Part shown: positions 1-64,000 of the stretch, one piece after another | How the letters are laid out: each line of letters begins with the position of its first letter | How positions within the stretch are numbered: the stretch's first letter is position 1 | Assembly (NCBI RefSeq): GCF_022829605.1 | Contig: NZ_JAKSYD010000122.1 | Coordinates: forward strand, 1-64,000 | DNA: 64,000 nt | Source: Methylobacterium sp. E-065 | GTDB taxonomy: Bacteria > Pseudomonadota > Alphaproteobacteria > Rhizobiales > Beijerinckiaceae | Direction: 5' to 3' | The notes under the pieces: generated by a model | Told to the model about the DNA's origin: nothing | The model's database searches: none | What the model saw: only the letters and a program-made list of their open reading frames with translations | Translations under genes and position numbers: made by a program

Positions 1-826
1 CGGCGAGGCGGTGTTCGTCGACGAGGCGATGGACATGTCGCCGCTGCCGTACACCGTAATCGTGGTCGACGAGATCGCCGACCTGATGATGGTGGCCGGC
101 AATGACATCGAGGGCGCGATCCAGCGTCTGGCTCAGATGGCACGCGCGGCCGGCCTCCACCTGATCATGTCGCGCCAGCGCCTGTCAGTGGACGTGATCA
201 CCGGAGCGATCAAGGCGAACTTCCCGTCCCGGATCGGCTTCCAGGTTGCCAGAAAGATCCAGAGCCGCACGATCCAGGGTGGGATGGGGGCGGAGCAGCG
301 TCGGGGTCAGCGCGACATTGTGTTCTTGGCCGGGGGCGGGCGCCCGACCCGGGTGCACGGGGCGTTCTGCTCGGACAGCGGGGTCGAGACCGTGGTCGCC
401 CAACTCACGCGCCAGGGCCGCCGCAGCTACCTCGACGCCGTCACGGCGGACGATGGGCCCGAGGAGCCCGCCAAGGAGGGCGGCCGCTCCGGCCGGGGCT
501 CGAAGAGCGCCGCCGCCGACCGGGCGGACCGCTCGGAGGAGCCGGCCGAGGAGGCCCCGGTGTTCGACATCGGCGCCTTCGCGGCGGCCACGGGCGGCGA
601 CTCGGACGACCTGTACAAGCAGGCCATCGAGGTGGTGCTGCGCGACGAGAAGGCCTCGACCAGCTACATCCAGCGCCGCCTGCAGATCGGCTACAACCGC
701 GCCGCCTCGATCATGGAGCGGATGGAGATCGAGGGGATCGTCGGCCCGGCCAACCATGCCGGCAAGCGCGAGATCCTGGTCACGGGGGCGTCGCACAGCT
801 CGGCCGGGATGTACGACGACGAGTGA
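1..826 (+). CDS. ftsK: FtsK/SpoIIIE-type DNA translocase, C-terminal part (5' end outside window)
   Basis: Only the C-terminal ~274 codons are present and the frame is open from base 2. The end of the RecA-like motor is visible: a Walker B-like stretch VVDEIADLMMVAG, then QRLAQMARAAG, SVDVITG and AGGGRPTRVHG. A charged linker follows (about residues 150-190 of the visible part). Last comes a winged-helix gamma domain (DDLYKQAIEV to REILV), which in FtsK reads KOPS sites and contacts XerD. FtsK is a septal DNA pump that resolves chromosome termini. Several motor positions normally near-invariant differ: ATQRPS is MSRQRLS, TSKIDSRTIL is ARKIQSRTIQ, and GAEQLLGQGDML is GAEQRRGQRDIV. It may be a divergent paralogue. 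The downstream lolA-xthA order is usual for alphaproteobacteria. Confidence 0.85.
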   Translation, partial: GEAVFVDEAMDMSPLPYTVIVVDEIADLMMVAGNDIEGAIQRLAQMARAAGLHLIMSRQRLSVDVITGAIKANFPSRIGFQVARKIQSRTIQGGMGAEQRRGQRDIVFLAGGGRPTRVHGAFCSDSGVETVVAQLTRQGRRSYLDAVTADDGPEEPAKEGGRSGRGSKSAAADRADRSEEPAEEAPVFDIGAFAAATGGDSDDLYKQAIEVVLRDEKASTSYIQRRLQIGYNRAASIMERMEIEGIVGPANHAGKREILVTGASHSSAGMYDDE

Positions 827-960
827 AACTCCGTCCGGGCCGCCTGCTCGTGCGGCGGCCCGGACGTCGCATCTTCGCCACAGGGCGAGGCTCTAAGCCT
901 CGGGTCTCGCCCTCGTTTGCCGCTGAGGCCCGCCCGCGGGCCCGCCAGGAGACTCTGCCG

Positions 961-1848
961 ATGATCGGCCGCCGCATCCGCACAGCCGGCTCCGTGTTCG
1001 CCGCCGGGCTGTGGCTCGCGACCGCCAACCCGGCCGAGGCTCAGGTTGGCGCGTTCATCGACAGCCTGTTCGGCCACAAGGAGGAGCCGGCCCCGCAGCC
1101 GGAGGCCGCCCCGGCTCCCGCGCCCGCCAAGAAGGCCGCGCCCAAGAAGGACGCCGCCAAGGACGCGAAGGCGGGCGCCAAATCCGCGAAGGCCGCCGAG
1201 AAGGCCGACCACAAGGCGCCCGAGTCCAAGGTTGCGGCGGTCGGCGCGCCTGCGGCGGTCGCCCCCGGCGAGCCGGCGGATGCCGCCACCCTGCTCGCCC
1301 AGGCCAACGCCTATTTCAACGGGATCAACACGCTGACGGGCAACTTCATGCAGATCGGCGCCGACGGGCGTCGGATCGGCGGCAAGCTGACGCTGGCCAA
1401 GCCCGGCCGCCTGCGCTTCGACTACGACCAGCCCTCGCCGCTGGAGGTGGTGGCCGACGGCACCTCGGTGGCGGTGCGCGACCGCAAGCTCAACACCCAG
1501 GATCTCTACTTCATCGCCCAGACGCCGCTGAAATTCCTGCTGCGCGAGAAGATCGACCTCGCCCGCGACCTCACGGTGACCGACGTGGCCAACGATCCCT
1601 CCGGCGTGCGCATCAGCCTGGAGGACCGCGCGACGCTGGGCGGGACCTCGAAGATTCAGCTGTTCTTCGATGCCGATCTCAAGACGCTGAGCCAGTGGCG
1701 GATCACCGATCCGCAGGGCTACATCACCACGGTGACGCTCTCGAACCTGCAGAGGGGCAAGAGCGTCGACGGCAGCTTGTTCTTCATCAATTACGGGCGC
1801 GCCGAGGACAAGGCGATGCAGCAGCAGATCCAGCAGTCGCAGCAGTAG
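961..1848 (+). CDS. lolA: Outer-membrane lipoprotein carrier protein LolA
   Basis: 295 aa. The N-terminus has a short basic segment and a hydrophobic stretch ending ANPAEAQ, a plausible signal peptide. A Lys/Ala/Pro-rich linker (about residues 40-95) precedes the LolA fold, recognised by NTLTGNFMQ, GKLTLAKPGRLRFDYD and PLEVVADG. LolA carries lipoproteins across the periplasm from LolCDE to the outer membrane. The ATG at 961 is chosen because a purine-rich AGGAGA lies about 8 bases before it and it begins a signal peptide; an open frame further upstream lacks such features. The long Lys/Ala linker is an extension relative to enterobacterial LolA. It directly follows ftsK. Confidence 0.88.
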   Translation: MIGRRIRTAGSVFAAGLWLATANPAEAQVGAFIDSLFGHKEEPAPQPEAAPAPAPAKKAAPKKDAAKDAKAGAKSAKAAEKADHKAPESKVAAVGAPAAVAPGEPADAATLLAQANAYFNGINTLTGNFMQIGADGRRIGGKLTLAKPGRLRFDYDQPSPLEVVADGTSVAVRDRKLNTQDLYFIAQTPLKFLLREKIDLARDLTVTDVANDPSGVRISLEDRATLGGTSKIQLFFDADLKTLSQWRITDPQGYITTVTLSNLQRGKSVDGSLFFINYGRAEDKAMQQQIQQSQQ

Positions 1849-1857
1849 GCGACGTCC

Positions 1858-2589
1858 TCACGCCGCCGTCGCGTCGAGGCCGGCGCTGCGCCAGCGGTCG
1901 AGCTCCCGGTCGATCGCCGCCTCGGTACAGCGCAGGAATTCGGCGGCCGGCAGGCCCGGGGCGACGGCGGCGAGGTAGCTGACCACGACGGTCCCGGCCC
2001 GGGTGGCCATCCCCCCTGGCCAGAACAGCCCGGAATTCACCGCCACCGGCACCACCGGCAGGCCGAGCCGCCCGTAGAGCAGTTCGACCCCGCGCTTGAA
2101 GCGCAGCGGCGCGGCAATGCCGCCGCGGGTGCCTTCGGGGAAGATCAGAACCGACCGGCCGGCCGCCACGGCGGCGCGCCCCTCGTCGATCATGGTGCGC
2201 AGGGCCTGGGTGCCATTGCCGCGGTCGATGATGATCATTGGCGAGCGCCGCAGGAACCAGCCGACCACCGGGATCGACAGCAGCTCCCGTTTGGCGACGA
2301 TCGCCACGTCCGGCACCAGAACCAGGAAGGCCAGCGTCTCCCAGGTCGATTGGTGGTTGGCCACGATCAGGCAGGGCTCGGCCGGCAGGTGCTGGCGGCC
2401 CTCCTCGACGTAGCGCAGGCCGACGATGCCCCGCAGTCCGGCCAGAATCCCGCGGGCCCACAGCCGCGTCGCCCGGCGGATCGGCCGCTGTGGCGAGCCG
2501 GACAGCAGGAAGATCACCAGGGGGACGAGGAACAGAGTCGTCCAGGCCGCCCAGTAGACGGCGAACAGGAACGAGCGGGCATGGGCCAT
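1858..2589 (-). CDS. Lysophospholipid acyltransferase, PlsC family
   Basis: 243 aa, probably a 1-acyl-sn-glycerol-3-phosphate acyltransferase of the inner membrane. A long hydrophobic N-terminal segment (residues 6-30) is followed by the acyltransferase motifs: block I NHQSTWE around His79 (HX4E rather than the more usual HX4D), IIIDRGNG, and block III FPEGTR near residue 149. These enzymes acylate lysophosphatidate in phospholipid synthesis. The start at 2589 gives MAHARSFLF; a longer reading would add 20 unlikely residues. It is convergent with lolA (9 bp between stops) and divergent from xthA. Confidence 0.85.
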   Translation of the reverse strand: MAHARSFLFAVYWAAWTTLFLVPLVIFLLSGSPQRPIRRATRLWARGILAGLRGIVGLRYVEEGRQHLPAEPCLIVANHQSTWETLAFLVLVPDVAIVAKRELLSIPVVGWFLRRSPMIIIDRGNGTQALRTMIDEGRAAVAAGRSVLIFPEGTRGGIAAPLRFKRGVELLYGRLGLPVVPVAVNSGLFWPGGMATRAGTVVVSYLAAVAPGLPAAEFLRCTEAAIDRELDRWRSAGLDATAA

Positions 2590-2743
2590 GGCTGGGCTTC
2601 GACGCGGGGACAGGGCAGCGCCCGGGCATAGCGCGTGCCTGCCGGACACGCACGGCCTTTTGCCTCATCGACGGCGAGCGGACTGTCGCGGACCGCGAAA
2701 TCCGCTATCGGAGCACAGCCCCGTCCGAACCCAGACCCTGCCC

Positions 2744-3553
2744 GTGCAACTCTCCGTCACCACCTGGAACATCAATTCGGTGCGCCTGCGCATCGATCTC
2801 GTGCTGCGTTTCCTGGCCGAGCACAGACCGGATGTGCTGTGCCTTCAGGAGACGAAGTGCCCGGACGACGCCTTCCCGCTGAAGGCCCTGCGCGGCTCCG
2901 GCTACGAGCACGTGATGTTCGCCGGCCAAAAGGGCTACAACGGCGTCGCGATCCTCTCGCGCTTTCCCCTGCACACCCGCGCCGTGATGGGTTTCTGCGA
3001 GCGCCAGGATGCCCGCCACATCTCGGCGGTGCTTGGGCCGGAAGCGGGCGCCGCCGCGGGGATCGTGCTGCACGATTTCTACGTCCCGGCCGGCGGCGAC
3101 GTGCCGGACCGCGACCTCAATCCGAAATTCGCCCACAAGCTCGACTTCCTGTCCGAACTGCGCGCCTGGGGCGGCAAGCGCGTCTCCGGTCCGGCGATCC
3201 TGATGGGCGACCTCAACGTCGCGCCACTCGAGCACGACGTCTGGTCGCACAAGCAGCTCCTCGACGTGGTGAGCCACACGCCCGTAGAGACCGAGGCGCT
3301 GGAAATCCTGCGCGGCGAGGCCGGCTGGATCGACACGGCGCGCCACCTCACTCCGGAGCCCGAGAAGATCTACACGTGGTGGAGCTACCGCTCCCCCGAT
3401 TGGGCGGCTGCCAACAAGGGCCGGCGTCTCGATCACCTCTGGGTCTCGTCCGATCTCGCCGGCACGGTCCGCAAGGTCGAGGTGCTGCGCGACGCAAGGG
3501 GCTGGGAGCGACCCTCCGACCACGCGCCGGTCACATTGACGCTGGACCTCTGA
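2744..3553 (+). CDS. xthA: Exodeoxyribonuclease III
   Basis: 269 aa from a GTG start, after which the family N-terminus (LSVTTWNINSVRLR) begins at once. Endonuclease/exonuclease/phosphatase fold: LCLQETK carries the metal-binding Glu, GYNGVAILS and GDLNVAP follow, YTWWSYR is typical of the family, and the C-terminal GRRLDHLWVS and SDHAPVTL carry the catalytic Asp and His. It acts in base excision repair as AP endonuclease and 3'-5' exonuclease. Length matches family members (~260-270 aa). The longer open frame to 2588 overlaps the divergent plsC start and adds unrelated sequence, so it is rejected. Confidence 0.92.
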   Translation: MQLSVTTWNINSVRLRIDLVLRFLAEHRPDVLCLQETKCPDDAFPLKALRGSGYEHVMFAGQKGYNGVAILSRFPLHTRAVMGFCERQDARHISAVLGPEAGAAAGIVLHDFYVPAGGDVPDRDLNPKFAHKLDFLSELRAWGGKRVSGPAILMGDLNVAPLEHDVWSHKQLLDVVSHTPVETEALEILRGEAGWIDTARHLTPEPEKIYTWWSYRSPDWAAANKGRRLDHLWVSSDLAGTVRKVEVLRDARGWERPSDHAPVTLTLDL

Positions 3554-3627
3554 TCCCGAGCACCGGGCGGAACCGCGCTTCTTCCGGGGCATTGCCCGCT
3601 CACGAGCCCGTGACGTGAGGTGACCCG

Positions 3628-3726
3628 ATGCGCAAGATCCTGATCGCCTTCCTCCTTCCCCGAGTCGTTTCGTTTCTCCGCAATCGCTACGGCAAGCCGC
3701 ATGCGAACCGCGGCCGGGCGTTCTAA
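3628..3726 (+). CDS. Small basic membrane-like peptide (hypothetical)
   Basis: 32 codons, reading MRKILIAFLLPRVVSFLRNR then a short polar tail. A GAGG ribosome-binding sequence sits about 8 bases upstream. The composition, one hydrophobic helix flanked by Arg/Lys, would suit a membrane-associated peptide. It lies between xthA and the SDR gene. About 38 bases upstream of its start is GGAAC-N16-CATT, one base away from an EcfG -35/-10 pair. No function is recognised and it could be non-coding. Confidence 0.35.
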   Translation: MRKILIAFLLPRVVSFLRNRYGKPHANRGRAF

Positions 3727-3828
3727 GCCGGCAGACGACCTGCGCGCGGCTGTGACGGCCGGGCGCAGACGGTTCGATCGGCCGCGGCCCTAGATCCGGC
3801 GGGACCCGTCCGCCCAGGAGCCGTACCG

Positions 3829-4707
3829 ATGACCCAGGATCCCCGCGAGGCCGGCCCACGTCCGCCCTACCCCGGCGACCAGCAGCAGCCCCGCCCGGGG
3901 CTGACCACGAAGATGACGCCGCGCCCCGACCATGGCGAGGTGAGCTACGTCGGCAAGGGCCTGCTCGTCGGTCAGGCCGCGCTGATCACCGGCGGCGATT
4001 CCGGCATCGGCCGGGCGGTCGCCATCGCGTATGCCCGCGAGGGCGCGGACGTCGCGATCTCCTACCTCGACGTCGAGCAGAAAGACGCCGAGGACACGAA
4101 GGCCTGGGTCGAGAAGGCCGGCCGCCGCTGCCTGCTGCTGCCCGGCGATATCCGCGACGAGGCCCATTGCCGAAGCCTCGTGGCGTGCACCGTGGAGGCG
4201 TTCGGCCGCCTCGACATCCTCGTGAACAACGCGGCCGCCCAGGTGGTGAACGATGGCCTCGACGATCTGAAGGCCCCCGACATCGAAGGCTCGTTCCGGG
4301 CCAACGTGTTCGCGATGTACTATCTCACCCAGGCGGCGGTGCCCCATATGAAGCCGGGCGCGGCGATCGTGAACAGCACGAGCGTGCAAGCCAAGGTCGC
4401 CGATCCCAGCATGCTGATCTATGCGGCCACCAAGGGTGCGATCGCGAGCCTGACGATCGGCCTGTCGAACCTGCTCGCGCCAAAGGGCATCCGGGTGAAC
4501 TGCGTCGCGCCCGGGCCGGTCTGGACCCCGATCCAGCCGATCGTGAAGGATCCCGAGCAGATCGCACAGCTCGGCGCGCAGACGCCGCTCGGCCGCGCCG
4601 GCCAGCCCGCCGAACTGGCCCCGGCTTACGTGCTGCTCGCTTCCCGGGAGGGCAGCTACATGTCGGGCGCCCTGGTGCCGGTGACCGGCGGCATGCCGAT
4701 GCTCTGA
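3829..4707 (+). CDS. Short-chain dehydrogenase/reductase, stress-type
   Basis: 292 aa NAD(P)-dependent oxidoreductase. A Pro/Gln-rich N-terminal extension of about 45 residues precedes the Rossmann fold. The cofactor motif TGGDSGIG is at residues 54-61, the NNA motif at 133-135, and the catalytic YxxxK at Tyr198/Lys202 with a Ser before it in NSTSVQA. This long subclass resembles Bacillus general stress protein GSP39/YhdF-type SDRs; the substrate cannot be told. Many alphaproteobacterial relatives belong to the general stress regulon, but I see no perfect EcfG box just upstream. Confidence 0.85.
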   Translation: MTQDPREAGPRPPYPGDQQQPRPGLTTKMTPRPDHGEVSYVGKGLLVGQAALITGGDSGIGRAVAIAYAREGADVAISYLDVEQKDAEDTKAWVEKAGRRCLLLPGDIRDEAHCRSLVACTVEAFGRLDILVNNAAAQVVNDGLDDLKAPDIEGSFRANVFAMYYLTQAAVPHMKPGAAIVNSTSVQAKVADPSMLIYAATKGAIASLTIGLSNLLAPKGIRVNCVAPGPVWTPIQPIVKDPEQIAQLGAQTPLGRAGQPAELAPAYVLLASREGSYMSGALVPVTGGMPML

Positions 4708-5047
4708 GCACCGGATGGCGCGCGGGCCGGACAGCCCGGAGCCGTACCCGACTTCTGGCCGGCTGAGGCCTGGCGGATGCGCCCGCGATCGGGAGGACTA
4801 CGCCGGGCAAACCTGTGCTTGCGTGGGGTGAGATCCGTACGATGGCGCCCAGCGGCGTCATCGGCTCGGATCGCGCCCTGCCGACCAAGCGTATACGGGT
4901 TCGGTCATGTGCGTACGCGGCCGACACAGCAGGTCGCGCATTCAATACAACTATAAGTGATTTCGAGAACGCGAAATTAACCACTGTAGAAAGGCGAAAG
5001 CAACCGAAGATTGCATATTCGGTTATTGGCGAAAATCGGAGGTGCTC
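4708..5047 (+). promoter_or_regulatory. Long intergenic region, AT-rich toward its 3' end, with a dyad before the repeat-protein gene
   Basis: 340 bases without a gene. The first two thirds are ordinary GC-rich sequence. From about 4940 to 5035 the composition falls sharply in GC compared with everything around it, as expected for a promoter/operator region. A perfect dyad AACCGAA (5002-5008), 9-base spacer, TTCGGTT (5018-5024) sits about 23 bases before the start codon and could be a regulator site or a leader hairpin. I could not fix a convincing -35/-10 pair. The ribosome-binding site GGAGG lies at 5038-5042. Confidence 0.45.
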
Positions 5048-7207
5048 ATGTCGTCATCCCCACTCGCGATCCTCAGCCCCACCACGCGCTCGCTCGAATG
5101 GCTCGTCGGTCCAGGCGCGTTGCTCTCGTCCACTGCACTCTCGACCGGCCAGCTCGCGAGCCTCGGCCCGATCGCCTCGCAGATCGAGGGGGCGCTCAGC
5201 GCCGGCACGGGAAGTGAAGGCGGCTCGCCCCTTCCCGAAACGCTGGCCGAGACCGCCAACACCATCGTCCTCGATACGCATGCGCAGCTTGAGACGGTCG
5301 GCCACAACGTCGCGCCGCTGAACGGACCGCTGCACGGCCTCACCAATCTCGGCGAGACGATCGGCCTGGGCCATATCGGCGAGGCCGGCAACCTGATCAC
5401 CGATCTTTCGGGCGCGGTCGCGAATCCGGCTGGTCTCGATACGGTCGCGCCGCTCCTCGCCGATGCCGGCCATGTCACCGATGCAGCCAACGCGCTGGTC
5501 GACTTGGTGGCGGCGGTTCCGAGCGCCGGCAACGGTCTCGTCGGCTCTGGCAGCGTCCTCACGCCAGCGACCGATATCCTCAACCAGACGGTGCTCGATC
5601 TCCATACGACGCTCGAGGATGCAGGCCATTCGATCCCGCAGCTCAACGGGCCGATCCACGGCCTCACGGGCCTCGGCGAGACGGTCGGCCTCGGCCATCT
5701 CGGCGAGCCGGGCAATCTGCTGACCGACACCCTCCCGGTCGCCGGATCGATCCTGAACGGCGGCGGCCTCGCCTCGGCGAGCCCTGTCCTGTCCGACCTC
5801 GGCCATGTGCTGGGTTCGACCGACACGCTGCTCGGCTCCGTCACCGGCGCCGTCAGCGGCGGCAATCTGCTGGCGTCGAATGGGCTCCTCGCCCCGGTCA
5901 CGAACCTCGCGAACACGGGCGTCCTCGACCTTCACATGACCCTCGAGAATCTCGGCCATGAGATTCCTCTGCTCAACGATGCCATCCACGGCCTGACCAA
6001 CCTCGGCGAGACGGTCGGCCTCGGCTATATCGGCACAAGCGGAAACCTCGTCACCGACGTGGTTGGTTTGCCTGGCGACGTGCTGGGTGGCCACGGGCTC
6101 GGCGCGGTGTCCCCGATCCTCGGCGATCTCGGCGCGGTGACACACTCCGCGGGCGGCCTCGTCGACGGGGTGACCGGCATCGCCGGCGGCCTCGGCAGCG
6201 GCGGGACCGGCATCCCGGCCGTCGGCAGCCTCCTCACGCCGGTGACCGCCACGGTGGACGGGCTGCTCGGCGATCACGCCACGGATCCGCTCGCCGGCCT
6301 CCTCGGCGGCGTGGCCGGTGGGGCGCAGAGTGGAACCGGTGCCCTGCTGGGAGCCGGCGCCCCGCTTCAGCCGGTGGGCGCTGTCGCCAACACGCTGATT
6401 GACACGGTCCATGCGGGCCTGGAGCAGGTCGGCCACGACGTGCCGGTGCTGAACGACCCACTCCATACCGTCATCAACCTCGGCAACACGGCGGGCCTTG
6501 GCGAGACGAGCAACCTCGTCACCGACGTGGTCAACCTGCCCGGGGCCGTGCTGGCCGGGAACGGCGTCCCTGCAGCGGGCCAGATCGTGAGCGACGTCGG
6601 TCATGTCGCGGATGCGGCGGGCGGGGTCTTGGGCTCGGTGACGGGTCTCATCCCCGCAGGCAGTGGCGCGGGATCGGGCGCGGTGCTCGACGGCGTCCTG
6701 ACCCCGGTGACGACGGCTTTGGGCTCGGTCGGGTCCGGGGCCGCCGGAAATGCGGCCGGTACCCTGCTCGGCAACCTCACCGGCGGCACGATCGGCGATG
6801 GCGGCGCCGGGACGCACCCGCTGGTCGACGTGTCGGCAGGGCCGGCGACCACATCGCCGGTGGCGGACGCCGCGATCCTCACGCCCTCCGCTGATCCCGC
6901 CCACACTGTTCAGGTGAGCGCGGTCGCGGTAGGCGCCGATCAGCCGAGCCTGGCGACGGCGAACCTGCTGAGCGGTGACAGCATCCAACTGCCGCAGACC
7001 AGCGGCGGCGGCGTGGATTCCCTGGTCGGCCAACTCGCCAACGTTGTCCCGGCTACGCATGCGGGCTCGGCCGATGCCGGGGCGTCCCATGGCGCCAGCA
7101 TCGATCTCGGGGTCGTCACGCTCGATCTCGGCGGCCACGCCGATGTCCAGCACACCGACCCGACCCCGCACACGACGACGAGCGGTCTGCACCTGCTCGG
7201 CCTCTGA
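5048..7207 (+). CDS. Repeat-rich Gly/Ala/Leu protein, probable type I secretion substrate
   Basis: 719 aa, starting with ATG 5 bases after GGAGG. No signal peptide and essentially no Cys; very rich in Gly, Ala, Val, Leu and Thr. A unit of roughly 50 conserved residues recurs at about residues 71, 179, 289 and 448. It reads N-x-x-V/I-L-D-x-H-x-x-LE-x-x-GH, then LN-x-P-x-HG-LTNLGETVGLG, then GNL-x-TD. Spacers between units often contain LTPVT. The last 40 residues (DLGVVTLDLGGHADVQH onward) are less repetitive and could hold the export signal. No RTX GGxGxDxxx nonapeptides are seen. The exporter genes follow at once, so secretion by that system is an inference. The function outside the cell (adhesin, matrix or surface-layer protein) is unknown. 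Confidence 0.75.
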   Translation: MSSSPLAILSPTTRSLEWLVGPGALLSSTALSTGQLASLGPIASQIEGALSAGTGSEGGSPLPETLAETANTIVLDTHAQLETVGHNVAPLNGPLHGLTNLGETIGLGHIGEAGNLITDLSGAVANPAGLDTVAPLLADAGHVTDAANALVDLVAAVPSAGNGLVGSGSVLTPATDILNQTVLDLHTTLEDAGHSIPQLNGPIHGLTGLGETVGLGHLGEPGNLLTDTLPVAGSILNGGGLASASPVLSDLGHVLGSTDTLLGSVTGAVSGGNLLASNGLLAPVTNLANTGVLDLHMTLENLGHEIPLLNDAIHGLTNLGETVGLGYIGTSGNLVTDVVGLPGDVLGGHGLGAVSPILGDLGAVTHSAGGLVDGVTGIAGGLGSGGTGIPAVGSLLTPVTATVDGLLGDHATDPLAGLLGGVAGGAQSGTGALLGAGAPLQPVGAVANTLIDTVHAGLEQVGHDVPVLNDPLHTVINLGNTAGLGETSNLVTDVVNLPGAVLAGNGVPAAGQIVSDVGHVADAAGGVLGSVTGLIPAGSGAGSGAVLDGVLTPVTTALGSVGSGAAGNAAGTLLGNLTGGTIGDGGAGTHPLVDVSAGPATTSPVADAAILTPSADPAHTVQVSAVAVGADQPSLATANLLSGDSIQLPQTSGGGVDSLVGQLANVVPATHAGSADAGASHGASIDLGVVTLDLGGHADVQHTDPTPHTTTSGLHLLGL

Positions 7208-7215
7208 GGCCGAGA

Positions 7216-7241
7216 GCCCCCGCCGCAGCCGCGGCGGGGGC
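7216..7241 (+). terminator. Strong hairpin between repeat-protein gene and exporter gene
   Basis: An 11-bp perfect GC stem (GCCCCCGCCGC / GCGGCGGGGGC) with a 4-base loop, starting 9 bases after the stop codon. There is no T-run after it, so it may be a partial terminator or an mRNA-stabilising end. It would favour more substrate than exporter message. Confidence 0.55.
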
Positions 7242-7287
7242 CATTATCGCCGCCGCCGCGCCACACCGAGCAACCGGGGAAGTACCT

Positions 7288-9015
7288 GTGACCGACGAGC
7301 GGTTGTTGCGTGTTGCGAGGTGTCGCGAGTTCTGGGCCGCCCTCCGGGCCGGGCGCGCCAGTCTGATCACCGTGATGGTCGTCAGCGGCCTGATCAACCT
7401 GCTGATGCTGACCGCCCCGATCTTCATGCTCCAGGTCTACGACCGGGTGTTGCCGAGCCGGAGCATCGCCACGCTGGTCGGCCTCGCCGGCATCACGCTG
7501 ATGCTGCTGGTGATCCAGAGCGTCTTCGAGATCTTCCGCGCGCGGATTCTGTCCCGGTTCGGACGCCTCATCGACGAGCGCCTCGGCCACCGGATCTTCC
7601 GCACCCTGCTGGCCCGCGGCTCCGAGATGCCGCGCAGCGACGAGGGCCCCCAGGCCCTGCGCGACCTCGATACCGTGCGCGGGTTCGTGTCGAGCATGGC
7701 GGTGAGCGCGTTCTTCGACCTGCCCTGGGTGCCGCTCTACGTGGCGGTCTGCTTCCTGTTCCATCCCTGGCTCGGGGCGGCGATTGCCGGAGGCGCCCTG
7801 TTCCTTTGCGTCCTGACGGTCCTGACCGACTGGGCCTCGGCCGCCGTTACCCAGGAGGCCGTCCGCGTGGCGGGCGAACGCCGGTCCTTCACCGACATGG
7901 CGCACCGGACGGCGCCGCTGCTCTCGGCGCTGGGGATGCGCTCCCGCATCGCGTCGATCTGGCAGGTCCGGACGCGCCGGAACCTCGACGTGGCGACCCA
8001 GGGGAACGACCTCGCCATCGGCTTCGGCACGACGGCACGCCTGCTGCGCACGCTGCTGCAATCCGGCATCCTCGGCCTCGGGGCGCTGCTGGTCGTGCGT
8101 GAGGAGGCGACCGCCGGGGTGATGCTCGCCGCCACGATCCTGTCGGCCCGGGCGCTGGCGCCGGTCGATCTCGCGATCGCCAACTGGAAATCGTTCACGG
8201 CCGCCCGGCAGGCCTGGGGCCGGCTCGTCGCCTTCCTGCCCCTGCGCGAGCCGACCGCCCCGACGCCCTTGCCGGCCCCGCGCGAGAGCCTGCGCGTGAC
8301 CGCCCTGTCGATCGCCGTACCGGGCACCGACACGCTCGTGCTGCACGACGTGAACGTCGCCCTCGCGCCTGGCAGTGCCCTCGGCGTGATCGGCGCCAGC
8401 GGCTCCGGCAAATCGACTTTCGCCCGCGCCCTGGTCGGGCTGGCGCGGCCGAGCCGCGGCGTGATCCGCCTCGATGGGGCGGCCCTCGACCAGTGGGATC
8501 CCGACGATCTCGGCCGCGCGATCGGCTACCTGCCGCAGGATACCGAGATGTTCGACGGGACAATCGCCGAGAACATCACCCGGTTCGACCCGGCGCCCGA
8601 TCCCGAGGCCCTGCTGGCCGCCGCCAAGGCTGCGGGCGTCCACGAGGTCGTGCTCCGGCTGCCGGGCGGATACGACGCCCGGGTCGGCGGGGTCGGCGGG
8701 CTCGGGCTCTCGGGTGGGCAGCGCCAGCGGATCGCCCTCGCACGGGCGCTCTACGGCGATCCTTTCCTGGTCGTCCTCGACGAGCCGAACTCCAACCTCG
8801 ACGTCGATGGCGACCGTGCCCTGTCGGCGGCCGTCCAGGGCGTGCGCGTCCGCGGCGGCATCGTGGTGGTGATCGCCCACCGGCCCAGCGCCCTGGCTGC
8901 GGTCGACCGGATCCTCGTGCTCGGCGACGGGCGCGTACAGCTGCACGGGCCGCGCGACGAGGTTCTGACGAAGCTCAGCGCCCTGACCCGGCAGACACCC
9001 ACGAGGGTCGCATGA
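7288..9015 (+). CDS. Type I secretion permease/ATPase (PrtD/LapB-like ABC exporter)
   Basis: 575 aa from GTG with GGGGAA upstream. The transmembrane half (about residues 25-320) contains LITVMVVSGLINLLMLTAPIF-like helices. The nucleotide-binding half has Walker A GASGSGKST near 369-377, signature LSGGQRQR near 474-481, Walker B FLVVLDEP near 493-500, and the switch His in IAHRP near 529. No N-terminal C39 peptidase-like domain is present, as in PrtD-type exporters of RTX proteases and lipases. It forms the inner-membrane part of a tripartite channel with the adaptor encoded next; no TolC gene is adjacent. Confidence 0.92.
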   Translation: MTDERLLRVARCREFWAALRAGRASLITVMVVSGLINLLMLTAPIFMLQVYDRVLPSRSIATLVGLAGITLMLLVIQSVFEIFRARILSRFGRLIDERLGHRIFRTLLARGSEMPRSDEGPQALRDLDTVRGFVSSMAVSAFFDLPWVPLYVAVCFLFHPWLGAAIAGGALFLCVLTVLTDWASAAVTQEAVRVAGERRSFTDMAHRTAPLLSALGMRSRIASIWQVRTRRNLDVATQGNDLAIGFGTTARLLRTLLQSGILGLGALLVVREEATAGVMLAATILSARALAPVDLAIANWKSFTAARQAWGRLVAFLPLREPTAPTPLPAPRESLRVTALSIAVPGTDTLVLHDVNVALAPGSALGVIGASGSGKSTFARALVGLARPSRGVIRLDGAALDQWDPDDLGRAIGYLPQDTEMFDGTIAENITRFDPAPDPEALLAAAKAAGVHEVVLRLPGGYDARVGGVGGLGLSGGQRQRIALARALYGDPFLVVLDEPNSNLDVDGDRALSAAVQGVRVRGGIVVVIAHRPSALAAVDRILVLGDGRVQLHGPRDEVLTKLSALTRQTPTRVA

Positions 9016-10340
9016 CGAAGCATCACGATCCCTCCGCCCGGGATGCCGACCCGACCGAGGGGACACGTCGCTCCCTGCGCCGCCACATCGCCGGGGTTGC
9101 CGCCGTGATCGCGGTCGCCACCGGCGTGGGCGCCTGGACCGCGGCGACGGATCTGTCCGGCGCGATCATCGCCACCGGGTCCCTCGTGGTCGAGAGCAAC
9201 ATCAAGAAGGTCCAGCATCCGACCGGCGGCGTCGTGGCCGAATTGCCGGTTCAGGAGGGCGAGCGGGTTCGGGCAGGCGACCTCCTGGTGCGCCTCGATG
9301 CGACGGCGGCGCGCGCCACCTACGACAGCGTCACAAAGAGCCTGTGGGAGATCGCCGCCCGCAACGCTCGCCTGGAGGCGGAGCGCGATGGCCGCCCGGA
9401 TCTCGCGATCCCGGCCGAACTCAACGCAGCGGGGCCCGAGGTCGGGCGGATCATCGACGGGGAGCGCAAGCTGTTCCGCTTCCGCCGCGAGGCGCTCCAG
9501 GGTCAGAAGGCGCAGCTGCGCGAACGAATCGGGCAGCTCAACGAGGAGATCAAGGGCTTGGTCGAGCAGGCCGCCGCGAAGGAGCAGGAGACCACGATCA
9601 TCGGCCGGGAATACGCCGGCGTCGAGGAACTGTGGAGGAAGAACCTGATCCAGCTGACGCGGCTCACCAGCCTGCAGCGCGACATGTCCCGGCTCAAGGG
9701 CGAGCGCGGCGTCCTCGTGGCCAGCATCGCCCAGACACGCGGCAAGGTCTCCGAGACCGAACTGCAGATCATCCAGCTCGAACAGAATCTGCGCAGCGAG
9801 GTCGGCAAGGAGCTGGCCGAGAACCGCGCCAAGACCGCGACCCTGATGGAGCAGAAGATCACCGCCTTCGATCAGCTCCAGCGCATAGAGATCCGCGCGC
9901 CGCAGACCGGCTACGTGCATGAACTTGCGGTCCACACCCGCGGCGGCGTGATCGCCCCGGGCGAGTCGATCCTGCTGATCGTGCCGAATGCGGATTCGCT
10001 CGTGGCCGAGGTTCGCGTCGCGCCCCAGGACATCGACCGGCTCCAGACGGGCCAAGGCGCGGGCCTGCGCTTCCCGAGCTTCGACCAGCGGACCACGCCG
10101 GAACTCAACGGCCGCGTCACCCGGATCGCTGCCGACGTCAGCGAGGACAAGCGGACCGGCAGCTTCTACTACCTCGTCCGGCTCGGCGTGACGAAGGACG
10201 AGCTTGCCAAGCTCGACGGGGCCAAGCTGATGCCCGGCATGCCCGTGGAGGCGTTCATCCGCACGGCAGACCGGACAGTTCTGTCGTATCTCACCAAGCC
10301 CCTCGTCGATCAGGCGCGACGGGCGTTCCGCGAGAAGTAG
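9012..10340 (+). CDS. Type I secretion adaptor, HlyD/PrtE family
   Basis: 442 aa periplasmic adaptor. One membrane anchor (about residues 27-46), then a lipoyl-like half motif GGVVAELPVQEGERVRAGDL, a long coiled coil (about 95-290) and the C-terminal beta-barrel with RAPQTGYVHELAV and a second lipoyl half. It bridges the ABC exporter and an outer-membrane TolC-like protein. Its ATG overlaps the exporter stop (ATGA), so the two are translationally coupled. Confidence 0.92.
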   Translation: MTKHHDPSARDADPTEGTRRSLRRHIAGVAAVIAVATGVGAWTAATDLSGAIIATGSLVVESNIKKVQHPTGGVVAELPVQEGERVRAGDLLVRLDATAARATYDSVTKSLWEIAARNARLEAERDGRPDLAIPAELNAAGPEVGRIIDGERKLFRFRREALQGQKAQLRERIGQLNEEIKGLVEQAAAKEQETTIIGREYAGVEELWRKNLIQLTRLTSLQRDMSRLKGERGVLVASIAQTRGKVSETELQIIQLEQNLRSEVGKELAENRAKTATLMEQKITAFDQLQRIEIRAPQTGYVHELAVHTRGGVIAPGESILLIVPNADSLVAEVRVAPQDIDRLQTGQGAGLRFPSFDQRTTPELNGRVTRIAADVSEDKRTGSFYYLVRLGVTKDELAKLDGAKLMPGMPVEAFIRTADRTVLSYLTKPLVDQARRAFREK

Positions 10341-10343
10341 GGC

Positions 10344-10372
10344 ACAGGGCCAGGATCGAGTCCTGGCCCTGT
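10344..10372. terminator. Hairpin between convergent hlyD-like gene and ssb
   Basis: Perfect 12-bp stem ACAGGGCCAGGA / TCCTGGCCCTGT with a 5-base loop, 3 bases after the adaptor stop. There is no T-tract on either side. It separates two convergent transcription units. Confidence 0.6.
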
Positions 10373-10413
10373 CGTACGTCTCCGATGTCGGGGGTGCTGA
10401 CCCGCGACGAGGC

Positions 10414-10977
10414 CTAGAACGGGATGTCGTCGTCGAGGTCGTAGCCGCCGCGGCTGCCGCCGCCACCGCTGCCCGAAGAAGCGGGTGCCGGACGGCGCTC
10501 GCCGCCCTGAGCCCGACCGCCACCGCCGCCGAAATCGCCGCCGCGGTCCCCACCCCGATCACCGCCGCGACTGATCTGCCCGCCGCCCTCGTCCTCGCCG
10601 GCGAATTCGCCGCCGCCGCCACCGCCACGCCCGTCGAGAATCGTCATCTCACCGCGGAAGCGCTGGAGCACCACCTCGGTCGTGTACTTCTCGACGCCGG
10701 AATTGTCGGTCCACTTCCGGGTCTGGAGCTGGCCCTCAATGTAGACCTTCGAGCCCTTGCGCAGGTACTGCTCGGCGACCCGGGCGAGGTTGTCGTTGTA
10801 GATCACGACCGAGTGCCACTCGGTCTTCTCCTTGCGCTCGCCGCTCGCCTTGTCCTTCCAGGACTCCGAGGTGGCAATCCGAAGGTTGCATACCGGATCG
10901 CCCGAGCCGAGGCGGCGCATCTCAGGATCGCGCCCGAGATTGCCCACCAGAATCACCTTGTTGACGCTGCCCGCCAT
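10414..10977 (-). CDS. ssb: Single-stranded DNA-binding protein
   Basis: 187 aa. The N-terminal OB fold (residues 1-110) begins [19 protein letters not shown] and includes [13 protein letters not shown] Gly/Arg-rich disordered linker follows, then the acidic C-terminal tip DDDIPF that docks partner proteins in replication, repair and recombination. Length and layout are typical. A LexA-type box lies about 133 bases upstream of the start, so SOS induction is likely. Confidence 0.95.
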
Positions 10978-11109
10978 GCTTCTCTCCTTACCGTACGGAT
11001 CTCACAGGGCACCTGCCCGGCGGCGCGCGAACCATGCGCCCGGGCCTCCGGAGCGGCAACCAGCGGTTCGAGCTTGTGCCCGCTTTCCGCAGTGTCGCCG
11101 GATTTGGAT

Positions 11110-11124
11110 GTTCTATATCTGTTC
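11110..11124. promoter_or_regulatory. Alphaproteobacterial LexA (SOS) box upstream of ssb
   Basis: GTTCTATATCTGTTC is an exact match to the GTTC-N7-GTTC direct-repeat LexA operator known from Rhizobium and Rhodobacter. It lies in the gap between the end of the oxidoreductase gene and the ssb start, both on the minus strand. A TATAGA that could act as a -10 for ssb overlaps the box on the minus strand, which would suit repression. Confidence 0.7.
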
Positions 11125-11145
11125 TTTAACGGCAGCAAGCCTCTG

Positions 11146-12162
11146 TCAGGTCACGCGCACGACCAGCTTGCCGAAATTGCGGCCCTTCAACAGGCCGATG
11201 AAGGCCTCGGGCGCCTTCTCCAGGCCTTCGACCACATCCTCGCGATAGTGGACGCGGCCCTCCCGGATCCAGCCGCCGACCTCCTGGCGGAAGGTCTCGG
11301 CCTGATCGGCGAAGTCCCACACGATGAAGCCCTGGATGTGGAGGCGGTTGGTCAGCACCGAACGCATCAGGCCCGGCAGACGGTCGGGCCCGGGCGGGAC
11401 CTCGGTGGCGTTGTAGGCCGAGACGAGGCCGCAGACCGGGATCCGCGCGAAGGGATTGAGCAGCGGCATCACGGCCGCGAAGACCGCGCCGCCGACATTC
11501 TCGAAATAGACGTCGATGCCATTGGGGCAGGCGGCGGCCAGCGCCCCCGGCAGGTCGTCGCCGCGATGGTCCACAGCGGCGTCGAAGCCGAGTTCCTCGG
11601 TGAGATAGCGGCACTTGTCCGGCCCGCCTGCGATCCCGACGGCCCGGGCGCCCTTCAGCTTGGCGATCTGCCCGACCAGCGAGCCCACCGGACCCGCGGC
11701 GGCGGCCACCACCACGGTCTCGCCGGCCTTGGGTCGGCCGATATTGAGGAGGCCGGTATAGGCGGTCATGCCCGGCATCCCGAGCACACCCAAAGCCGTC
11801 GAGGGCGGAGCGGCGCTGGGGTCGACCCGGCGCGAGCCCTTGCCGTCCGTGACGAAATACTCCTGCCAGCCCGCGAAGGCGGTGAGCAGATCGCCCACGG
11901 CGAAGTCCGGATGGTTCGAGGCGACCACCTCGCCCACTGTCTCGGCGGTGATCGGCGCGCCGATCTCCACGGGTGTCGCGTAGGATTTCGCGTCGCTCAT
12001 CCGGCCGCGCATGTAGGGATCCAGCGACAGCCAGCGGGTGCGCAGCAGGATCTGGCCGGGGCCGGGCTGCGGCACCGGCACCTCCTCCAGACGAAAATTT
12101 TCGGAGCGCGGCTCACCGTGGGGGCGTGAGGCCAGGACGATGCGGCGGTTCATGGCGGTCAT
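11146..12162 (-). CDS. NADP-dependent medium-chain oxidoreductase (CurA/leukotriene B4 dehydrogenase-like)
   Basis: 338 aa zinc-free MDR-superfamily reductase. It opens MTAMNRRIVLASRPHGEP with the family-typical WLSLDPYMRGRM near residue 45. A nucleotide-binding fold follows with AAAGPVGSLVGQIAKLKG and GGPDKC. Relatives reduce alpha,beta-unsaturated carbonyls (curcumin reductase CurA, E. coli YncB). The start at 12162 has GGGAG upstream; a longer open frame is unsupported. It sits alone between ssb and a divergent small gene; the substrate is unknown. Confidence 0.88.
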   Translation of the reverse strand: MTAMNRRIVLASRPHGEPRSENFRLEEVPVPQPGPGQILLRTRWLSLDPYMRGRMSDAKSYATPVEIGAPITAETVGEVVASNHPDFAVGDLLTAFAGWQEYFVTDGKGSRRVDPSAAPPSTALGVLGMPGMTAYTGLLNIGRPKAGETVVVAAAAGPVGSLVGQIAKLKGARAVGIAGGPDKCRYLTEELGFDAAVDHRGDDLPGALAAACPNGIDVYFENVGGAVFAAVMPLLNPFARIPVCGLVSAYNATEVPPGPDRLPGLMRSVLTNRLHIQGFIVWDFADQAETFRQEVGGWIREGRVHYREDVVEGLEKAPEAFIGLLKGRNFGKLVVRVT

Positions 12163-12285
12163 GAGAAGACTCCCGGAGACTGGCGGCCTGCCCCGATCTG
12201 GGGCGCCCGCCGTCATCCGCAAAGGCGTCTGGCGATCTCCGGGGCGGATCGCGCGTTGTCCCGTCTCGTGAGGCGGAGGCTCGGT

Positions 12286-12681
12286 ATGCGCAGGACGGCA
12301 CTCGGCCTCGGACTCGCGGCTTTGACGGCGGCGGCCTCCGCGGCGCCCCTCGACACCTATCGGGACCGTTCCCGTGTGCTGGTCCTGTCGGCGCCCGATG
12401 CCGCCGACGCGCAGCTCGCGGCCCAGCGCGCTGCGCTGGGGCCGGTCCGCGAGGGAATTGCCGAGCGCGATCTCGTGGTGCTGGAGGCGGTGGGCCCCGG
12501 CGCCGAGGCGCGCAACCTGCGGGCCGCGCTCGGGCTGCAGGACGACAGCTTCCGGGCCGTCCTGGTCGGCAAGGACGGTGGCGCCAAGCTCACCGCGGCC
12601 ACGCCCATCCCGCCCCAGCGGCTGTTTTCCACCATCGACGCGATGCCGATGCGCCGTGCCGAGATGCGCGGCCGCCGGTAG
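12286..12681 (+). CDS. Secreted DUF4174-like protein
   Basis: 131 aa. The N-terminal hydrophobic stretch ending ASAAP suggests a Sec signal peptide. The mature part has DTYRDRSRVLVLSAP and the C-terminal FRAVLVGKDGGAKL, features of the DUF4174 group, a thioredoxin-like fold without a Cys pair. GGAGG lies upstream of the ATG at 12286, preferred over an earlier in-frame codon. It is divergent from the oxidoreductase gene. Function unknown. Confidence 0.7.
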   Translation: MRRTALGLGLAALTAAASAAPLDTYRDRSRVLVLSAPDAADAQLAAQRAALGPVREGIAERDLVVLEAVGPGAEARNLRAALGLQDDSFRAVLVGKDGGAKLTAATPIPPQRLFSTIDAMPMRRAEMRGRR

Positions 12682-12827
12682 GTTCAAAGTCCTTGGATCG
12701 GGTGTGGATGGGCGCGGTTCGGACACCAACGGTTAAGCCTACCGACCTATCACCGAACCGTGTCAACGGCCGCATCCCGGCCGTCCGTTGAGGCCCGTCA
12801 GGACGCTCGCACGAGACGCTCGTAACG

Positions 12828-13004
12828 ATGAACCGCCACCATGTTGCCGACGCCATCCGCCGTCTCGTCGCCACGCAGGTCGAGGATATCGAGCGCGCGG
12901 TCCGCGACGGTCACAAGACCATCGCGCTGAACGAGCTGACGGACCTGAACCGCCAGCTCAAGGCCTTCGCGGCCGCCCTCAAGAAGGCGCCCGCCCGCAT
13001 CTGA
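12828..13004 (+). CDS. Small hypothetical protein
   Basis: 58 codons, MNRHHVADAIRRLVATQVED followed by helical, charged sequence ending KKAPARI. The pattern is amphipathic and mostly helical with no Cys. Codon use looks genuine (third-position GC). No family is recognised. It stands alone between the DUF4174 gene and a convergent secreted-protein gene. Confidence 0.5.
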   Translation: MNRHHVADAIRRLVATQVEDIERAVRDGHKTIALNELTDLNRQLKAFAAALKKAPARI

Positions 13005-13019
13005 ACGGGTCAGCGCGCT

Positions 13020-13466
13020 CTACCAGCGTGGCCCGTTCCAGTGTGAACCGCCCCAGTCCGGCCCGCCCCAGCGCCGGGGTGGGACGTCCTCCGGGGGCGG
13101 AGGCGGCGGGGGAGTGCCGCGGTCGAAGCCCGGCTCGTCACAGACCCGCACCCGGCGCACGACCGGCGCGCCGTCCGGATCGAACCGGCGCCGGACGAAT
13201 TCCCGGCATGCCTCGGGAGGCGCCGCGCTGAAGCGCGGCCCGCGGAACCCCGGCTCGGGACGTGGCGGCGGCGGGGGCCGATGCTCGGGCCCGTCCTCCT
13301 GAACCGGGCCGCCCCAGCGGTGCTCCGGCGGATAGGGACCATCGAAATCGGCAGCCAACGCCGGGCCGGCGGCGAGTAGCAGGGCTAGAAAACCGGTACG
13401 GATGAGGAGACGACGGGCGGGCACGGGTGGCCTCGGCGTGATCGGGCGCGCGGGGATCGCGGCCAT
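13020..13466 (-). CDS. Pro-rich secreted protein (hypothetical)
   Basis: 148 aa. A basic N-terminus and hydrophobic core ending AAGPALAAD form a clear signal peptide. The mature chain is Pro, Gly, Arg and Trp-rich with polyproline runs and two Cys (EACREF, VRVCDEP). The start may be a few codons further in. No family recognised; possibly a cell-envelope protein. Confidence 0.6.
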   Translation of the reverse strand: MAAIPARPITPRPPVPARRLLIRTGFLALLLAAGPALAADFDGPYPPEHRWGGPVQEDGPEHRPPPPPRPEPGFRGPRFSAAPPEACREFVRRRFDPDGAPVVRRVRVCDEPGFDRGTPPPPPPPEDVPPRRWGGPDWGGSHWNGPRW

Positions 13467-13532
13467 TCACCGGAGGTTGCGCCTAGCGGCCTGAACCGCC
13501 GCCAGAGCGCCTGTTGGCCGCCGTTCAGCCAG

Positions 13533-13919
13533 CTACTTCTGCATCGCGTTCACTTCGCACTGCGCGTACTCGCCGCTCGCCTTCACGTAGGCGTTGAGCT
13601 TCTGCAGGTAGGCGTCGGCGATTGGCCGGAAGGCCTGCGCCTGCAGGTTATAGGCCTTGATCGCATCGTTGTAGCTGTAGGCCTCCCAACCCGGGCAGCC
13701 CTCCTTGGTGTCGAGGCAGGCCGGCTTGTCCGGCAGCGCGGGTTTTGCCGGGCGCGCGGAGGCGGGCGGCGGCTCGGGCGGGCTGCAGGTTGCGACTGTC
13801 GGGGGGGCGGCCGGAGCGGCCTTGGCGGGCTTCGCGGCGGCCGGTGGCGCCGCATTCGGGGCCGCCTGGGCGGCGCCGGGTACGAGCAGGCTCGCGATGA
13901 GGAGAAGAGTGCCGCGCAT
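13533..13919 (-). CDS. Small secreted protein with Ala/Pro-rich linker (hypothetical)
   Basis: 128 aa from ATG at 13919. The signal peptide MRGTLLLIASLLVPGAAQAA is clear. An Ala/Pro/Lys linker follows, then a small domain with four Cys from about residue 80 (CLDTKEGCPGWEAYSYNDAI ... QCEVNAMQK). The same frame stays open far upstream but there antisense or shadow sequence of msrQ is read. No family recognised. It lies just downstream of msrQ on the same strand and might be co-transcribed. Confidence 0.65.
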   Translation of the reverse strand: MRGTLLLIASLLVPGAAQAAPNAAPPAAAKPAKAAPAAPPTVATCSPPEPPPASARPAKPALPDKPACLDTKEGCPGWEAYSYNDAIKAYNLQAQAFRPIADAYLQKLNAYVKASGEYAQCEVNAMQK

Positions 13920-13987
13920 GGCGTCCTGACAAGCTCCGCTGCAGCCCGGACCGTCGATGGCGGGGGCCGGCCGCGGGTTCTGCGGCA

Positions 13988-14929
13988 TCAGGCCTGCGGC
14001 GACAAGGGTTCCGGCAACGCTTCCTTGGCGGCGGGCCGCCGAACCGGGGAGGCCGTCCGTCCGCCCACAGGTGCGCTCACCGTCCGCGCCCGCTTTCCGC
14101 GCACGAGCGCTATCGCCGGCAGGGACAGGCCGACCGCCAGCACCCACCAGGCGGGCCGGATCGGGCCTGAAAAATCCAGGTTGGCGGCGAGCACGAGGCT
14201 GGCCGGGACGCCGCTGGCGAGCCCATACCACGCCGCCTCCAGTGCCGCGGTGGCCAGCCCGGCAACGACCGCGAGCAGCAGAAGCGACCACGGCCGCTCC
14301 GGCCACTTGAACCGCCGCATCACCCGCCAGCCCATCAGCAGCAGGAACAGCCCGGCCGAGAAGACCGGGTCGCTGACGTCGATCTTCGATTGCAGGAAGT
14401 AGTGGACCAGAGCCAGCACCGCGATCGTGTAGACGAGCCGGTGCAGCCGGTTCCAGTTCGGGCCGAGGTTGCGGATCGCCGCATCGGTCGAGGTCAGCCC
14501 CAGGGCGATCAGGCCGATCAGCGCAACGAAGCCGATGGTCAGATAGAGCCGGAGCGCGATCTCGGAGACGATCTTGGTGAGAATCAGGTTCTGATCGACG
14601 GCGTAGAGGGTGAGGTGGGCCACCGCGTAGGCCATCACGGTGATGCCGAGCATGCGCCGGACCACCAGCACCTTCGGCCAATCGGCGATGCGGCGCAGGG
14701 GCGAGATCGCCAGGGAAAACAGCAGGAAGCGCACCGCCCATTCGCCGGTGGCGTGGATCAGAGCGGTGATCGGCTTGGCGCCGAGCGCGTCGAGCCGGTA
14801 GGCGGCGGCGAGGTACAGGGCCGGCGCGATGCAGCCCGCGAACACCGCAAGCTTCAGCCATGAGAGGCGTCCGGCCCGGTCGAGCCAGGGGAGGGGGATG
14901 CCGAGGGAGCCGGCGAGGCGGTCGATCAT
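13988..14929 (-). CDS. msrQ: Heme-binding membrane subunit MsrQ of the periplasmic methionine sulfoxide reductase
   Basis: 313 aa with about six to seven transmembrane helices of the ferric-reductase-like domain. Heme-ligand histidines are expected at AHLTLYAVD, RLHRLVYT and LALVHYFLQSK. MsrQ passes quinol-derived electrons to MsrP, which repairs oxidised methionines in periplasmic proteins. The N-terminus has an extra ~45 residues compared with E. coli and the tail is basic. No msrP gene lies in the flanks, where it usually is, so the partner must be elsewhere or different. Confidence 0.85.
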   Translation of the reverse strand: MIDRLAGSLGIPLPWLDRAGRLSWLKLAVFAGCIAPALYLAAAYRLDALGAKPITALIHATGEWAVRFLLFSLAISPLRRIADWPKVLVVRRMLGITVMAYAVAHLTLYAVDQNLILTKIVSEIALRLYLTIGFVALIGLIALGLTSTDAAIRNLGPNWNRLHRLVYTIAVLALVHYFLQSKIDVSDPVFSAGLFLLLMGWRVMRRFKWPERPWSLLLLAVVAGLATAALEAAWYGLASGVPASLVLAANLDFSGPIRPAWWVLAVGLSLPAIALVRGKRARTVSAPVGGRTASPVRRPAAKEALPEPLSPQA

Positions 14930-15065
14930 GGCTGGCGAACGGGGCTTTGATCGGTGGATGGAGCGCGAACAGGCCCCCGGGAACGGCTGCCTTGGAGCGT
15001 CGGTGCCGTCACGGGTCGGTTCGCCGCGGAGCCGCCACGGTTACAGGGCGGATTGACCTGTGTGG

Positions 15066-15095
15066 TTGACCTGAGCCGGGCTGCGGCGAGATAGC
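15066..15095 (+). promoter_or_regulatory. Possible sigma-70 promoter for the aldo/keto reductase gene
   Basis: TTGACC, 18-base spacer, GATAGC, ending about 18 bases before the first ATG. A second TTGACCTG copy lies 13 bases upstream. The -10 match is weak. Confidence 0.35.
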
Positions 15096-15112
15096 GGGGC
15101 GACGGACACCGG

Positions 15113-16132
15113 ATGGATCCCATGCAGTACCGCAATCTCGGCCGCTCCGGCCTCAAGGTCTCGCCGATCTGCCTCGGCACGATGATGTTCGGCGGCCCCA
15201 CCGATGAGGCCACCGCCGGCCGCATCGTCGCCAGCGCCCGGGACGCGGGGGTCAACTTTATCGACACGGCCAACGTCTACACGGATGGGCGCTCGGAGGA
15301 GATCACCGGACGCGCCATCGGGCCTGAGCGCAACGCCTGGATCCTGGCTACCAAGGTCGCCAATCCGACCGGTCCCGGCGTCAACGATCGCGGCCTGTCG
15401 CGCGTCCACGTGATGAAGGCCGCCGAGGACAGCCTGCGCCGGCTCGGCACCGAGTTCATCGACATCTACTATCTCCACAAGGAGGACCACGACACGCCGC
15501 TGGCCGAGACCGTGCGGGCGATGGCCGACCTCGTGCGGGCTGGCAAGATCCGGCATTTCGGCGTCTCGAACCACCGCTCCTGGCGCGTCGCCGAGATCTG
15601 CCGGCTGTGCGACGAGCTCGGCATCGACCGGCCGGTGGTGAGCCAGCCCTACTACAACGCCTTCAACCGCATGCCCGAGACCGAGCATCTGCCGGCCTGC
15701 GCGCATTTCGGGCTCGGCGTCGTGCCGTATTCGCCGCTCGCCCGCGGCGTGCTCACCGGCAAGTACGATCCCGACGCGCCGCCGCCGGCCGAATCCCGCG
15801 CCGGCCGGCAGGACACGCGGATGATGCAGACCGAGTGGCGGCCGGAATCCCTGCGCATCGCCCGGACGCTCAAGCAGCACGCCGAGGCCCGCGGCATCAC
15901 GGCCGGCCAGTTCGCCACCGCCTGGGTGCTGAACAACCGCCTCATCACCGGCGTCATCGCGGGACCGCGGACGGAGGCACAGTGGCAGGAGTACCTCGGC
16001 GCCCTCGACTACGCCTTCACGCCAGAGGACGAGGCGCTGGTGGACGGGTTCGTGGCGGCGGGCCATCCGACGACGCCGGGTTACAACGATCCGGCCTATC
16101 CGCTGGAGGGGCGGGTGCCGCGCAGCGGCTGA
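15113..16132 (+). CDS. Aldo/keto reductase
   Basis: 339 aa NADPH-dependent (beta/alpha)8-barrel reductase. It opens MDPMQYRNLGRSGLKVSPIC; the second Met (15122) is an equally good start. Family marks: GVNFIDTANVYTDGRSEE with catalytic Asp and Tyr, the lysine in WILATKVAN, and DIYYLHKEDHDTP with His. C-terminal FATAWVLNNRLITGVIAGPR binds NADPH. It resembles the YajO/tas-like group; substrate unknown. Upstream divergent gene is msrQ. Confidence 0.9.
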   Translation: MDPMQYRNLGRSGLKVSPICLGTMMFGGPTDEATAGRIVASARDAGVNFIDTANVYTDGRSEEITGRAIGPERNAWILATKVANPTGPGVNDRGLSRVHVMKAAEDSLRRLGTEFIDIYYLHKEDHDTPLAETVRAMADLVRAGKIRHFGVSNHRSWRVAEICRLCDELGIDRPVVSQPYYNAFNRMPETEHLPACAHFGLGVVPYSPLARGVLTGKYDPDAPPPAESRAGRQDTRMMQTEWRPESLRIARTLKQHAEARGITAGQFATAWVLNNRLITGVIAGPRTEAQWQEYLGALDYAFTPEDEALVDGFVAAGHPTTPGYNDPAYPLEGRVPRSG

Positions 16133-16142
16133 CGGATCGCCC

Positions 16143-16171
16143 TTGCACTTGTGTCGTTCCGCCGCTATCTA
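16143..16171 (+). promoter_or_regulatory. Sigma-70 type promoter of the rimP-nusA-infB operon
   Basis: TTGCAC (16143-16148), 17-base spacer, TATCTA (16166-16171). Transcription would start near 16178, giving a leader of about 140 bases before rimP. Confidence 0.65.
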
Positions 16172-16213
16172 GCCGTCAACAGTTCTGATGGCAGTCGAGA
16201 GGCTGCGGTTCGG

Positions 16214-16245
16214 GAGTGGGCCCCACCGGGTCCGCTCTTTTTTTT
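16214..16245 (+). terminator. Terminator-like hairpin in the rimP leader (possible attenuator)
   Basis: GAGTGGGCCC, loop CACC, GGGTCCGCTC form a 10-bp stem with two G-T pairs, directly followed by eight T (16238-16245). It lies between the promoter and rimP, so transcription of the operon must pass it. It could be attenuated, for example through NusA feedback, or might simply end the upstream reductase transcript. Confidence 0.6.
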
Positions 16246-16318
16246 CGCCGCACGTCTTTTTCGCCGCACAGCGCGGGCGAGCCACGCAGAACGCCGCGAA
16301 GGGTGTTCACCACCACAC

Positions 16319-17083
16319 ATGTCGTCCGAGATCGAAGCGGATCTGTCCGAGAAGCGTCTCGTCCGAGAGACGGGCGTCGCCGCGCGTGTGGCGCAGGCGA
16401 TCGAGGGGCCCCTCCAGGGCCTCGGCTTCCGGCTGGTCCGGGTGAAGGTCAACAACATCAACGGCTGCACCGTGCAGATCATGGCGGAGCGGCCGGATGG
16501 CAGCTTCACCATCGCCGACTGCGAGGCGGTGAGCCGCACGATCTCGCCGCTCCTCGATGTCGATGATCCGGTGGGCGGCGCCTACAATCTGGAAGTGTCC
16601 TCGCCGGGGATCGACCGACCGCTGGTGCGGGTCTCGGATTTCGCCCGCTGGGTGGGGTACGAGGCCAAGGTCGAGCTGAGCCCGCCACTCGACGGTCGCA
16701 AACGCTTTCGTGGCATCCTCTGCGCGCCGGATCCGGCGGGGCTCACCGTCCCGATCGACCTGCCCGACGTGAAGGAAGGTCTGCCGAGCCGGATCGACCT
16801 GCCGCTGAAGGACCTCGCCGAGGCCCATCTCGTGCTGACCGACGAGTTGATCCGCGAATCGCTCCGCCGCGGTGGTCCGCCCGCGGACGACGAGGCCGAT
16901 GAGGCCGAGGATGGCGAGCCCGCCGAGGAAGATGCGGCGCCGCCCGCGCGCGGCCCGTTCCGCCCGCAGGGGCCGAAGAAGGCCAGCCCGGCGGCCAAGC
17001 CCAAGCATCCGGTCCGGACCGGTCCGAAGAAACCGGTCGTGACCAAGGCGTCCCGGATCAAGGACCGCGACTCGCTGCACTGA
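16319..17083 (+). CDS. rimP: Ribosome maturation factor RimP
   Basis: 254 aa, needed for 30S subunit maturation. The N-terminal domain (about residues 15-90) has GFRLVRVKV and [20 protein letters not shown]; the family hallmark [14 protein letters not shown] follows, then an SH3-like C-terminal domain. A tail of about 75 residues rich in Glu, Asp, then Pro/Lys is extra compared with E. coli (~150 aa). The ATG at 16319 is used; an upstream extension would read through the leader hairpin. First gene of the rimP-nusA-ylxR-infB-rbfA-truB run. Confidence 0.92.
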
Positions 17084-17148
17084 GACCTCAAGCGTCGACC
17101 GCCCCGCGGCCGGCCCGAAGATTTGACGGAAGAGAAGGACCGACACCG

Positions 17149-18789
<1,641 letters not shown>

Positions 18790-18812
18790 GACTCTCGGCG
18801 GGCGGAGGCGCG

Positions 18813-19535
18813 GTGAGCGAGGTCGAGGCCAACCCGCCCGAGGGCGGACCGGAAGCCGAGGGGCTCGATGCCGGCCCCGGCCGCCGTGCGCCCGGGCGGA
18901 CCTGCATCGTCACGCGCACCGCACAGGCGCCGGACGCGATGATCCGGTTCGTGCGTGGGCCGGATGGGCGGGTCGTGCCCGATCTGCGCGCCCGGCTGCC
19001 GGGCCGCGGCGCCTGGGTCAGCGCCCAGCGGGACACGGTCGCGACGGCCGTGCGGAAAAACCTGTTCGCACGGGCGTTCAAGGGGCCGGCCCCGGCCGAT
19101 CCCGATCTGCCGGACCGAATCGCAGTCGGGCTGCGCGCAGATCTGCGGCAGGCCATCGCACTCGCTAACAAGGCGGGCTGCATCGTGGCAGGCTTCTCGA
19201 AGGTCGAGGCGGCGATCGGTGGCGATCCCCGCGCAGTTGCGGTGATCCACGCGTCTGAAGCCAGTGCGGACGGTCGGCGCAAGATCGCTTCGGCCTTGTA
19301 CCGGCGCCACGGTGAAGCCATGTCAAGGATACCGATCATCGATGACCTGTCCGAAGATGAATTGGACATGGCCTTAGGTCGGGATCATGTGATACACGCT
19401 GCGCTCGTCGCAGGAGCCGGAGCCGCCGGCTGCCTGTCGCGTTGGCGTCGGCTACGCTCCTTCGAGGGCGCCGCCGCGGCGACCGGGGAGCCCGATCCAG
19501 CCCGAATCGGCGGGATCGACGAAGCCTCACGTTGA
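18813..19535 (+). CDS. YlxR-family RNA-binding protein (DUF448) fused to an L7Ae-like domain
   Basis: 240 aa from GTG with GGAGG upstream. An N-terminal YlxR domain (about residues 28-95: RTCIVTRTAQAPDAMIRFV, PGRGAWVSA, RKNLFARAFKG; usual Cys pair partly lost) is followed by a ribosomal L7Ae/L30e-like RNA-binding domain (about 110-175: LANKAGCIVAGFSKVEAAI). The last 60 residues are not recognised. It sits between nusA and infB as in most alphaproteobacteria. Role: probably modulation of transcription or ribosome assembly. Confidence 0.85.
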   Translation: MSEVEANPPEGGPEAEGLDAGPGRRAPGRTCIVTRTAQAPDAMIRFVRGPDGRVVPDLRARLPGRGAWVSAQRDTVATAVRKNLFARAFKGPAPADPDLPDRIAVGLRADLRQAIALANKAGCIVAGFSKVEAAIGGDPRAVAVIHASEASADGRRKIASALYRRHGEAMSRIPIIDDLSEDELDMALGRDHVIHAALVAGAGAAGCLSRWRRLRSFEGAAAATGEPDPARIGGIDEASR

Positions 19536-19611
19536 CGACGCAGGAATGATCTGACTGGCGCCACCGGGCGTCGGTTCACGGGACGATGGAAACCCTCAGG
19601 GTTCAGGCTGA

Positions 19612-22554
<2,943 letters not shown>

Positions 22555-22578
22555 GAACCCGGGCTCATCCGGTCAGGG

Positions 22579-22616
22579 CGGCCGCGGCACCTGCCGCGGC
22601 CGTCTTTTCTTTTTTC
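22579..22616 (+). terminator. Intrinsic terminator between infB and rbfA
   Basis: Perfect 11-bp stem CGGCCGCGGCA / TGCCGCGGCCG with a 2-base loop (CC; probably opens to 4), followed by a T-rich tract of 14 bases containing one C near each end (22603-22616). It would cut transcription from the rimP-infB part off from rbfA-truB or lower it. Confidence 0.75.
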
Positions 22617-22659
22617 AGGACGTGAGCCGGCCACCTGCGGGGCGCCGGCCCGAGACAGA

Positions 22660-23103
22660 ATGGCCCAGAAACCGACCGCCACCGGCCCCTCGCACCGTCA
22701 GCAGCGCGTGGCCGAACTCATCCGTCATGCGCTCGCCGAGGTGCTTCAGCGCGGCGACATCCAGGACCCTGTGCTCGGCACGCATGTCGTGACCGTGCCG
22801 GAGGTGCGGATGTCACCCGACCTGAAGCTCGCCACCGCCTACGTGATGCCGCTCGGCGGCGTCGACGAGGCGCCGGTGATCGCTGCCCTGGAACGGCACC
22901 GGAAGGTGCTGCGCCAGGAGGTGGCACGGCGGGTGAACCTGAAATTCGCGCCGGAGCTGCGTTTCCGGCGCGACGAGACTTTCGACGAGGCGGCGCGGAT
23001 CGACCGCCTGCTGCGGGACGAGCGCGTGCAGCGCGACCTCGATCACGGCCAGGACGGCGACGAGCAGGACGGCGACGAACCGGAGACCGGGCCGGGGCAT
23101 TGA
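22660..23103 (+). CDS. rbfA: Ribosome-binding factor A
   Basis: 147 aa. The KH-like fold is shown by [45 protein letters not shown] and [25 protein letters not shown]. RbfA binds free 30S subunits and helps 16S 5'-end maturation, needed in the cold. An acidic tail of about 30 residues is added. Operon context between infB and truB supports the call. Confidence 0.95.
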
Positions 23104-23157
23104 CCCCGAAAACCGAACGAGAATGGGACGGGGCATGACCCCGGGGGACACGAGGAC

Positions 23158-24186
23158 ATGACGGTTTCCATCGAAGATCATCCGCAGGGCGAGCGCCCGG
23201 CCGGCAGCTCGGCCGGCGAGCGCCGGCCCCCGGAGGGCCGTCGCCCGCAGCGTGGACCGCGCCCCGACCGCCCCAAGCGCCAGGACGTGTCGGGCTGGGT
23301 GATCCTCGACAAGCATGTCGGCATGACCTCGACCCACGCGGTCGCGGTGGTGAAGCGTGCCTTCAACGCCAAGAAGGCCGGCCATGCCGGCACCCTCGAT
23401 CCGCTGGCCTCCGGCATCCTGCCGATCGCGCTCGGCGAGGCGACCAAGACCGTTCCCTTCGTGATGGACGGCCGCAAGGCCTACCGGTTCACGGTCCAGT
23501 GGGGCGTTGAGACCGACACGGACGACGCCGAGGGCCGTCCTGTGGCGAACAGCGAAGCCCGGCCGGATCGCGCCGCGGTCGAGGCCGCGCTGCCGGCCTT
23601 CGTGGGCGCCATCGAGCAGGTGCCGCCGCGCTACTCGGCGATCAAGATCCAGGGCGAGCGCGCCTATGATCTCGCCCGGGAAGGCGAGATCGTGGAACTC
23701 GTGGCTCGTCCTGTGCAGATCGACCGGCTCGCCGTGATCGAACATGACGGCGAGCGGACCGTGATCGAGGCCGAGTGCGGCAAGGGCACCTATGTCCGCG
23801 CGCTCGCCCGGGATCTCGGCCGGATGCTCGGTTGCTACGGCCACGTGGCGGCTCTGCGTCGGACCCGCGTGGGACCGTTCTCCGAAGCCGAATCCTGCCC
23901 GGTCGCCACTCTGTCGGAAGGCACCCCCGAGGCGGCGCTCGCTTATCTGCGCCCGGTGGAGACGGCACTCGACGCGATCCCGGAGGTCGCGGTGTCCCGG
24001 GATCTCGGCCTGCGCCTGATGCGTGGCCAACCGGTGATCCTGCGCGGCCGGGACGCCCCCGTGGAGGGCAAGGCTTTCGCCACCTGTGCCGGCATCCTGG
24101 TTGCCGTCGGCGATGTCGAGCGCGGCGAGCTGGTGCCGCATCGGGTGTTCCACCTCGGTGGAACGGCACCGGGCCGCGGGGTGTAA
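23158..24186 (+). CDS. truB: tRNA pseudouridine-55 synthase
   Basis: 342 aa. A Pro/Arg-rich extension of ~40 residues precedes the catalytic domain. AGHAGTLDPLASGILPI carries the catalytic Asp81; IKIQGERAYDLAREGE and CGKGTYVRALARDLGR follow, with a C-terminal PUA-like part. It makes pseudouridine 55 in the T-loop of tRNAs. In many relatives rpsO and pnp follow; here a repeat-like palindrome and an unrelated flavoprotein gene follow. Confidence 0.95.
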   Translation: MTVSIEDHPQGERPAGSSAGERRPPEGRRPQRGPRPDRPKRQDVSGWVILDKHVGMTSTHAVAVVKRAFNAKKAGHAGTLDPLASGILPIALGEATKTVPFVMDGRKAYRFTVQWGVETDTDDAEGRPVANSEARPDRAAVEAALPAFVGAIEQVPPRYSAIKIQGERAYDLAREGEIVELVARPVQIDRLAVIEHDGERTVIEAECGKGTYVRALARDLGRMLGCYGHVAALRRTRVGPFSEAESCPVATLSEGTPEAALAYLRPVETALDAIPEVAVSRDLGLRLMRGQPVILRGRDAPVEGKAFATCAGILVAVGDVERGELVPHRVFHLGGTAPGRGV

Positions 24187-24221
24187 CGCCGACGCCGCAT
24201 CCCCGATCGAGCCGCAGCGAT

Positions 24222-24249
24222 TCCCCTTTCCCCCGCCGGGAGAAGGGTT
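24222..24249. repeat. Pyrimidine/purine palindrome, possibly an arm of a dispersed repeat
   Basis: A C/T-rich run followed by its near-complementary G/A-rich run (centre CCCCGCCGGG), in the gap after truB. Its style matches the inverted ends of the element inside the DNA ligase gene at 59762-59924, but it is not an exact copy. Confidence 0.4.
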
Positions 24250-24377
24250 GTCGCGCAGCACACCGGCCAGGCTGCGATCCGAGCCGCCCGCAGGCACCTC
24301 AGTCCACCTGGGCGGATGCGCGCAGGCGGAACGAACCTCAGCGATAAGACTTTGGCCCCGGCGGGTGATCCGGGGGA

Positions 24378-25775
24378 ATGATGGACGAGCTGGCGTGCGA
24401 CGTCGCGGTGGTCGGCGCCGGAACGGCGGGGCTGGCCGCCTATCGCGCCGCCACCGAAGCCGGCGCCCACGCCGTCCTGATCGAGCGTGGCCCCGGCGGC
24501 ACGACCTGCGCGCGGGTCGGTTGCATGCCCTCCAAACTGCTGATCGCCGCCGCGACCGCCGCCCATGCGGCGCGTAACACCGATCTGTTCGGAATTCGCG
24601 TGCGGGAGGTCGCCGTGGACGGACCCGCCGTGCTGGCGCGCCTTCGCGCCGAGCGCGACCGCTTCGTCGGCGGCGTCCTTGAGGGCCAGGACGATCTGCC
24701 GGAAGAGGCGCGCATCCGCGGCAGCGCCCGCTTCGAGGACGCCGGGACGCTCGCAGTCGGAGAGGGCCTGCGGGTCCGCTTCCGGGCCGCCATCGTCGCC
24801 ACGGGATCGAGCCCGATCGTGCCGCGGCCCCTGCGCGGCCTCGGCGATCGCCTTCACACCACCGATACCCTGTTCGAGATGCCCGATCTGCCGGACTCGC
24901 TGGCCATCCTGGGGGCCGGCGCCGTCGGGATCGAGATCGCGCAGGCGATGGCCCGGCTCGGCGTCGCCGTCACGGTGCTCGACGCGGGCGATACCATCGC
25001 GGGGCTGAGCGAGCCACATCTCACCCGCCAAGCGGCCGGGATCTTCGGCGCCGAGCTGGACCTGCATCTCGGCGCCACGCTGGTGAGCGCGGAGCCGGAG
25101 GGTGACGGGGTCCGTCTCGACTGGACCGATCGCCAGGGCTGCGGGCAGGTGACGCGGGCCGCGCGGGTGCTGGCCGCCGCCGGCCGTGCGCCGAACCTGG
25201 ACGACCTCGATCTCCCCGCGGCCGGCCTGCGCCTCGGCGCGGATGGCGTCCCGGACTTCGACCACAGCACCCAGGTCTGCATCGGAGCGCCGGTCCTGAT
25301 CGCGGGTGATGCCGATGCCTGGCGGCCGGTGCTCCACGAGGCGAGCCGCCAGGGCAGGATCGCCGGCGCCAACGCCGCCGCCCTGGCGTCCGGGCGGCCG
25401 GTCCAGGCGGTGGCGCCCTGGACGCGCCTCGCCATGGTGTTCACCCATCCGCAGGCCGCCGCCATCGGTGCCCCCTACGATCCGGATGCTGACAACTGCG
25501 TGATCGGCGCGATGGATTTCTCCGATCAGGGCCGCGCCCGCGTTGAAGGACACAACCAGGGCGGCATCCGGATCTGGGCCGATCGGGACGGGCGACTGCT
25601 CGGTGGCGAGATGCTCGGCCCCGCCGTGGAGCACCTCGCCCACCTCCTCACCTACGCGGTCGCGGACGGGCTGACGGCCCGGGATGTGATCGAGCGGCCG
25701 ATTTACCATCCCACAGTTGAAGAAGCGCTGAAGACCGCTCTGACCGACATGGCACGGACGAAAAACCAGTGCTGA
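24378..25775 (+). CDS. Dihydrolipoyl dehydrogenase-like flavoprotein disulfide reductase
   Basis: 465 aa. FAD fold VGAGTAGLAAYRAA (residues 12-25), redox disulfide Cys44/Cys49 in TTCARVGCMPSK, NAD fold LGAGAVGIEIAQAMARLG near 178-195, and a C-terminal dimerisation domain ending with IYHPTVEEALK that holds the catalytic His-Glu pair. It is annotated by family only: no E2/E3 partner genes of a 2-oxoacid dehydrogenase lie nearby, and the CARVGC spacing is that of LpdA-type and related reductases. The true disulfide substrate is open. Confidence 0.8.
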   Translation: MMDELACDVAVVGAGTAGLAAYRAATEAGAHAVLIERGPGGTTCARVGCMPSKLLIAAATAAHAARNTDLFGIRVREVAVDGPAVLARLRAERDRFVGGVLEGQDDLPEEARIRGSARFEDAGTLAVGEGLRVRFRAAIVATGSSPIVPRPLRGLGDRLHTTDTLFEMPDLPDSLAILGAGAVGIEIAQAMARLGVAVTVLDAGDTIAGLSEPHLTRQAAGIFGAELDLHLGATLVSAEPEGDGVRLDWTDRQGCGQVTRAARVLAAAGRAPNLDDLDLPAAGLRLGADGVPDFDHSTQVCIGAPVLIAGDADAWRPVLHEASRQGRIAGANAAALASGRPVQAVAPWTRLAMVFTHPQAAAIGAPYDPDADNCVIGAMDFSDQGRARVEGHNQGGIRIWADRDGRLLGGEMLGPAVEHLAHLLTYAVADGLTARDVIERPIYHPTVEEALKTALTDMARTKNQC

Positions 25776-25850
25776 TCAAGTCGCGATCCCGAGCATTGCG
25801 CTCGGCCCATCTCACCGCCATACCCGTTCGATGAGCTGATTGGGTTCCTG

Positions 25851-28469
25851 ATGCCGCCGAGTCCGGCCGACGACAGCACGATTGACCTCGATGTGCTCGC
25901 ACCCGACGCGATCGACCGCCTGGATCAGGGGGTAATCGGTCTGGATGCCGCCGGCGCGGTGGTGGCCTTCAGCGAGGGCGCGAGCGTGCTTTCGGGCTTC
26001 GCGCGCGAGGCCGTGCTCGGACGCGACTACTTCCGCGACGTGATGCCCGGGGCCAACGTCCCGAATTTTCGGGGGCGCTTCCTCGCGGGCGCACGCCGCG
26101 GCGCCCTAAACGAGCGCTTCGACTACGTGTTCGGCCGGGTGCCGCAGCCGCTGCGGGCTCGAATCCACATGCGCCATGGGATCATGGCGGGCGGTCCGCC
26201 GGTGACGTGGCTGACGATCGATCCGCTCGAGAGCCTGGGTGCCGGCCAGTCCCGGGAAGCGGTCCTGGCGGCGATCGGGCGTCGGGTCCGGGCCGAGCCG
26301 GTGGATGCCAGCCTGTGCGAGCGCGAGCCGATCCATATCCCGGGCTCGATCCAGCCCAACGCCGTGATGCTGGCGGCCGATGTCAGCACCCTGATGGTGC
26401 TCGCCTACTCGGCCAACATCGATGAGATCGTCGATCCGATCGTTCCGCCCCTGGCGGGGCGCCCCCTCGGGGAGATCCTGCCCGCACCCTTCGTCGAGAC
26501 CGTCCGGCGTCGGCTGGCGGACCAGACGCTGGATGACGGCCGCTCGGTTCGCGCCCGGCTCACCCTGCCGGGCCGCGACGCGACCTATTATGCGGTCGCC
26601 CACGCTCATGCCGGACGCGTGATCGTCGAGCTGGAGCTGGAGCCGGACTCGGCCGCCGATTTCGCCACCGCCAGCCAGGTCGATACGGAACTCGCCGTCG
26701 GACGCCTGCGCGCGGCCGAGACCCTGGCGGATGCCGCCCGGATCGCCGCCCTGGAGATCCGCGCGCTCACCGGCTTCGAGGCGGTGCTGGTCTATCGGTT
26801 CGACGTGGACTGGAACGGCGAGGCGGTGGCCGAGGACAAGGCGCGCGACTGGTCGCGCAGCCTGCTCGGCCTGCGCTTCCCTGCCTCCGACATCCCCGCC
26901 CAGGCCCGCGCGCTCTACACCAAGGCCAAGAGCCGCTTCGTAATCGACCGCGACAGCGTACCGGTGGGGCTGGTGTCGGCCGCGGGCGCCGGCAACGGCC
27001 CGATCGACCTGACCTTCGCCCAGCACCGGACGCTGTCGCCGATCCACCTCGAGTATCAGCGCAACCTCGGCGTGAACGGCTCGATGTCGATCTCCATCAT
27101 GGTCGAAGACCGGCTCTGGGGCCTGATGATCGGGCATCATCGCCGCCCGCATTACGTCACGCCCGAGACCCGCTCGGCCGCCACCGTGCTGACCGATGCC
27201 TTCGCCATGCGGGTACAGGAGATCGAGTCGCGCCGGCTCTGGGCCGAGCGGCAGGCGCATCTCGATGTCGAGGGCCGCCTGGTGCGCCGCTTGACCCGCT
27301 CCGACGACTTCGTGGGCGCCCTGACGGACGGCGGGACGACGCTGCTCGATCTGTTCAGCGCCACGGGCGCCGGCATCGTCTCGGGTGGGCAGGTCACGCT
27401 GATCGGCCGTACGCCCCCGGCGGATCTGGTGACGGCGATCGCGAACTGGCTGCAGGCGCAGGTCCCGGCAGGAGAGTTCAGCTACAGCAGCATCAGCTTC
27501 ACGGCCGATTATCCGGACGCGGCGCCGCATCGCGAGATCGCCAGCGGGTTGCTCGCGACCTTCGTGGATCAGTCGCGCGAGAACCTGCTCCTCTGGTTTC
27601 GCCCCGAGGTGCCCAGCACGGTCACGTGGGGCGGTGATCCGCGTAAGCCGGTGCTCGCCGGCAGCGGCCCGGTGGCGGTGCTGCCGCGGCGCTCGTTCGA
27701 GCGCTGGGTCGAGGAGCGGACCGGCTTCGCGGCTCCCTGGGCCGAGTGGCAGATCCAGCTCGCTGGCTCCCTCGCGGAGGCGGTGGAGGGCGTGGTGCTC
27801 CGCCAGCGCCGCAAGATCGACGAGCTGACCGGCCTGCTCGCCGAGAAGGAGCGGCTGCTGGAGCAGAAAGATCTGCTCACGCGGGAGATCGACCACCGGG
27901 TCAAGAACTCCCTGCAGATCGTCTCGGCCTTCCTGCAGATGCAGCGTCGCCAGATCTCCGACGGCGAGGCCCGTCAGGCTTTCGCCGATACTTCGGCGCG
28001 GGTGATGAGCGTCGCCCGGGTGCACGATAGCCTGTACCAAGCCGAGCGCGTGGACGAGGTCGATCTCGGTCAGACCCTCGAGAGCCTGTGCAACGACCTC
28101 GCGGAACTCGCGGGCGAGGGCCATGCGGTCGATCTTACCGCCGAGCCGGGCCTGATGGTGCCCTACCGCAAGGCGGTGGCGCTGTCGCTCATCGCCACGG
28201 AACTCGTGACCAACGCCTTCAAGTACGCGGCCAAACCAGCCGGCGGCGGCCGCGTCGAGGTCAGCGTCTCGGCCTCCGGCCCCGGCGCGGTGCAACTGCG
28301 CGTCTGCGACGATGGCGCCGGCCTGCCCGATGACTGGGCCAACGCGAAGGCCCGCGGCGGCAAGGGTTCGGGGCTCGGCATGAAGCTGATCCGGGCGATG
28401 CTCGATCAGATCAACGCCCGGCTCGACGTCGCCAACAATCCTGGCGCCTGCTTCACGATCACCGCGTGA
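25851..28469 (+). CDS. Bacteriophytochrome histidine kinase with an N-terminal degenerate PYP-like domain
   Basis: 872 aa red/far-red sensor kinase. Residues ~10-130 align with photoactive yellow protein (GRDYFRDVMPGANVPNFRG against the PYP segment around Cys69), but the pocket residues are replaced: Phe40 (Tyr42), Ala44 (Glu46), Ser48 (Thr50), Phe50 (Arg52), Gly67 (Cys69). The phytochrome core follows. Its PAS has biliverdin-linking Cys156 in CEREPIHIPGSIQP (next residue Asn170 where His is usual). The GAF has FPASDIPAQAR, and SPIHLEYQ and IGHHRRP supply the pocket histidines. A PHY domain is next. The kinase is of the HisKA_2 type (EIDHRVKNSLQ at ~680, NAFKYA, GSGLGMKLI). The heme oxygenase gene overlaps its stop by 4 bases. 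No response regulator is adjacent. The core should bind biliverdin; the N-domain probably does not bind p-coumarate. Confidence 0.9.
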   Translation: MPPSPADDSTIDLDVLAPDAIDRLDQGVIGLDAAGAVVAFSEGASVLSGFAREAVLGRDYFRDVMPGANVPNFRGRFLAGARRGALNERFDYVFGRVPQPLRARIHMRHGIMAGGPPVTWLTIDPLESLGAGQSREAVLAAIGRRVRAEPVDASLCEREPIHIPGSIQPNAVMLAADVSTLMVLAYSANIDEIVDPIVPPLAGRPLGEILPAPFVETVRRRLADQTLDDGRSVRARLTLPGRDATYYAVAHAHAGRVIVELELEPDSAADFATASQVDTELAVGRLRAAETLADAARIAALEIRALTGFEAVLVYRFDVDWNGEAVAEDKARDWSRSLLGLRFPASDIPAQARALYTKAKSRFVIDRDSVPVGLVSAAGAGNGPIDLTFAQHRTLSPIHLEYQRNLGVNGSMSISIMVEDRLWGLMIGHHRRPHYVTPETRSAATVLTDAFAMRVQEIESRRLWAERQAHLDVEGRLVRRLTRSDDFVGALTDGGTTLLDLFSATGAGIVSGGQVTLIGRTPPADLVTAIANWLQAQVPAGEFSYSSISFTADYPDAAPHREIASGLLATFVDQSRENLLLWFRPEVPSTVTWGGDPRKPVLAGSGPVAVLPRRSFERWVEERTGFAAPWAEWQIQLAGSLAEAVEGVVLRQRRKIDELTGLLAEKERLLEQKDLLTREIDHRVKNSLQIVSAFLQMQRRQISDGEARQAFADTSARVMSVARVHDSLYQAERVDEVDLGQTLESLCNDLAELAGEGHAVDLTAEPGLMVPYRKAVALSLIATELVTNAFKYAAKPAGGGRVEVSVSASGPGAVQLRVCDDGAGLPDDWANAKARGGKGSGLGMKLIRAMLDQINARLDVANNPGACFTITA

Positions 28470-29074
28470 GCCCCGCCAACCCGATCCGGCGCGACGGCCT
28501 GCACGCGCGTCTCCGTGCGGCCACCGACCCGGCGCACCGGGCGTTGGAAGCCGGCCTCGATTGGCAGGCGCGGGTGGCGACGCTCGCGGGCTATCGCGAC
28601 CTGCTGGCCCGGCTTCACGGTTTCCACGCCACCTGGGAGCACGCGATCGGCACGCAGCTCGCCGACGAGCCGTTCCTGGCGCCGCGGCGGCGCCTGGCAC
28701 GCCTGGCGGCCGATCTCCACCATCTCGGCCTCGCCCCGGCGGCGATCGCAGCGCTGCCACGGCCCGGTTCTGTCCCGCTCCTTGGTCCCGCCGCGGCGAC
28801 CGGGGCGCTCTACGTGCTGGAGGGCTCGACCCTAGGCGGCCAGCTGATCGGCCGGCACATCGCGGGCCTGCATGGCCTCAGTGAGACGGGGCTTACCTAT
28901 TACCGCGCCCACGGCCCGCGAACCGGGGCGATGTGGTCCGCCTTCCGGATACGCCTCGACGCATTCGGCGATGATGCGGAGGCGGAGGCTGCGCTGATCG
29001 GTGCGGCGGTGGCGACCTTCGCGGCAATGCGGACATGGCTCTGTGCGCCGCACGGGGTGCCGGCCGCGGGCTGA
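28466..29074 (+). CDS. Biliverdin-producing heme oxygenase (BphO-like)
   Basis: 202 aa from a GTG that overlaps the phytochrome stop (GTGA). Proximal heme ligand is probably His24 in DPAHRALE; the distal helix is GALYVLEGSTLGGQLIGRHI near 113-132. It opens heme to biliverdin, the chromophore of the phytochrome encoded just before, so the pair is self-sufficient for a working photoreceptor apart from heme supply. Similar in length to BphO of Pseudomonas (~200 aa). Confidence 0.9.
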   Translation: MSPANPIRRDGLHARLRAATDPAHRALEAGLDWQARVATLAGYRDLLARLHGFHATWEHAIGTQLADEPFLAPRRRLARLAADLHHLGLAPAAIAALPRPGSVPLLGPAAATGALYVLEGSTLGGQLIGRHIAGLHGLSETGLTYYRAHGPRTGAMWSAFRIRLDAFGDDAEAEAALIGAAVATFAAMRTWLCAPHGVPAAG

Positions 29075-29084
29075 CCCCACCGGG

Positions 29085-29210
29085 TCATCGGCCCACCAAC
29101 GCGTCCCGCTCCGCCTTCAGGTGGACGATCAGCCGCTCGGCGAAGCGGCTCGTCGGCCGACCGGCCGGGCGCAGCAGCAACGTCTCGATCTGCAACGCGG
29201 GCCGGATTGA
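29085..29210 (-). pseudogene. C-terminal remnant of a LysR-type regulator
   Basis: The minus frame is open for 41 codons and ends in a stop: ALQIETLLLRPAGRPTSRFA followed by ERLIVHLKAERDALVGR. This resembles the very end of LysR substrate-binding domains (R-P-x-S-x-x-A/F, hydrophobic helix). In-frame stops lie just upstream and no HTH part exists. It lies between the heme oxygenase gene and the DMT transporter, oriented away from the latter, as a divergent regulator would be. Confidence 0.5.
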
Positions 29211-29310
29211 TCATGCCGATCCTGCATCGACGCGCGCCCTTCGGGCATTTGACGGCATCGGCCGAAGCGGCTGTCAATGTCGGCCCAATCCAGCCCGTGA
29301 AGGTTCGTCG

Positions 29311-29757
29311 ATGCTCGCCCTTGCCCTCTCCGCCCTGCTCGCTGTCCTGGCGGGCGCCGGTCTCGTCGTGCAGCAGATCCTGAACGCGAACCTGCGCACC
29401 GGGCTCGCATCGGCATCCTGGGCGGGGGTGGCCAGCTATACGGTCGGCCTCGCCTGCATGGCGCTTCTGGCTGCCGTCCTGCGCGATCCCATCCCAGCCA
29501 CGAGCGTGGCTGGGCGCATCCCCTGGTGGACCTGGAGCGGTGGGCTGTTCGGCGCGCTCTTCATCGGGCTTGCGATTCTGCTGGTCCCGAAGCTCGGCGC
29601 CGCGACCTTCTTCGCCCTGCTGGTGACGGGCCAGATGCTCGCCTCGGTGCTCTTCGATCAGATCGGCCTGCTCGGCCTCGCGCAGCGGCCCATCGACCTG
29701 CCGCGCCTCCTCGGGGTCGGGCTCCTGATCGGCGGCGTCGTGCTGATTCGCCGGTAG
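29311..29757 (+). CDS. DMT-superfamily transporter, YdcZ/DUF606 type
   Basis: 148 aa with about five hydrophobic helices. It opens MLALALSALLAVLAGAGLVVQ and has the family-like GQMLASVLFDQIGLLGL and IDLPRLLGVGLLIGGVVLIRR. These half-size drug/metabolite transporters act as dimers in the inner membrane; the substrate is unknown. The region upstream holds TTGAC and GTCAA arms 19 bases apart (29249-29277), a possible operator for the lost LysR regulator. Its stop is 5 bases from the convergent gmk stop. Confidence 0.8.
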   Translation: MLALALSALLAVLAGAGLVVQQILNANLRTGLASASWAGVASYTVGLACMALLAAVLRDPIPATSVAGRIPWWTWSGGLFGALFIGLAILLVPKLGAATFFALLVTGQMLASVLFDQIGLLGLAQRPIDLPRLLGVGLLIGGVVLIRR

Positions 29758-29762
29758 GGAGC

Positions 29763-30425
29763 TTACGATGTTTCGGCCAGCAGCCCGTCCACGAAGGTCG
29801 CGAGACCCGTCCGGCGGGCGCGCTTCAGCCGCTCGGCCGCGAGGATCCCCTGCAGGGCCCGGAAGGCGTTCTGCAGGTCGTCGTTGACGATGACGTAATC
29901 GTACTCGACCCAGCGCTGGATCTCGGTCCGGGCGTTGGCGAGGCGCTTCTCGATCGTCTCGGCCGAATCCTCGGCCCGGCGCTCCAGGCGCTGGCGCAGC
30001 TCCGCCAGGCTGGGCGGCAGGATGAAGATCGTCACCACGTCCTGGGCGAGTTTGGCGCGCACCTGCCGCGTGCCCTGGTAGTCGATGTCGAAGATCATGT
30101 CCCGGCCGGCGCCCAGCACCTTCTCCACCGGGCGGCGGGGTGTCCCGTAGAAATTGCCGTGGACCTCGGCCCATTCGAGCAGGTCGTCGCGGGCGCGCAG
30201 GTCCTCGAAGGCCTCGCGTTCGATGAAGTGGTAGTGCCGGCCATCGATCTCGGAGGGGCGCCGGGCCCGGGTGGTCACCGAGATCGACAGGTCGAGTGCC
30301 CAGGCGGGGTCCTGCGCCACCGCCCGCGTGAGCGTGGTCTTGCCTGCCCCGGAGGGCGAGGACAGGATCAGGATCAGCCCGCGCCGGGCGATGGTGTCGG
30401 AGACGGTTCCGGCCGGCTCGGTCAT
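29763..30425 (-). CDS. gmk: Guanylate kinase
   Basis: 220 aa. P-loop [10 protein letters not shown] near residues 22-31, the GMP-binding [20 protein letters not shown] and [13 protein letters not shown], and the lid region [13 protein letters not shown]-like. It phosphorylates GMP/dGMP to GDP/dGDP in the cytoplasm. It follows yicC and mltG on the same strand, a conserved alphaproteobacterial order. Confidence 0.95.
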
Positions 30426-30464
30426 CGGCGTGGCTCTGCGGTGTTGCGCATCCGTACCCTCACG

Positions 30465-31322
30465 TCACTCGATGTTCTGGACCTGCTCGCGGAACTGCTC
30501 GACCACGGCCTTCAGGTCGAGCCCGATCCGCGACAGGCTGATGTCGTTGGCCTTGGCGCACAAAGTGTTGGCCTCGCGGCCGAATTCCTGAGCCAGAAAA
30601 TCCAGGCGCCGGCCGACCGCACCGCCGGCGGCCAAAAGCTCGCGGGCGCTGTCGAGATGGGCCCGGAGCCGGTCGAGCTCCTCGCGCACGTCGGCCTTGC
30701 CGGCGAGCAGCATCGCCTCCTGATGGAGCCGGTCCGGGTCGAGGCCGGTGCCGCCCAGCGCCGCGACGGCCGCCTCCAGCCGGGCGCGAACCGCCTCGGG
30801 CTGCCGGGCGGGGTTGTCCTCGGCGGCCTGGGTCAGCGCGGCGATCCGGTCGATCTGGGCGGTGACGACCTGTTGCAGCTGGCGCCCTTCGGAGCCGCGC
30901 GCCGCAACGAGATCCGTTACCAGCCGGACCGCCCCTTCGGTCAGGTCCTGGCTGAGTGCATCGCTGTCGGCCGTCTCGTCCTCGACCTCGACGACGCCGC
31001 GCAGGCCGAGCAGCCCGTCCATCGTGGCGGGGGCCATGCCGTCGGGGACCGGCACCCGCGCCACCGCCTGCGCGAGGCCCGCCAGAAGCGCCTGATTGAT
31101 TCGCACGCGCGCGGCCGTCTCGGGCTTGGTCAAGGTAAGAGACAACTGGCACTGGCCGCGGGTGAGCGCCTTCTGGAGCGCGGCACGGGCGGCCTCGCCC
31201 GGCCCGTCCTGGCCGGCCGGCACCCGGACGCGCACCTCGAGGCTGCGCCCGTTGACGCTGCGGACCTCCCAGGCCCAGTGCACCGGCCCGGTGGTGCCCG
31301 CCGCCCGGGCAAAGCCGGTCAT
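30465..31322 (-). CDS. yicC: YicC-family endoribonuclease
   Basis: 285 aa from MTGFARAAG, the hallmark start of the family. Further family marks: WEVRSVNGRSLEVRVRVP near the N-terminus, and a C-terminal segment FLAQEFGREANTLCAKANDI then LSRIGLDLKAVVEQFREQVQNIE. E. coli YicC is an endoribonuclease acting on the RyhB sRNA. The longer reading to 31391 adds 23 residues with no family match. Lies between mltG and gmk. Confidence 0.9.
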   Translation of the reverse strand: MTGFARAAGTTGPVHWAWEVRSVNGRSLEVRVRVPAGQDGPGEAARAALQKALTRGQCQLSLTLTKPETAARVRINQALLAGLAQAVARVPVPDGMAPATMDGLLGLRGVVEVEDETADSDALSQDLTEGAVRLVTDLVAARGSEGRQLQQVVTAQIDRIAALTQAAEDNPARQPEAVRARLEAAVAALGGTGLDPDRLHQEAMLLAGKADVREELDRLRAHLDSARELLAAGGAVGRRLDFLAQEFGREANTLCAKANDISLSRIGLDLKAVVEQFREQVQNIE

Positions 31323-31503
31323 GCTCGCGATCTGGGCCAAGGCGAACCCCGTTGCGGTGAAGATCGGCGCCTGTAGCACGGATCGTCCCACCGGGAAGAG
31401 GCGCCAGCCGGGTTCTTCCGGAGTAAACGACCCTCAAGCATAGGGGAGTGGCCGGATCCTGCTCAGCGGCGCGGACCGGGCCCTGGTGGGTGTCCTTCGT
31501 CCC

Positions 31504-32901
31504 TCAACGCCGGCCCTTGGGCGCGGGCGTCGGCGCCGTGAGCGCCGGCACGGACTTCGGCGAGCCCAGATCGTAGCTGCGGTTCTTCAGCGGATCCAGC
31601 CGTGTGCCCTCGGAGGCGTCGAAGGCCCGGCTGCCCGGCGTGCCGGTTTCGAGGAAGGCCGCGTTCGTGCTTCCCCCGTTGTCACCGGGCGCATAGGCCG
31701 AGGCCCGGCCCGGCGTCGCCGGATCGGGGCCCGGCTCGACCTTGTCGACGGCGTCCGGCGGCGCCTGCCGGCTCTTCTCCACCGCCCGCCAGCGGGCGAC
31801 GTTGCGCTGGTGCGCCTCCAGCGAATCCGCGAAGGCGTGGCCGCCGGTGCCGTCCGCCACGAAGAAGAGGTCCTTGGTGCGGGACGGGTTGGCCACCGCC
31901 TCCAGGGCGGCTTTGCCCGGATTGGCGATCGGGCCCGGCGGCAGGCCCTCGATCACGTAGGTGTTGTAGGGGGTCGGTCGGTCGATCTCGGAGCGCATGA
32001 TTCCGCGGCCCAGCGTGCCGCGCCCGCCCACGAGGCCGTAGACGATCGTCGGGTCCGATTGCAGCTTCATCCGCTTGTTCAGGCGGTTGATGAACACGCC
32101 CGCCACCCGCGGCCGCTCGTCGGCCCGGCCGGTTTCCTTCTCGACGATGGAGGCGAGAGTGACCATCTCGGCCGGTGTCCGCACGGGCACGTCGGCGCTG
32201 CGGCGCAGCCAGATCTGGTTCAGCACCTCGCGCTGCTTCGTCTTCATCAGGTCGACGATCTTCTGGCGCGTCGCGCCGCGTTCGAACTTGTAGGTGTCGG
32301 GCAGGAGCGAGCCCTCCGGCGGAATCTCGTTGATCTCGCCGGTGAGCACGTCATTTTCATTGAGCCGCGCCACGATCTGCTCGGAGGTCAGGCCCTCCGG
32401 GAAGGTGATGGCGTGCTGGACCTGCCGGCCGGTGGCGATCGTGTCGAGCGCGTCGGCGATGCTGGCATGGGCCTTGAACATGTACTCGCCGGCCCGGAGC
32501 GCCGGGCGTCCGCCGAAGCGGGCGGCGAACTCGAACAGGCCGGTATGGTCGATCACGCCCTCGCGCTTCAGAGCGTCGGCGATCTCGCCGGTGCCGCTGG
32601 GCGGAATCACCACGACCTTGTCGGCCGCAAGCGGCCCCGCCTCGCGCACCTGCCGCTGGAACAGCGTGATGCCGATCATCGCCGCGATGGCGATGACCAC
32701 CGCGAAGGTCAGCGCGCCGCTGACGACGCCGACGAAGCTGCCGCGCTCACGCTCGGGGCGCTCCGGGGGCGGCGGGGCGACGGTCGGCTTGATCGCCTCG
32801 CTGGGCGAGCGCGGCGAAAGCCGCTGCGGCAGGGCGGGCTCGTCCGTCGGATCCCGCACGATGCGTTCGGGCGCGGACGTCTTTGAGCGGCGGAAGAACA
32901 T
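31504..32901 (-). CDS. mltG: Endolytic murein transglycosylase MltG
   Basis: 465 aa. A cytoplasmic basic/acidic N-terminal stretch (1-70), one membrane helix (about 75-100, FVGVVSGALTFAVVIAIAAM), a LysM-like region, and the YceG fold. The catalytic Glu is expected in LASIVEKETG near 250, with IDRPTPYNTYVIEGLPPGPI further on. It cuts nascent glycan strands and sets their length. The last ~110 residues are a Pro/Ala/Gly-rich extension absent from E. coli MltG. In many relatives fabF and acpP precede it; here mutM does. Confidence 0.93.
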   Translation of the reverse strand: MFFRRSKTSAPERIVRDPTDEPALPQRLSPRSPSEAIKPTVAPPPPERPERERGSFVGVVSGALTFAVVIAIAAMIGITLFQRQVREAGPLAADKVVVIPPSGTGEIADALKREGVIDHTGLFEFAARFGGRPALRAGEYMFKAHASIADALDTIATGRQVQHAITFPEGLTSEQIVARLNENDVLTGEINEIPPEGSLLPDTYKFERGATRQKIVDLMKTKQREVLNQIWLRRSADVPVRTPAEMVTLASIVEKETGRADERPRVAGVFINRLNKRMKLQSDPTIVYGLVGGRGTLGRGIMRSEIDRPTPYNTYVIEGLPPGPIANPGKAALEAVANPSRTKDLFFVADGTGGHAFADSLEAHQRNVARWRAVEKSRQAPPDAVDKVEPGPDPATPGRASAYAPGDNGGSTNAAFLETGTPGSRAFDASEGTRLDPLKNRSYDLGSPKSVPALTAPTPAPKGRR

Positions 32902-33064
32902 CGGGATCCTGTCTGGGTCCGCGCGACCCGTCACGCGTCGCGGGCCGGGATCGGCTGCCAGCAACCGGGTGCGCACGTCGAGGCTTGAGACCCTAGTCGG
33001 GTTTGTGGCGAAAATGCCGTTCCGCGGCATCGAAGGGCCGGATCGCCGCCATCGGACCGGGCCG

Positions 33065-33955
33065 TCAGCCGGGCGGTTGGCAGGTCACGCACAGGAAGGT
33101 CGAGCGGTTGGCCTGCACGATGCGGGTGATGGCGCCGCCGCATCCGGGCCGGGTGCAGGCGAGGCCGACCCGGTCGTACACCCGGAAGGCGTGCTGGAAG
33201 GCCCCCGAACTGCCGTCGGTGTGGGCGTAGTCGCGCAGCGTCGAGCCGCCGGCCTTCACGGCCGCCTCCAGCACCTGCACGATCGCCTTGGCCAGGGTGT
33301 TGGCCTTCGGGGCGGGCCGCCCGTCGGGCCGGGCGAGGGTTCCGGCCGGGGTCTCGGGATGCAGGCGCGCCCGGTGGAGGGCCTCGCAGACGTAGATGTT
33401 GCCGAGCCCCGCGATCAGGCTCTGGTCGAGCAAGGCGGCCTTCAGCGGCGTGATCTTGTGGCGGAAGAGCCCGGCGATCACCGCGCCGGTGAGCCCGTCC
33501 AGGGGCTCGACACCCATCCGGGCGAAGTGGCGGCAGGTTTCGAGATCGCGGCTTGGGACGAGGTCCATGAAGCCGAAGCGGCGCGCGTCGTTGTAGGTGA
33601 CGGTGGCGCCGGTGCTCATGGCCATCACAACGTGGTCGTGCTTGGGCGTGCCCTGCGCGCCCTCCAGGTAGAAATCCCCCGGCGATAAATTGCTGCCGTC
33701 GGGCAAGGCCACATCGAACCGGCCGCTCATGCCGAGATGCATGATCAGCGTCTCCCCGGAATCGAGGCCGGCGGCGAGGTACTTCGCCCGGCGCGCGAGC
33801 CCGGTCACGGTGCGGCCCTCCAGCCGGGCGGCGAAGCGCTCGGGGAAGGGGAAGCGCAGGTTGGGCCGGCGCAGGGTGACGCGGCTGAACCGGGCCCCGA
33901 CCATGGCAGGCTCCAGCCCCCGCCGCACCGTCTCGACCTCGGGAAGCTCCGGCAT
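33065..33955 (-). CDS. mutM: Formamidopyrimidine-DNA glycosylase
   Basis: 296 aa. Mature N-terminus [13 protein letters not shown] supplies the catalytic Pro and Glu. LIMHLGMSG, the H2TH segment [23 protein letters not shown] and the C-terminal zinc finger (CTRPGCGG ... FLCVTCQ) are complete. It removes 8-oxoguanine and formamidopyrimidines and nicks the abasic site. Start set at the ATG that puts Pro at position 2. Confidence 0.95.
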
Positions 33956-34052
33956 CTCACTCGCGGCTCGCGGCGCCTCGTGCGCCAGATGTCGGATATC
34001 GGCGGGATCGGCCGAGGCCGCAACGGCTTGGCCCCGCGCGGTTTGCCGCTCC

Positions 34053-34691
34053 TCAGCGCCGCCGCAGCCGGACGTAGAGTGCGCCGCCGCCGCCATGGTG
34101 GCGCGCGGCCTCCTCGAAGCCCAGCACGATGCCGTGAAGGTCCGGCCCCCGCAGCCAGTGCGGTACGCTGCGGCGGAGCACGCCGCGCTCGGCGAACGCC
34201 TCTCCGTAACGTGAGCCGCCCTTGCCGGTGACGACCAGCACATAGGCATGTCCGGCGGCCCGGGCCCGGAGCAGGAAGCCCGTCAGCGCGGCATGCGCCT
34301 CGGCCTGCACCATCCCGTGCAGATCGATCCGCGCGTCGATGGCGAGCCGGCCCCGGCGCAGACCGACCTTCGCGGTCCGCTCCAGCCCGGCACTCGGAAC
34401 GTGGCTCTGAGGCGGCGCCTGGTAGGGCAGGGCGGTGGCGGGACGCGGCGGCTCCGAAGCCGGTTTGGGCGGGGGCTTCTTGGCGCGCGGCTTTTTCGCG
34501 CTCGGCGGCGCGGTCGGCTTCAGGATCGGGGCCGTCAGCGCCGGCATCGTGGCGGTCGCAGGCACCGGGGCGGGGACCGCCTCGGGAATCGGCGTGGCGC
34601 GGCCCGGCAGCGGCGTCACCAGCTTGGCGATCGCGTCCCAGAGCCGGGTCTCCCCGGCGCTGAGGCGGCGCCCGCGGCGGGGCGGCCTCAT
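34053..34691 (-). CDS. Smr-domain protein (possible endonuclease)
   Basis: 212 aa. A basic N-terminus [19 protein letters not shown], a long Pro/Ala/Lys linker (about 25-110), then an Smr domain with [24 protein letters not shown] and [14 protein letters not shown]. Smr domains related to MutS2 nick DNA or cleave RNA. It overlaps the end of mltA by 4 bases (ATGA), as is usual in alphaproteobacteria (timA-mltA-smr). Confidence 0.88.
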
Positions 34692-35869
34692 CGGGCGCTC
34701 CCGCCCGGCATGGCCTTCGGCAGAAGCACCACGAAGCCGATCGCGTCGCGCAGGTTCCCGGCCACGATGCCGGCCTGCGCGCCGGTCCCGACGAACAGAT
34801 CGCCCCGGGCCGGGCCGACGATCGCCGAGCCCGTATCGGCCGCGATCACGAGGCGCCCGGCCTCGCCCGGCGCCGCACCCGGAAGCGGCCCCGCGAGCCA
34901 GAACGGCAGCCCGTAGCGCCACAGAGACGCGTCCACCGCGAGGCTGCGGCCGGGGCTGAGCGGCGCGTTCGCGGCCCCCGGCGGCCCGAGGGCCGGATCC
35001 TCGATCGGGGCGAGGCGGAAGAAGATGTAGGAGGCGTTCGCCCGGATCAGGCGCTTGGCGATATCGGGGTGATCGCGCAGCCAGCCGGTCCAGCGGGCCA
35101 GCGTCAGGCCTTCCAGGGGCAGATGCCCCTCCTGCACGATCAGCTTGGCCACCGCCGTGTAGGGCCGCCCGTTGCGCCCGTCGTACAGCACCCGCACCGC
35201 GCGTCCGTCGGGCAGGCGCACGCGCCCGGAGCCCTGGACCTGAAGGAGCAGCAGATCGACCGCGTCGCGCAGCCACAGGATCGGTCGCGCCTGCGCGCCG
35301 AGGGCTCCGTCCTCGATGGCGGCGCGGTCAGGGTAGGGGCCGAACCCGTCCGCGGTGGCGCGGGCGGCGCGCAGGGATGGATCGAGACCGGGTCGGGTCT
35401 CGCCGGGGCCGAGGGACACGAGGTCGTCGGGTCGGGCGAGGACCGGCGTCGGAAAGTCCGGTCCCGGATCGAGCGAGCCCACCAGCTCGGGTTCGAAATA
35501 GCCGGTGAGGAAGCCGGTCTGGCCGGCACCCGCGCGGTCGATGCGGAAGGCGTCGAAGCGATCCCGGAAGAACGCGGCCGCGTCCGGCACATCCCCTTTC
35601 GCCGCCGCACAGGCCTCGGCGAGTGCGGCTGCGTCACCGGCGATCCCGGCGGGCTGCGGCAGAGCCGGCGCCGGGGCGACGCAGACCCGGCGGAACGCGT
35701 CCAGGGCTGCGGCAACGTCCTGTCCGGGAAAACCCGGAAGGGCCTCGATGGAGATCGGTGTCAGGGTTGCGCCGCCGACCACGGCCGGCGCGGCGGCCGA
35801 TACTCCTGTCGGAGCCATCGCCAAAAGGGCAGCCGTGACGGCTCCGGGCCAGGTGCGCGGGATCGTCAC
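34688..35869 (-). CDS. mltA: Membrane-bound lytic murein transglycosylase A
   Basis: 393 aa with a signal peptide ending near GVSAAAPA; no clear lipobox Cys. The MltA barrel starts [18 protein letters not shown], has [17 protein letters not shown] and YAHR-like NASYIFF motifs, and the 3D domain with [19 protein letters not shown] that holds the catalytic Asp. It trims peptidoglycan in the periplasm. Translationally coupled to smr; timA precedes it by 18 bases. Confidence 0.93.
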
Positions 35870-35887
35870 GATGCAGCTATCAAGCGG

Positions 35888-36601
35888 TCAGGCGCCGGCC
35901 TCGGTGGCCACGAGCTGCCAGTTCGGGTCGCGCGAGCCGAGGGTCCGCGCAAAGGTCCAGACATCGGGCACCTCGACCACGGTCTCGGCGCTGCCATCCA
36001 CCACCTTGCCCTCGGCATTGCGGGTGGCGGTGATGAGGTTCGACAGGAACCGTACAGTGATCTGCGCGACCCGATTGCGCACCTCGACCGCCACGATCTC
36101 GGCCTTGTCGATCGACACGAAGGTGGTCTCCAGGGTCTGCCGGTTGCGCTCGCGCTCCGCGATCGCCCGCTCGAACGCCTCGCCGACCTCCTTGGACAGG
36201 AGCCCGCGCAGGGTCTTCCGGTCGCCCTTGGCGAAGGCGATCATGATCGCTTCGTAGGCCGACTTGGAGCCCTCCAGGAACGCGCGCGGATCGAAGCCCG
36301 GCTCGGCCTGGGCACAGGCTTCGAGGCCCCGGGCGACCTCGGAGCCGGGCTCGGCGATTCCGCGCCAGTCGCGCGACGCCGGAGCGGCGGCCGGGGGCGG
36401 GGCCGCTCGGTCGGCGCCCGGCAGGCGCACGACGTTGTCGCCCTCGCTGCGCGCCTGCGGCTCGGTGCGGCTGCGGTCGACCGGCTTGAACGGCGAGCGT
36501 TCCGCGCCGGTCTTCTGGCCCAGCACCGAGCGCAGACGCCAGATCACGAAGACCGCAAGCGCGAGGAAGATGATCGTCGTAACGTCGAAACTGTCCTGCA
36601 T
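35888..36601 (-). CDS. Tim44/TimA-domain membrane protein
   Basis: 237 aa. One N-terminal membrane helix ([19 protein letters not shown]), a Pro-rich linker, then the Tim44-like domain (about residues 95-237: [47 protein letters not shown]). It is the bacterial relative of mitochondrial Tim44, called TimA in Caulobacter. Its exact role is not settled. Start at the ATG 36601 is preferred to an upstream extension. Divergent from secB. Confidence 0.88.
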
Positions 36602-36946
36602 CACCGATCCGATGGTGGCCGCGGCGCGACCCTGGGCCCCTTGCTCAGGTCGCGCGCACTGCGACGCCGGCAAAGCGCGCATAATCCTGGCGACTCATAT
36701 CTGACCAACGCGCCGGGAGCGAGCCGGTTATACCCGCGCATCCCGAACCCGCGATCAGGTTCCGATATGGGTCACGGCGGCCGCCGCGGCCAGCGCCCCG
36801 CCAGCTCGCGCGACCAGCTCGCTTGTCCAGGCCCGGCGCCCGTGTTAGCGGCCCTGCCGTTCGGGGCAGTTCCGCGGCGCGATCCAGCGGCACCCGCTGA
36901 GACAACCCGCGCCGGCTCCGCCGGCCGATCGAGAGGGAAAATCCGC
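36602..36946. other. Divergent intergenic region between the Tim44-domain gene and secB
   Basis: 345 bases with no convincing gene. On the minus strand a TTGGTC and an ATTATG 17 bases apart (around 36690-36718) could be a promoter for the Tim44-domain gene. For secB I see only a GAGAGGGAAAA ribosome-binding region before the ATG. Nothing else recognised. Confidence 0.3.
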
Positions 36947-37447
36947 ATGGCCGATTCACCGGCAGCGAACGGCAACGGCGGCGGCATGCCGCAGGGCGAT
37001 ATGCCGATGATCAACGCCCTGGCGCAGTACACGAAGGATCTCTCCTTCGAGAATCCGAACGCGCCGCGCTCCCTGCAGCCCAAGGAGGGCCAGGGGCCGC
37101 AGATCAACATCCAGGTCAACGTCAACGCGTCGCAGCTCTCGGAGACGGACTTCGAGGTCGAGCTCAAGCTCGATGGCGACGCCAAGATCCAGAGCGAGGT
37201 TCTGTTCGCGTTCGAGGTGACCTATGCGGGCGTGTTCCGCCTGCAGAACATCCCGGCCGACCAGATCCATCCGGCCGTGATGATCGAGTGCCCGCGCCTG
37301 CTGTTCCCCTTCGCCCGCCAGATCGTGGCCGAAGCGGTGCGCAACGGCGGCTTCCCGCCGCTCTACATCGATCCGATCGACTTCGTCGGCCTGTACCGGC
37401 AGAAGGTCATGGAGCAGCAGGGCGCGCAGGGCCCGCTCGACTCCTGA
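36947..37447 (+). CDS. secB: Protein-export chaperone SecB
   Basis: 166 aa. A Gly/Asn/Met-rich lead of ~20 residues precedes [73 protein letters not shown]. SecB is a tetramer that keeps preproteins unfolded and hands them to SecA. The acidic end of the long form is replaced by [10 protein letters not shown]. Divergent from the timA gene as in many alphaproteobacteria. Confidence 0.96.
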
Positions 37448-37481
37448 GCCTCCGACCGGTGTCGTGACCCCCAGTGGCCCT

Positions 37482-37850
37482 TCAGCGGCCACCGGACCCA
37501 CGATAGGCCGCGGCCAACGCGCGCAGCGCGTCCGCGGCCGGCCCCCGCAAGGGGCGCGCGTGCAGCATGATCCGGGTGAGCGGGAGTTCGGGTAGGCCGA
37601 GACGGTCGCCGCATTCCACCACCCCGGCCGGCGCCGTGCTCGGTGCCAGCGCTGCCACCGCGAGTCCAGCCGCCACGGCGGCACCGATTGCCGCCACGCC
37701 ACCGCCGACGAACACCTCCCGCCAAGGCAGGCCGGCCGCGTCGGGGGCCGCCTCGGCCGTCATCCGGACATTGCAGGAACTTGCCAGGGTGGCGAGCGGC
37801 AACGGCCGTCCCGACTCCTGGAAAGCGAGCCCGGTCGCGTCGTCGTCGGA
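37482..37850 (-). pseudogene. LysR-type regulator remnant (C-terminal half of effector domain)
   Basis: The frame is open to 37874, but only about 115 residues resemble LysR: RPLPLATLASSCNVRMTAEA, then DAAGLPWREVFVGGG, AAVAAGLAVAALAPS and the closing RLGLPELPLTRIMLHARPLR. This is the last third of a LysR effector-binding domain. The DNA-binding HTH and the first half of the sensor (about 170-180 residues) are missing. At its 5' end the sequence passes directly into a plus-strand tautomerase remnant, which points to deletion of a shared divergent promoter. Confidence 0.7.
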
Positions 37851-37885
37851 AGCGGCTTCTGGTTTCCGTTTCAAGGCGCTCTGCG

Positions 37886-38131
37886 GCCGGTTTCGCCTTC
37901 GGGCCCCACTATCTCAGCATCGCGCGGGACGCGGATCTGGTGGTGATCCAGATCACCGCCAATGCGACCCGCACGATCGACCAGAAGCGTGCCCTCTACG
38001 CGGCCATCGCCCGCAACCTCGCGGATAACCCCGGGGTGAAGCCCGGCAACGTGTTCGTCAATCTGGTCGAGGTCTCGCCAGAAAACTGGTCATTCGGCGA
38101 CGGACTTATGCAGGACGGGCCGCCCATGTGA
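37886..38131 (+). pseudogene. Tautomerase-family protein remnant (N-terminus missing)
   Basis: About 80 codons match the C-terminal half of two-domain tautomerase-family proteins: FGPHYLSIARDADLVVIQIT, RTIDQKRALYAAIARNLADN, GVKPGNVFVNLVEVSPENWS, FGDG. The N-terminal ~50 residues with the catalytic Pro at position 2 are missing, and no start codon with a ribosome-binding site is seen. Upstream the frame reads antisense to the LysR remnant. Confidence 0.65.
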
Positions 38132-38201
38132 CGGAGGGCAGGCTTGACCGCACGGGTGCCACGGCTCAGTTCGGGCACCCCTTGCAGTTTCGCCGGTCGG
38201 A

Positions 38202-39434
38202 ATGTCTCCCACAACGCATCTTGCCTTCATCAACGTCTTCATCGGCGACATCCAGGGCGGTCTCGGCCCGTTTCTCGGAACCTGGCTGGCCGAGGCGGCC
38301 TCATGGAGTCCGGCGCGGGTCGGCTTCGTCATCACGCTGGTCGGGTTCGGGACGCTGTTCCTGAGCGGCCCGTTCGGCGCGCTGGTGGACCGCTTTCCGA
38401 AGCCCCGCCTGCTGATCGCGCTCGCCTGCAGCGGGATTCTGGCCGGGACGCTGCTCCTGCTGCCGGCGCGCAGCTTCGCCGCGGTGCTGTTCGCCCAGCT
38501 CCTGGCCGCAGCGGGCGGCACGCTGTTGCTGCCGGCGGTCGCCGCCTTGACCCTCGGGATCGTCGGGAAGGACGGCTTTCCCAAGCAGCAGGGGCGCAAT
38601 CAGGCCTTCAACCATATCGGTATCCTGGTCGCGGCCGGCGGCATCAGCCTGGGGACGGGGTATTTCGGCCCGGCCATCGCCTTCTGGGTGCTCGGCGCCA
38701 TGGCGGTGGCCGCGATCGTCGCGAGCCTGACGACGCCGGCCAGCGCCTGGAACCGGCGGCGGGCGGTGGGATGGCAGGAGGATGCGGAGGACGAGCCCCA
38801 GCGCGGCGGAATCCGGCAGGTCCTGGGTAACCGCCGGCTCCTCGTGCTGACGGTGGCGCTGACCCTGTTCAACCTCGGCAATGGCGGCATGCTCTCGCTG
38901 CTCGGCCAGAAGCTCGTGGCCACCGCGGCTGACGCGACCACCTGGACGGCCCGCTACGTGATGGTCGCGCAGCTCGTGATGGTGCCGGTGGCGCTGTTTG
39001 CCGGCTCGCTCGCGGACAAGCGGGGGCGGCGCCAGCTTCTGATGGTCGCCTTTGCGGTTCTGCCGGTCCGGGCCGTCATGTCCGGCCTGATCGACGATCC
39101 GGTCTGGCTCATCGCCGCCGAGGTTCTGGACGGCGTGGCCTCGGGGATCGTCGGGGTGGCGGTGCCGGTGGTGGTCGCGGACCTGACCTGGGGCTCCGGC
39201 CGGACCCAGACGGCCCTAGGCAGCGTCAATGCGGTGCAGGGAGTCGGGGGCGCCCTGTCGGGCTGGTACGGCGGCTTGTCCTACAGCCTGTTCGGCTGGA
39301 CCGGCGCGTTCCTCGCCCTCGGCGTGCCGGCGCTTTTCGCCCTGGGCCTCGTGATCTGGCTCGACGCCACGCCCGAGCCCGGCCGACGCCGCAAGCGGCG
39401 GGAGCGGCGCAGCGCGGCGATGCAGCAGGCCTGA
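38202..39434 (+). CDS. MFS transporter
   Basis: 410 aa with about 12 membrane helices and basic ends. The MFS motif between helices 2 and 3 is GALVDRFPKPRLL; the second half has the equivalent GSLADKRGRRQLLM. It looks like an uptake or efflux permease of the drug-resistance type, but no substrate can be read. It follows a broken lysR/tautomerase pair, so it may have lost its regulator. The ATG at 38202 lacks a strong ribosome-binding site. Confidence 0.85.
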   Translation: MSPTTHLAFINVFIGDIQGGLGPFLGTWLAEAASWSPARVGFVITLVGFGTLFLSGPFGALVDRFPKPRLLIALACSGILAGTLLLLPARSFAAVLFAQLLAAAGGTLLLPAVAALTLGIVGKDGFPKQQGRNQAFNHIGILVAAGGISLGTGYFGPAIAFWVLGAMAVAAIVASLTTPASAWNRRRAVGWQEDAEDEPQRGGIRQVLGNRRLLVLTVALTLFNLGNGGMLSLLGQKLVATAADATTWTARYVMVAQLVMVPVALFAGSLADKRGRRQLLMVAFAVLPVRAVMSGLIDDPVWLIAAEVLDGVASGIVGVAVPVVVADLTWGSGRTQTALGSVNAVQGVGGALSGWYGGLSYSLFGWTGAFLALGVPALFALGLVIWLDATPEPGRRRKRRERRSAAMQQA

Positions 39435-39445
39435 GCCCCGGACAC

Positions 39446-39478
39446 AAAAAAGCCCGGCCAAACGGACCGGGCTTGTTT
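39446..39478. terminator. Bidirectional intrinsic terminator between MFS gene and rpoH
   Basis: AAGCCCGG / CCGGGCTT stem (39450-39457 with 39467-39474), preceded by a run of A and followed by GTTT. It can end the plus-strand MFS transcript and, better, the minus-strand rpoH transcript through the A-run read as T. Confidence 0.75.
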
Positions 39479-39496
39479 CAACGTCTGTAAGGTCGA

Positions 39497-40372
39497 TCAA
39501 CCGATATGCGGGCTGCCGGTGGCAGCGGGGAACCGATCGGCCAAGGCGCGGCGGAGCTTCTCAAGGGCCCGGTTTTCGATCTGGCGGACCCGCTCCTTCG
39601 AAATGCCGAGGCGCTGCCCAAGGGCTTCGAGCGTCGCCTGATCCTCGGCGAGCCGGCGCTCGCGCAGGATGCGCAACTCGCGCTCGGAGAGGACAGTCAG
39701 CGCCTGCTGAAGCCAGCTGAGGCGCCGCTCACCATCGACCGTGGCGCTCACCGTCTCGTCCGGCAACGCGGCGCCATCGACGAGGAAATCCATCCGCTCC
39801 GAGGAGGCGTCGCTATCCTCACCCACGGGAGCGTTGAGCGACATGTCCGGGCCGGACAGACGGGCGTCCATCAGGGCGACGTCGTCGCGCGAGACGCCGA
39901 TGGCGGTGGCGATGCGGCGGTGGATCTCGTCGCCGACATGCTCCTCGGTCGACTGCATCAGCCGGGCGCGCAGGCGGCGCAGGTTGAAGAACAGGGCCTT
40001 CTGAGCCGAGGAGGTGCCACCGCGCACGATCGACCAATTGCGCAGGATGTAGTCCTGGATCGAGGCGCGGATCCACCATGTCGCGTAGGTGGAGAAGCGG
40101 ACATCCCGCTCCGGCTCGAACCGGGCGGCGGCTTCCATCAGGCCGACGTGGCCTTCCTGGACGAGATCGGCCATCGGCAGGCCGTAGTGACGAAAACGCC
40201 CCGCCAGGGCGATGACGAGGCGCATGTGGGCCGAGATCAGGCGATGAAGGGCACGCTCGTCGCGATTGTCCTTCCAGCTGACGGCAAGACCACGTTCCTC
40301 CTCGCGGGCCAGGAACGGCGCCTCCATCGCAGTCCGGATGAACTGCCTGCGTATCCCTGCGATCTCAGCCAT
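39497..40372 (-). CDS. rpoH: RNA polymerase sigma factor RpoH (sigma-32 type)
   Basis: 291 aa. Region 2 has ALHRLISAHMRLVIALAGRF and WWIRASIQDYILRNWSIVRGG, and the RpoH-box QKALFFNLRRLR is clear. Region 4 ends LGISKERVRQIENRALEKLR. It directs heat-shock or related stress promoters. Alphaproteobacteria carry two or more RpoH copies, and I cannot tell which this is. The ATG at 40372 follows AGGCGGA. An EcfG-type promoter lies about 95 bases upstream, as for RpoH2 of Sinorhizobium, placing this sigma factor below the general stress response. Confidence 0.9.
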   Translation of the reverse strand: MAEIAGIRRQFIRTAMEAPFLAREEERGLAVSWKDNRDERALHRLISAHMRLVIALAGRFRHYGLPMADLVQEGHVGLMEAAARFEPERDVRFSTYATWWIRASIQDYILRNWSIVRGGTSSAQKALFFNLRRLRARLMQSTEEHVGDEIHRRIATAIGVSRDDVALMDARLSGPDMSLNAPVGEDSDASSERMDFLVDGAALPDETVSATVDGERRLSWLQQALTVLSERELRILRERRLAEDQATLEALGQRLGISKERVRQIENRALEKLRRALADRFPAATGSPHIG

Positions 40373-40465
40373 TCCGCCTGCCTCTTGTTGTCGAGTGCTG
40401 GTGCGGCGCCGGACCTTCTGGCCGGCGCACAGGCGCAGCCGCAAAGCAACGCCTGGCCATCGACA

Positions 40466-40491
40466 ACGGGAGGCTCAAGGAGAAAGTTCCG
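40466..40491 (-). promoter_or_regulatory. EcfG (general stress response) promoter of rpoH
   Basis: On the minus strand: GGAAC (40491-40487), 17 bases, CGTT (40469-40466). This exactly fits the GGAAC-N16/17-CGTT consensus of the PhyR-NepR-EcfG regulon. It lies about 94 bases before the rpoH start codon. Confidence 0.7.
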
Positions 40492-40628
40492 CACCGCTGC
40501 CGTTGAATGCGACAGGCGGCCGGGCACGATTTCGTGTTCCGTTAGGGTGACATGGGGGGCGGGGATCGCGAGTCCAGCCCCTCGGGTGCAAAAACGTCGC
40601 GCCCCGGGTGGGCAGGCGGTGCGCCCAT

Positions 40629-40655
40629 AAAAAAACCCGGCCGCAAGGGCCGGGT
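40629..40655 (-). terminator. Intrinsic terminator of carD
   Basis: ACCCGGCC (40635-40642), 5-base loop, GGCCGGGT (40648-40655). On the minus strand it is followed by a run of seven T (40635-40629). Located about 28 bases after the carD stop. Confidence 0.8.
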
Positions 40656-40683
40656 CTGTCGGTGCTGCAGGGAGACGTGTCGC

Positions 40684-41283
40684 TCAGGCGGCTTCTTCCT
40701 GAATGTCGTCGCTCTCGCCCTCGGGCTCCGCCTCGGCCTCGGCCTCGCTCTTGGCCCGGCGCGGAGACTTCGCGAGGCTCTGCTCGATGAGCTTGAGCGC
40801 CTCGGTCTCGGTGATGCGGTTCACGGAGGAGATCTCCCGCACGATCCTGTCGAGGGCCGCTTCGTAGAGCTGACGCTCGGAATAGGACTGCTCGGGCTGG
40901 GCCTCGGAGCGGAAGAGATCCCGCACCACTTCTGTCACGGAGAGCAGGTCGCCCGAATTGATCTTGGCCTCGTATTCCTGAGCCCGGCGCGACCACATGG
41001 TGCGCTTGACCCGGGCGCGGCCGGTCAGCAGGTCGAGGGCCTTCTTCACCAGCTCCGGCTCGGCGAGCTTGCGCATGCCGACACTGTTGGCCTTCGCGGT
41101 CGGTACGCGCAGGACCATCTTGTCCTTCTCGAACGAGACGACGAACAGCTCAAGCTTGTAGCCCGCGATTTCCTGCTCCTCGATCGCAGTGATGCGACCG
41201 ACGCCGTGGGCCGGATACACGACAGACTCGCCGGTCTTGAAACCTTGCCGGCCTGTGGTCGTCGTCTTCTTGGCTGTGGTCAT
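40684..41283 (-). CDS. carD: CarD-family transcription regulator
   Basis: 199 aa. The N-terminal RNA-polymerase-interacting domain reads FKTGESVVYPAHGVGRITAI then ELFVVSFEKDKMVLRVPTAKA, and the C-terminal DNA-binding helical domain includes RRAQEYEAKINSGDLLSVTEVVRDL. A Glu/Ala/Ser tail closes it. CarD/CdnL stabilises open complexes at rRNA and growth promoters. It lies between rpoH and fdxA as in many alphaproteobacteria. The ATG at 41283 is preferred to a longer frame of 47 extra residues. Confidence 0.92.
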   Translation of the reverse strand: MTTAKKTTTTGRQGFKTGESVVYPAHGVGRITAIEEQEIAGYKLELFVVSFEKDKMVLRVPTAKANSVGMRKLAEPELVKKALDLLTGRARVKRTMWSRRAQEYEAKINSGDLLSVTEVVRDLFRSEAQPEQSYSERQLYEAALDRIVREISSVNRITETEALKLIEQSLAKSPRRAKSEAEAEAEPEGESDDIQEEAA

Positions 41284-41799
41284 GCGAGAAGGGCCTCCAC
41301 TGGCGCGCAGCGTCCAGCGCCGCACGAAACCGTGTTCTTCCGGGCGGGACACCCGGTTTGCCTCGCCGCTCCCGAGCCCTCGCCACGTGCAAGGGCCGGG
41401 GAATTCCCCGGCGCAACCGCGCAAACGCCTGGACCTCCCGCCGAAACATTTTCGGCGGTCAATCGCGTACCACTCCTATGACCCACGATGATCGAAGGTG
41501 TTTCAACCGGAGGAGGCACGTCAGGCACGAGCGACGGCAGGCAGATTGTCTACCACAATCTGGCGCGCAGAGCAAAGCATACCGGAAGACGTGCGCGGGC
41601 CCATGGACGGCATCCGTGCCCGGCGACACCGCGTTTTACACCGGCTTGGCCGGAGGGAAATGAGCCTGTTGCAGGGCTGGGCTTCGCCAGCTGCAGATCA
41701 GGCCGCGCGGGCGACGGGCGCGGACGACCCCACCGCTTTTCCCCGGTCCGGCCCGCCTGTCTCGGGCCGGCATCACGGCGTGAGGATCGCCGCGCCCGC
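41284..41799. other. Intergenic region between carD and fdxA
   Basis: 516 bases with no supported gene; short open frames in it lack ribosome-binding sites and family features. At 41438-41458 a perfect 9-bp dyad CCGCCGAAA / TTTCGGCGG with a 3-base loop borders a TTGACC on the minus strand (41462-41457), a possible -35 for carD. The rest shows nothing recognisable. Confidence 0.35.
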
Positions 41800-42138
41800 T
41801 CAGTCGCCCGAGCCGGGGTTGGCCGAGAAGTAGGCCTCAAGCTTTCCGGACTTGCCGTCCCAGTCCTTGGCGTCGGCCGGCGCCTCTTTCTTCTGCGTGA
41901 TGTTCGGCCAGGTTTTGGCGTAGTCGGCGTTCAACTTCAGCCACGTGCCGAGGTTCGACTCGGTGTCGGGCTTGATCGCCTCGGCGGGGCATTCCGGCTC
42001 GCAGACGCCGCAATCGATGCACTCATCCGGGTGGATGACGAGCATGTTCTCGCCCTCGTAGAAGCAATCGACCGGACAGACCTCGACACAGTCCGTGTAC
42101 TTGCACTTGATGCAATTGTCGGTGACGACATAGGTCAT
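41800..42138 (-). CDS. fdxA: Seven-iron ferredoxin FdxA
   Basis: 112 aa. Cluster cysteines at 9, 12, 17, 21, 25 ([17 protein letters not shown]) and 40, 43, 46, 50 ([11 protein letters not shown]), the pattern of [3Fe-4S][4Fe-4S] ferredoxins of the Azotobacter FdI type. The tail of ~55 residues is family-typical. A soluble electron carrier; its partner is not shown. It lies between the S4 protein gene and carD. Confidence 0.95.
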
Positions 42139-42342
42139 CGGATGTCTTCGTCCTCAAACACGACTTGGCCCGGGCGGAGCCTCGGGATGGCCCGCACGCC
42201 CGGGTGGCACTGCGAGGGAATGCCGGTGCAGCTCGGCTCTGGGCCGGGCTTTGGAGGCAACGGCCTTAGACTCTGGCTCCCGGGCTGACAAGCGCGCGGG
42301 CGCCGCATCCCGACCTCGCCCGAGCGCTGTTGCCCAGCCTCA

Positions 42343-42636
42343 TCACCCGGGGGGCTCCGGCGCAGCGGCTGCGCCCGACAGGTCGTCGTAGAGCAGACGC
42401 GCCTCCGGTGCCGGTCCTCGCCGCATTCCGAGATCGAGCACCCGGACCGCCAGCGTGGCGTGCGGCGCGGCCACGGTCACCACGTCGCCGATGCCGATTC
42501 CCTTGGCGGGATTCTCGGCGCGTACCCCGTTCACCCGCACGAAGCCGCCGGTGGCGAGCTGCGCCGCGAGGGAGCGAGTCCGCGCGAAGCGCGCGAACCA
42601 CAACCACTTGTCGAGGCGCTGCCGGTCTTCCCGCAT
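42343..42636 (-). CDS. S4-domain RNA-binding protein (Hsp15/HslR-like)
   Basis: 97 aa. The S4 motif is RLDKWLWFARFARTRSLAA and VRVNGVRAENPAKGIGIGDVV. Hsp15 of E. coli binds stalled 50S subunits carrying nascent chains. The C-terminal basic tail of E. coli Hsp15 is shortened. It starts 9 bases after the helicase stop, so the two are co-transcribed. Confidence 0.88.
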   Translation of the reverse strand: MREDRQRLDKWLWFARFARTRSLAAQLATGGFVRVNGVRAENPAKGIGIGDVVTVAAPHATLAVRVLDLGMRRGPAPEARLLYDDLSGAAAAPEPPG

Positions 42637-42645
42637 GCGCGGGGG

Positions 42646-45600
42646 TCAGCGCTTCCCGCCGTCGCCAGCTTCGAGCTGCGCCTTGAGCGCCGCCAGCTTG
42701 GCGAAGGGCGAATCCGGATCCGGCGCCCGCTCGCGTCGTGGCGGCCGCGAGTCGGGCCGCGGACCCGCGTTACGCTGCTCGGCCCCACGCTGGTCGTCCC
42801 GGCGCTCGGGACGGCCGGTCCCCTCGAAGCGGTCGCGACGGGAGCCACGCTCCCGCCCGGGACGCGGGCCGCCCTCGCCACCCTCGGCGCGGCGCGGCTC
42901 CGGCCGGCCACCCTCGGGCCGGCCGCCGTCCGGACGGTTTTGGCCCTGTTGCTGACCGGGCTGGCCGCCGTCCCGGCCTCGACCGGCCCCACGCGGGCGG
43001 TTCTGCGGGCGCTGATGGGCCGGACGCTGGTGACGCTGGAGGCGCCAGACCTCGATCAACGGCACTTCGGCGGAGGTTTCACCCGCGGCCCCGTCGGCCT
43101 CCGGCGCGGTCTCTGTCTCGGTAGCCACCTCGACGGGCTCGGCCTCGCTGGCGGGTTCCGGTGCCGTCGCCTCGGAAGCGGCCTTCGGCTCCGGGCCGGG
43201 CTCGACATGCGGCGCAGCGTCGGCCTCGGGCTCTTCCCGGACGCCGGCCGTCTCGTGTTCCTCAGCCGCGGCCGCATCGACTGCCGGGCCTTCATCGATC
43301 TCGGGACTCGCGTCGGCCGCTTCCGAGGTCGTGGCGGCTTCTGCCGGGCTCTCGGCCTCCGTGGCCGCGGCCTTGGCGGCAGGTCCCTCACCGGCGGCGT
43401 CCTCACCGGTTGCCTCGGCCGCCCCATCGGCTTCCGCGGCCGGAGCCTCGTCGCCGGTGATCTCTGCAGCCTCCGCCTGCGCGGTGACCGATTCATCGGA
43501 GGCGGTTTCGGCGGTGGCCGTCGCGGCGGGTGTCGTGGCGGCGGCCGGGACCAGCGGCACGGTGATGGCCGGGCCGGGCCGCGGCTCCACGTTGTAGCCG
43601 AGCGATTTCAGGATCGAGGCGAAGTCCTCGCCCGAGCAGCCGACCAGCGAGGTCATGCCGACGGTGGCCACGAAGCCGTCACCGTCGGCCGTGCCGTCCG
43701 GCGGGGCGCCCGGCGTGGTGCCGGGCCGGTAGGCGATTGCCGGCCGGATCAGGTCGGCGAGCCGCTCCAAAATATCGACCCGCACGGCGCGCTCGCCGCT
43801 CACCCGGAAGCCGGCCGCGCGGTAGAGGCCCTTGGCGATCTCGCGATCGACCTTGATCGAGGTGCGTCCGGAACCGGCCAGATGCGCGATCTCGTCGAGG
43901 CCGCGCTGGTCGAGGCCGCCGTTGCGCAGGGCCCAGAGCTGGGCCGCGAGCGTGCGCGGCGCCGGCTTCAGCAGGGCCGGCAGGAAGATGTGGTAGGCGC
44001 CGAAGCGGACGCCGTGGCGGCGCAGGGCCCCGCGGCCGTCCTGATCGAGGCTGCGCATCTCGTGCGCCACCTTCGAGCGTTCCAGGACGCCGAGCGCCTC
44101 GACCACCTGATAGCCGATACCCTTGGCGAGACCGGTGAGATCGGCCGCGGTCTCGATCTCCATCAGCGGGCCGAGCAGGCGGACGATATAGGCTTTCAGC
44201 CACGCATCGAGGCGCGCCTCGACCTTTTCGCGGTGAGCGCCGGTCAAGCTGTCGTCGGCCAGCAGACGAATCTGCGGGGCGAACAGCTTCTCGCCGGGGT
44301 TGAGCTTGGCCACCGGCGCGCCGGTCCAGCGGATCGTACCATCATGCGCGAGCACGAGGGTCGAATCGGCCGTTGCCGAGAACCGGTCGGCCCGGGTCTC
44401 GATCTCCCCGGCGAGCGCCTTATCGGCGGCGCTCCTCAGGGTCTTGGCTTCGTGACCCTCCGCGGTGGCATCGGGAACGAACAGGAATCCGTGAAGGTGG
44501 CCGACATGCTGACCCTCGACGGTGACGTCACCGTCGGCGGTGATCTGGGCTTCGAGCATCGTGTTCTCTCTCAGGCGCCGCATCAGGACGCTTGTGCGCC
44601 TGTCCACGAAGCGGCTCGCGAGGCGTTCGTGCAGGGCGTCGGACAGCCTGTCCTCTACCCGACGCGTCTCGCCCTGCCAATGTTCTGGGTCGCGCAGCCA
44701 GTCGGGACGGTTTGCCACGAAGGTCCAGGTGCGTCCGTGGGCGATCCGGCGGGACAGGGTATCGATGTCGCCGTCGGTGCGGTCGATCATCGCGACCTGC
44801 TCGGCGAACCACGCGTCGGGGATGCGGCCCGCCATGCCCTTCATGAGGAATCGGTAGAGCTGGGCCACGAGGTCGGCATGCACCTGCGGGTGGACCTTGC
44901 GGTAATCCGGCACGCCGCAGACGTCCCAGAGGCGGCGCACCGTGGCGGCGCTGCGCGCCATGTCGCGGACGTCGTCCTCCTTCATCAAGATCTCGAGGGC
45001 CTGCTGATCCTCGCCCATAGGGGCGCGGGTCAGGCCCGATTCGCGCGGGTGCTCGTCCAGGCTCGCCTGCAGCCCCTCCAGGCTTGAGAAGCTCAGATCC
45101 GGGTTGCGCCATTGCAGGATGCGCAGGGGGTCGAAATCGTGTGCCTCCAGCCGCTCGACCAGTTCGGCCTCGAAGGGCGGGCAGCGCCCGGTGGAGCCGA
45201 ATGTGCCGTCCGCGAGGTGGCGCCCGGCCCGGCCGGCGATCTGACCCATCTCGGCGGGGGTGAGCTTGCGGAAGCGGGTGCCGTCGTACTTCCAGTTCGC
45301 TGCGAACGCGACGTGATCCACGTCGAGGTTGAGGCCCATCCCGACGGCGTCCGTGGCGACGAGGTAATCCACGTCGCCCGCCTGGTACATCTCGACCTGG
45401 GCGTTGCGGGTGCGCGGCGAGAGGGCGCCCAGCACCACCGCGGCGCCGCCGCGCTGGCGGCGGATCAGCTCGGCGATGGCGTAGACCTCCTCGGCCGAGA
45501 ACGCGACGATCGCGGTGCGCCGGGGCAGACGCGACAGGCGCTTCTCCCCCGCGAAGGTGAGTTGCGACAGCCGCGGCCGGGTCGTGGTCTGGACGTTGGG

Positions 45601-46206
45601 AATCAGGCTCTGGACCAGCGGCAGCATGGTCGAGGAGCCGATCAGCAGGGTCTCCTCCCGGCCGCGGACGTAGAGCAGGCGATCGGTGAAGACGTGGCCG
45701 CGGTCCATGTCGGCGGCGAGCTGGATCTCGTCGATGGCGACGTAGGCCACGTCGAGGTCGCGGGGCATCGCCTCGATGGTGCAGATCCAGTAGCGCGGCC
45801 GGTCCGGCTTGATCTTCTCCTCGCCGGTCACCAGCGCGACCTTGTCGAGGCCGACCTTGGCGACGACGCGCAGGTAGACCTCCCGGGCGAGCAGCCGCAG
45901 GGGCAGCCCGATCATCCCGGTCGGATGCGCGAGCATCCGCTCGATGGCGAGATGCGTCTTGCCGGTGTTGGTCGGCCCGAGGACCGCCATGACGCCGCGG
46001 GCGCGGGCATCGCGGGACAGCGAGCGGCTGGGCGTGGGGCGGAGCAGCGCGTCGATGGTCGGCGGTTCCTTCGGATGAAGGCCGTCGCGGCGCCGTCGCG
46101 GCGCGGGCGGGGAGGGGCTGTGGAGGCCGGTCGCGTCAGGGACGATAGGGCCGGCTTGATCTCCCCCCATATGGGATGCCACCGCCTCCAGGTCCAACAG
46201 GTTCAC
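42646..46206 (-). CDS. SUV3-like superfamily 2 RNA helicase with long low-complexity tail
   Basis: Up to 1186 aa. Walker A GPTNTGKTH at 77-85, DEIQ-type Walker B VAIDEIQLAADMDRGHVF, GSSTM motif III, and motif V/VI TDAVGMGLNLD and QIAGRAGRH. This is the SUV3 branch whose mitochondrial members work with RNA-degrading exonucleases. A C-terminal helicase-associated half follows to ~850. The last ~330 residues are Glu/Ala-rich, then Arg/Gly/Pro-rich and probably bind RNA. The start is uncertain: the GTG at 46206 overlaps a small upstream gene by 71 bases; an ATG at 46170 or the internal Met73 are alternatives. S4 and fdxA genes follow. Confidence 0.88.
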   Translation of the reverse strand: MNLLDLEAVASHMGGDQAGPIVPDATGLHSPSPPAPRRRRDGLHPKEPPTIDALLRPTPSRSLSRDARARGVMAVLGPTNTGKTHLAIERMLAHPTGMIGLPLRLLAREVYLRVVAKVGLDKVALVTGEEKIKPDRPRYWICTIEAMPRDLDVAYVAIDEIQLAADMDRGHVFTDRLLYVRGREETLLIGSSTMLPLVQSLIPNVQTTTRPRLSQLTFAGEKRLSRLPRRTAIVAFSAEEVYAIAELIRRQRGGAAVVLGALSPRTRNAQVEMYQAGDVDYLVATDAVGMGLNLDVDHVAFAANWKYDGTRFRKLTPAEMGQIAGRAGRHLADGTFGSTGRCPPFEAELVERLEAHDFDPLRILQWRNPDLSFSSLEGLQASLDEHPRESGLTRAPMGEDQQALEILMKEDDVRDMARSAATVRRLWDVCGVPDYRKVHPQVHADLVAQLYRFLMKGMAGRIPDAWFAEQVAMIDRTDGDIDTLSRRIAHGRTWTFVANRPDWLRDPEHWQGETRRVEDRLSDALHERLASRFVDRRTSVLMRRLRENTMLEAQITADGDVTVEGQHVGHLHGFLFVPDATAEGHEAKTLRSAADKALAGEIETRADRFSATADSTLVLAHDGTIRWTGAPVAKLNPGEKLFAPQIRLLADDSLTGAHREKVEARLDAWLKAYIVRLLGPLMEIETAADLTGLAKGIGYQVVEALGVLERSKVAHEMRSLDQDGRGALRRHGVRFGAYHIFLPALLKPAPRTLAAQLWALRNGGLDQRGLDEIAHLAGSGRTSIKVDREIAKGLYRAAGFRVSGERAVRVDILERLADLIRPAIAYRPGTTPGAPPDGTADGDGFVATVGMTSLVGCSGEDFASILKSLGYNVEPRPGPAITVPLVPAAATTPAATATAETASDESVTAQAEAAEITGDEAPAAEADGAAEATGEDAAGEGPAAKAAATEAESPAEAATTSEAADASPEIDEGPAVDAAAAEEHETAGVREEPEADAAPHVEPGPEPKAASEATAPEPASEAEPVEVATETETAPEADGAAGETSAEVPLIEVWRLQRHQRPAHQRPQNRPRGAGRGRDGGQPGQQQGQNRPDGGRPEGGRPEPRRAEGGEGGPRPGRERGSRRDRFEGTGRPERRDDQRGAEQRNAGPRPDSRPPRRERAPDPDSPFAKLAALKAQLEAGDGGKR

Positions 46207-46453
46207 CCTGCGGCGTGACGAGCGGGTAGACGTCGACCTGCGTCGTCGGCGTGCCCGGCTGGGGTGCGAGGTCGGCGCAGAGCGTGTCGGGCATCGCCAC
46301 GAGGGGGCCGCGGCGGTGCTGGACGATCTCGGCGGAGGAGAAGGCGTCGCCGCCGCAGCTCGACTCCGCGGAGCCGGCGGTCAGCGGCTGCCCGGCGGCC
46401 GGGCCGGCGAGGGCGGTCAGAGCGAGGGCGATTCGGAGGGTGGGCGCGCGCAT
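46136..46453 (-). CDS. Small secreted protein (hypothetical)
   Basis: 105 aa. Signal peptide MRAPTLRIALALTALAGPAAG is clear. The mature part has two Cys (SSCGGDAF, DTLCADLAPQ) and a Gly/Pro/Arg-rich end. Its 3' end overlaps the reading of the helicase N-terminus, so one of the two is annotated too long; a helicase start at 46170 would reduce the overlap to 35 bases. No family recognised. Confidence 0.55.
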   Translation of the reverse strand: MRAPTLRIALALTALAGPAAGQPLTAGSAESSCGGDAFSSAEIVQHRRGPLVAMPDTLCADLAPQPGTPTTQVDVYPLVTPQGEPVGPGGGGIPYGGRSSRPYRP

Positions 46454-46481
46454 CCGGCATTATCGCGGGAATCGTGAAGAT

Positions 46482-47108
46482 TCATGCCACCGCCTGTGGC
46501 ACGCCGAGATAGCCGTGCACGGCGCGCAGAACACGGCGCTCCAGATCCTCGCCGTCCCGCTCGCCGCGCTCGCCCGCGGCGTCGACCATGCCGCGCACGA
46601 GGGCGAAGAGGTCGCCCGCGGCAGTTCCGGGTTCGGCCGGAAGCGCGGCGCCGAGGCGTGCCAGCAGGGCCAGCAGCGCAGCTGTCACGTCCTCGGCGAC
46701 GGAGCCCAGGGTGTCGGCGAGTTGGAGCCGACTCTCTTCCCGGTCGAGAAGCAGCGCCAGGCGAGGCCGCGCCATCTGGTGGGTGACGCAAGCCCGAACG
46801 ATCAGGCGGAGCCCGTCCTCCGGTGTCGCGGCGCCCGGCGCTGCGCGCACCGCCTCAATCAGCACAGCGGTCTCCCGGGCCAGCAGGGCCGCGGTCAGCG
46901 CCTCCTTGCCGGGGAAGTACTGGTAGACCGAGCCGATCGACACGCCCGCCCGCTCGGCGACGGCGTTGGTCGTGTAGCCGTCCAGGCCGTTTTCCTCGAG
47001 AACGCGAGCCGCGCCCTCCAGGATCGTCCGCACCGTCTCGGCCGAGCGCGATTGTCCCGGACTTTTCCGGGGCTTGAGCGCCGGCCGGCGCGGCCGCGCG
47101 GCGCTCAT
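46482..47108 (-). CDS. TetR/AcrR-family transcription regulator
   Basis: 208 aa. A basic lead, then the HTH: TILEGAARVLEENGLDGYTT and NAVAERAGVSIGSVYQYFPG, KEAL. The ligand-binding C-terminal domain (about 85-200) includes ACVTHQMARPRLALLLDREESR. It is divergent from the darcynin-like gene with 75 bases between starts and is probably its repressor. Confidence 0.88.
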   Translation of the reverse strand: MSAARPRRPALKPRKSPGQSRSAETVRTILEGAARVLEENGLDGYTTNAVAERAGVSIGSVYQYFPGKEALTAALLARETAVLIEAVRAAPGAATPEDGLRLIVRACVTHQMARPRLALLLDREESRLQLADTLGSVAEDVTAALLALLARLGAALPAEPGTAAGDLFALVRGMVDAAGERGERDGEDLERRVLRAVHGYLGVPQAVA

Positions 47109-47183
47109 GAAGGCGAGTACGTCGCAGGCCCGGCCAAAGGCATCATCGTGGCGTTCCGACAGACTTCTGGAGCGTAGAACCCC

Positions 47184-47540
47184 ATGTCCGACAAGACCTT
47201 CGACCCCAAGCTCACCGTCTTCATGCTGGTGAAGACCTCCCCCGAATGGCTCGCCTTGCCGATCGACGATCGCTTCGCGCGGTTGCGTGAGACCTTTGAG
47301 CCGATCCTGCGGCGGCATGCCGAAACGGTGCGGCTCCGCTTCTACGACGCCGAGTTCTACACCGCCCGCCTGACCGACCTCTGGGTCTGGGAGGCCGCCG
47401 ATCATCACGCCTATGAACTCGTCGTCGAGGCCCTGCGCGAGACGGCGTTCTGGGACCGGTGGTTCGCGATCGTCGAGATCATTCCGGCGGTGGAGAACGC
47501 CTACGCGACGAATTACGGCCAAGTCCCGCTGGCGGCCTGA
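47184..47540 (+). CDS. Darcynin-like small protein
   Basis: 118 aa soluble protein. LTVFMLVKTSPEWLALPIDD, RLRFYDAEFYTARLTDLWVW and AFWDRWFAIVEIIPAVENAY match what I know of the darcynin family (ferredoxin-like alpha/beta barrel, function unknown). No Cys. Divergently transcribed from the TetR-type regulator. The DUF1330 protein encoded convergently has the same general dimeric alpha/beta-barrel type fold. Confidence 0.75.
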   Translation: MSDKTFDPKLTVFMLVKTSPEWLALPIDDRFARLRETFEPILRRHAETVRLRFYDAEFYTARLTDLWVWEAADHHAYELVVEALRETAFWDRWFAIVEIIPAVENAYATNYGQVPLAA

Positions 47541-47560
47541 CCGGTGGACGAGGGGGCGGC

Positions 47561-47851
47561 TCAGTCCGCCCCTTCGACCAGCACCACCTCGCCGATTCCC
47601 GCCGGCCGGCGCTTGGCGATGGCGGCCTGATATTCCGGCGAGAAATAGTAGGCGCGCGCCGCCTCGTAGGATTCGAATTGCAGCACGACGTTGCGCGGCC
47701 GGGCCTCGCCCTCGAGCGCCTCACTGCGACCGCCGCGCACCAGCGGCGTGCAGCCGTACTTGCGCATGGCCTCGGAGGCCATGGCGGCGTATTCCTTGTA
47801 GGCGTCCGGATCGGTGACCGTCATCCGGACGATGATGTAGCCCTTGGGCAT
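47561..47851 (-). CDS. DUF1330-family protein
   Basis: 96 aa dimeric alpha/beta-barrel type. MPKGYIIVRMTVTDPDAYKE, RGGRSEALEGEARPRNVVLQF and ESYEAARAYYFSPEYQAA are the family marks. Function unknown; some relatives are stress-linked. Start at 47851; a longer reading adds 11 unlikely residues. Convergent with the darcynin-like gene (20 bases between stops). Confidence 0.88.
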   Translation of the reverse strand: MPKGYIIVRMTVTDPDAYKEYAAMASEAMRKYGCTPLVRGGRSEALEGEARPRNVVLQFESYEAARAYYFSPEYQAAIAKRRPAGIGEVVLVEGAD

Positions 47852-47926
47852 TCGCTGGCCTCCCTGGCGCGGCTGTCGCACCAAGCGGACGTGCCGGGAA
47901 ACCGGCCTCCCGTCAAAGCCCGCGCG

Positions 47927-48868
47927 CTACTCCCCCTGCAGGCTCGCCTGCGCGACGCTGGCGCCGGCGGCCCCTGCCGTGCCGGTGGTGCCCGCCGTGC
48001 CGCCCTGGGTCCAGCGGGACGCCTCGATGATGTTGGTGCCGATCGTGGTGAGCACCGAGATGCGCAGCGGGATCAGTGCCCGCGTCCCCTCGACGGGGGC
48101 GAGCCAGACCGACATCTCGCGGTTCTCCTCCATGAATTTCACCCCCGGCCGGTCCGGCCGGTGGCCGGCCACCGCCTGGTAGCGGGCGGTGCACACAAGG
48201 ACCTGGCCCGCGTAGCCGGGCTTCTGCACCGGGCGGGTCTCGGCGTAGCTGAGCACCACGTTGAAGCGGGTCGCACCGTCGAAGACCGGCAGGGTCCGGT
48301 TGCAGTTCTCAGGGTCGAGCGGCTCGCCGCGGCCCTGGACCGGCATCAGCAGGGCACTCACCGGATCGAGGATGCCGCGCGTGTGGGCGGGGGTCACCGG
48401 CACGCGGTCCTGCATGTCGATGAGCGGCGGCGTGATCTCGGCCTGCACGACGTTCCCGTGGGCCAGCGCCATGCGCACCGCGATGCCGGAACTGGCCGTG
48501 TGGGTCGCGATCGAGAAGGCGCCCGGCTGCGGCGCCGCCGCGAACGTTCCCGAAGCCCGGGCCGACCCCTTGCCGCCGGTGATCGCGCCGACGAGGCCGG
48601 TGAGCACCGCCGACACGTCCATGACGTAGCGATCGCGCTCGAAGGTGCCGGCGAGACGCGCGGTGCCGATCGGCAGGCCGGCGAGGTTGATGCTGTAATC
48701 GACCGCCAGGGTGGCGGCCGGCGCCGCCGCCCGCTTCGACCGGCCGGTGCGTGCGGAGACGTCGGCGGGCGCGACGAGCGCCGCAACCGCGAGGGCGCCG
48801 ACGACCAGCCGTCCGGCGGCGTGCTTCGTCGGCGACTTGATCGTCCGATGGTCAGGCGTGGCGCTCAT
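47927..48868 (-). CDS. Secreted DUF3108 protein
   Basis: 313 aa. N-terminal basic/hydrophobic segment (HAAGRLVVGALAVAALVAPA) gives a signal peptide or anchor. The domain has LAVDYSINLAGLPIGTARLA, DPVSALLMP, FDGATRFNVVLSY and a closing lobe VWLAPVEGTRALIPLRISV. An Ala/Gly/Thr tail ends it. Function unknown, presumably periplasmic. It is divergent from rpmB, a neighbourhood kept in many alphaproteobacteria. Confidence 0.85.
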   Translation of the reverse strand: MSATPDHRTIKSPTKHAAGRLVVGALAVAALVAPADVSARTGRSKRAAAPAATLAVDYSINLAGLPIGTARLAGTFERDRYVMDVSAVLTGLVGAITGGKGSARASGTFAAAPQPGAFSIATHTASSGIAVRMALAHGNVVQAEITPPLIDMQDRVPVTPAHTRGILDPVSALLMPVQGRGEPLDPENCNRTLPVFDGATRFNVVLSYAETRPVQKPGYAGQVLVCTARYQAVAGHRPDRPGVKFMEENREMSVWLAPVEGTRALIPLRISVLTTIGTNIIEASRWTQGGTAGTTGTAGAAGASVAQASLQGE

Positions 48869-49066
48869 GATCCGGATCGCATCCCAGGACGGGCGGCCGA
48901 GGACTTGGGTCCCGCGTCTGCCCTCTCGAACACACCCGCCCGGCGGCATCCTCGCGACGCCCGAAGCCGGGTGAGGCGCCTTCCTGCGGGGTGAAGAAGG
49001 CTATATCCCGGCATCGTGGTTAACAGACCGTTGGACCGCACGGGCAGCTTGCCGCCTGACCGGACC

Positions 49067-49096
49067 TTGACGCGACGCCCCTGCGTCGCCTATAGG
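49067..49096 (+). promoter_or_regulatory. Sigma-70 type promoter of rpmB
   Basis: TTGACG (49067-49072), 18-base spacer, TATAGG (49091-49096), about 120 bases before the rpmB start. Confidence 0.6.
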
Positions 49097-49219
49097 CTCG
49101 CGCCTTCAACAGGACTCCGCCGGACCTGGAAAACGCAACGGGCACTGCCCGCTGCGGCAAAGATCGCGCTGGCCGTGATCGGGTCTTTCGAGCGGAACGA
49201 GACGGGATCGTTATTTATC

Positions 49220-49522
49220 ATGGCGCGCCGCTGCGAACTCACCGGCAAGGCCGTTCAGGTCGGCCACCTCGTGAGCCACTCGAACCACAAGACCAAGTGC
49301 CGGTTCCTGCCGAACCTGTGCAACGTCACCCTCCAGTCCGACGCGCTCGGCAAGCGGGTGCGCCTGCGCGTCACCGCGCACGCCCTGCGCTCGGTGGAGC
49401 ATCGCGGCGGGCTCGACGCCTTCCTGATCAAGGCTGGCGAGGGCGACCTGTCGCAGACCGCCCGCCTGCTGAAGCGCGAGATTCACAAGAAGCTCGCCGA
49501 GACCCCGGCCATCGCGGCCTGA
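49220..49522 (+). CDS. rpmB: 50S ribosomal protein L28
   Basis: 100 aa. [40 protein letters not shown] and [20 protein letters not shown] are canonical alphaproteobacterial L28 sequence. A longer open frame from 49016 is rejected because L28 starts here and a promoter lies in between. The two first Cys of zinc-type L28 are not both kept. Confidence 0.96.
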
Positions 49523-49561
49523 CGTTTCGGGCGTCTCGCCCTTCGTCATTTGCTGATGAAC

Positions 49562-49600
49562 CGAACACCGCCACGGCCCACGAGGCTGCGGCGGTGTTCG
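49562..49600. terminator. Hairpin downstream of rpmB
   Basis: CGAACACCGCC and GGCGGTGTTCG, an 11-bp perfect stem with a 17-base loop, 40 bases after the rpmB stop. No T-run; a likely end for rpmB mRNA. Confidence 0.5.
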
Positions 49601-49628
49601 CTTGCGCGTTCGGCAAGACGGGTCGCCG

Positions 49629-50013
49629 CTATGCTGGGTCTGCCCGCGCGATTCGCACCAGCCATTGCCGGATGACCGCCTGGTCGGCAGTTCCGAGATT
49701 GCCCAGCATCTCCGCCTCCAGCGCGTAGACGCGCCCCTTGGCGGCTTCGAGGAGCGATTGTCCCGCCACCGTGAGCGCGATCGTCTGAATGCGGTCGTGG
49801 ATCCGGTGCGGTTGCCGCGCGATCAGATCGGCCTTCAGCAGATTCGCCACGATCACGCTCATCGTCTGCGGCGTCAGCAGCGCGAGGCGAGCCAGATCGG
49901 CGTTGCTGTGCCCTGGATAGGCCGCCAGCATGGTCAGCACCGAGAATTGCGGGAGCATCAGGCCGAGATCGGCCAGCACGCGCTCGACGCGGTTGCGGTG
50001 CGCCTGCGCGGCG
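49629..50013 (-). pseudogene. MarR-family regulator remnant (N-terminus missing)
   Basis: About 125 codons ending in a stop. AHRNRVERVLADLGLMLPQF, SVLTMLAAYPGHSNADLARL, ALLTPQTMSVIVANLLKADL and IARQPHRIHDRIQTIALTVA cover the winged HTH and wing of MarR proteins. The first ~20 residues are absent, and upstream the frame passes into the antisense of a GNAT remnant, with no start codon or ribosome-binding site. Confidence 0.7.
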
Positions 50014-50015
50014 GC

Positions 50016-50290
50016 GGGATGGTCGCGTTGGCCGGCTGGCGGATCGAGGAGAACCTGATCCACGGCCGGCACCTCTATGTCGACAATCTCGTGACCGAAG
50101 CGGCGGAACGGAGCACGGGCCTCGGCGGCGCGATGCTGACCCATCTCTTCGGGCTCGCCCGTGGAGCCGGGTGCGCGAAGCTCCTGCTCGACACACCCGT
50201 CACCAACGTGCGTGGCCACCGCTACTACGAGCGCCAGGGGCTGGCCGCCGGGGCGCTCCGGTTCAACATAGCGATCACACGTCAGGTCAG
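50016..50290 (+). pseudogene. GNAT-family acetyltransferase remnant (N-terminus missing)
   Basis: About 90 codons: VALAGWRIEENLIHGRHLYV, DNLVTEAAERSTGLGGAMLT, HLFGLARGAGCAKLLLDTPV and HRYYERQGL are the acetyl-CoA-binding half of GNAT enzymes (motif A is R-x-x-G-x-G/A as RSTGLGGA). The N-terminal ~50 residues are missing. An ATG at 50019 exists but lacks a ribosome-binding site. The frame runs past the expected end into the antisense of cobT, so the natural stop is also lost. Confidence 0.65.
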
Positions 50291-50296
50291 ACGCAA

Positions 50297-52204
50297 TCAG
50301 CGCCGGCCGCCGGCCGCCCGCAGCATCCGGCCCGTCGGCACCGACTCGCCATTCTCCTCGAACAGCTCGGCGAGCTTTTCCGTCATGGCACCGCCCAGCT
50401 CCTCGGCGTCGATGATCGTCACAGCGCGGCGGTAGTAGCGCGTCACGTCGTGGCCGATGCCGATGGCCAGCAGCTCGACCGGCGAGCGCGTTTCGATCTC
50501 CTCGATCATCCAGCGCAGGTGCCGCTCCAGATAATTGCCGGCGTTGACCGACAGGGTCGAATCGTCCACCGGCGCACCGTCGGAGATCACCATCAGGATC
50601 TTGCGCTGTTCCGGCCGTCCGAGCAGGCGCTTGTGCGCCCAGTCGAGCGCCTCGCCGTCGATGTTCTCCTTGAGCAGCCCCTCGCGCATCATCAGGCCGA
50701 GGTTTTTTCGCGCGCGCCGCCAGGGTGCGTCGGCCGACTTGTAGACGATGTGGCGCAGGTCGTTCAGCCGGCCGGGATTCGGCGGCTTGCCGGCGGCGAG
50801 CCACGCCTCGCGGGTCTGACCGCCCTTCCAGGCCCGGGTGGTGAAGCCCAGGATCTCCACCTTCACGCCGCAGCGCTCCAGCGTCCGCGCCAGGATGTCG
50901 GCGCAGGTCGCCGCCACGGTGATCGGCCGGCCACGCATCGATCCGGAATTGTCCAACAGCAGCGTGACGACCGTATCGCGGAAGTTGGTGTCCTTCTCCT
51001 GCTTGAAGGAGAGCGGCTGATAGGGGTCGGTGACCACGCGGACGAGCCGCGCCGGGTCGAGCTGGCCCTCCTCAAGGTCGAAGTCCCAGGCGCGGTTCTG
51101 CTGGGCGAGCAGCCGTCGCTGCAGCCGGTTGGCGAGGCGCCCGACCACACCCTGCAGGTGCGAAAGCTGCTTGTCGAGGTAGGAGCGCAGGCGCGACAGC
51201 TCGTCGGCGTCGCACAATTCCTCGGCGTGGATGACCTCGTCGAATCGGGCGTTGAACACCCGGTATTCCGGCCCGCGCGCCTCGTTGCTCGGCCGCTGCG
51301 GCGGGCGCGAGGCTTCGGACGCCTCCTCGGCCTCCGCGTCTTCGGCCTCGTCCGGCAATTCACCCGAGGGTGCGTCCTCAGATTCCTGGGCGCCGTCCTC
51401 GATCTCGTCGGAGGCCTCCTCGGAGGTTTCGATCTCGGCTCGCTCGCCCTGGCTCTTCTCCTCCGAATCGCCCTCGCTCGGGTTCTGCTCGTCGTCCTGG
51501 CTGTCGTTCTCGTCGTCGTTCTCGTCGTCCTCGGCGTCGAACGGCGTCTCGTCCGACATGTCGAGCGAGGTCAGGAGCTCGCGCACCGAGCGCGCGAACT
51601 TGCGCTGGTCCTCGATCGAGCCCAGCAGCCCGTCGAGGTTGGGACCGGCCTTGGCCTCGATATGCCCGCGCCACAGCTCGACGATCTTGGCCGCGGCCTC
51701 GGGCGGCTGCTGGCCGGTGAGGCGCTCGCGCACCATCAGGGCGACAGCGTCCTCCATCGGCGCGTCGGCCCGGTCGGTGATGTTTTCGTACTTGCCGCCG
51801 CGGTGGTAGCGGTCCTCCAGCATCGCCGTGATGTTGCTGGCGACACCTGCCATCCGCCGCGAGCCGATTGCTTCGACCCGGGCCTGCTCGACGGCATCGT
51901 AGACCGCCCGCGCGGCCGCGTTCTCCGGGGCGAACCGACGGTGCAGGGTGATGTCGTGGCAGCCGAGCCGCAGCGCCATGGCGTCGGCATTGCCGCGCAG
52001 CACCGCGACATCCTGCGCCGAGAGTTTGCGCGGGGGCTCGGGCAGGCGGGCCTTGTCGCCGGTGAGCGCCGGCCGGTCGGTGGCGTAGGTGACCTCGACC
52101 TCGGAGCGCCGGGCGATGGCGCGCAGGCACCCGGCCACCGAGCGTTTCAGGGGCTCGGCCACGGGTTCGCGGCGCTCGCCGGGCTTGCGGTTGGAGATGG
52201 ACAT
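50297..52204 (-). CDS. cobT: Cobaltochelatase subunit CobT
   Basis: 635 aa. N-terminal domain about 1-210; a long acidic Glu/Asp/Ser stretch about 215-310; then the C-terminal VWA-like domain with MIDAS DNSGSM at 418-423, and the metal-site [11 protein letters not shown] further on. CobT with CobS forms the AAA+ chaperone ring that drives CobN to insert cobalt in aerobic B12 synthesis. CobN is not in the window. Separated from cobS by a DUF29 gene but on the same strand. Confidence 0.96.
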
Positions 52205-52210
52205 GCGGGG

Positions 52211-52720
52211 CTACATCTTCACCGAGTCGAAGTCGAAGGGGCGCTCAAGCAAATCGTCCCAGGTATAGGGACATTCCGGTGGAAACTCGCTCGGCAGGAG
52301 CTGGCACTCGTCCGCCGCCCAGTTGCGGGAGATCGGGTAGATCTCGTCCCGCATCGTATCGCGATGCGGCTTCAGGCCTGGATTTTTCCGAAGAATCTTC
52401 GCGTACCGCAGGCGCTGCTCGCGGATCGAGTAGATCCAACTTGGCGTGCGCTTCTCGGGCTGCTGATCCCACTTGAGCATGTGCATGATGAGCACGCGCA
52501 GCGCGCTTTCCAGCTGACTATACTGCGCGCTGCCCACGTCGCTCAGCTCCTCGGCGATATTGTCGAGGTCGAGCGCATCCACCCGGCCGGCGCGGAGCAG
52601 CGCCACCTGCTCCTGCACCCAGGTATAAAGGTCGTCCCCGTAGCGCGTGCGAGCGGACAAGGACGCAGTCGGCACGTCCATCACATCGATCTCGGCCGGG
52701 CGCGCCACGGGCTCCTCCAT
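52211..52720 (-). CDS. DUF29-family protein between cobS and cobT
   Basis: 169 aa. After a ~30-residue lead, YGDDLYTWVQEQVALLRAGR, LDLDNIAEELSDVGSAQYSQ, LESALRVLIMHMLKWDQQPE and SWIYSIREQRLR are typical DUF29 (four-helix bundle). It starts 5 bases past the cobS stop and ends 6 bases before the cobT start, so all three are one operon. The function is unknown; DUF29 genes often behave as mobile small cassettes. Confidence 0.88.
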   Translation of the reverse strand: MEEPVARPAEIDVMDVPTASLSARTRYGDDLYTWVQEQVALLRAGRVDALDLDNIAEELSDVGSAQYSQLESALRVLIMHMLKWDQQPEKRTPSWIYSIREQRLRYAKILRKNPGLKPHRDTMRDEIYPISRNWAADECQLLPSEFPPECPYTWDDLLERPFDFDSVKM

Positions 52721-52725
52721 GCGGG

Positions 52726-53709
52726 TCAGCTCAGCGCGACGTTCACCGCGCTCTCGGGCAGCTCCTTGCCGAAGGCGCGCTGGTAGAACTCGGCCACCAG
52801 CGTCCGCTCCAGCTCGTCGCACTTGTTCAGGAAGGTCACCCGGAAGGCGAAACCGACATCCTGGAAAATGTCGGCGTTCTCGGCCCAGGTAATCACCGTG
52901 CGCGGGCTCATGACGGTGGAAAGATCGCCGTTCATGAACGCGTTGCGGGTGAGATCGGCCACCCGCACCATCCGGTTGACGATGTCGCGGCCCTGGTCGC
53001 CCCGGTAATGGACCGCCTTCGACAGCACGATGTCGACCTCGCGGTCGTGCGGCAGGTAGTTCAGCGTGGTGACGATCGACCAGCGGTCCATCTGGCCCTG
53101 GTTGATCTGCTGGGTGCCGTGATAGAGGCCCGACGTGTCGCCCAGGCCCACCGTGTTCGCCGTGGCGAACAGCCGGAAGGCCGGATGCGGGCGGATCACG
53201 CGCTTCTGGTCGAGCAGCGTCAGCCGGCCCGAGAGTTCCAGCACGCGCTGGATCACGAACATCACGTCCGGGCGGCCGGCATCGTACTCGTCGAACACCA
53301 GCGCGACGTTGTTCTGCAGCGCCCAGGGCAGGATGCCGTCCTGGAAGGCGGTGACCTGCTTGCCGTCCTGAAGGACGATCGCGTCCTTGCCGACGAGATC
53401 GATGCGCGAGACGTGGCTGTCGAGATTGATGCGGATGCACGGCCAATTCAGTCGGGCCGCGACCTGCTCGATATGAGTCGATTTGCCGGTGCCGTGATAA
53501 CCGGTGACCATCACGCGGCGGTTGCGCGCGAAGCCGGCCAGGATCGCGAGCGTCGTTTCCCGGTCGAAGATGTAATCGGGATCGAGATCGGGCACGTGCT
53601 CCTCGGACTCGGCATAGGCCGGGACCTTCAGGTCGAGGTCGATGCCGAAGACCTCGCGGACGGAGACGGTGCGGTCGGGGAGCCGGGCGGGCGTATCGTC
53701 AGAGCGCAT
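52726..53709 (-). CDS. cobS: Cobaltochelatase subunit CobS
   Basis: 327 aa AAA+ ATPase. [20 protein letters not shown] lead; Walker A GYHGTGKS at 70-77; Walker [15 protein letters not shown]; sensor [14 protein letters not shown]. It hydrolyses ATP in the CobST ring supporting CobN. The ATG at 53709 is preferred; an upstream codon would add 12 residues. Confidence 0.96.
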
Positions 53710-53916
53710 TCGGAACCTCGTGAGGCGCGGGCGCTCCACTCCCAACAGTGAAGCATCCGCGCGGAAGAACGTCGAGCCGGGCCTCCGCGGCGGGGCGGAG
53801 CCATCCTTAGACGGCGGCGCGTTCAGGCGCCACCGACCGGCATGGATCCCATATAGGGCCGCGTCGCGCGGTTTGCCCTATCCTAGATGCGAACCGGCTT
53901 GCATCGTTCGTGCCGG

Positions 53917-54543
53917 TCAACAGAGCCCGGCCGCGCGCAGCACGTCGTGAGCCCGGATGATGTCGCGCAGCCGGTCTTCGAACGAGCGGTCGCCGCCGTT
54001 GGCGTCGGGGTGGAACTGCTTCACCAGCACCTTGTACTGCGCCTTGATGGCGGCCGTGTCGGCCGTCTCGTCGAGCCCCATCACGTCGAGGGCGCGGCGC
54101 ACGGTGGCGGAGTGGCGCGGCTTCTGCGGCTCTTCGGGCTGGCGGGCACGGCGGCGCGCATCGCCCACGCCTTCGCCCCGCAGGATGCCGAGCGGATCGA
54201 CATAGGCCCAGTCGCGGACCGGCTCGTCGGCCGGCTTGGCCTCGCCGGTCCGGTTCACGCCCATGGCCCAGGTCGGGCGATGGCCGATGATCGCGTCCTT
54301 CTGGTAGGCCTGCACGGCGGCGTCGTTCATGCCGTCGAAATAATTGTAGCTCGCGTTGTAGGCGCGGACATGATCCATGCAGAAGCGCCAGTACTGGCCC
54401 TCCGCCTTCCGGCCCTTGGGCGCCCGGTACAGGCCCGGCCGCGTGCAGCCCGGACTCTCGCAGAGGCCATCGGTCGCGGCCTTCGGCTCGTCGCAGGAGG
54501 GCTTGATCCGGATGCTGTCGAACAGGCGCGAGTTGAGATCCAT
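53917..54543 (-). CDS. J-domain protein
   Basis: 208 aa. The N-terminal part has DSIRIKPSC, then a Cys-rich CESPGCTRPG and FCMDHVRAYNASYNYFDGM. The C-terminal J domain (about 145-208) is RALDVMGLDETADTAAIKAQ, YKVLVKQFHPDANGG with the HPD that stimulates DnaK. The pair with divergent bolA upstream of cobST is conserved in alphaproteobacteria. The specific clients are unknown. Confidence 0.9.
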   Translation of the reverse strand: MDLNSRLFDSIRIKPSCDEPKAATDGLCESPGCTRPGLYRAPKGRKAEGQYWRFCMDHVRAYNASYNYFDGMNDAAVQAYQKDAIIGHRPTWAMGVNRTGEAKPADEPVRDWAYVDPLGILRGEGVGDARRRARQPEEPQKPRHSATVRRALDVMGLDETADTAAIKAQYKVLVKQFHPDANGGDRSFEDRLRDIIRAHDVLRAAGLC

Positions 54544-54652
54544 GACGGGCCGATTATGAGGGGGCGGACTGAAGACACAAGGGCACCGGGCCTGATGACG
54601 CATGCGCGGGATCGGGCTTGACGGGGCCCCACGAACACGACGCGAGGACAGG

Positions 54653-54949
54653 ATGGCGGACGGCACGGGCGCGGGCGGCACCCTACGGGACTGGATGGAG
54701 GCGCGGCTGCGGGAGCAACTCGCGCCCGAGCGGCTCGACGTGATCGATGAATCGCACCTGCATGCGGGCCATGCCGGGGCACGGCCGGGGGGCGAGACCC
54801 ATTACCGGCTCGACATCGTCGCCTCCGCGTTCGCCGGCAAGAGCCGCGTCGAGCGGCACCGGGTGGTGAACGCGCTGATGGAGGAGGCGTTCACGCGTGG
54901 CCTCCACGCCCTCGCCCTGCGGGCCCGCACGCCCGAAGAGGCAGCCTGA
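54653..54949 (+). CDS. bolA: BolA-family protein
   Basis: 98 aa. ERLDVIDESHLHAGHAGARP, ETHYRLDIVASAFAGKSRVE and RHRVVNALMEEAF are the BolA fold marks; His in SHLHAGH can ligate a [2Fe-2S] cluster shared with a monothiol glutaredoxin. Start at 54653 has AGGACAGG before it. Divergent from the J-domain gene (109 bases between starts). Confidence 0.9.
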   Translation: MADGTGAGGTLRDWMEARLREQLAPERLDVIDESHLHAGHAGARPGGETHYRLDIVASAFAGKSRVERHRVVNALMEEAFTRGLHALALRARTPEEAA

Positions 54950-55115
54950 ACCCCGGAGGCGCCGACACCGTTGTGGATGGCCATCCGGGGCTCACGAAAG
55001 ACGATATGGCGATCCTGGGCCTCGTTCGCAGCCCCGCGCGCAGCCCCGCATGCACCTGCGCGCGCACCGATCTCGCGCCGCGCCGCGCAGGGAAGGATCA
55101 CGTCCGGAGGTCGCC

Positions 55116-55547
55116 ATGTCCCTGCAGGTGACCCCGCGCATCGCCATCGCGGACGATGAAATCGAGATGTCGTTCCTGCGCGCCTCGGGGGCGGGCGGCC
55201 AGAACGTCAACAAGGTCGAGACGGCCGTGCAGCTCCGCTGGCCGGTCCTCGCCTCGCCCTCCATCGACGACCGGGTGAAGGCGAACCTCGTGCGGCTCTC
55301 CGGGCGGCGGATGACCAAGGACGGCGTTCTCGTGCTCACCGGGCAGCGGCACCGGACGCAGGAGCGCAACCGGGCGGAGATCCTGCAGCGCCTCATCGAC
55401 CTCGTGGCGGAGGCCGCCAAGCCGCCGCCGCCGATCCGTCGTCCCACGAAGCCCACGAAGGGCTCCAAGGAGCGGCGCATCGGGGCTAAGAAGAACCGCG
55501 CCACGATCAAGCAGGGGCGGGGCAACGTCCGGGATTCCGAGGGCTGA
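55116..55547 (+). CDS. arfB: Alternative ribosome-rescue peptidyl-tRNA hydrolase ArfB
   Basis: 143 aa. The GGQ motif is at 27-29 in ASGAGGQNVNKVETAVQLRW, the domain is release-factor-3-like, and the basic tail KERRIGAKKNRATIKQGRG enters the mRNA channel of stalled ribosomes. CGGAGG lies 8 bases before the ATG. It stands alone between bolA and the merR-type gene. Confidence 0.93.
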   Translation: MSLQVTPRIAIADDEIEMSFLRASGAGGQNVNKVETAVQLRWPVLASPSIDDRVKANLVRLSGRRMTKDGVLVLTGQRHRTQERNRAEILQRLIDLVAEAAKPPPPIRRPTKPTKGSKERRIGAKKNRATIKQGRGNVRDSEG

Positions 55548-55611
55548 CGAAGCGTTCGTGCATCGCGTCGCGCGCCGTCTCGGTCCAGCAAGGCCGCTGC
55601 AGCCGGCGCCA

Positions 55612-55642
55612 TTGACCTGGAGTGCGCTCCAGGACGTACACC
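55612..55642 (+). promoter_or_regulatory. MerR-type operator/promoter with 19-bp spacer
   Basis: TTGACC (55612-55617), 19-base spacer, TACACC (55637-55642). Inside, CCTGGAGTGCGCTCCAGG (55616-55633) is a perfect 7+4+7 palindrome. This lay-out is that of SoxR/MerR promoters, where the regulator untwists a long spacer. About 25 bases before the merR-type start. Confidence 0.75.
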
Positions 55643-55667
55643 GCCCCGGCGCAGCGAATCTTGCCCG

Positions 55668-56039
55668 ATGAAGATCAGCGACTTTTCCATCCGCAGCGGC
55701 CTCAGCATCGATACCCTCCGCTATTACGAGCGGATCGGATTGCTGCCGCGCACCGCCCGCGACGGCGGCGGACGGCGCAGCTACGGGCCGGATGACCTCG
55801 CCTGGGCGCGCTTCCTGGGCAAGCTCCAGGCCATGGACATGCCGATCCGCGAGCGGCTCGCCTACAGCCGCCTGCGATCGGAGGGGGACGCCACCCTCGG
55901 TGCGCGGCGCGCCATGCTGGAGGCGCACCGGGCGGCGCTCGTCGCCCGCCAGGACGAGCTTCACGGGCTGATCGCGGCGCTCGATGGGAAGATCACGCAC
56001 TACCGCGAGCGCGAAACCCAGAGTGGAGACAGCCAATGA
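55668..56039 (+). CDS. MerR-family transcription regulator
   Basis: 123 aa. MKISDFSIRSGLSIDTLRYY, ERIGLLPRTARDGGGRRSY and DDLAWARFLGKLQAMDMPI are the winged HTH; a dimerisation coiled coil (about 85-118) ends it. There are no Cys in the effector part, so a metal or [Fe-S] sensor is unlikely. Probably autoregulated through the operator at 55612-55642. Its stop overlaps the next start (ATGA). Confidence 0.9.
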   Translation: MKISDFSIRSGLSIDTLRYYERIGLLPRTARDGGGRRSYGPDDLAWARFLGKLQAMDMPIRERLAYSRLRSEGDATLGARRAMLEAHRAALVARQDELHGLIAALDGKITHYRERETQSGDSQ

Positions 56040-56488
56040 CGCGCGATCGACACACCGTGATGGCCGGCGCTGCGGCGCTTCCGCAGGCCGAGGGGTCGGG
56101 ACCGCCTGACGGATCGAAAACCCAGGATCGCTACCGGCGCGGTCTGGACCAGCTCACGGCCATCAGCGGGCCGCAGGGCGCCGCGGTGATCGAGAGCCTC
56201 AACGACATCGCGCCCGATCTCGGCCGCTACATCGTCGAGTTCGCCTACGGCGACGTGTTCGCGCGCCCCGGTTTGGACGTGAAGACGCGCGAACTCGCGA
56301 CGGTCGCGGCCCTGACCGCCATGGGCACGGCCGCCCCGCAACTGAAGGTCCATATGCGGGCGGCGTTGCGGGTCGGAGCCTCGCGCCAGGAGATCGTCGA
56401 GACGGTGATGCAGATGATCCCCTATGCCGGCTTCCCGGCCGCGCTCAACGCGATCGGCATCGCGCGGGATGCCTTCGCCACCGAATAA
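56036..56488 (+). CDS. Carboxymuconolactone decarboxylase-family protein
   Basis: 150 aa. TQDRYRRGLDQLTAISGPQG, FAYGDVFARPGLDVKTRELA, TVAALTAMGTAAPQLKVHMR and GASRQEIVETVMQMIPYAGF identify the CMD fold. The chain has no Cys at all, so it cannot be an AhpD-like peroxidase and is closer to the decarboxylase branch. It is coupled to the MerR gene, so is probably its main target. Substrate unknown. Confidence 0.9.
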   Translation: MTRDRHTVMAGAAALPQAEGSGPPDGSKTQDRYRRGLDQLTAISGPQGAAVIESLNDIAPDLGRYIVEFAYGDVFARPGLDVKTRELATVAALTAMGTAAPQLKVHMRAALRVGASRQEIVETVMQMIPYAGFPAALNAIGIARDAFATE

Positions 56489-56546
56489 GCCATCGCAGGG
56501 CGAAGGCCGCGGGACATCAGCGCTCCGCGGCCATCGACCGGATGCC

Positions 56547-57341
56547 TCAATGGATCGCGTCGATCACCTCGGCCTTCGGGCTCGCGTCGGGCGCCGGGGA
56601 TGAGCCCGCCACCAGGGTGCTGCCCGGCTTGGCGATCGTCAGGGCGATCGCGATCAGCGCCAGCACGGCCGCCAGGGCCGCCGGAAACAGGAACGCCGAC
56701 TCGCCGTAGCGGATGTCGAGCAACCCGCCGATCACCGCGCCGGTGCTGAGCCCGGCCCAGAGCGGCGCCTGGATCCAGAACGAGGGCGCCACCGTCCCGA
56801 GCAGCAGGTTGGCGCAGCCGGTGCCGAAGCGCACCACCGCGCCGGTGACGTAGGTCAGCGCGATGGAGCGGCCGCCCTCGTCCTGGAGCGTCGCGTTCTG
56901 GAGCCCCAGCGCCAGCACGATCGGATAGGCGTGGAGCGGATACGCGAAGGTGCCCCAGGGCATCAGCAGGCCGCCGGCCAGCAGCAGGGCCTGGATGGTC
57001 AGCAGCACGGCCAGGCGCCAGCGTCCGACCCAGGCGGCGATCAGCGTCCCCAGGAAGGCGCCGAAGCAGAAGATGCAGATCGTGCTGGCGACCCGGGTGA
57101 CGTTCTCCCAGTCGGCATTGGCCACCGCCACGCCGAAGCGCGTGGTGTTGCCCGACATGAACGACATGAAGAGCTGCGAGAATTCCAGGAAGCCGATGGA
57201 ATCGGCGCAGCCCGCCAGCATCGCCAGCGCGATGGCGAAGGGAATGCGGGTCCGCGGATCGGCCGGAAACGACTTGTCGGCCGGCGGCTCGCGCTTTTGC
57301 TCCGGCATGCCGATACCCGTCCGATTACCGTAATCCGCCAT
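56547..57341 (-). CDS. DUF1275/YoaK-family membrane protein
   Basis: 264 aa with about six to seven helices. FAIALAMLAGCADSIGFLEF, QLFMSFMSGNTTRFGVAVAN, ALGLQNATLQDEGGRSIALT and YVTGAVVRFGTGCANLLLG are the DUF1275 marks. Inner-membrane protein of unknown transport role. The ATG at 57341 is preferred; a frame extension would overlap the next gene. Confidence 0.88.
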   Translation of the reverse strand: MADYGNRTGIGMPEQKREPPADKSFPADPRTRIPFAIALAMLAGCADSIGFLEFSQLFMSFMSGNTTRFGVAVANADWENVTRVASTICIFCFGAFLGTLIAAWVGRWRLAVLLTIQALLLAGGLLMPWGTFAYPLHAYPIVLALGLQNATLQDEGGRSIALTYVTGAVVRFGTGCANLLLGTVAPSFWIQAPLWAGLSTGAVIGGLLDIRYGESAFLFPAALAAVLALIAIALTIAKPGSTLVAGSSPAPDASPKAEVIDAIH

Positions 57342-57409
57342 GCTGATCCCCCGATGCAGCGGCCGCACCTGTCGCGACCGACTGACAATGGACGAATAGC
57401 TGGGCGGTT

Positions 57410-58357
57410 TCATGCCGCGGTGCGGCGTAACACAACGACGCGGCCCGGCACCGGCAGCCCGGCCTCCCGCCGGACCCCGGCCGGACGCAGGGTGAGGGTG
57501 CTCAGGCCGGCGGCGGCGGATGCCTCCGCGATATGGGCATCCGCATGGGCGTAGCGCCCGTCGGCGCCCAGGACGGCGCCCGATCCGTCGTCATGGGACT
57601 GCACCGTGAAGGCGGCGAGCCCGCCCGGTCGCAGCACGCGGCCGATCCCTGCCAGGACGGGGCCGAGATCCGCCACGTAGATCAGCACGTCGGCGGCGAG
57701 GCAGAGGTCAGCAGAAGCCTCTGTCTCCACTGTCAGGAAGCCGGCCAGATCGCCCTCGGCGAGGCGGTCATAAAGCGGCCGGCCCTGCCAGGTCTTGGCC
57801 CGCGCCAGGGCCAGCATGCCCGGGGAGAGGTCGACACCCGCGAGGTGCCCGACCCGCTCGCGGATCGCCGCGCCCATCAGGCCGGTGCCGCAGCCCAGAT
57901 CGAGGGCCGCCGCGAAACGCTCGGGCACGCGGGGGAGGGCGTCGCTGACCAGTTCCGGGCCGATATAGGCGAGGCCCCCGACCAGATGGCGCTCGAAGCG
58001 CGGCGCGTAGCCGTCGAACAGGGCGCGCACATAGGCGGGCGAGAGTGCCGGCAGGCCGTCCCCGACGCCCAGGCGGCTGAGCTGTGCCCGCACGCCGAGC
58101 ATGTCGTCCGGGTCGATGTCGAGGGCGCAGGCATAGGCTCGGGCCGCCGCGTCGCGCATCCGCTCATCGCCGCGCGCCGCCAGCCCCTCCCGCGCGCGGC
58201 CGAGCAGCAGCCAGGCCGGGGCGTAGCGCGGGGCGATCTCCAGAACCTGCTCGGCGAGATCCGCGGCGGCTTCGGGGTCGCCCTCGGCCAGGCAGGCTTC
58301 GGCGTACCGATAGCGGCGGTCGGCGAGGAGATCGCCGGAACTGTGCTGCGTGGCCAT
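57410..58357 (-). CDS. SAM-dependent methyltransferase with N-terminal TPR-like part
   Basis: 315 aa. About residues 10-105 form tetratricopeptide-like helices (RYRYAEACLAEGDPEAAADL, LAEQVLEIAPRYAPAWLLLG). The class I methyltransferase domain has LDLGCGTGLMGAAIRE near 165 and GVDLSPGMLALARAK, with LCLAADVLIYVADLGPVLAG. The acceptor cannot be told; related proteins are annotated as trans-aconitate-like or ubiquinone-like methyltransferases. Divergent from the ligase-associated exonuclease. Confidence 0.85.
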   Translation of the reverse strand: MATQHSSGDLLADRRYRYAEACLAEGDPEAAADLAEQVLEIAPRYAPAWLLLGRAREGLAARGDERMRDAAARAYACALDIDPDDMLGVRAQLSRLGVGDGLPALSPAYVRALFDGYAPRFERHLVGGLAYIGPELVSDALPRVPERFAAALDLGCGTGLMGAAIRERVGHLAGVDLSPGMLALARAKTWQGRPLYDRLAEGDLAGFLTVETEASADLCLAADVLIYVADLGPVLAGIGRVLRPGGLAAFTVQSHDDGSGAVLGADGRYAHADAHIAEASAAAGLSTLTLRPAGVRREAGLPVPGRVVVLRRTAA

Positions 58358-58425
58358 GCGTCTGCCGGTTCGGGGGCGCCTATATACCGGGGCCACCGGC
58401 GAACTCCACCGGCAGCACGGACCCG

Positions 58426-59484
58426 ATGCCGATACGCGCCAGCGATCTCCTGACCCTGACCCGCGAGGGCCTCTATTGCCCCCTCGGAGGCTTCCACGTC
58501 GATCCGACCTGGCCGGTGGAACGCGCGCTGATCACGCACGGCCACGCCGACCACGCCCGCTCCGGCCACCGCCACGTGCTGGCGACGCCCGAGACCCTGC
58601 GGATCATGGCGGTGCGCTACGGCGCGGATTTTTGCGACCATCGGCAGGCGGCGCCCCTCGGCGAGCCGATCCGCATCGGCGACGTCACCGTGCGCTTCGC
58701 CCCCGCGGGCCACGTCCTCGGCTCGGCGCAGATCGCCATCGAGCGGGAGGGCGCCCGGGTGGTGGTCTCGGGCGACTACAAGCGGGCGCCGGACCCGACT
58801 TGCCTGCCCTTCGAGGTCGTGCCTTGCGACGTGTTCATCACCGAGGCGACGTTCGGGCTGCCGGTCTTCACCCATCCCGATACGCGCGGCGAGGTGCGCA
58901 AGCTGCTGGACTCGGTGCGGCTGTTCCCGGAGCGGGCCCACATCGTCGGTGCCTACGCGCTCGGCAAAGCGCAGCGGGTGATGGCGCTGCTGCGCGAGGA
59001 GGGTTGGGACCGGCCGATCCACCTGCATGGGGCAATGGAGAAGCTGACCGCTCTCTACAAGGAGGAAGGCGTGCCGCTCGGCGAGACGCCGAAGGTGGTG
59101 GCCGCCGAGCGCAAGGACCTGCACGGGGCGATCGTGATCTGCCCGCCTTCGTCGATCCAGGATCTCTGGTCGCGCAAGTTCCCCGACCCGGTCACCTGCT
59201 TCGCCTCGGGCTGGATGCGGGTGCGCGCCCGCGCCCGCCAGAAGGGCGTGGAACTGCCGATGGTGATCTCCGACCATTCCGACTGGCCGGACCTATGCCG
59301 CACCATCCGCGAAACCGGCGCCGAGGAGGTCTGGGTGACGCACGGGCAGGAGGATGCGCTGGTCCATTGGTGCGGGACGCAAGGCATCCGGGCCAAGCCG
59401 CTGCACCTGCTCGGCTACGGCGATGACGGCGAGGCCGAGCCGGCGTCCACGGAGCCTGGCCCCGAGAAAGAGGCGGTCGCGTGA
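58426..59484 (+). CDS. Ligase-associated DNA exonuclease (metallo-beta-lactamase/beta-CASP fold)
   Basis: 352 aa. The metal-binding HGHADH is at 38-43, VVVSGDYKRAPDPTCLPFE and GYALGKAQRVM-like AYALGKAQRVM follow, and the C-terminal ISDHSDWPDLCRTIRETGAE holds the last metal His. This family is genetically tied to an ATP-dependent DNA ligase in many proteobacteria, and here the ligase start overlaps its stop (GTGA). It probably trims DNA ends for repair. Confidence 0.92.
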   Translation: MPIRASDLLTLTREGLYCPLGGFHVDPTWPVERALITHGHADHARSGHRHVLATPETLRIMAVRYGADFCDHRQAAPLGEPIRIGDVTVRFAPAGHVLGSAQIAIEREGARVVVSGDYKRAPDPTCLPFEVVPCDVFITEATFGLPVFTHPDTRGEVRKLLDSVRLFPERAHIVGAYALGKAQRVMALLREEGWDRPIHLHGAMEKLTALYKEEGVPLGETPKVVAAERKDLHGAIVICPPSSIQDLWSRKFPDPVTCFASGWMRVRARARQKGVELPMVISDHSDWPDLCRTIRETGAEEVWVTHGQEDALVHWCGTQGIRAKPLHLLGYGDDGEAEPASTEPGPEKEAVA

Positions 59485-61361
59485 ACGAGTTCGCCCACCT
59501 CCTCGACCGCCTCGCCTACGAGCCCCGTCGCAACGCCAAGCTGCGGATGCTCCAGGATTATTTCGCGCGCACGCCCGACCCGGAGCGCGGCTACGCGCTC
59601 GGCGCCATGACGGGCACACTGAGCTTTCGCGAGGCCAAGCCGGCCCTGATCCGGGGGTTGGTGGAGGAGCGCATCGACCCGGTGCTGTTCCGGCTGTCGC
59701 ACAATTACGTGGGCGACCTCGCCGAGACCACGGCCCTGATCTGGCCGACACCGCGCGATCTCCCTCCCCCCTCTGCGGGGGAGGGTACCCTGCACAGCAG
59801 GGGGAGAGAGGGGCTGCGCGACGATGCGGGTTCCAACTCGCGAAGCGACCTTCCCGGCAGCGTCGCTCCCCTCTCCCGACCCGGCCTGACGGCCGGCCCA
59901 CCCTCCCCCGCAGAGGGGGGAGGGGATGCGCGCGTCGGGATCGGTCACAACAACCCGCCACCGCACGTCCCGACCCTGGCCGAGGTCGTGGAAACCCTCG
60001 CCACGATCCCGAAGCGCGAACTCCCCCGCCACCTCGCCGACTGGCTCGACGCCCTCGACGAGACCGGGCGCTGGGCGCTCCTGAAGCTCGTCACCGGCAA
60101 TCTCCGCGTCGGCGTCTCGGCGCGGCTTGCAAAGACGGCGGTCGGCGCGCTGGGCGGTCACGATGCCGATGCGGTCGAGGAGGTCTGGCACGGGCTCACG
60201 CCCCCGTTCGAGACCCTGTTCGCCTGGGTCGAGGGCCGGGCCGAGCGCCCCGAGACCCTGAACCCGGCCCCGTTCCGGCCACCGATGCTCTCCCACCCGA
60301 TTGAGGAGGAGACCGACCTCGACAAGCTGGAGCCGGAGGCGTTCTCGGCCGAGTGGAAGTGGGACGGCATCCGCGTCCAGCTCGTCGGCGGTCGCGACCG
60401 GGCGGGAGAGCAGGTCGGAAAGGTCTATTCCCGCACCGGCGAGGACATCACCGGGGCGTTCCCCGATCTCGCCGAGGCGATCACCTTCAAGGGCACGCTC
60501 GACGGCGAGTTGCTGATCCTGCGCGAGCGCCGGGTTCAGAGCTTCAACGTGCTGCAACAGCGCCTGAACCGGAAGGCGGTCACGGCCAAGCTCTTGGAAG
60601 AATTCCCCGCCCATGTGCGGGCCTACGACCTGCTGACGCTGGACGGCGACGACCTGCGGGCCGATCCGTTCGTGGAGCGTCGGGCGAAGCTGGAGGCCCT
60701 GGTCACGCGCCTCGATCATGCGCGCGTCGACATCTCGCCGCTGGTGCCCTTTGCCGACTGGGAGGCGCTCGCTGCCGCCCGGGCCGATCCGGCCTCGGTC
60801 GGGGCGGGTGACGATGCCGATGCCATCGAGGGCATCATGCTCAAGCGCCGCAACAGCCCTTACCTGCCGGGCCGCCCGAAGGGTCCGTGGTGGAAGTGGA
60901 AGCGCGAGCCGCACGTGGTCGACGCCGTGATGATGTACGCCCAGCGCGGGCACGGGAAGCGCTCGTCCTTCTACTCGGACTACACGTTCGGGGTCTGGCG
61001 GGAGGCACCCGAGGGCGGCGACGAGCTGGTGCCGGTGGGCAAGGCCTATCACGGCTTCACCGACGCGGAACTGGCCAAGCTCGACCGCTACGTCCGCAAC
61101 AACACGACCAAGCGCTTCGGCCCGGTGCGCGAGGTTGCGCACGGGCAGGAGGCCGGGCTCGTTCTGGAAATCGCCTTCGAGGGCGTGCAACGCTCGACCC
61201 GGCACAAATCCGGGGTGGCGATGCGCTTCCCCCGGGTCAGCCGGATCCGTTGGGACAAGCCCCCCACGGAGGCCGACCGGATCGACGTGCTGGAGCGCAT
61301 CCTCGCCCGGGGCGAGCGCGAGATCGCGCCCGGGGCGGCTTTGCTGGAGACGGATTCATGA
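59481..61361 (+). CDS. ATP-dependent DNA ligase carrying an in-frame palindromic element
   Basis: 626 aa. N-terminal DNA-binding domain (1-290) opens NEFAHLLDRLAYEPRRNAKL. The adenylation domain has catalytic Lys293 in EWKWDGIR, YSRTGEDIT, DGELLI, EGIMLKRRNSPY and KWKREP. The OB domain ends GVAMRFPRVSRIRWDK. Residues ~94-148 are encoded by a 163-bp inverted-repeat element and have no family counterpart (Pro/Ser/Gly/Arg-rich). The rest is of normal length (~570 aa) for ligase-associated repair ligases. The insertion is in a loop-like place between ETTALIWP and the next helix, and the frame is intact, so it may still work. Confidence 0.92.
   Translation: MNEFAHLLDRLAYEPRRNAKLRMLQDYFARTPDPERGYALGAMTGTLSFREAKPALIRGLVEERIDPVLFRLSHNYVGDLAETTALIWPTPRDLPPPSAGEGTLHSRGREGLRDDAGSNSRSDLPGSVAPLSRPGLTAGPPSPAEGGGDARVGIGHNNPPPHVPTLAEVVETLATIPKRELPRHLADWLDALDETGRWALLKLVTGNLRVGVSARLAKTAVGALGGHDADAVEEVWHGLTPPFETLFAWVEGRAERPETLNPAPFRPPMLSHPIEEETDLDKLEPEAFSAEWKWDGIRVQLVGGRDRAGEQVGKVYSRTGEDITGAFPDLAEAITFKGTLDGELLILRERRVQSFNVLQQRLNRKAVTAKLLEEFPAHVRAYDLLTLDGDDLRADPFVERRAKLEALVTRLDHARVDISPLVPFADWEALAAARADPASVGAGDDADAIEGIMLKRRNSPYLPGRPKGPWWKWKREPHVVDAVMMYAQRGHGKRSSFYSDYTFGVWREAPEGGDELVPVGKAYHGFTDAELAKLDRYVRNNTTKRFGPVREVAHGQEAGLVLEIAFEGVQRSTRHKSGVAMRFPRVSRIRWDKPPTEADRIDVLERILARGEREIAPGAALLETDS
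59762..59924. mobile_element. MITE-like palindromic element inserted inside the ligase gene
   Basis: 163 bases bounded by perfect 25-base inverted repeats: 59762-59786 and 59900-59924 (CCCTCCCCCC-TCTGC-GGGGGAGGGT and its reverse complement). Inside is a second imperfect dyad (GGGAGAGAGGGGCT against GCTCCCCTCTCCC). The sequence style is that of dispersed intergenic palindromes in methylobacteria. No transposase is encoded, and no clear target duplication is seen. It keeps the ligase frame open and adds about 55 codons. Confidence 0.75.
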
Positions 61362-61837
61362 GGCAGGGCAGGGGGGCGGGCCAGATCGGTCCGGTGGAGG
61401 CACTGGCCTCAGGCGCAGTGGAGCGCCACGCCAGCGGGCGGCTCACCATCGCGACCGCCGGACAGGGATTTACGGATTTCACCGCCGCGGTGGCGGCGTT
61501 CGTGCGCGGCAGCGGGATTCGGGAGGGGTTGGTCACGGTCTTTTGCCGGCACACCTCGGCCTCGCTCACCATCCAGGAGAACGCCGACCCGGACGTGCAG
61601 ACCGACCTGATGACCGCGCTCGACGGCCTCGCCCCCCGTCATGCCGGCTACGTCCACGGCGCCGAGGGGCCGGACGACATACCGGCCCATATCCGCACGC
61701 TGGTGACCGATTCGGCCCTGAGCATCCCGTTGATCGACGGCCGGCTGGCGCTGGGCACGTGGCAGGGGATCTACCTGATAGAGCACCGCGACCGGCCGCA
61801 CCGGCGGGAGATCGTGCTCAGCGTGATCGGGGCGTGA
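61358..61837 (+). CDS. YjbQ/UPF0047-family protein (secondary thiamine-phosphate synthase-like)
   Basis: 159 aa. GLVTVFCRHTSASLTIQENA with the family His, then DPDVQTDLMTALDGLAP, GPDDIPAHIRTLVTDSALSI and LALGTWQGIYLIEHRDRPHR. E. coli YjbQ has weak thiamine-phosphate synthase activity; the main role is unknown. Its ATG overlaps the ligase stop (ATGA), so it is the third gene of the exonuclease-ligase operon. Confidence 0.9.
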   Translation: MRQGRGAGQIGPVEALASGAVERHASGRLTIATAGQGFTDFTAAVAAFVRGSGIREGLVTVFCRHTSASLTIQENADPDVQTDLMTALDGLAPRHAGYVHGAEGPDDIPAHIRTLVTDSALSIPLIDGRLALGTWQGIYLIEHRDRPHRREIVLSVIGA

Positions 61838-61958
61838 TCGGGTCGGCACGTGGCAGCCGGCAACACACCGGCGGTTAACCATGCCGGGCGCTTATGGTCC
61901 GGGTCGGAAGGTGTGATGCCGCTCCGATACCTTGCCGCTCCGACGCACGGAGACCCCG

Positions 61959-62750
61959 ATGAGCCTCTACGCCGCGCTCGCGAACTCGATTTCCGGCGCC
62001 TCGGCCCAGTCGCTGGCGCTCAACAACATCTCGGGCAACATCGCCAACACGCAGACGGCGGGGTTCAAGACCACCGAGACGCACTTCGCCGACATGCTGG
62101 CGCAGACGCAGCGCGGGCCGCAGCAGTCGGGCGGCGTGGCCAGCAGCACGCGCGATACGCTGGGTATTCAGGGCACGATGCAATCCACCGGGGTCTCGAC
62201 CAACCTCGGCATCTCGGGCAACGGCTACTTCATCGTCCGGGCCAACACCGGCACCGATGAGAGCCCGACCTTCACCGGTCAGACCGCCTACACGCGGCGC
62301 GGCGACTTCGCCCCGGATGCCAACGGCTACCTCACCAACGGCGCCGGCTACTACCTGTTCGCGGGTCCTTCGGCGACGGCGCCGGTCACGGTGCCGACCG
62401 GCGCCAACACCCTGGCGGACCTGTCGGTCTCCTCCGCCGGCGCCATCACGGGCACCGCCGCGGATGGCAGCACCGTGCCGCTCGGCTCCCTGACGCTGGC
62501 GCAGTTCGGCACCCAGGAGAACCTGACCTCCCTCGACGGCGGCGCCTACGTGGCCAACGGCCAGTCGGAGACGCCGAGCTACGGCCTCAACGGCGCGACC
62601 CTGAAGGCCGGCGCGATCGAGCAGTCGAATGCCGGCATCGCGGACCAGTTCTCGAAGATGATCGAGACGCAGCAGGCCTACACGGCCAACACCAAGGTGA
62701 TGAGCACCGCCGACCAGATGCTGCAGGACGCCATCGCGATGTACGCGTGA
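61959..62750 (+). CDS. Hook-like flagellar basal-body protein (FlgE/FlgF/FlgG family)
   Basis: 263 aa. The N-terminal flagellar rod/hook motif is SLALNNISGNIANTQTAGFK; the middle has GNGYFIVRANTG, YTRRGDFAPDANGYLTN. The C-terminal helix is DQFSKMIETQQAYTANTKVM then STADQMLQDAI. It opens after ACGGAGA. The C-terminus resembles FlgE, but the length fits FlgF/FlgG better than hook proteins of ~400 aa. No other flagellar gene lies in the window. Confidence 0.85.
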   Translation: MSLYAALANSISGASAQSLALNNISGNIANTQTAGFKTTETHFADMLAQTQRGPQQSGGVASSTRDTLGIQGTMQSTGVSTNLGISGNGYFIVRANTGTDESPTFTGQTAYTRRGDFAPDANGYLTNGAGYYLFAGPSATAPVTVPTGANTLADLSVSSAGAITGTAADGSTVPLGSLTLAQFGTQENLTSLDGGAYVANGQSETPSYGLNGATLKAGAIEQSNAGIADQFSKMIETQQAYTANTKVMSTADQMLQDAIAMYA

Positions 62751-62777
62751 GGACCTGTCTGAGTCAGGTTCGGGGTT

Positions 62778-62875
62778 CCCAAAGGATGTGCCCTTTGGCG
62801 GGTTCTGAGTGCGGAGCCCTGAGATGAGTACCAGGGCTCCGCCCTGGACCCGCGAAAGGTCTGGACCTTTCGAAA
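62778..62875. repeat. Intergenic repeat-like cluster of three hairpins
   Basis: Three perfect dyads follow each other: CCAAAGG/CCTTTGG (62779-62798), CCAGGG/CCCTGG (62831-62847) and CGAAAGGTC/GACCTTTCG (62853-62872). This type (gggctccgccctgg plus an aaagg-containing stem) recurs in methylobacterial spacers. It lies between convergent genes and can also end transcripts. Confidence 0.5.
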
Positions 62876-62898
62876 CCGCGACTTGATCCGTTTATGCG

Positions 62899-64000
62899 TC
62901 AGAGGATCTTGAGCGGATCCGTCTCGGGTGGTGGCGGCGCGACATCCACGCGGTTCCACCAGCCGCCGCCGAGCGCCACGAACAAAGCCGCCGTGTCGGC
63001 GTATTGCGTCGCCCGCGCACCGGCCGAGGTGACCAGCGCCGAGAGATAGCCCTGCTGGGCGATCAGCACCTGCGAGGAGGTGACGGCGCCTGCCGTGTAC
63101 TGCTTGCGGATCAGCCCGAGGCTCTGGTTCGTCGCGCTCACCGCGGCATCCGCGGCCGCGACCGCCCTCGCGTCGGCCTGGAGCGCCCGCAGGGCGTCGG
63201 CGACGTTCTGGAAGGCGGTGATCACCGTCGATTTGTACTGCGCCTGCGCCTGCGTCAGCGTCTCCTCCGCGGCCCGCTGGCGGCGGAACAGTGTGCCGGC
63301 ATCGAAGATCGGCGCCGTCGCCTGCCCGATGATCGTGAAGAAGGCTGCGCCCGGATTGGTCACCTGCGCGATCCGCGTGGCGCTCGATCCGCCGGTCGCC
63401 GTCAGGCTGAACTGCGGCAGGCGGTTGGCCACGGCGACGCCGACACTGGCGCTCGCCTGCTGGACCAGCGCCTCAGCGGCCTTCACGTCGGGCCGCTGCT
63501 GCACCAGCCGCGAGGGCAGGCTCACCGGGAGCTTGGTCGGCAGGCGCAGGGCCGAGAGTTCGAAGGTCTCGCTGACCTCGTCCGAGGGCAGGCGTCCGGC
63601 CAGTGCAGTGAGCAGGTTGCGCTGCTGCGCCAGGGCCTTCTCCAGCGGCGGCAGCAATTGCTGCGACAGGGCGAGCGCGGCCTGCTGCTGCACCACGTCG
63701 GCCCCGGCGATCTGACCGAGCGACAGCTGCTTGTTGTAGAGCTGCAGGATCTCGGTCTGCGCCTGGATGACTCGGCGGGTCGCCTCGATCTGCGCCCGCA
63801 GGGACGCCTCCTGGATCGCGGCGGCGACGACGTTGCCGGTCAGGCTGAGATAGGCCGCCTCCAGCTGGAAGCGCTGGTTCTCGGTGGTGGCTTCCAGGGA
63901 CTCGATCTGGCGGCGGTTCCCACCGAACACGTCCGGGTTGTACGAGACAACCGCCTGCGGGGTCGACAGGCTGTAGAGGTACTGGAACTGGTTCTGGAGA
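62899..64000 (-). CDS. Outer-membrane efflux factor, TolC/NodT family (5' end outside window)
   Basis: At least 367 codons of the C-terminal part. Coiled-coil helices with AAYLSLTGNVVAAAIQEASL, the NodT/OprM marker GRLPSD (AGRLPSDEVSETFELSALRL, PTKLPVSLPSRLVQQRPDV) and QRPDVKAAEALVQQASASVG, GVAVANRLPQFSLTATGG. It is the outer-membrane channel of a tripartite RND-type efflux pump. The pump and adaptor genes should lie beyond the window edge. Not next to the type I exporter, so not evidently its partner. Confidence 0.9.
   Translation of the reverse strand, partial: LQNQFQYLYSLSTPQAVVSYNPDVFGGNRRQIESLEATTENQRFQLEAAYLSLTGNVVAAAIQEASLRAQIEATRRVIQAQTEILQLYNKQLSLGQIAGADVVQQQAALALSQQLLPPLEKALAQQRNLLTALAGRLPSDEVSETFELSALRLPTKLPVSLPSRLVQQRPDVKAAEALVQQASASVGVAVANRLPQFSLTATGGSSATRIAQVTNPGAAFFTIIGQATAPIFDAGTLFRRQRAAEETLTQAQAQYKSTVITAFQNVADALRALQADARAVAAADAAVSATNQSLGLIRKQYTAGAVTSSQVLIAQQGYLSALVTSAGARATQYADTAALFVALGGGWWNRVDVAPPPPETDPLKIL

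Follow-up and report, generated by a model that had tools for sequence, protein, structure and literature searches.

The window analysed here, a 64,000-nucleotide stretch of Methylobacterium sp. E-065 DNA, lies on contig C113 of the 7.0-Mb genome G000 and includes a gene for an ATP-dependent DNA ligase, in which most of a 65-codon linker consists of a palindromic element, hereinafter family A (Table 1; genomes and loci are denoted by G and L numbers). The two arms of the element are complementary at 25 of 25 positions, each forms a short hairpin on its own (CCCTCCCCC and GGGGGAGGG), and a repeat search extends the pairing to 59752-59786 and 59900-59934. The extended region has a predicted folding energy of -141.5 kcal/mol against a mean of -91.5 kcal/mol for shuffled sequences (z = -10.4; 0 of 200 shuffles as good), and a search for the arm pattern that tolerates up to 3 mismatches finds two matches in the window, both at the element, and none in 100 shuffled windows. 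The ligase reading frame runs through the element without a break, and the protein matches the profile TIGR04120 (“cisplatin damage response”) over residues 2-608 with 840.3 bits, well above the curated cut-off of 400. The preliminary description of this locus as a 163-bp palindrome with perfect 25-bp inverted ends, in frame in a DNA ligase gene, therefore holds; its placement of the element in a linker before the adenylation domain is right only in rough terms. Since the respective Pfam domain begins at residue 268, the insert does not immediately precede the adenylation domain; it is part of the N-terminal region, with the invariant residues W88-P89 on one side and G155-H156-N157 on the other.

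Table 1. Coordinates of the ligase gene, the palindromic element and adjacent features in the 64-kb window
Feature	Position	Strand	Remarks
Upstream ORF	58084-59484	+	Residues 122-448 match TIGR04122, ligase-associated DNA damage response exonuclease
ATP-dependent DNA ligase gene	59481-61361	+	626 aa; GTG start overlaps the stop of the upstream ORF
Full variable linker, ALIWP to GHNNPP	59748-59942	+	65 codons here
Wider inverted repeat	59752-59934	+	35-nt arms, 89%; possible real element limits
Palindromic element, family A, 163 bp	59762-59924	+	~54 codons in the ligase frame
Left inverted arm, 25 bp	59762-59786	+	Itself a hairpin; translated PPPSAGEG
Right inverted arm, 25 bp	59900-59924	+	Translated PSPAEGGG

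The named relatives of this ligase come mainly from Methylobacterium, Methylorubrum and Microvirga. In an AlphaFold2 model built from a 26-row alignment, which was set aside as too poor for use (pLDDT 37), residues 87-165 form a coil between helices; this is only suggestive. A search of Rfam over positions 59300-60400 yields nothing above the gathering threshold, the best sub-threshold matches having E-values of 0.009 and higher. On the minus strand, an antisense frame of 596 aa (59415-61205) covers most of the ligase gene together with the element; it is probably spurious, in GC-rich DNA.

The element is one copy of a dispersed repeat, as its appearance had been taken to indicate. A search of G000 with the element returns 87 partly overlapping matches at E ≤ 0.001, many of which are arm-only or represent one place counted on both strands; the closest of the other copies has 92% identity across 163 bp. 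Matches to family A are present in 100 of the 111 genomes of the genus. Among 77 full-length copies, collected with the ligase copy as the query, only five (in three ligases, one E2 acyltransferase and one helicase) pass a coding test, that is, a coding GC pattern on both sides and one open frame; the other 72 fail, two of them (L010 and L089) near the threshold, and the ORFs at these two loci have no Pfam match. A Pfam search with 39 further ORFs that span family A copies finds domains flanking the element only in the E2 gene at L074. In a plasmid collection, family A occurs in four records, with no listed gene under the best place (the gene table is incomplete). Around 70 copies outside the ligase, helicase and E2 genes, no consistent target-site duplication is found, the best direct repeat being 6 bp in five copies with shifting offsets, and G000 lacks the Y1 transposase domain characteristic of RAYT (PF01797), which 5 of 14 control genomes contain, so that transposition of the family is not demonstrated. 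The length of 53 of these 70 copies is 1 mod 3; thus, family A keeps a reading frame more easily than random DNA would.

In the relatives, alignment of the ligases reveals either an empty site or a different insert, and not 55 conserved residues, at the place where the element had been described as adding codons. An empty linker of a single type is found in eight relatives, with 11 codons in seven (G043, G094, G103, G098, G029, G027 and G097) and 10 in the eighth (G066). Two sister pairs, each with an SH-aLRT value of 99, combine the filled and the empty state: G071 carries family A and G103 the 11-codon empty site; G028 carries family A and G066 the 10-codon one. The family A inserts of ligases span 130-184 bp, and 211 bp in one that contains a nested repeat. 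Other repeats in the same linker are denoted B (G080 and others), C (G044 and others), D (G007, G022 and G018), E (G085) and F (G013, G048 and G092). In G006 and G083, F is nested within a remnant of A, and in G075 and G052 C and B stand in tandem. Similar in-frame inserts are present in six Microvirga loci (L206, L207, L209, L210, L212 and L217) and in two more genera of the order (L231 from G126 and L244 from G219). The linkers at L231 and L244 each apparently contain two repeat units.

A blastn comparison of one representative of each insert type detects similarity of B to F (78% over 78 bp) and of the Microvirga insert to that of G058 (84% over 43 bp), and A, C, D and E match other inserts over 23 bp at most; thus, the inserts fall into six sequence groups, namely A, B/F, C, D, E and Microvirga/G058. 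The inserts of B, C, D, E and Microvirga, for each of which one carrier genome was searched, all have further matches in that genome. Those of B and D span much of the insert, those of C do so in four places and are otherwise confined to the arms, and those of E and Microvirga are mostly partial (best E-values 2e-7 and 1e-12, respectively).

The reading frame is retained throughout this variation. Within the genus, 88 of 88 readable ligase loci are in frame and stop-free (90 loci were tried, two of which lack one side). Likewise in frame and without a stop are all 78 readable loci of the named set, where many species recur from the genus set, and all 27 readable loci from a search of the order, one of which is a genus member again; three of these 108 loci lack one side. 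Linkers of at least 30 codons are present in 50 of the 90 rows of the ligase tree and in 49 of its 87 genus rows. Over 23 species pairs, which are not independent because they have species in common, differences in the linker are distributed over the three codon positions as 272:285:377 (17%, 18% and 24%; about 20% overall), and those in the rest of the gene as 507:353:2759 (3.9%, 2.7% and 21.4%). Thus, the linker diverges, at every codon position, roughly as fast as third positions do, and a visible constraint exists only on the frame.

The state of the linker changes often. On a quick single-gene DNA tree of 90 rows, computed with the linker left out, there are at least 21 changes between long and short linkers and 34 changes of linker family, where families are assigned by motif and four long linkers are classed as “other”. 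The tree includes 87 of the 111 ligases of the genus; those left out are G089 and G090, each divided between contigs, and 22 sequences that score lower or are fragmentary. The ligases of G044 and G038 are almost identical, and their linkers have 75 and 39 codons, respectively. The short linkers of G019 and G049 resemble, by eye, one leftover hairpin, which suggests in-frame decay. The inner hairpins of the ligase inserts, also by eye, are alternative cassettes in different species, and the G000 ligase insert is 92% identical to another copy in G000 vs 80% to the ligase insert of its sister. Gene conversion as the sole source of new inserts is nevertheless rejected: the linkers of the 23 pairs diverge at about the third-position rate, so that inheritance suffices for most inserts.

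The same pattern of in-frame repeats is observed in at least two genes beyond the ligase. In G041, a family A copy lies in the ligase-associated DEXH helicase (TIGR04121, 911.5 bits against a cut-off of 850). All 45 readable helicase loci are in frame, with A, F, nested, collapsed or short linkers; 32 of the 45 linkers have at least 30 codons and the remainder are short or empty. The first 30 of these loci are the best matches to a query bearing A, and the other 15 were picked by hand from lower matches, mainly for gaps at the linker. Two of the 20 A inserts in helicases have a length of 2 mod 3, which is compensated elsewhere in the linker. Another repeat lies between the arms of A in one of the 20 helicase inserts (G028) and in one of the 19 ligase inserts (G083). 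At G103:C1:2862898-2865178, the helicase match is broken into two parts around query residue 446, outside the linker.

A family A copy in G084 separates the lipoyl domain from the E3-binding domain in an E2 acyltransferase, for which the best NCBIfam name is pyruvate dehydrogenase E2 (531.6 bits, just below the cut-off of 552.1). The E2 sample comprised 30 loci, of which two lack one side and G083 was left out, given a gene that extends over two contigs and an upstream match of only 53% identity. In the remaining set, 25 of 27 readable loci are in frame. The exceptions are G051, which is out of frame across the linker, and G029 (L393, C1:580100-582000, a single-contig genome), where an A-like insert coincides with a stop or frameshift, due either to a genuine break or to a sequencing error in a homopolymer. 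The E2 gene of G000 itself contains an F-like insert.

All intact family A inserts are read in one common frame (PPPSAGEG...), in 19 of 19 ligases, 20 of 20 helicases and nine of nine E2 genes (48 of 48 altogether), although the helicase and E2 counts are biased because the loci are the best matches to A-bearing queries in one frame; the tenth E2 insert, that of G029, begins in this frame and is then broken. In copies outside the three genes, this frame is open in 118 of 140 reads, compared with 101 and 73 for the others. This uniformity may stem from a single founding insertion in each gene, from the more frequent openness of the frame or from tolerance of its hydrophilic peptide; the founding insertions of family A across the three genes are possibly as few as three. 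Repeat F, by comparison, is read in two frames in the ligase (four and three loci), two in the helicase (four and four) and one in E2 (12), a pattern that, taken together, is more in keeping with tolerance than with sequence-specific use. It is doubtful that family A is shaped to be insertable into proteins, spreading through tolerant linkers and between genes, although the common frame in three unrelated genes, the openness of this frame elsewhere and the prevailing copy length of 1 mod 3 would fit such a reading; if this were true, DNA-damage enzymes of one functional set would be its favoured hosts.

These observations are, with high probability, best explained by insertion of REP/BIME-like repeats, of which those that keep the frame survive in tolerant linkers and then drift or collapse in frame. 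Family A would be a non-autonomous palindrome of this kind, in which a variable middle is enclosed by two hairpin units in inverted orientation. One copy would have entered a flexible loop of the ligase in the ancestor of this Methylobacterium group and persisted as ~54 stop-free, mostly hydrophilic codons at a place where the protein tolerates additional length, and the insert is presumably translated as part of the protein, judging from the open frame. Other repeats would have entered the same loop in other lineages in like manner, as well as the linkers of the DEXH helicase and E2. Insertion as the direction of change, and survival through selection for frame, are what we infer from the distribution of filled and empty sites. 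An insert could subsequently drift, exchange internal hairpins with another copy or from one of its arms to the other, probably through conversion or template switching, be entered by another repeat, or shrink through deletions that keep the frame until a single hairpin, or nothing, is left.

The conservation of the arms admits another interpretation. Over 12 close relatives, the two arms are 95.6% and 94.7% identical, compared with 68% for the middle, 67% for the flank and 76% for third codon positions, as might be expected if the insert were kept for a benefit, e.g., if a longer disordered linker, or a hairpin in mRNA or DNA, tuned a DNA-damage enzyme. Two of the three genes are named in NCBIfam as parts of one DNA damage response set, and many REPs in repair genes are reported in the accessible part of PMC3733652. 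The arm identity is, however, also expected from correction of the arms against each other or against other copies that share them; because the copies of the family have common arms, such homogenisation, between copies or arm against arm, is the simplest reading, although selection on a DNA or RNA hairpin could also contribute. Given also that the residues of the linker are without constraint and that closely related species differ in their inserts, the tree requiring many changes of state, a beneficial role is unlikely.

Slightly less likely still is a true insertion hotspot, in which the DNA of the loop would attract repeats beyond mere tolerance. The occurrence of six repeat groups in one linker and of F inside a remnant of A in two genomes is in line with this possibility, as is the concentration of repeat-unit motifs in 28 ligase loci, with 51 matches in 5.3 kb of linker vs two in the other 131 kb, although the motifs were picked from the linkers themselves. 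Selection that removes insertions elsewhere in genes would yield the same picture through survival alone, and no common target word is apparent by eye in the empty linkers. It is very improbable, and here rejected, that the insert inactivates the gene, or that translation starts downstream of it, making it effectively non-coding: translation of the insert is, to be sure, deduced from the frame, but residues 1-89 are strongly conserved in relatives with and without an insert, purifying selection acts on the remainder of the gene (codon differences over the 23 pairs: 2496 synonymous vs 723 amino-acid-changing), and all readable loci of the genus retain the frame. Finally, that the linker is an ordinary fast-evolving, low-complexity coil, repeat-like by chance, can be dismissed outright, even though the genus is GC-rich and P, G, A and S commonly abound in such coils, because dispersed copies exist, the best at 92% identity, and the arms pair perfectly in a fold far beyond that of shuffled sequences.

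Several known systems resemble the present case. According to the accessible parts of PMC2229807 and PMC10969869, the Rickettsia palindromic elements are short palindromes with inverted ends, 105-146 bp long (PMC2229807), that occur between genes and, in frame, in 19 conserved protein genes, and one enzyme with such an element is active with altered affinity. Family A likewise combines in-frame copies in the ligase, helicase and E2 genes with the majority of copies that fail the coding test; it differs in its taxon, apparently in being longer as a rule (130-184 bp in the ligases, 211 bp with a nested repeat, and 163 bp, with 25-bp perfect arms, in the ligase considered here), and in that the Methylobacterium linker houses several sequence groups with turnover across the genus. 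The resemblance to the Rickettsia elements that had been proposed for this locus stands as a likeness, at the level of description, in the way the element works, and not as membership in that group.

The accessible text of PMC3733652 describes GTAG/CGTC REPs as hairpin repeats inside ORFs, often in DNA repair genes, DNA ligase among them, with different REPs at about the same recB site in two Xanthomonas genomes. For family A, the GTAG/CGTC tag was found on neither side of the arms: the outer side, examined in 70 copies (140 ends), has a weak C/T preference only, and the inner side shows no tag, by eye, in 12 aligned ligase inserts. Furthermore, the GTAG class has the RAYT transposase, the domain of which G000 lacks. 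Because the tag was not found, the element is not assigned to this class. MITEs such as Correia/NEMIS, ERIC and RU are similar in that they are ~100-200 bp long, many with inverted ends and some with an open frame that is joined in frame to a gene (PMC2229807, accessible part). Family A shares the inverted ends, but no target-site duplication, which MITEs have, was found, and for this reason it is not assigned to them either. REPINs consist of two inverted hairpin units around a spacer. The same arrangement, in a mosaic of modules, is described for BIMEs in the accessible part of PMC2817692. Family A differs from both in that no associated Y1 transposase is present in G000, and is likened to them by description. 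The titles and abstract openings returned by searches of a paper library, one with few subscription papers, mention no such inserts in Methylobacterium, and a term search does not find the word Methylobacterium in the accessible text of the RepRanger paper (PMC12306157) or of a paper on Bradyrhizobium repeats (PMC5082802).

In-frame palindromes are thus already known from Rickettsia and from scattered intragenic REPs; here, several different repeats recurrently occupy the same protein linkers. The ligase linker provides a comparative series across dozens of species, with empty, single, nested, tandem, collapsed and hairpin-exchanged states, and is a natural record of the lengthening of proteins by repeat DNA. 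With so many sequenced species in the genus, the questions of whether such inserts are tolerated or useful, and why repair genes are involved, become directly testable.

Further family A copies lie outside the three genes. At L061 (G092), the element lies upstream of a PucC-like protein (PF03209 match) or in its N-terminal extension. At L308:1004-2992 (G090), a family A copy with an adjacent F-like unit has the same setting; here the protein was recognised as PucC-like by eye and has no NCBIfam match. In three species (L068 in G028, L071 in G083 and L076 in G062), family A is located directly upstream of a CcmH domain, so that non-genic copies, too, are apparently inherited at fixed sites.
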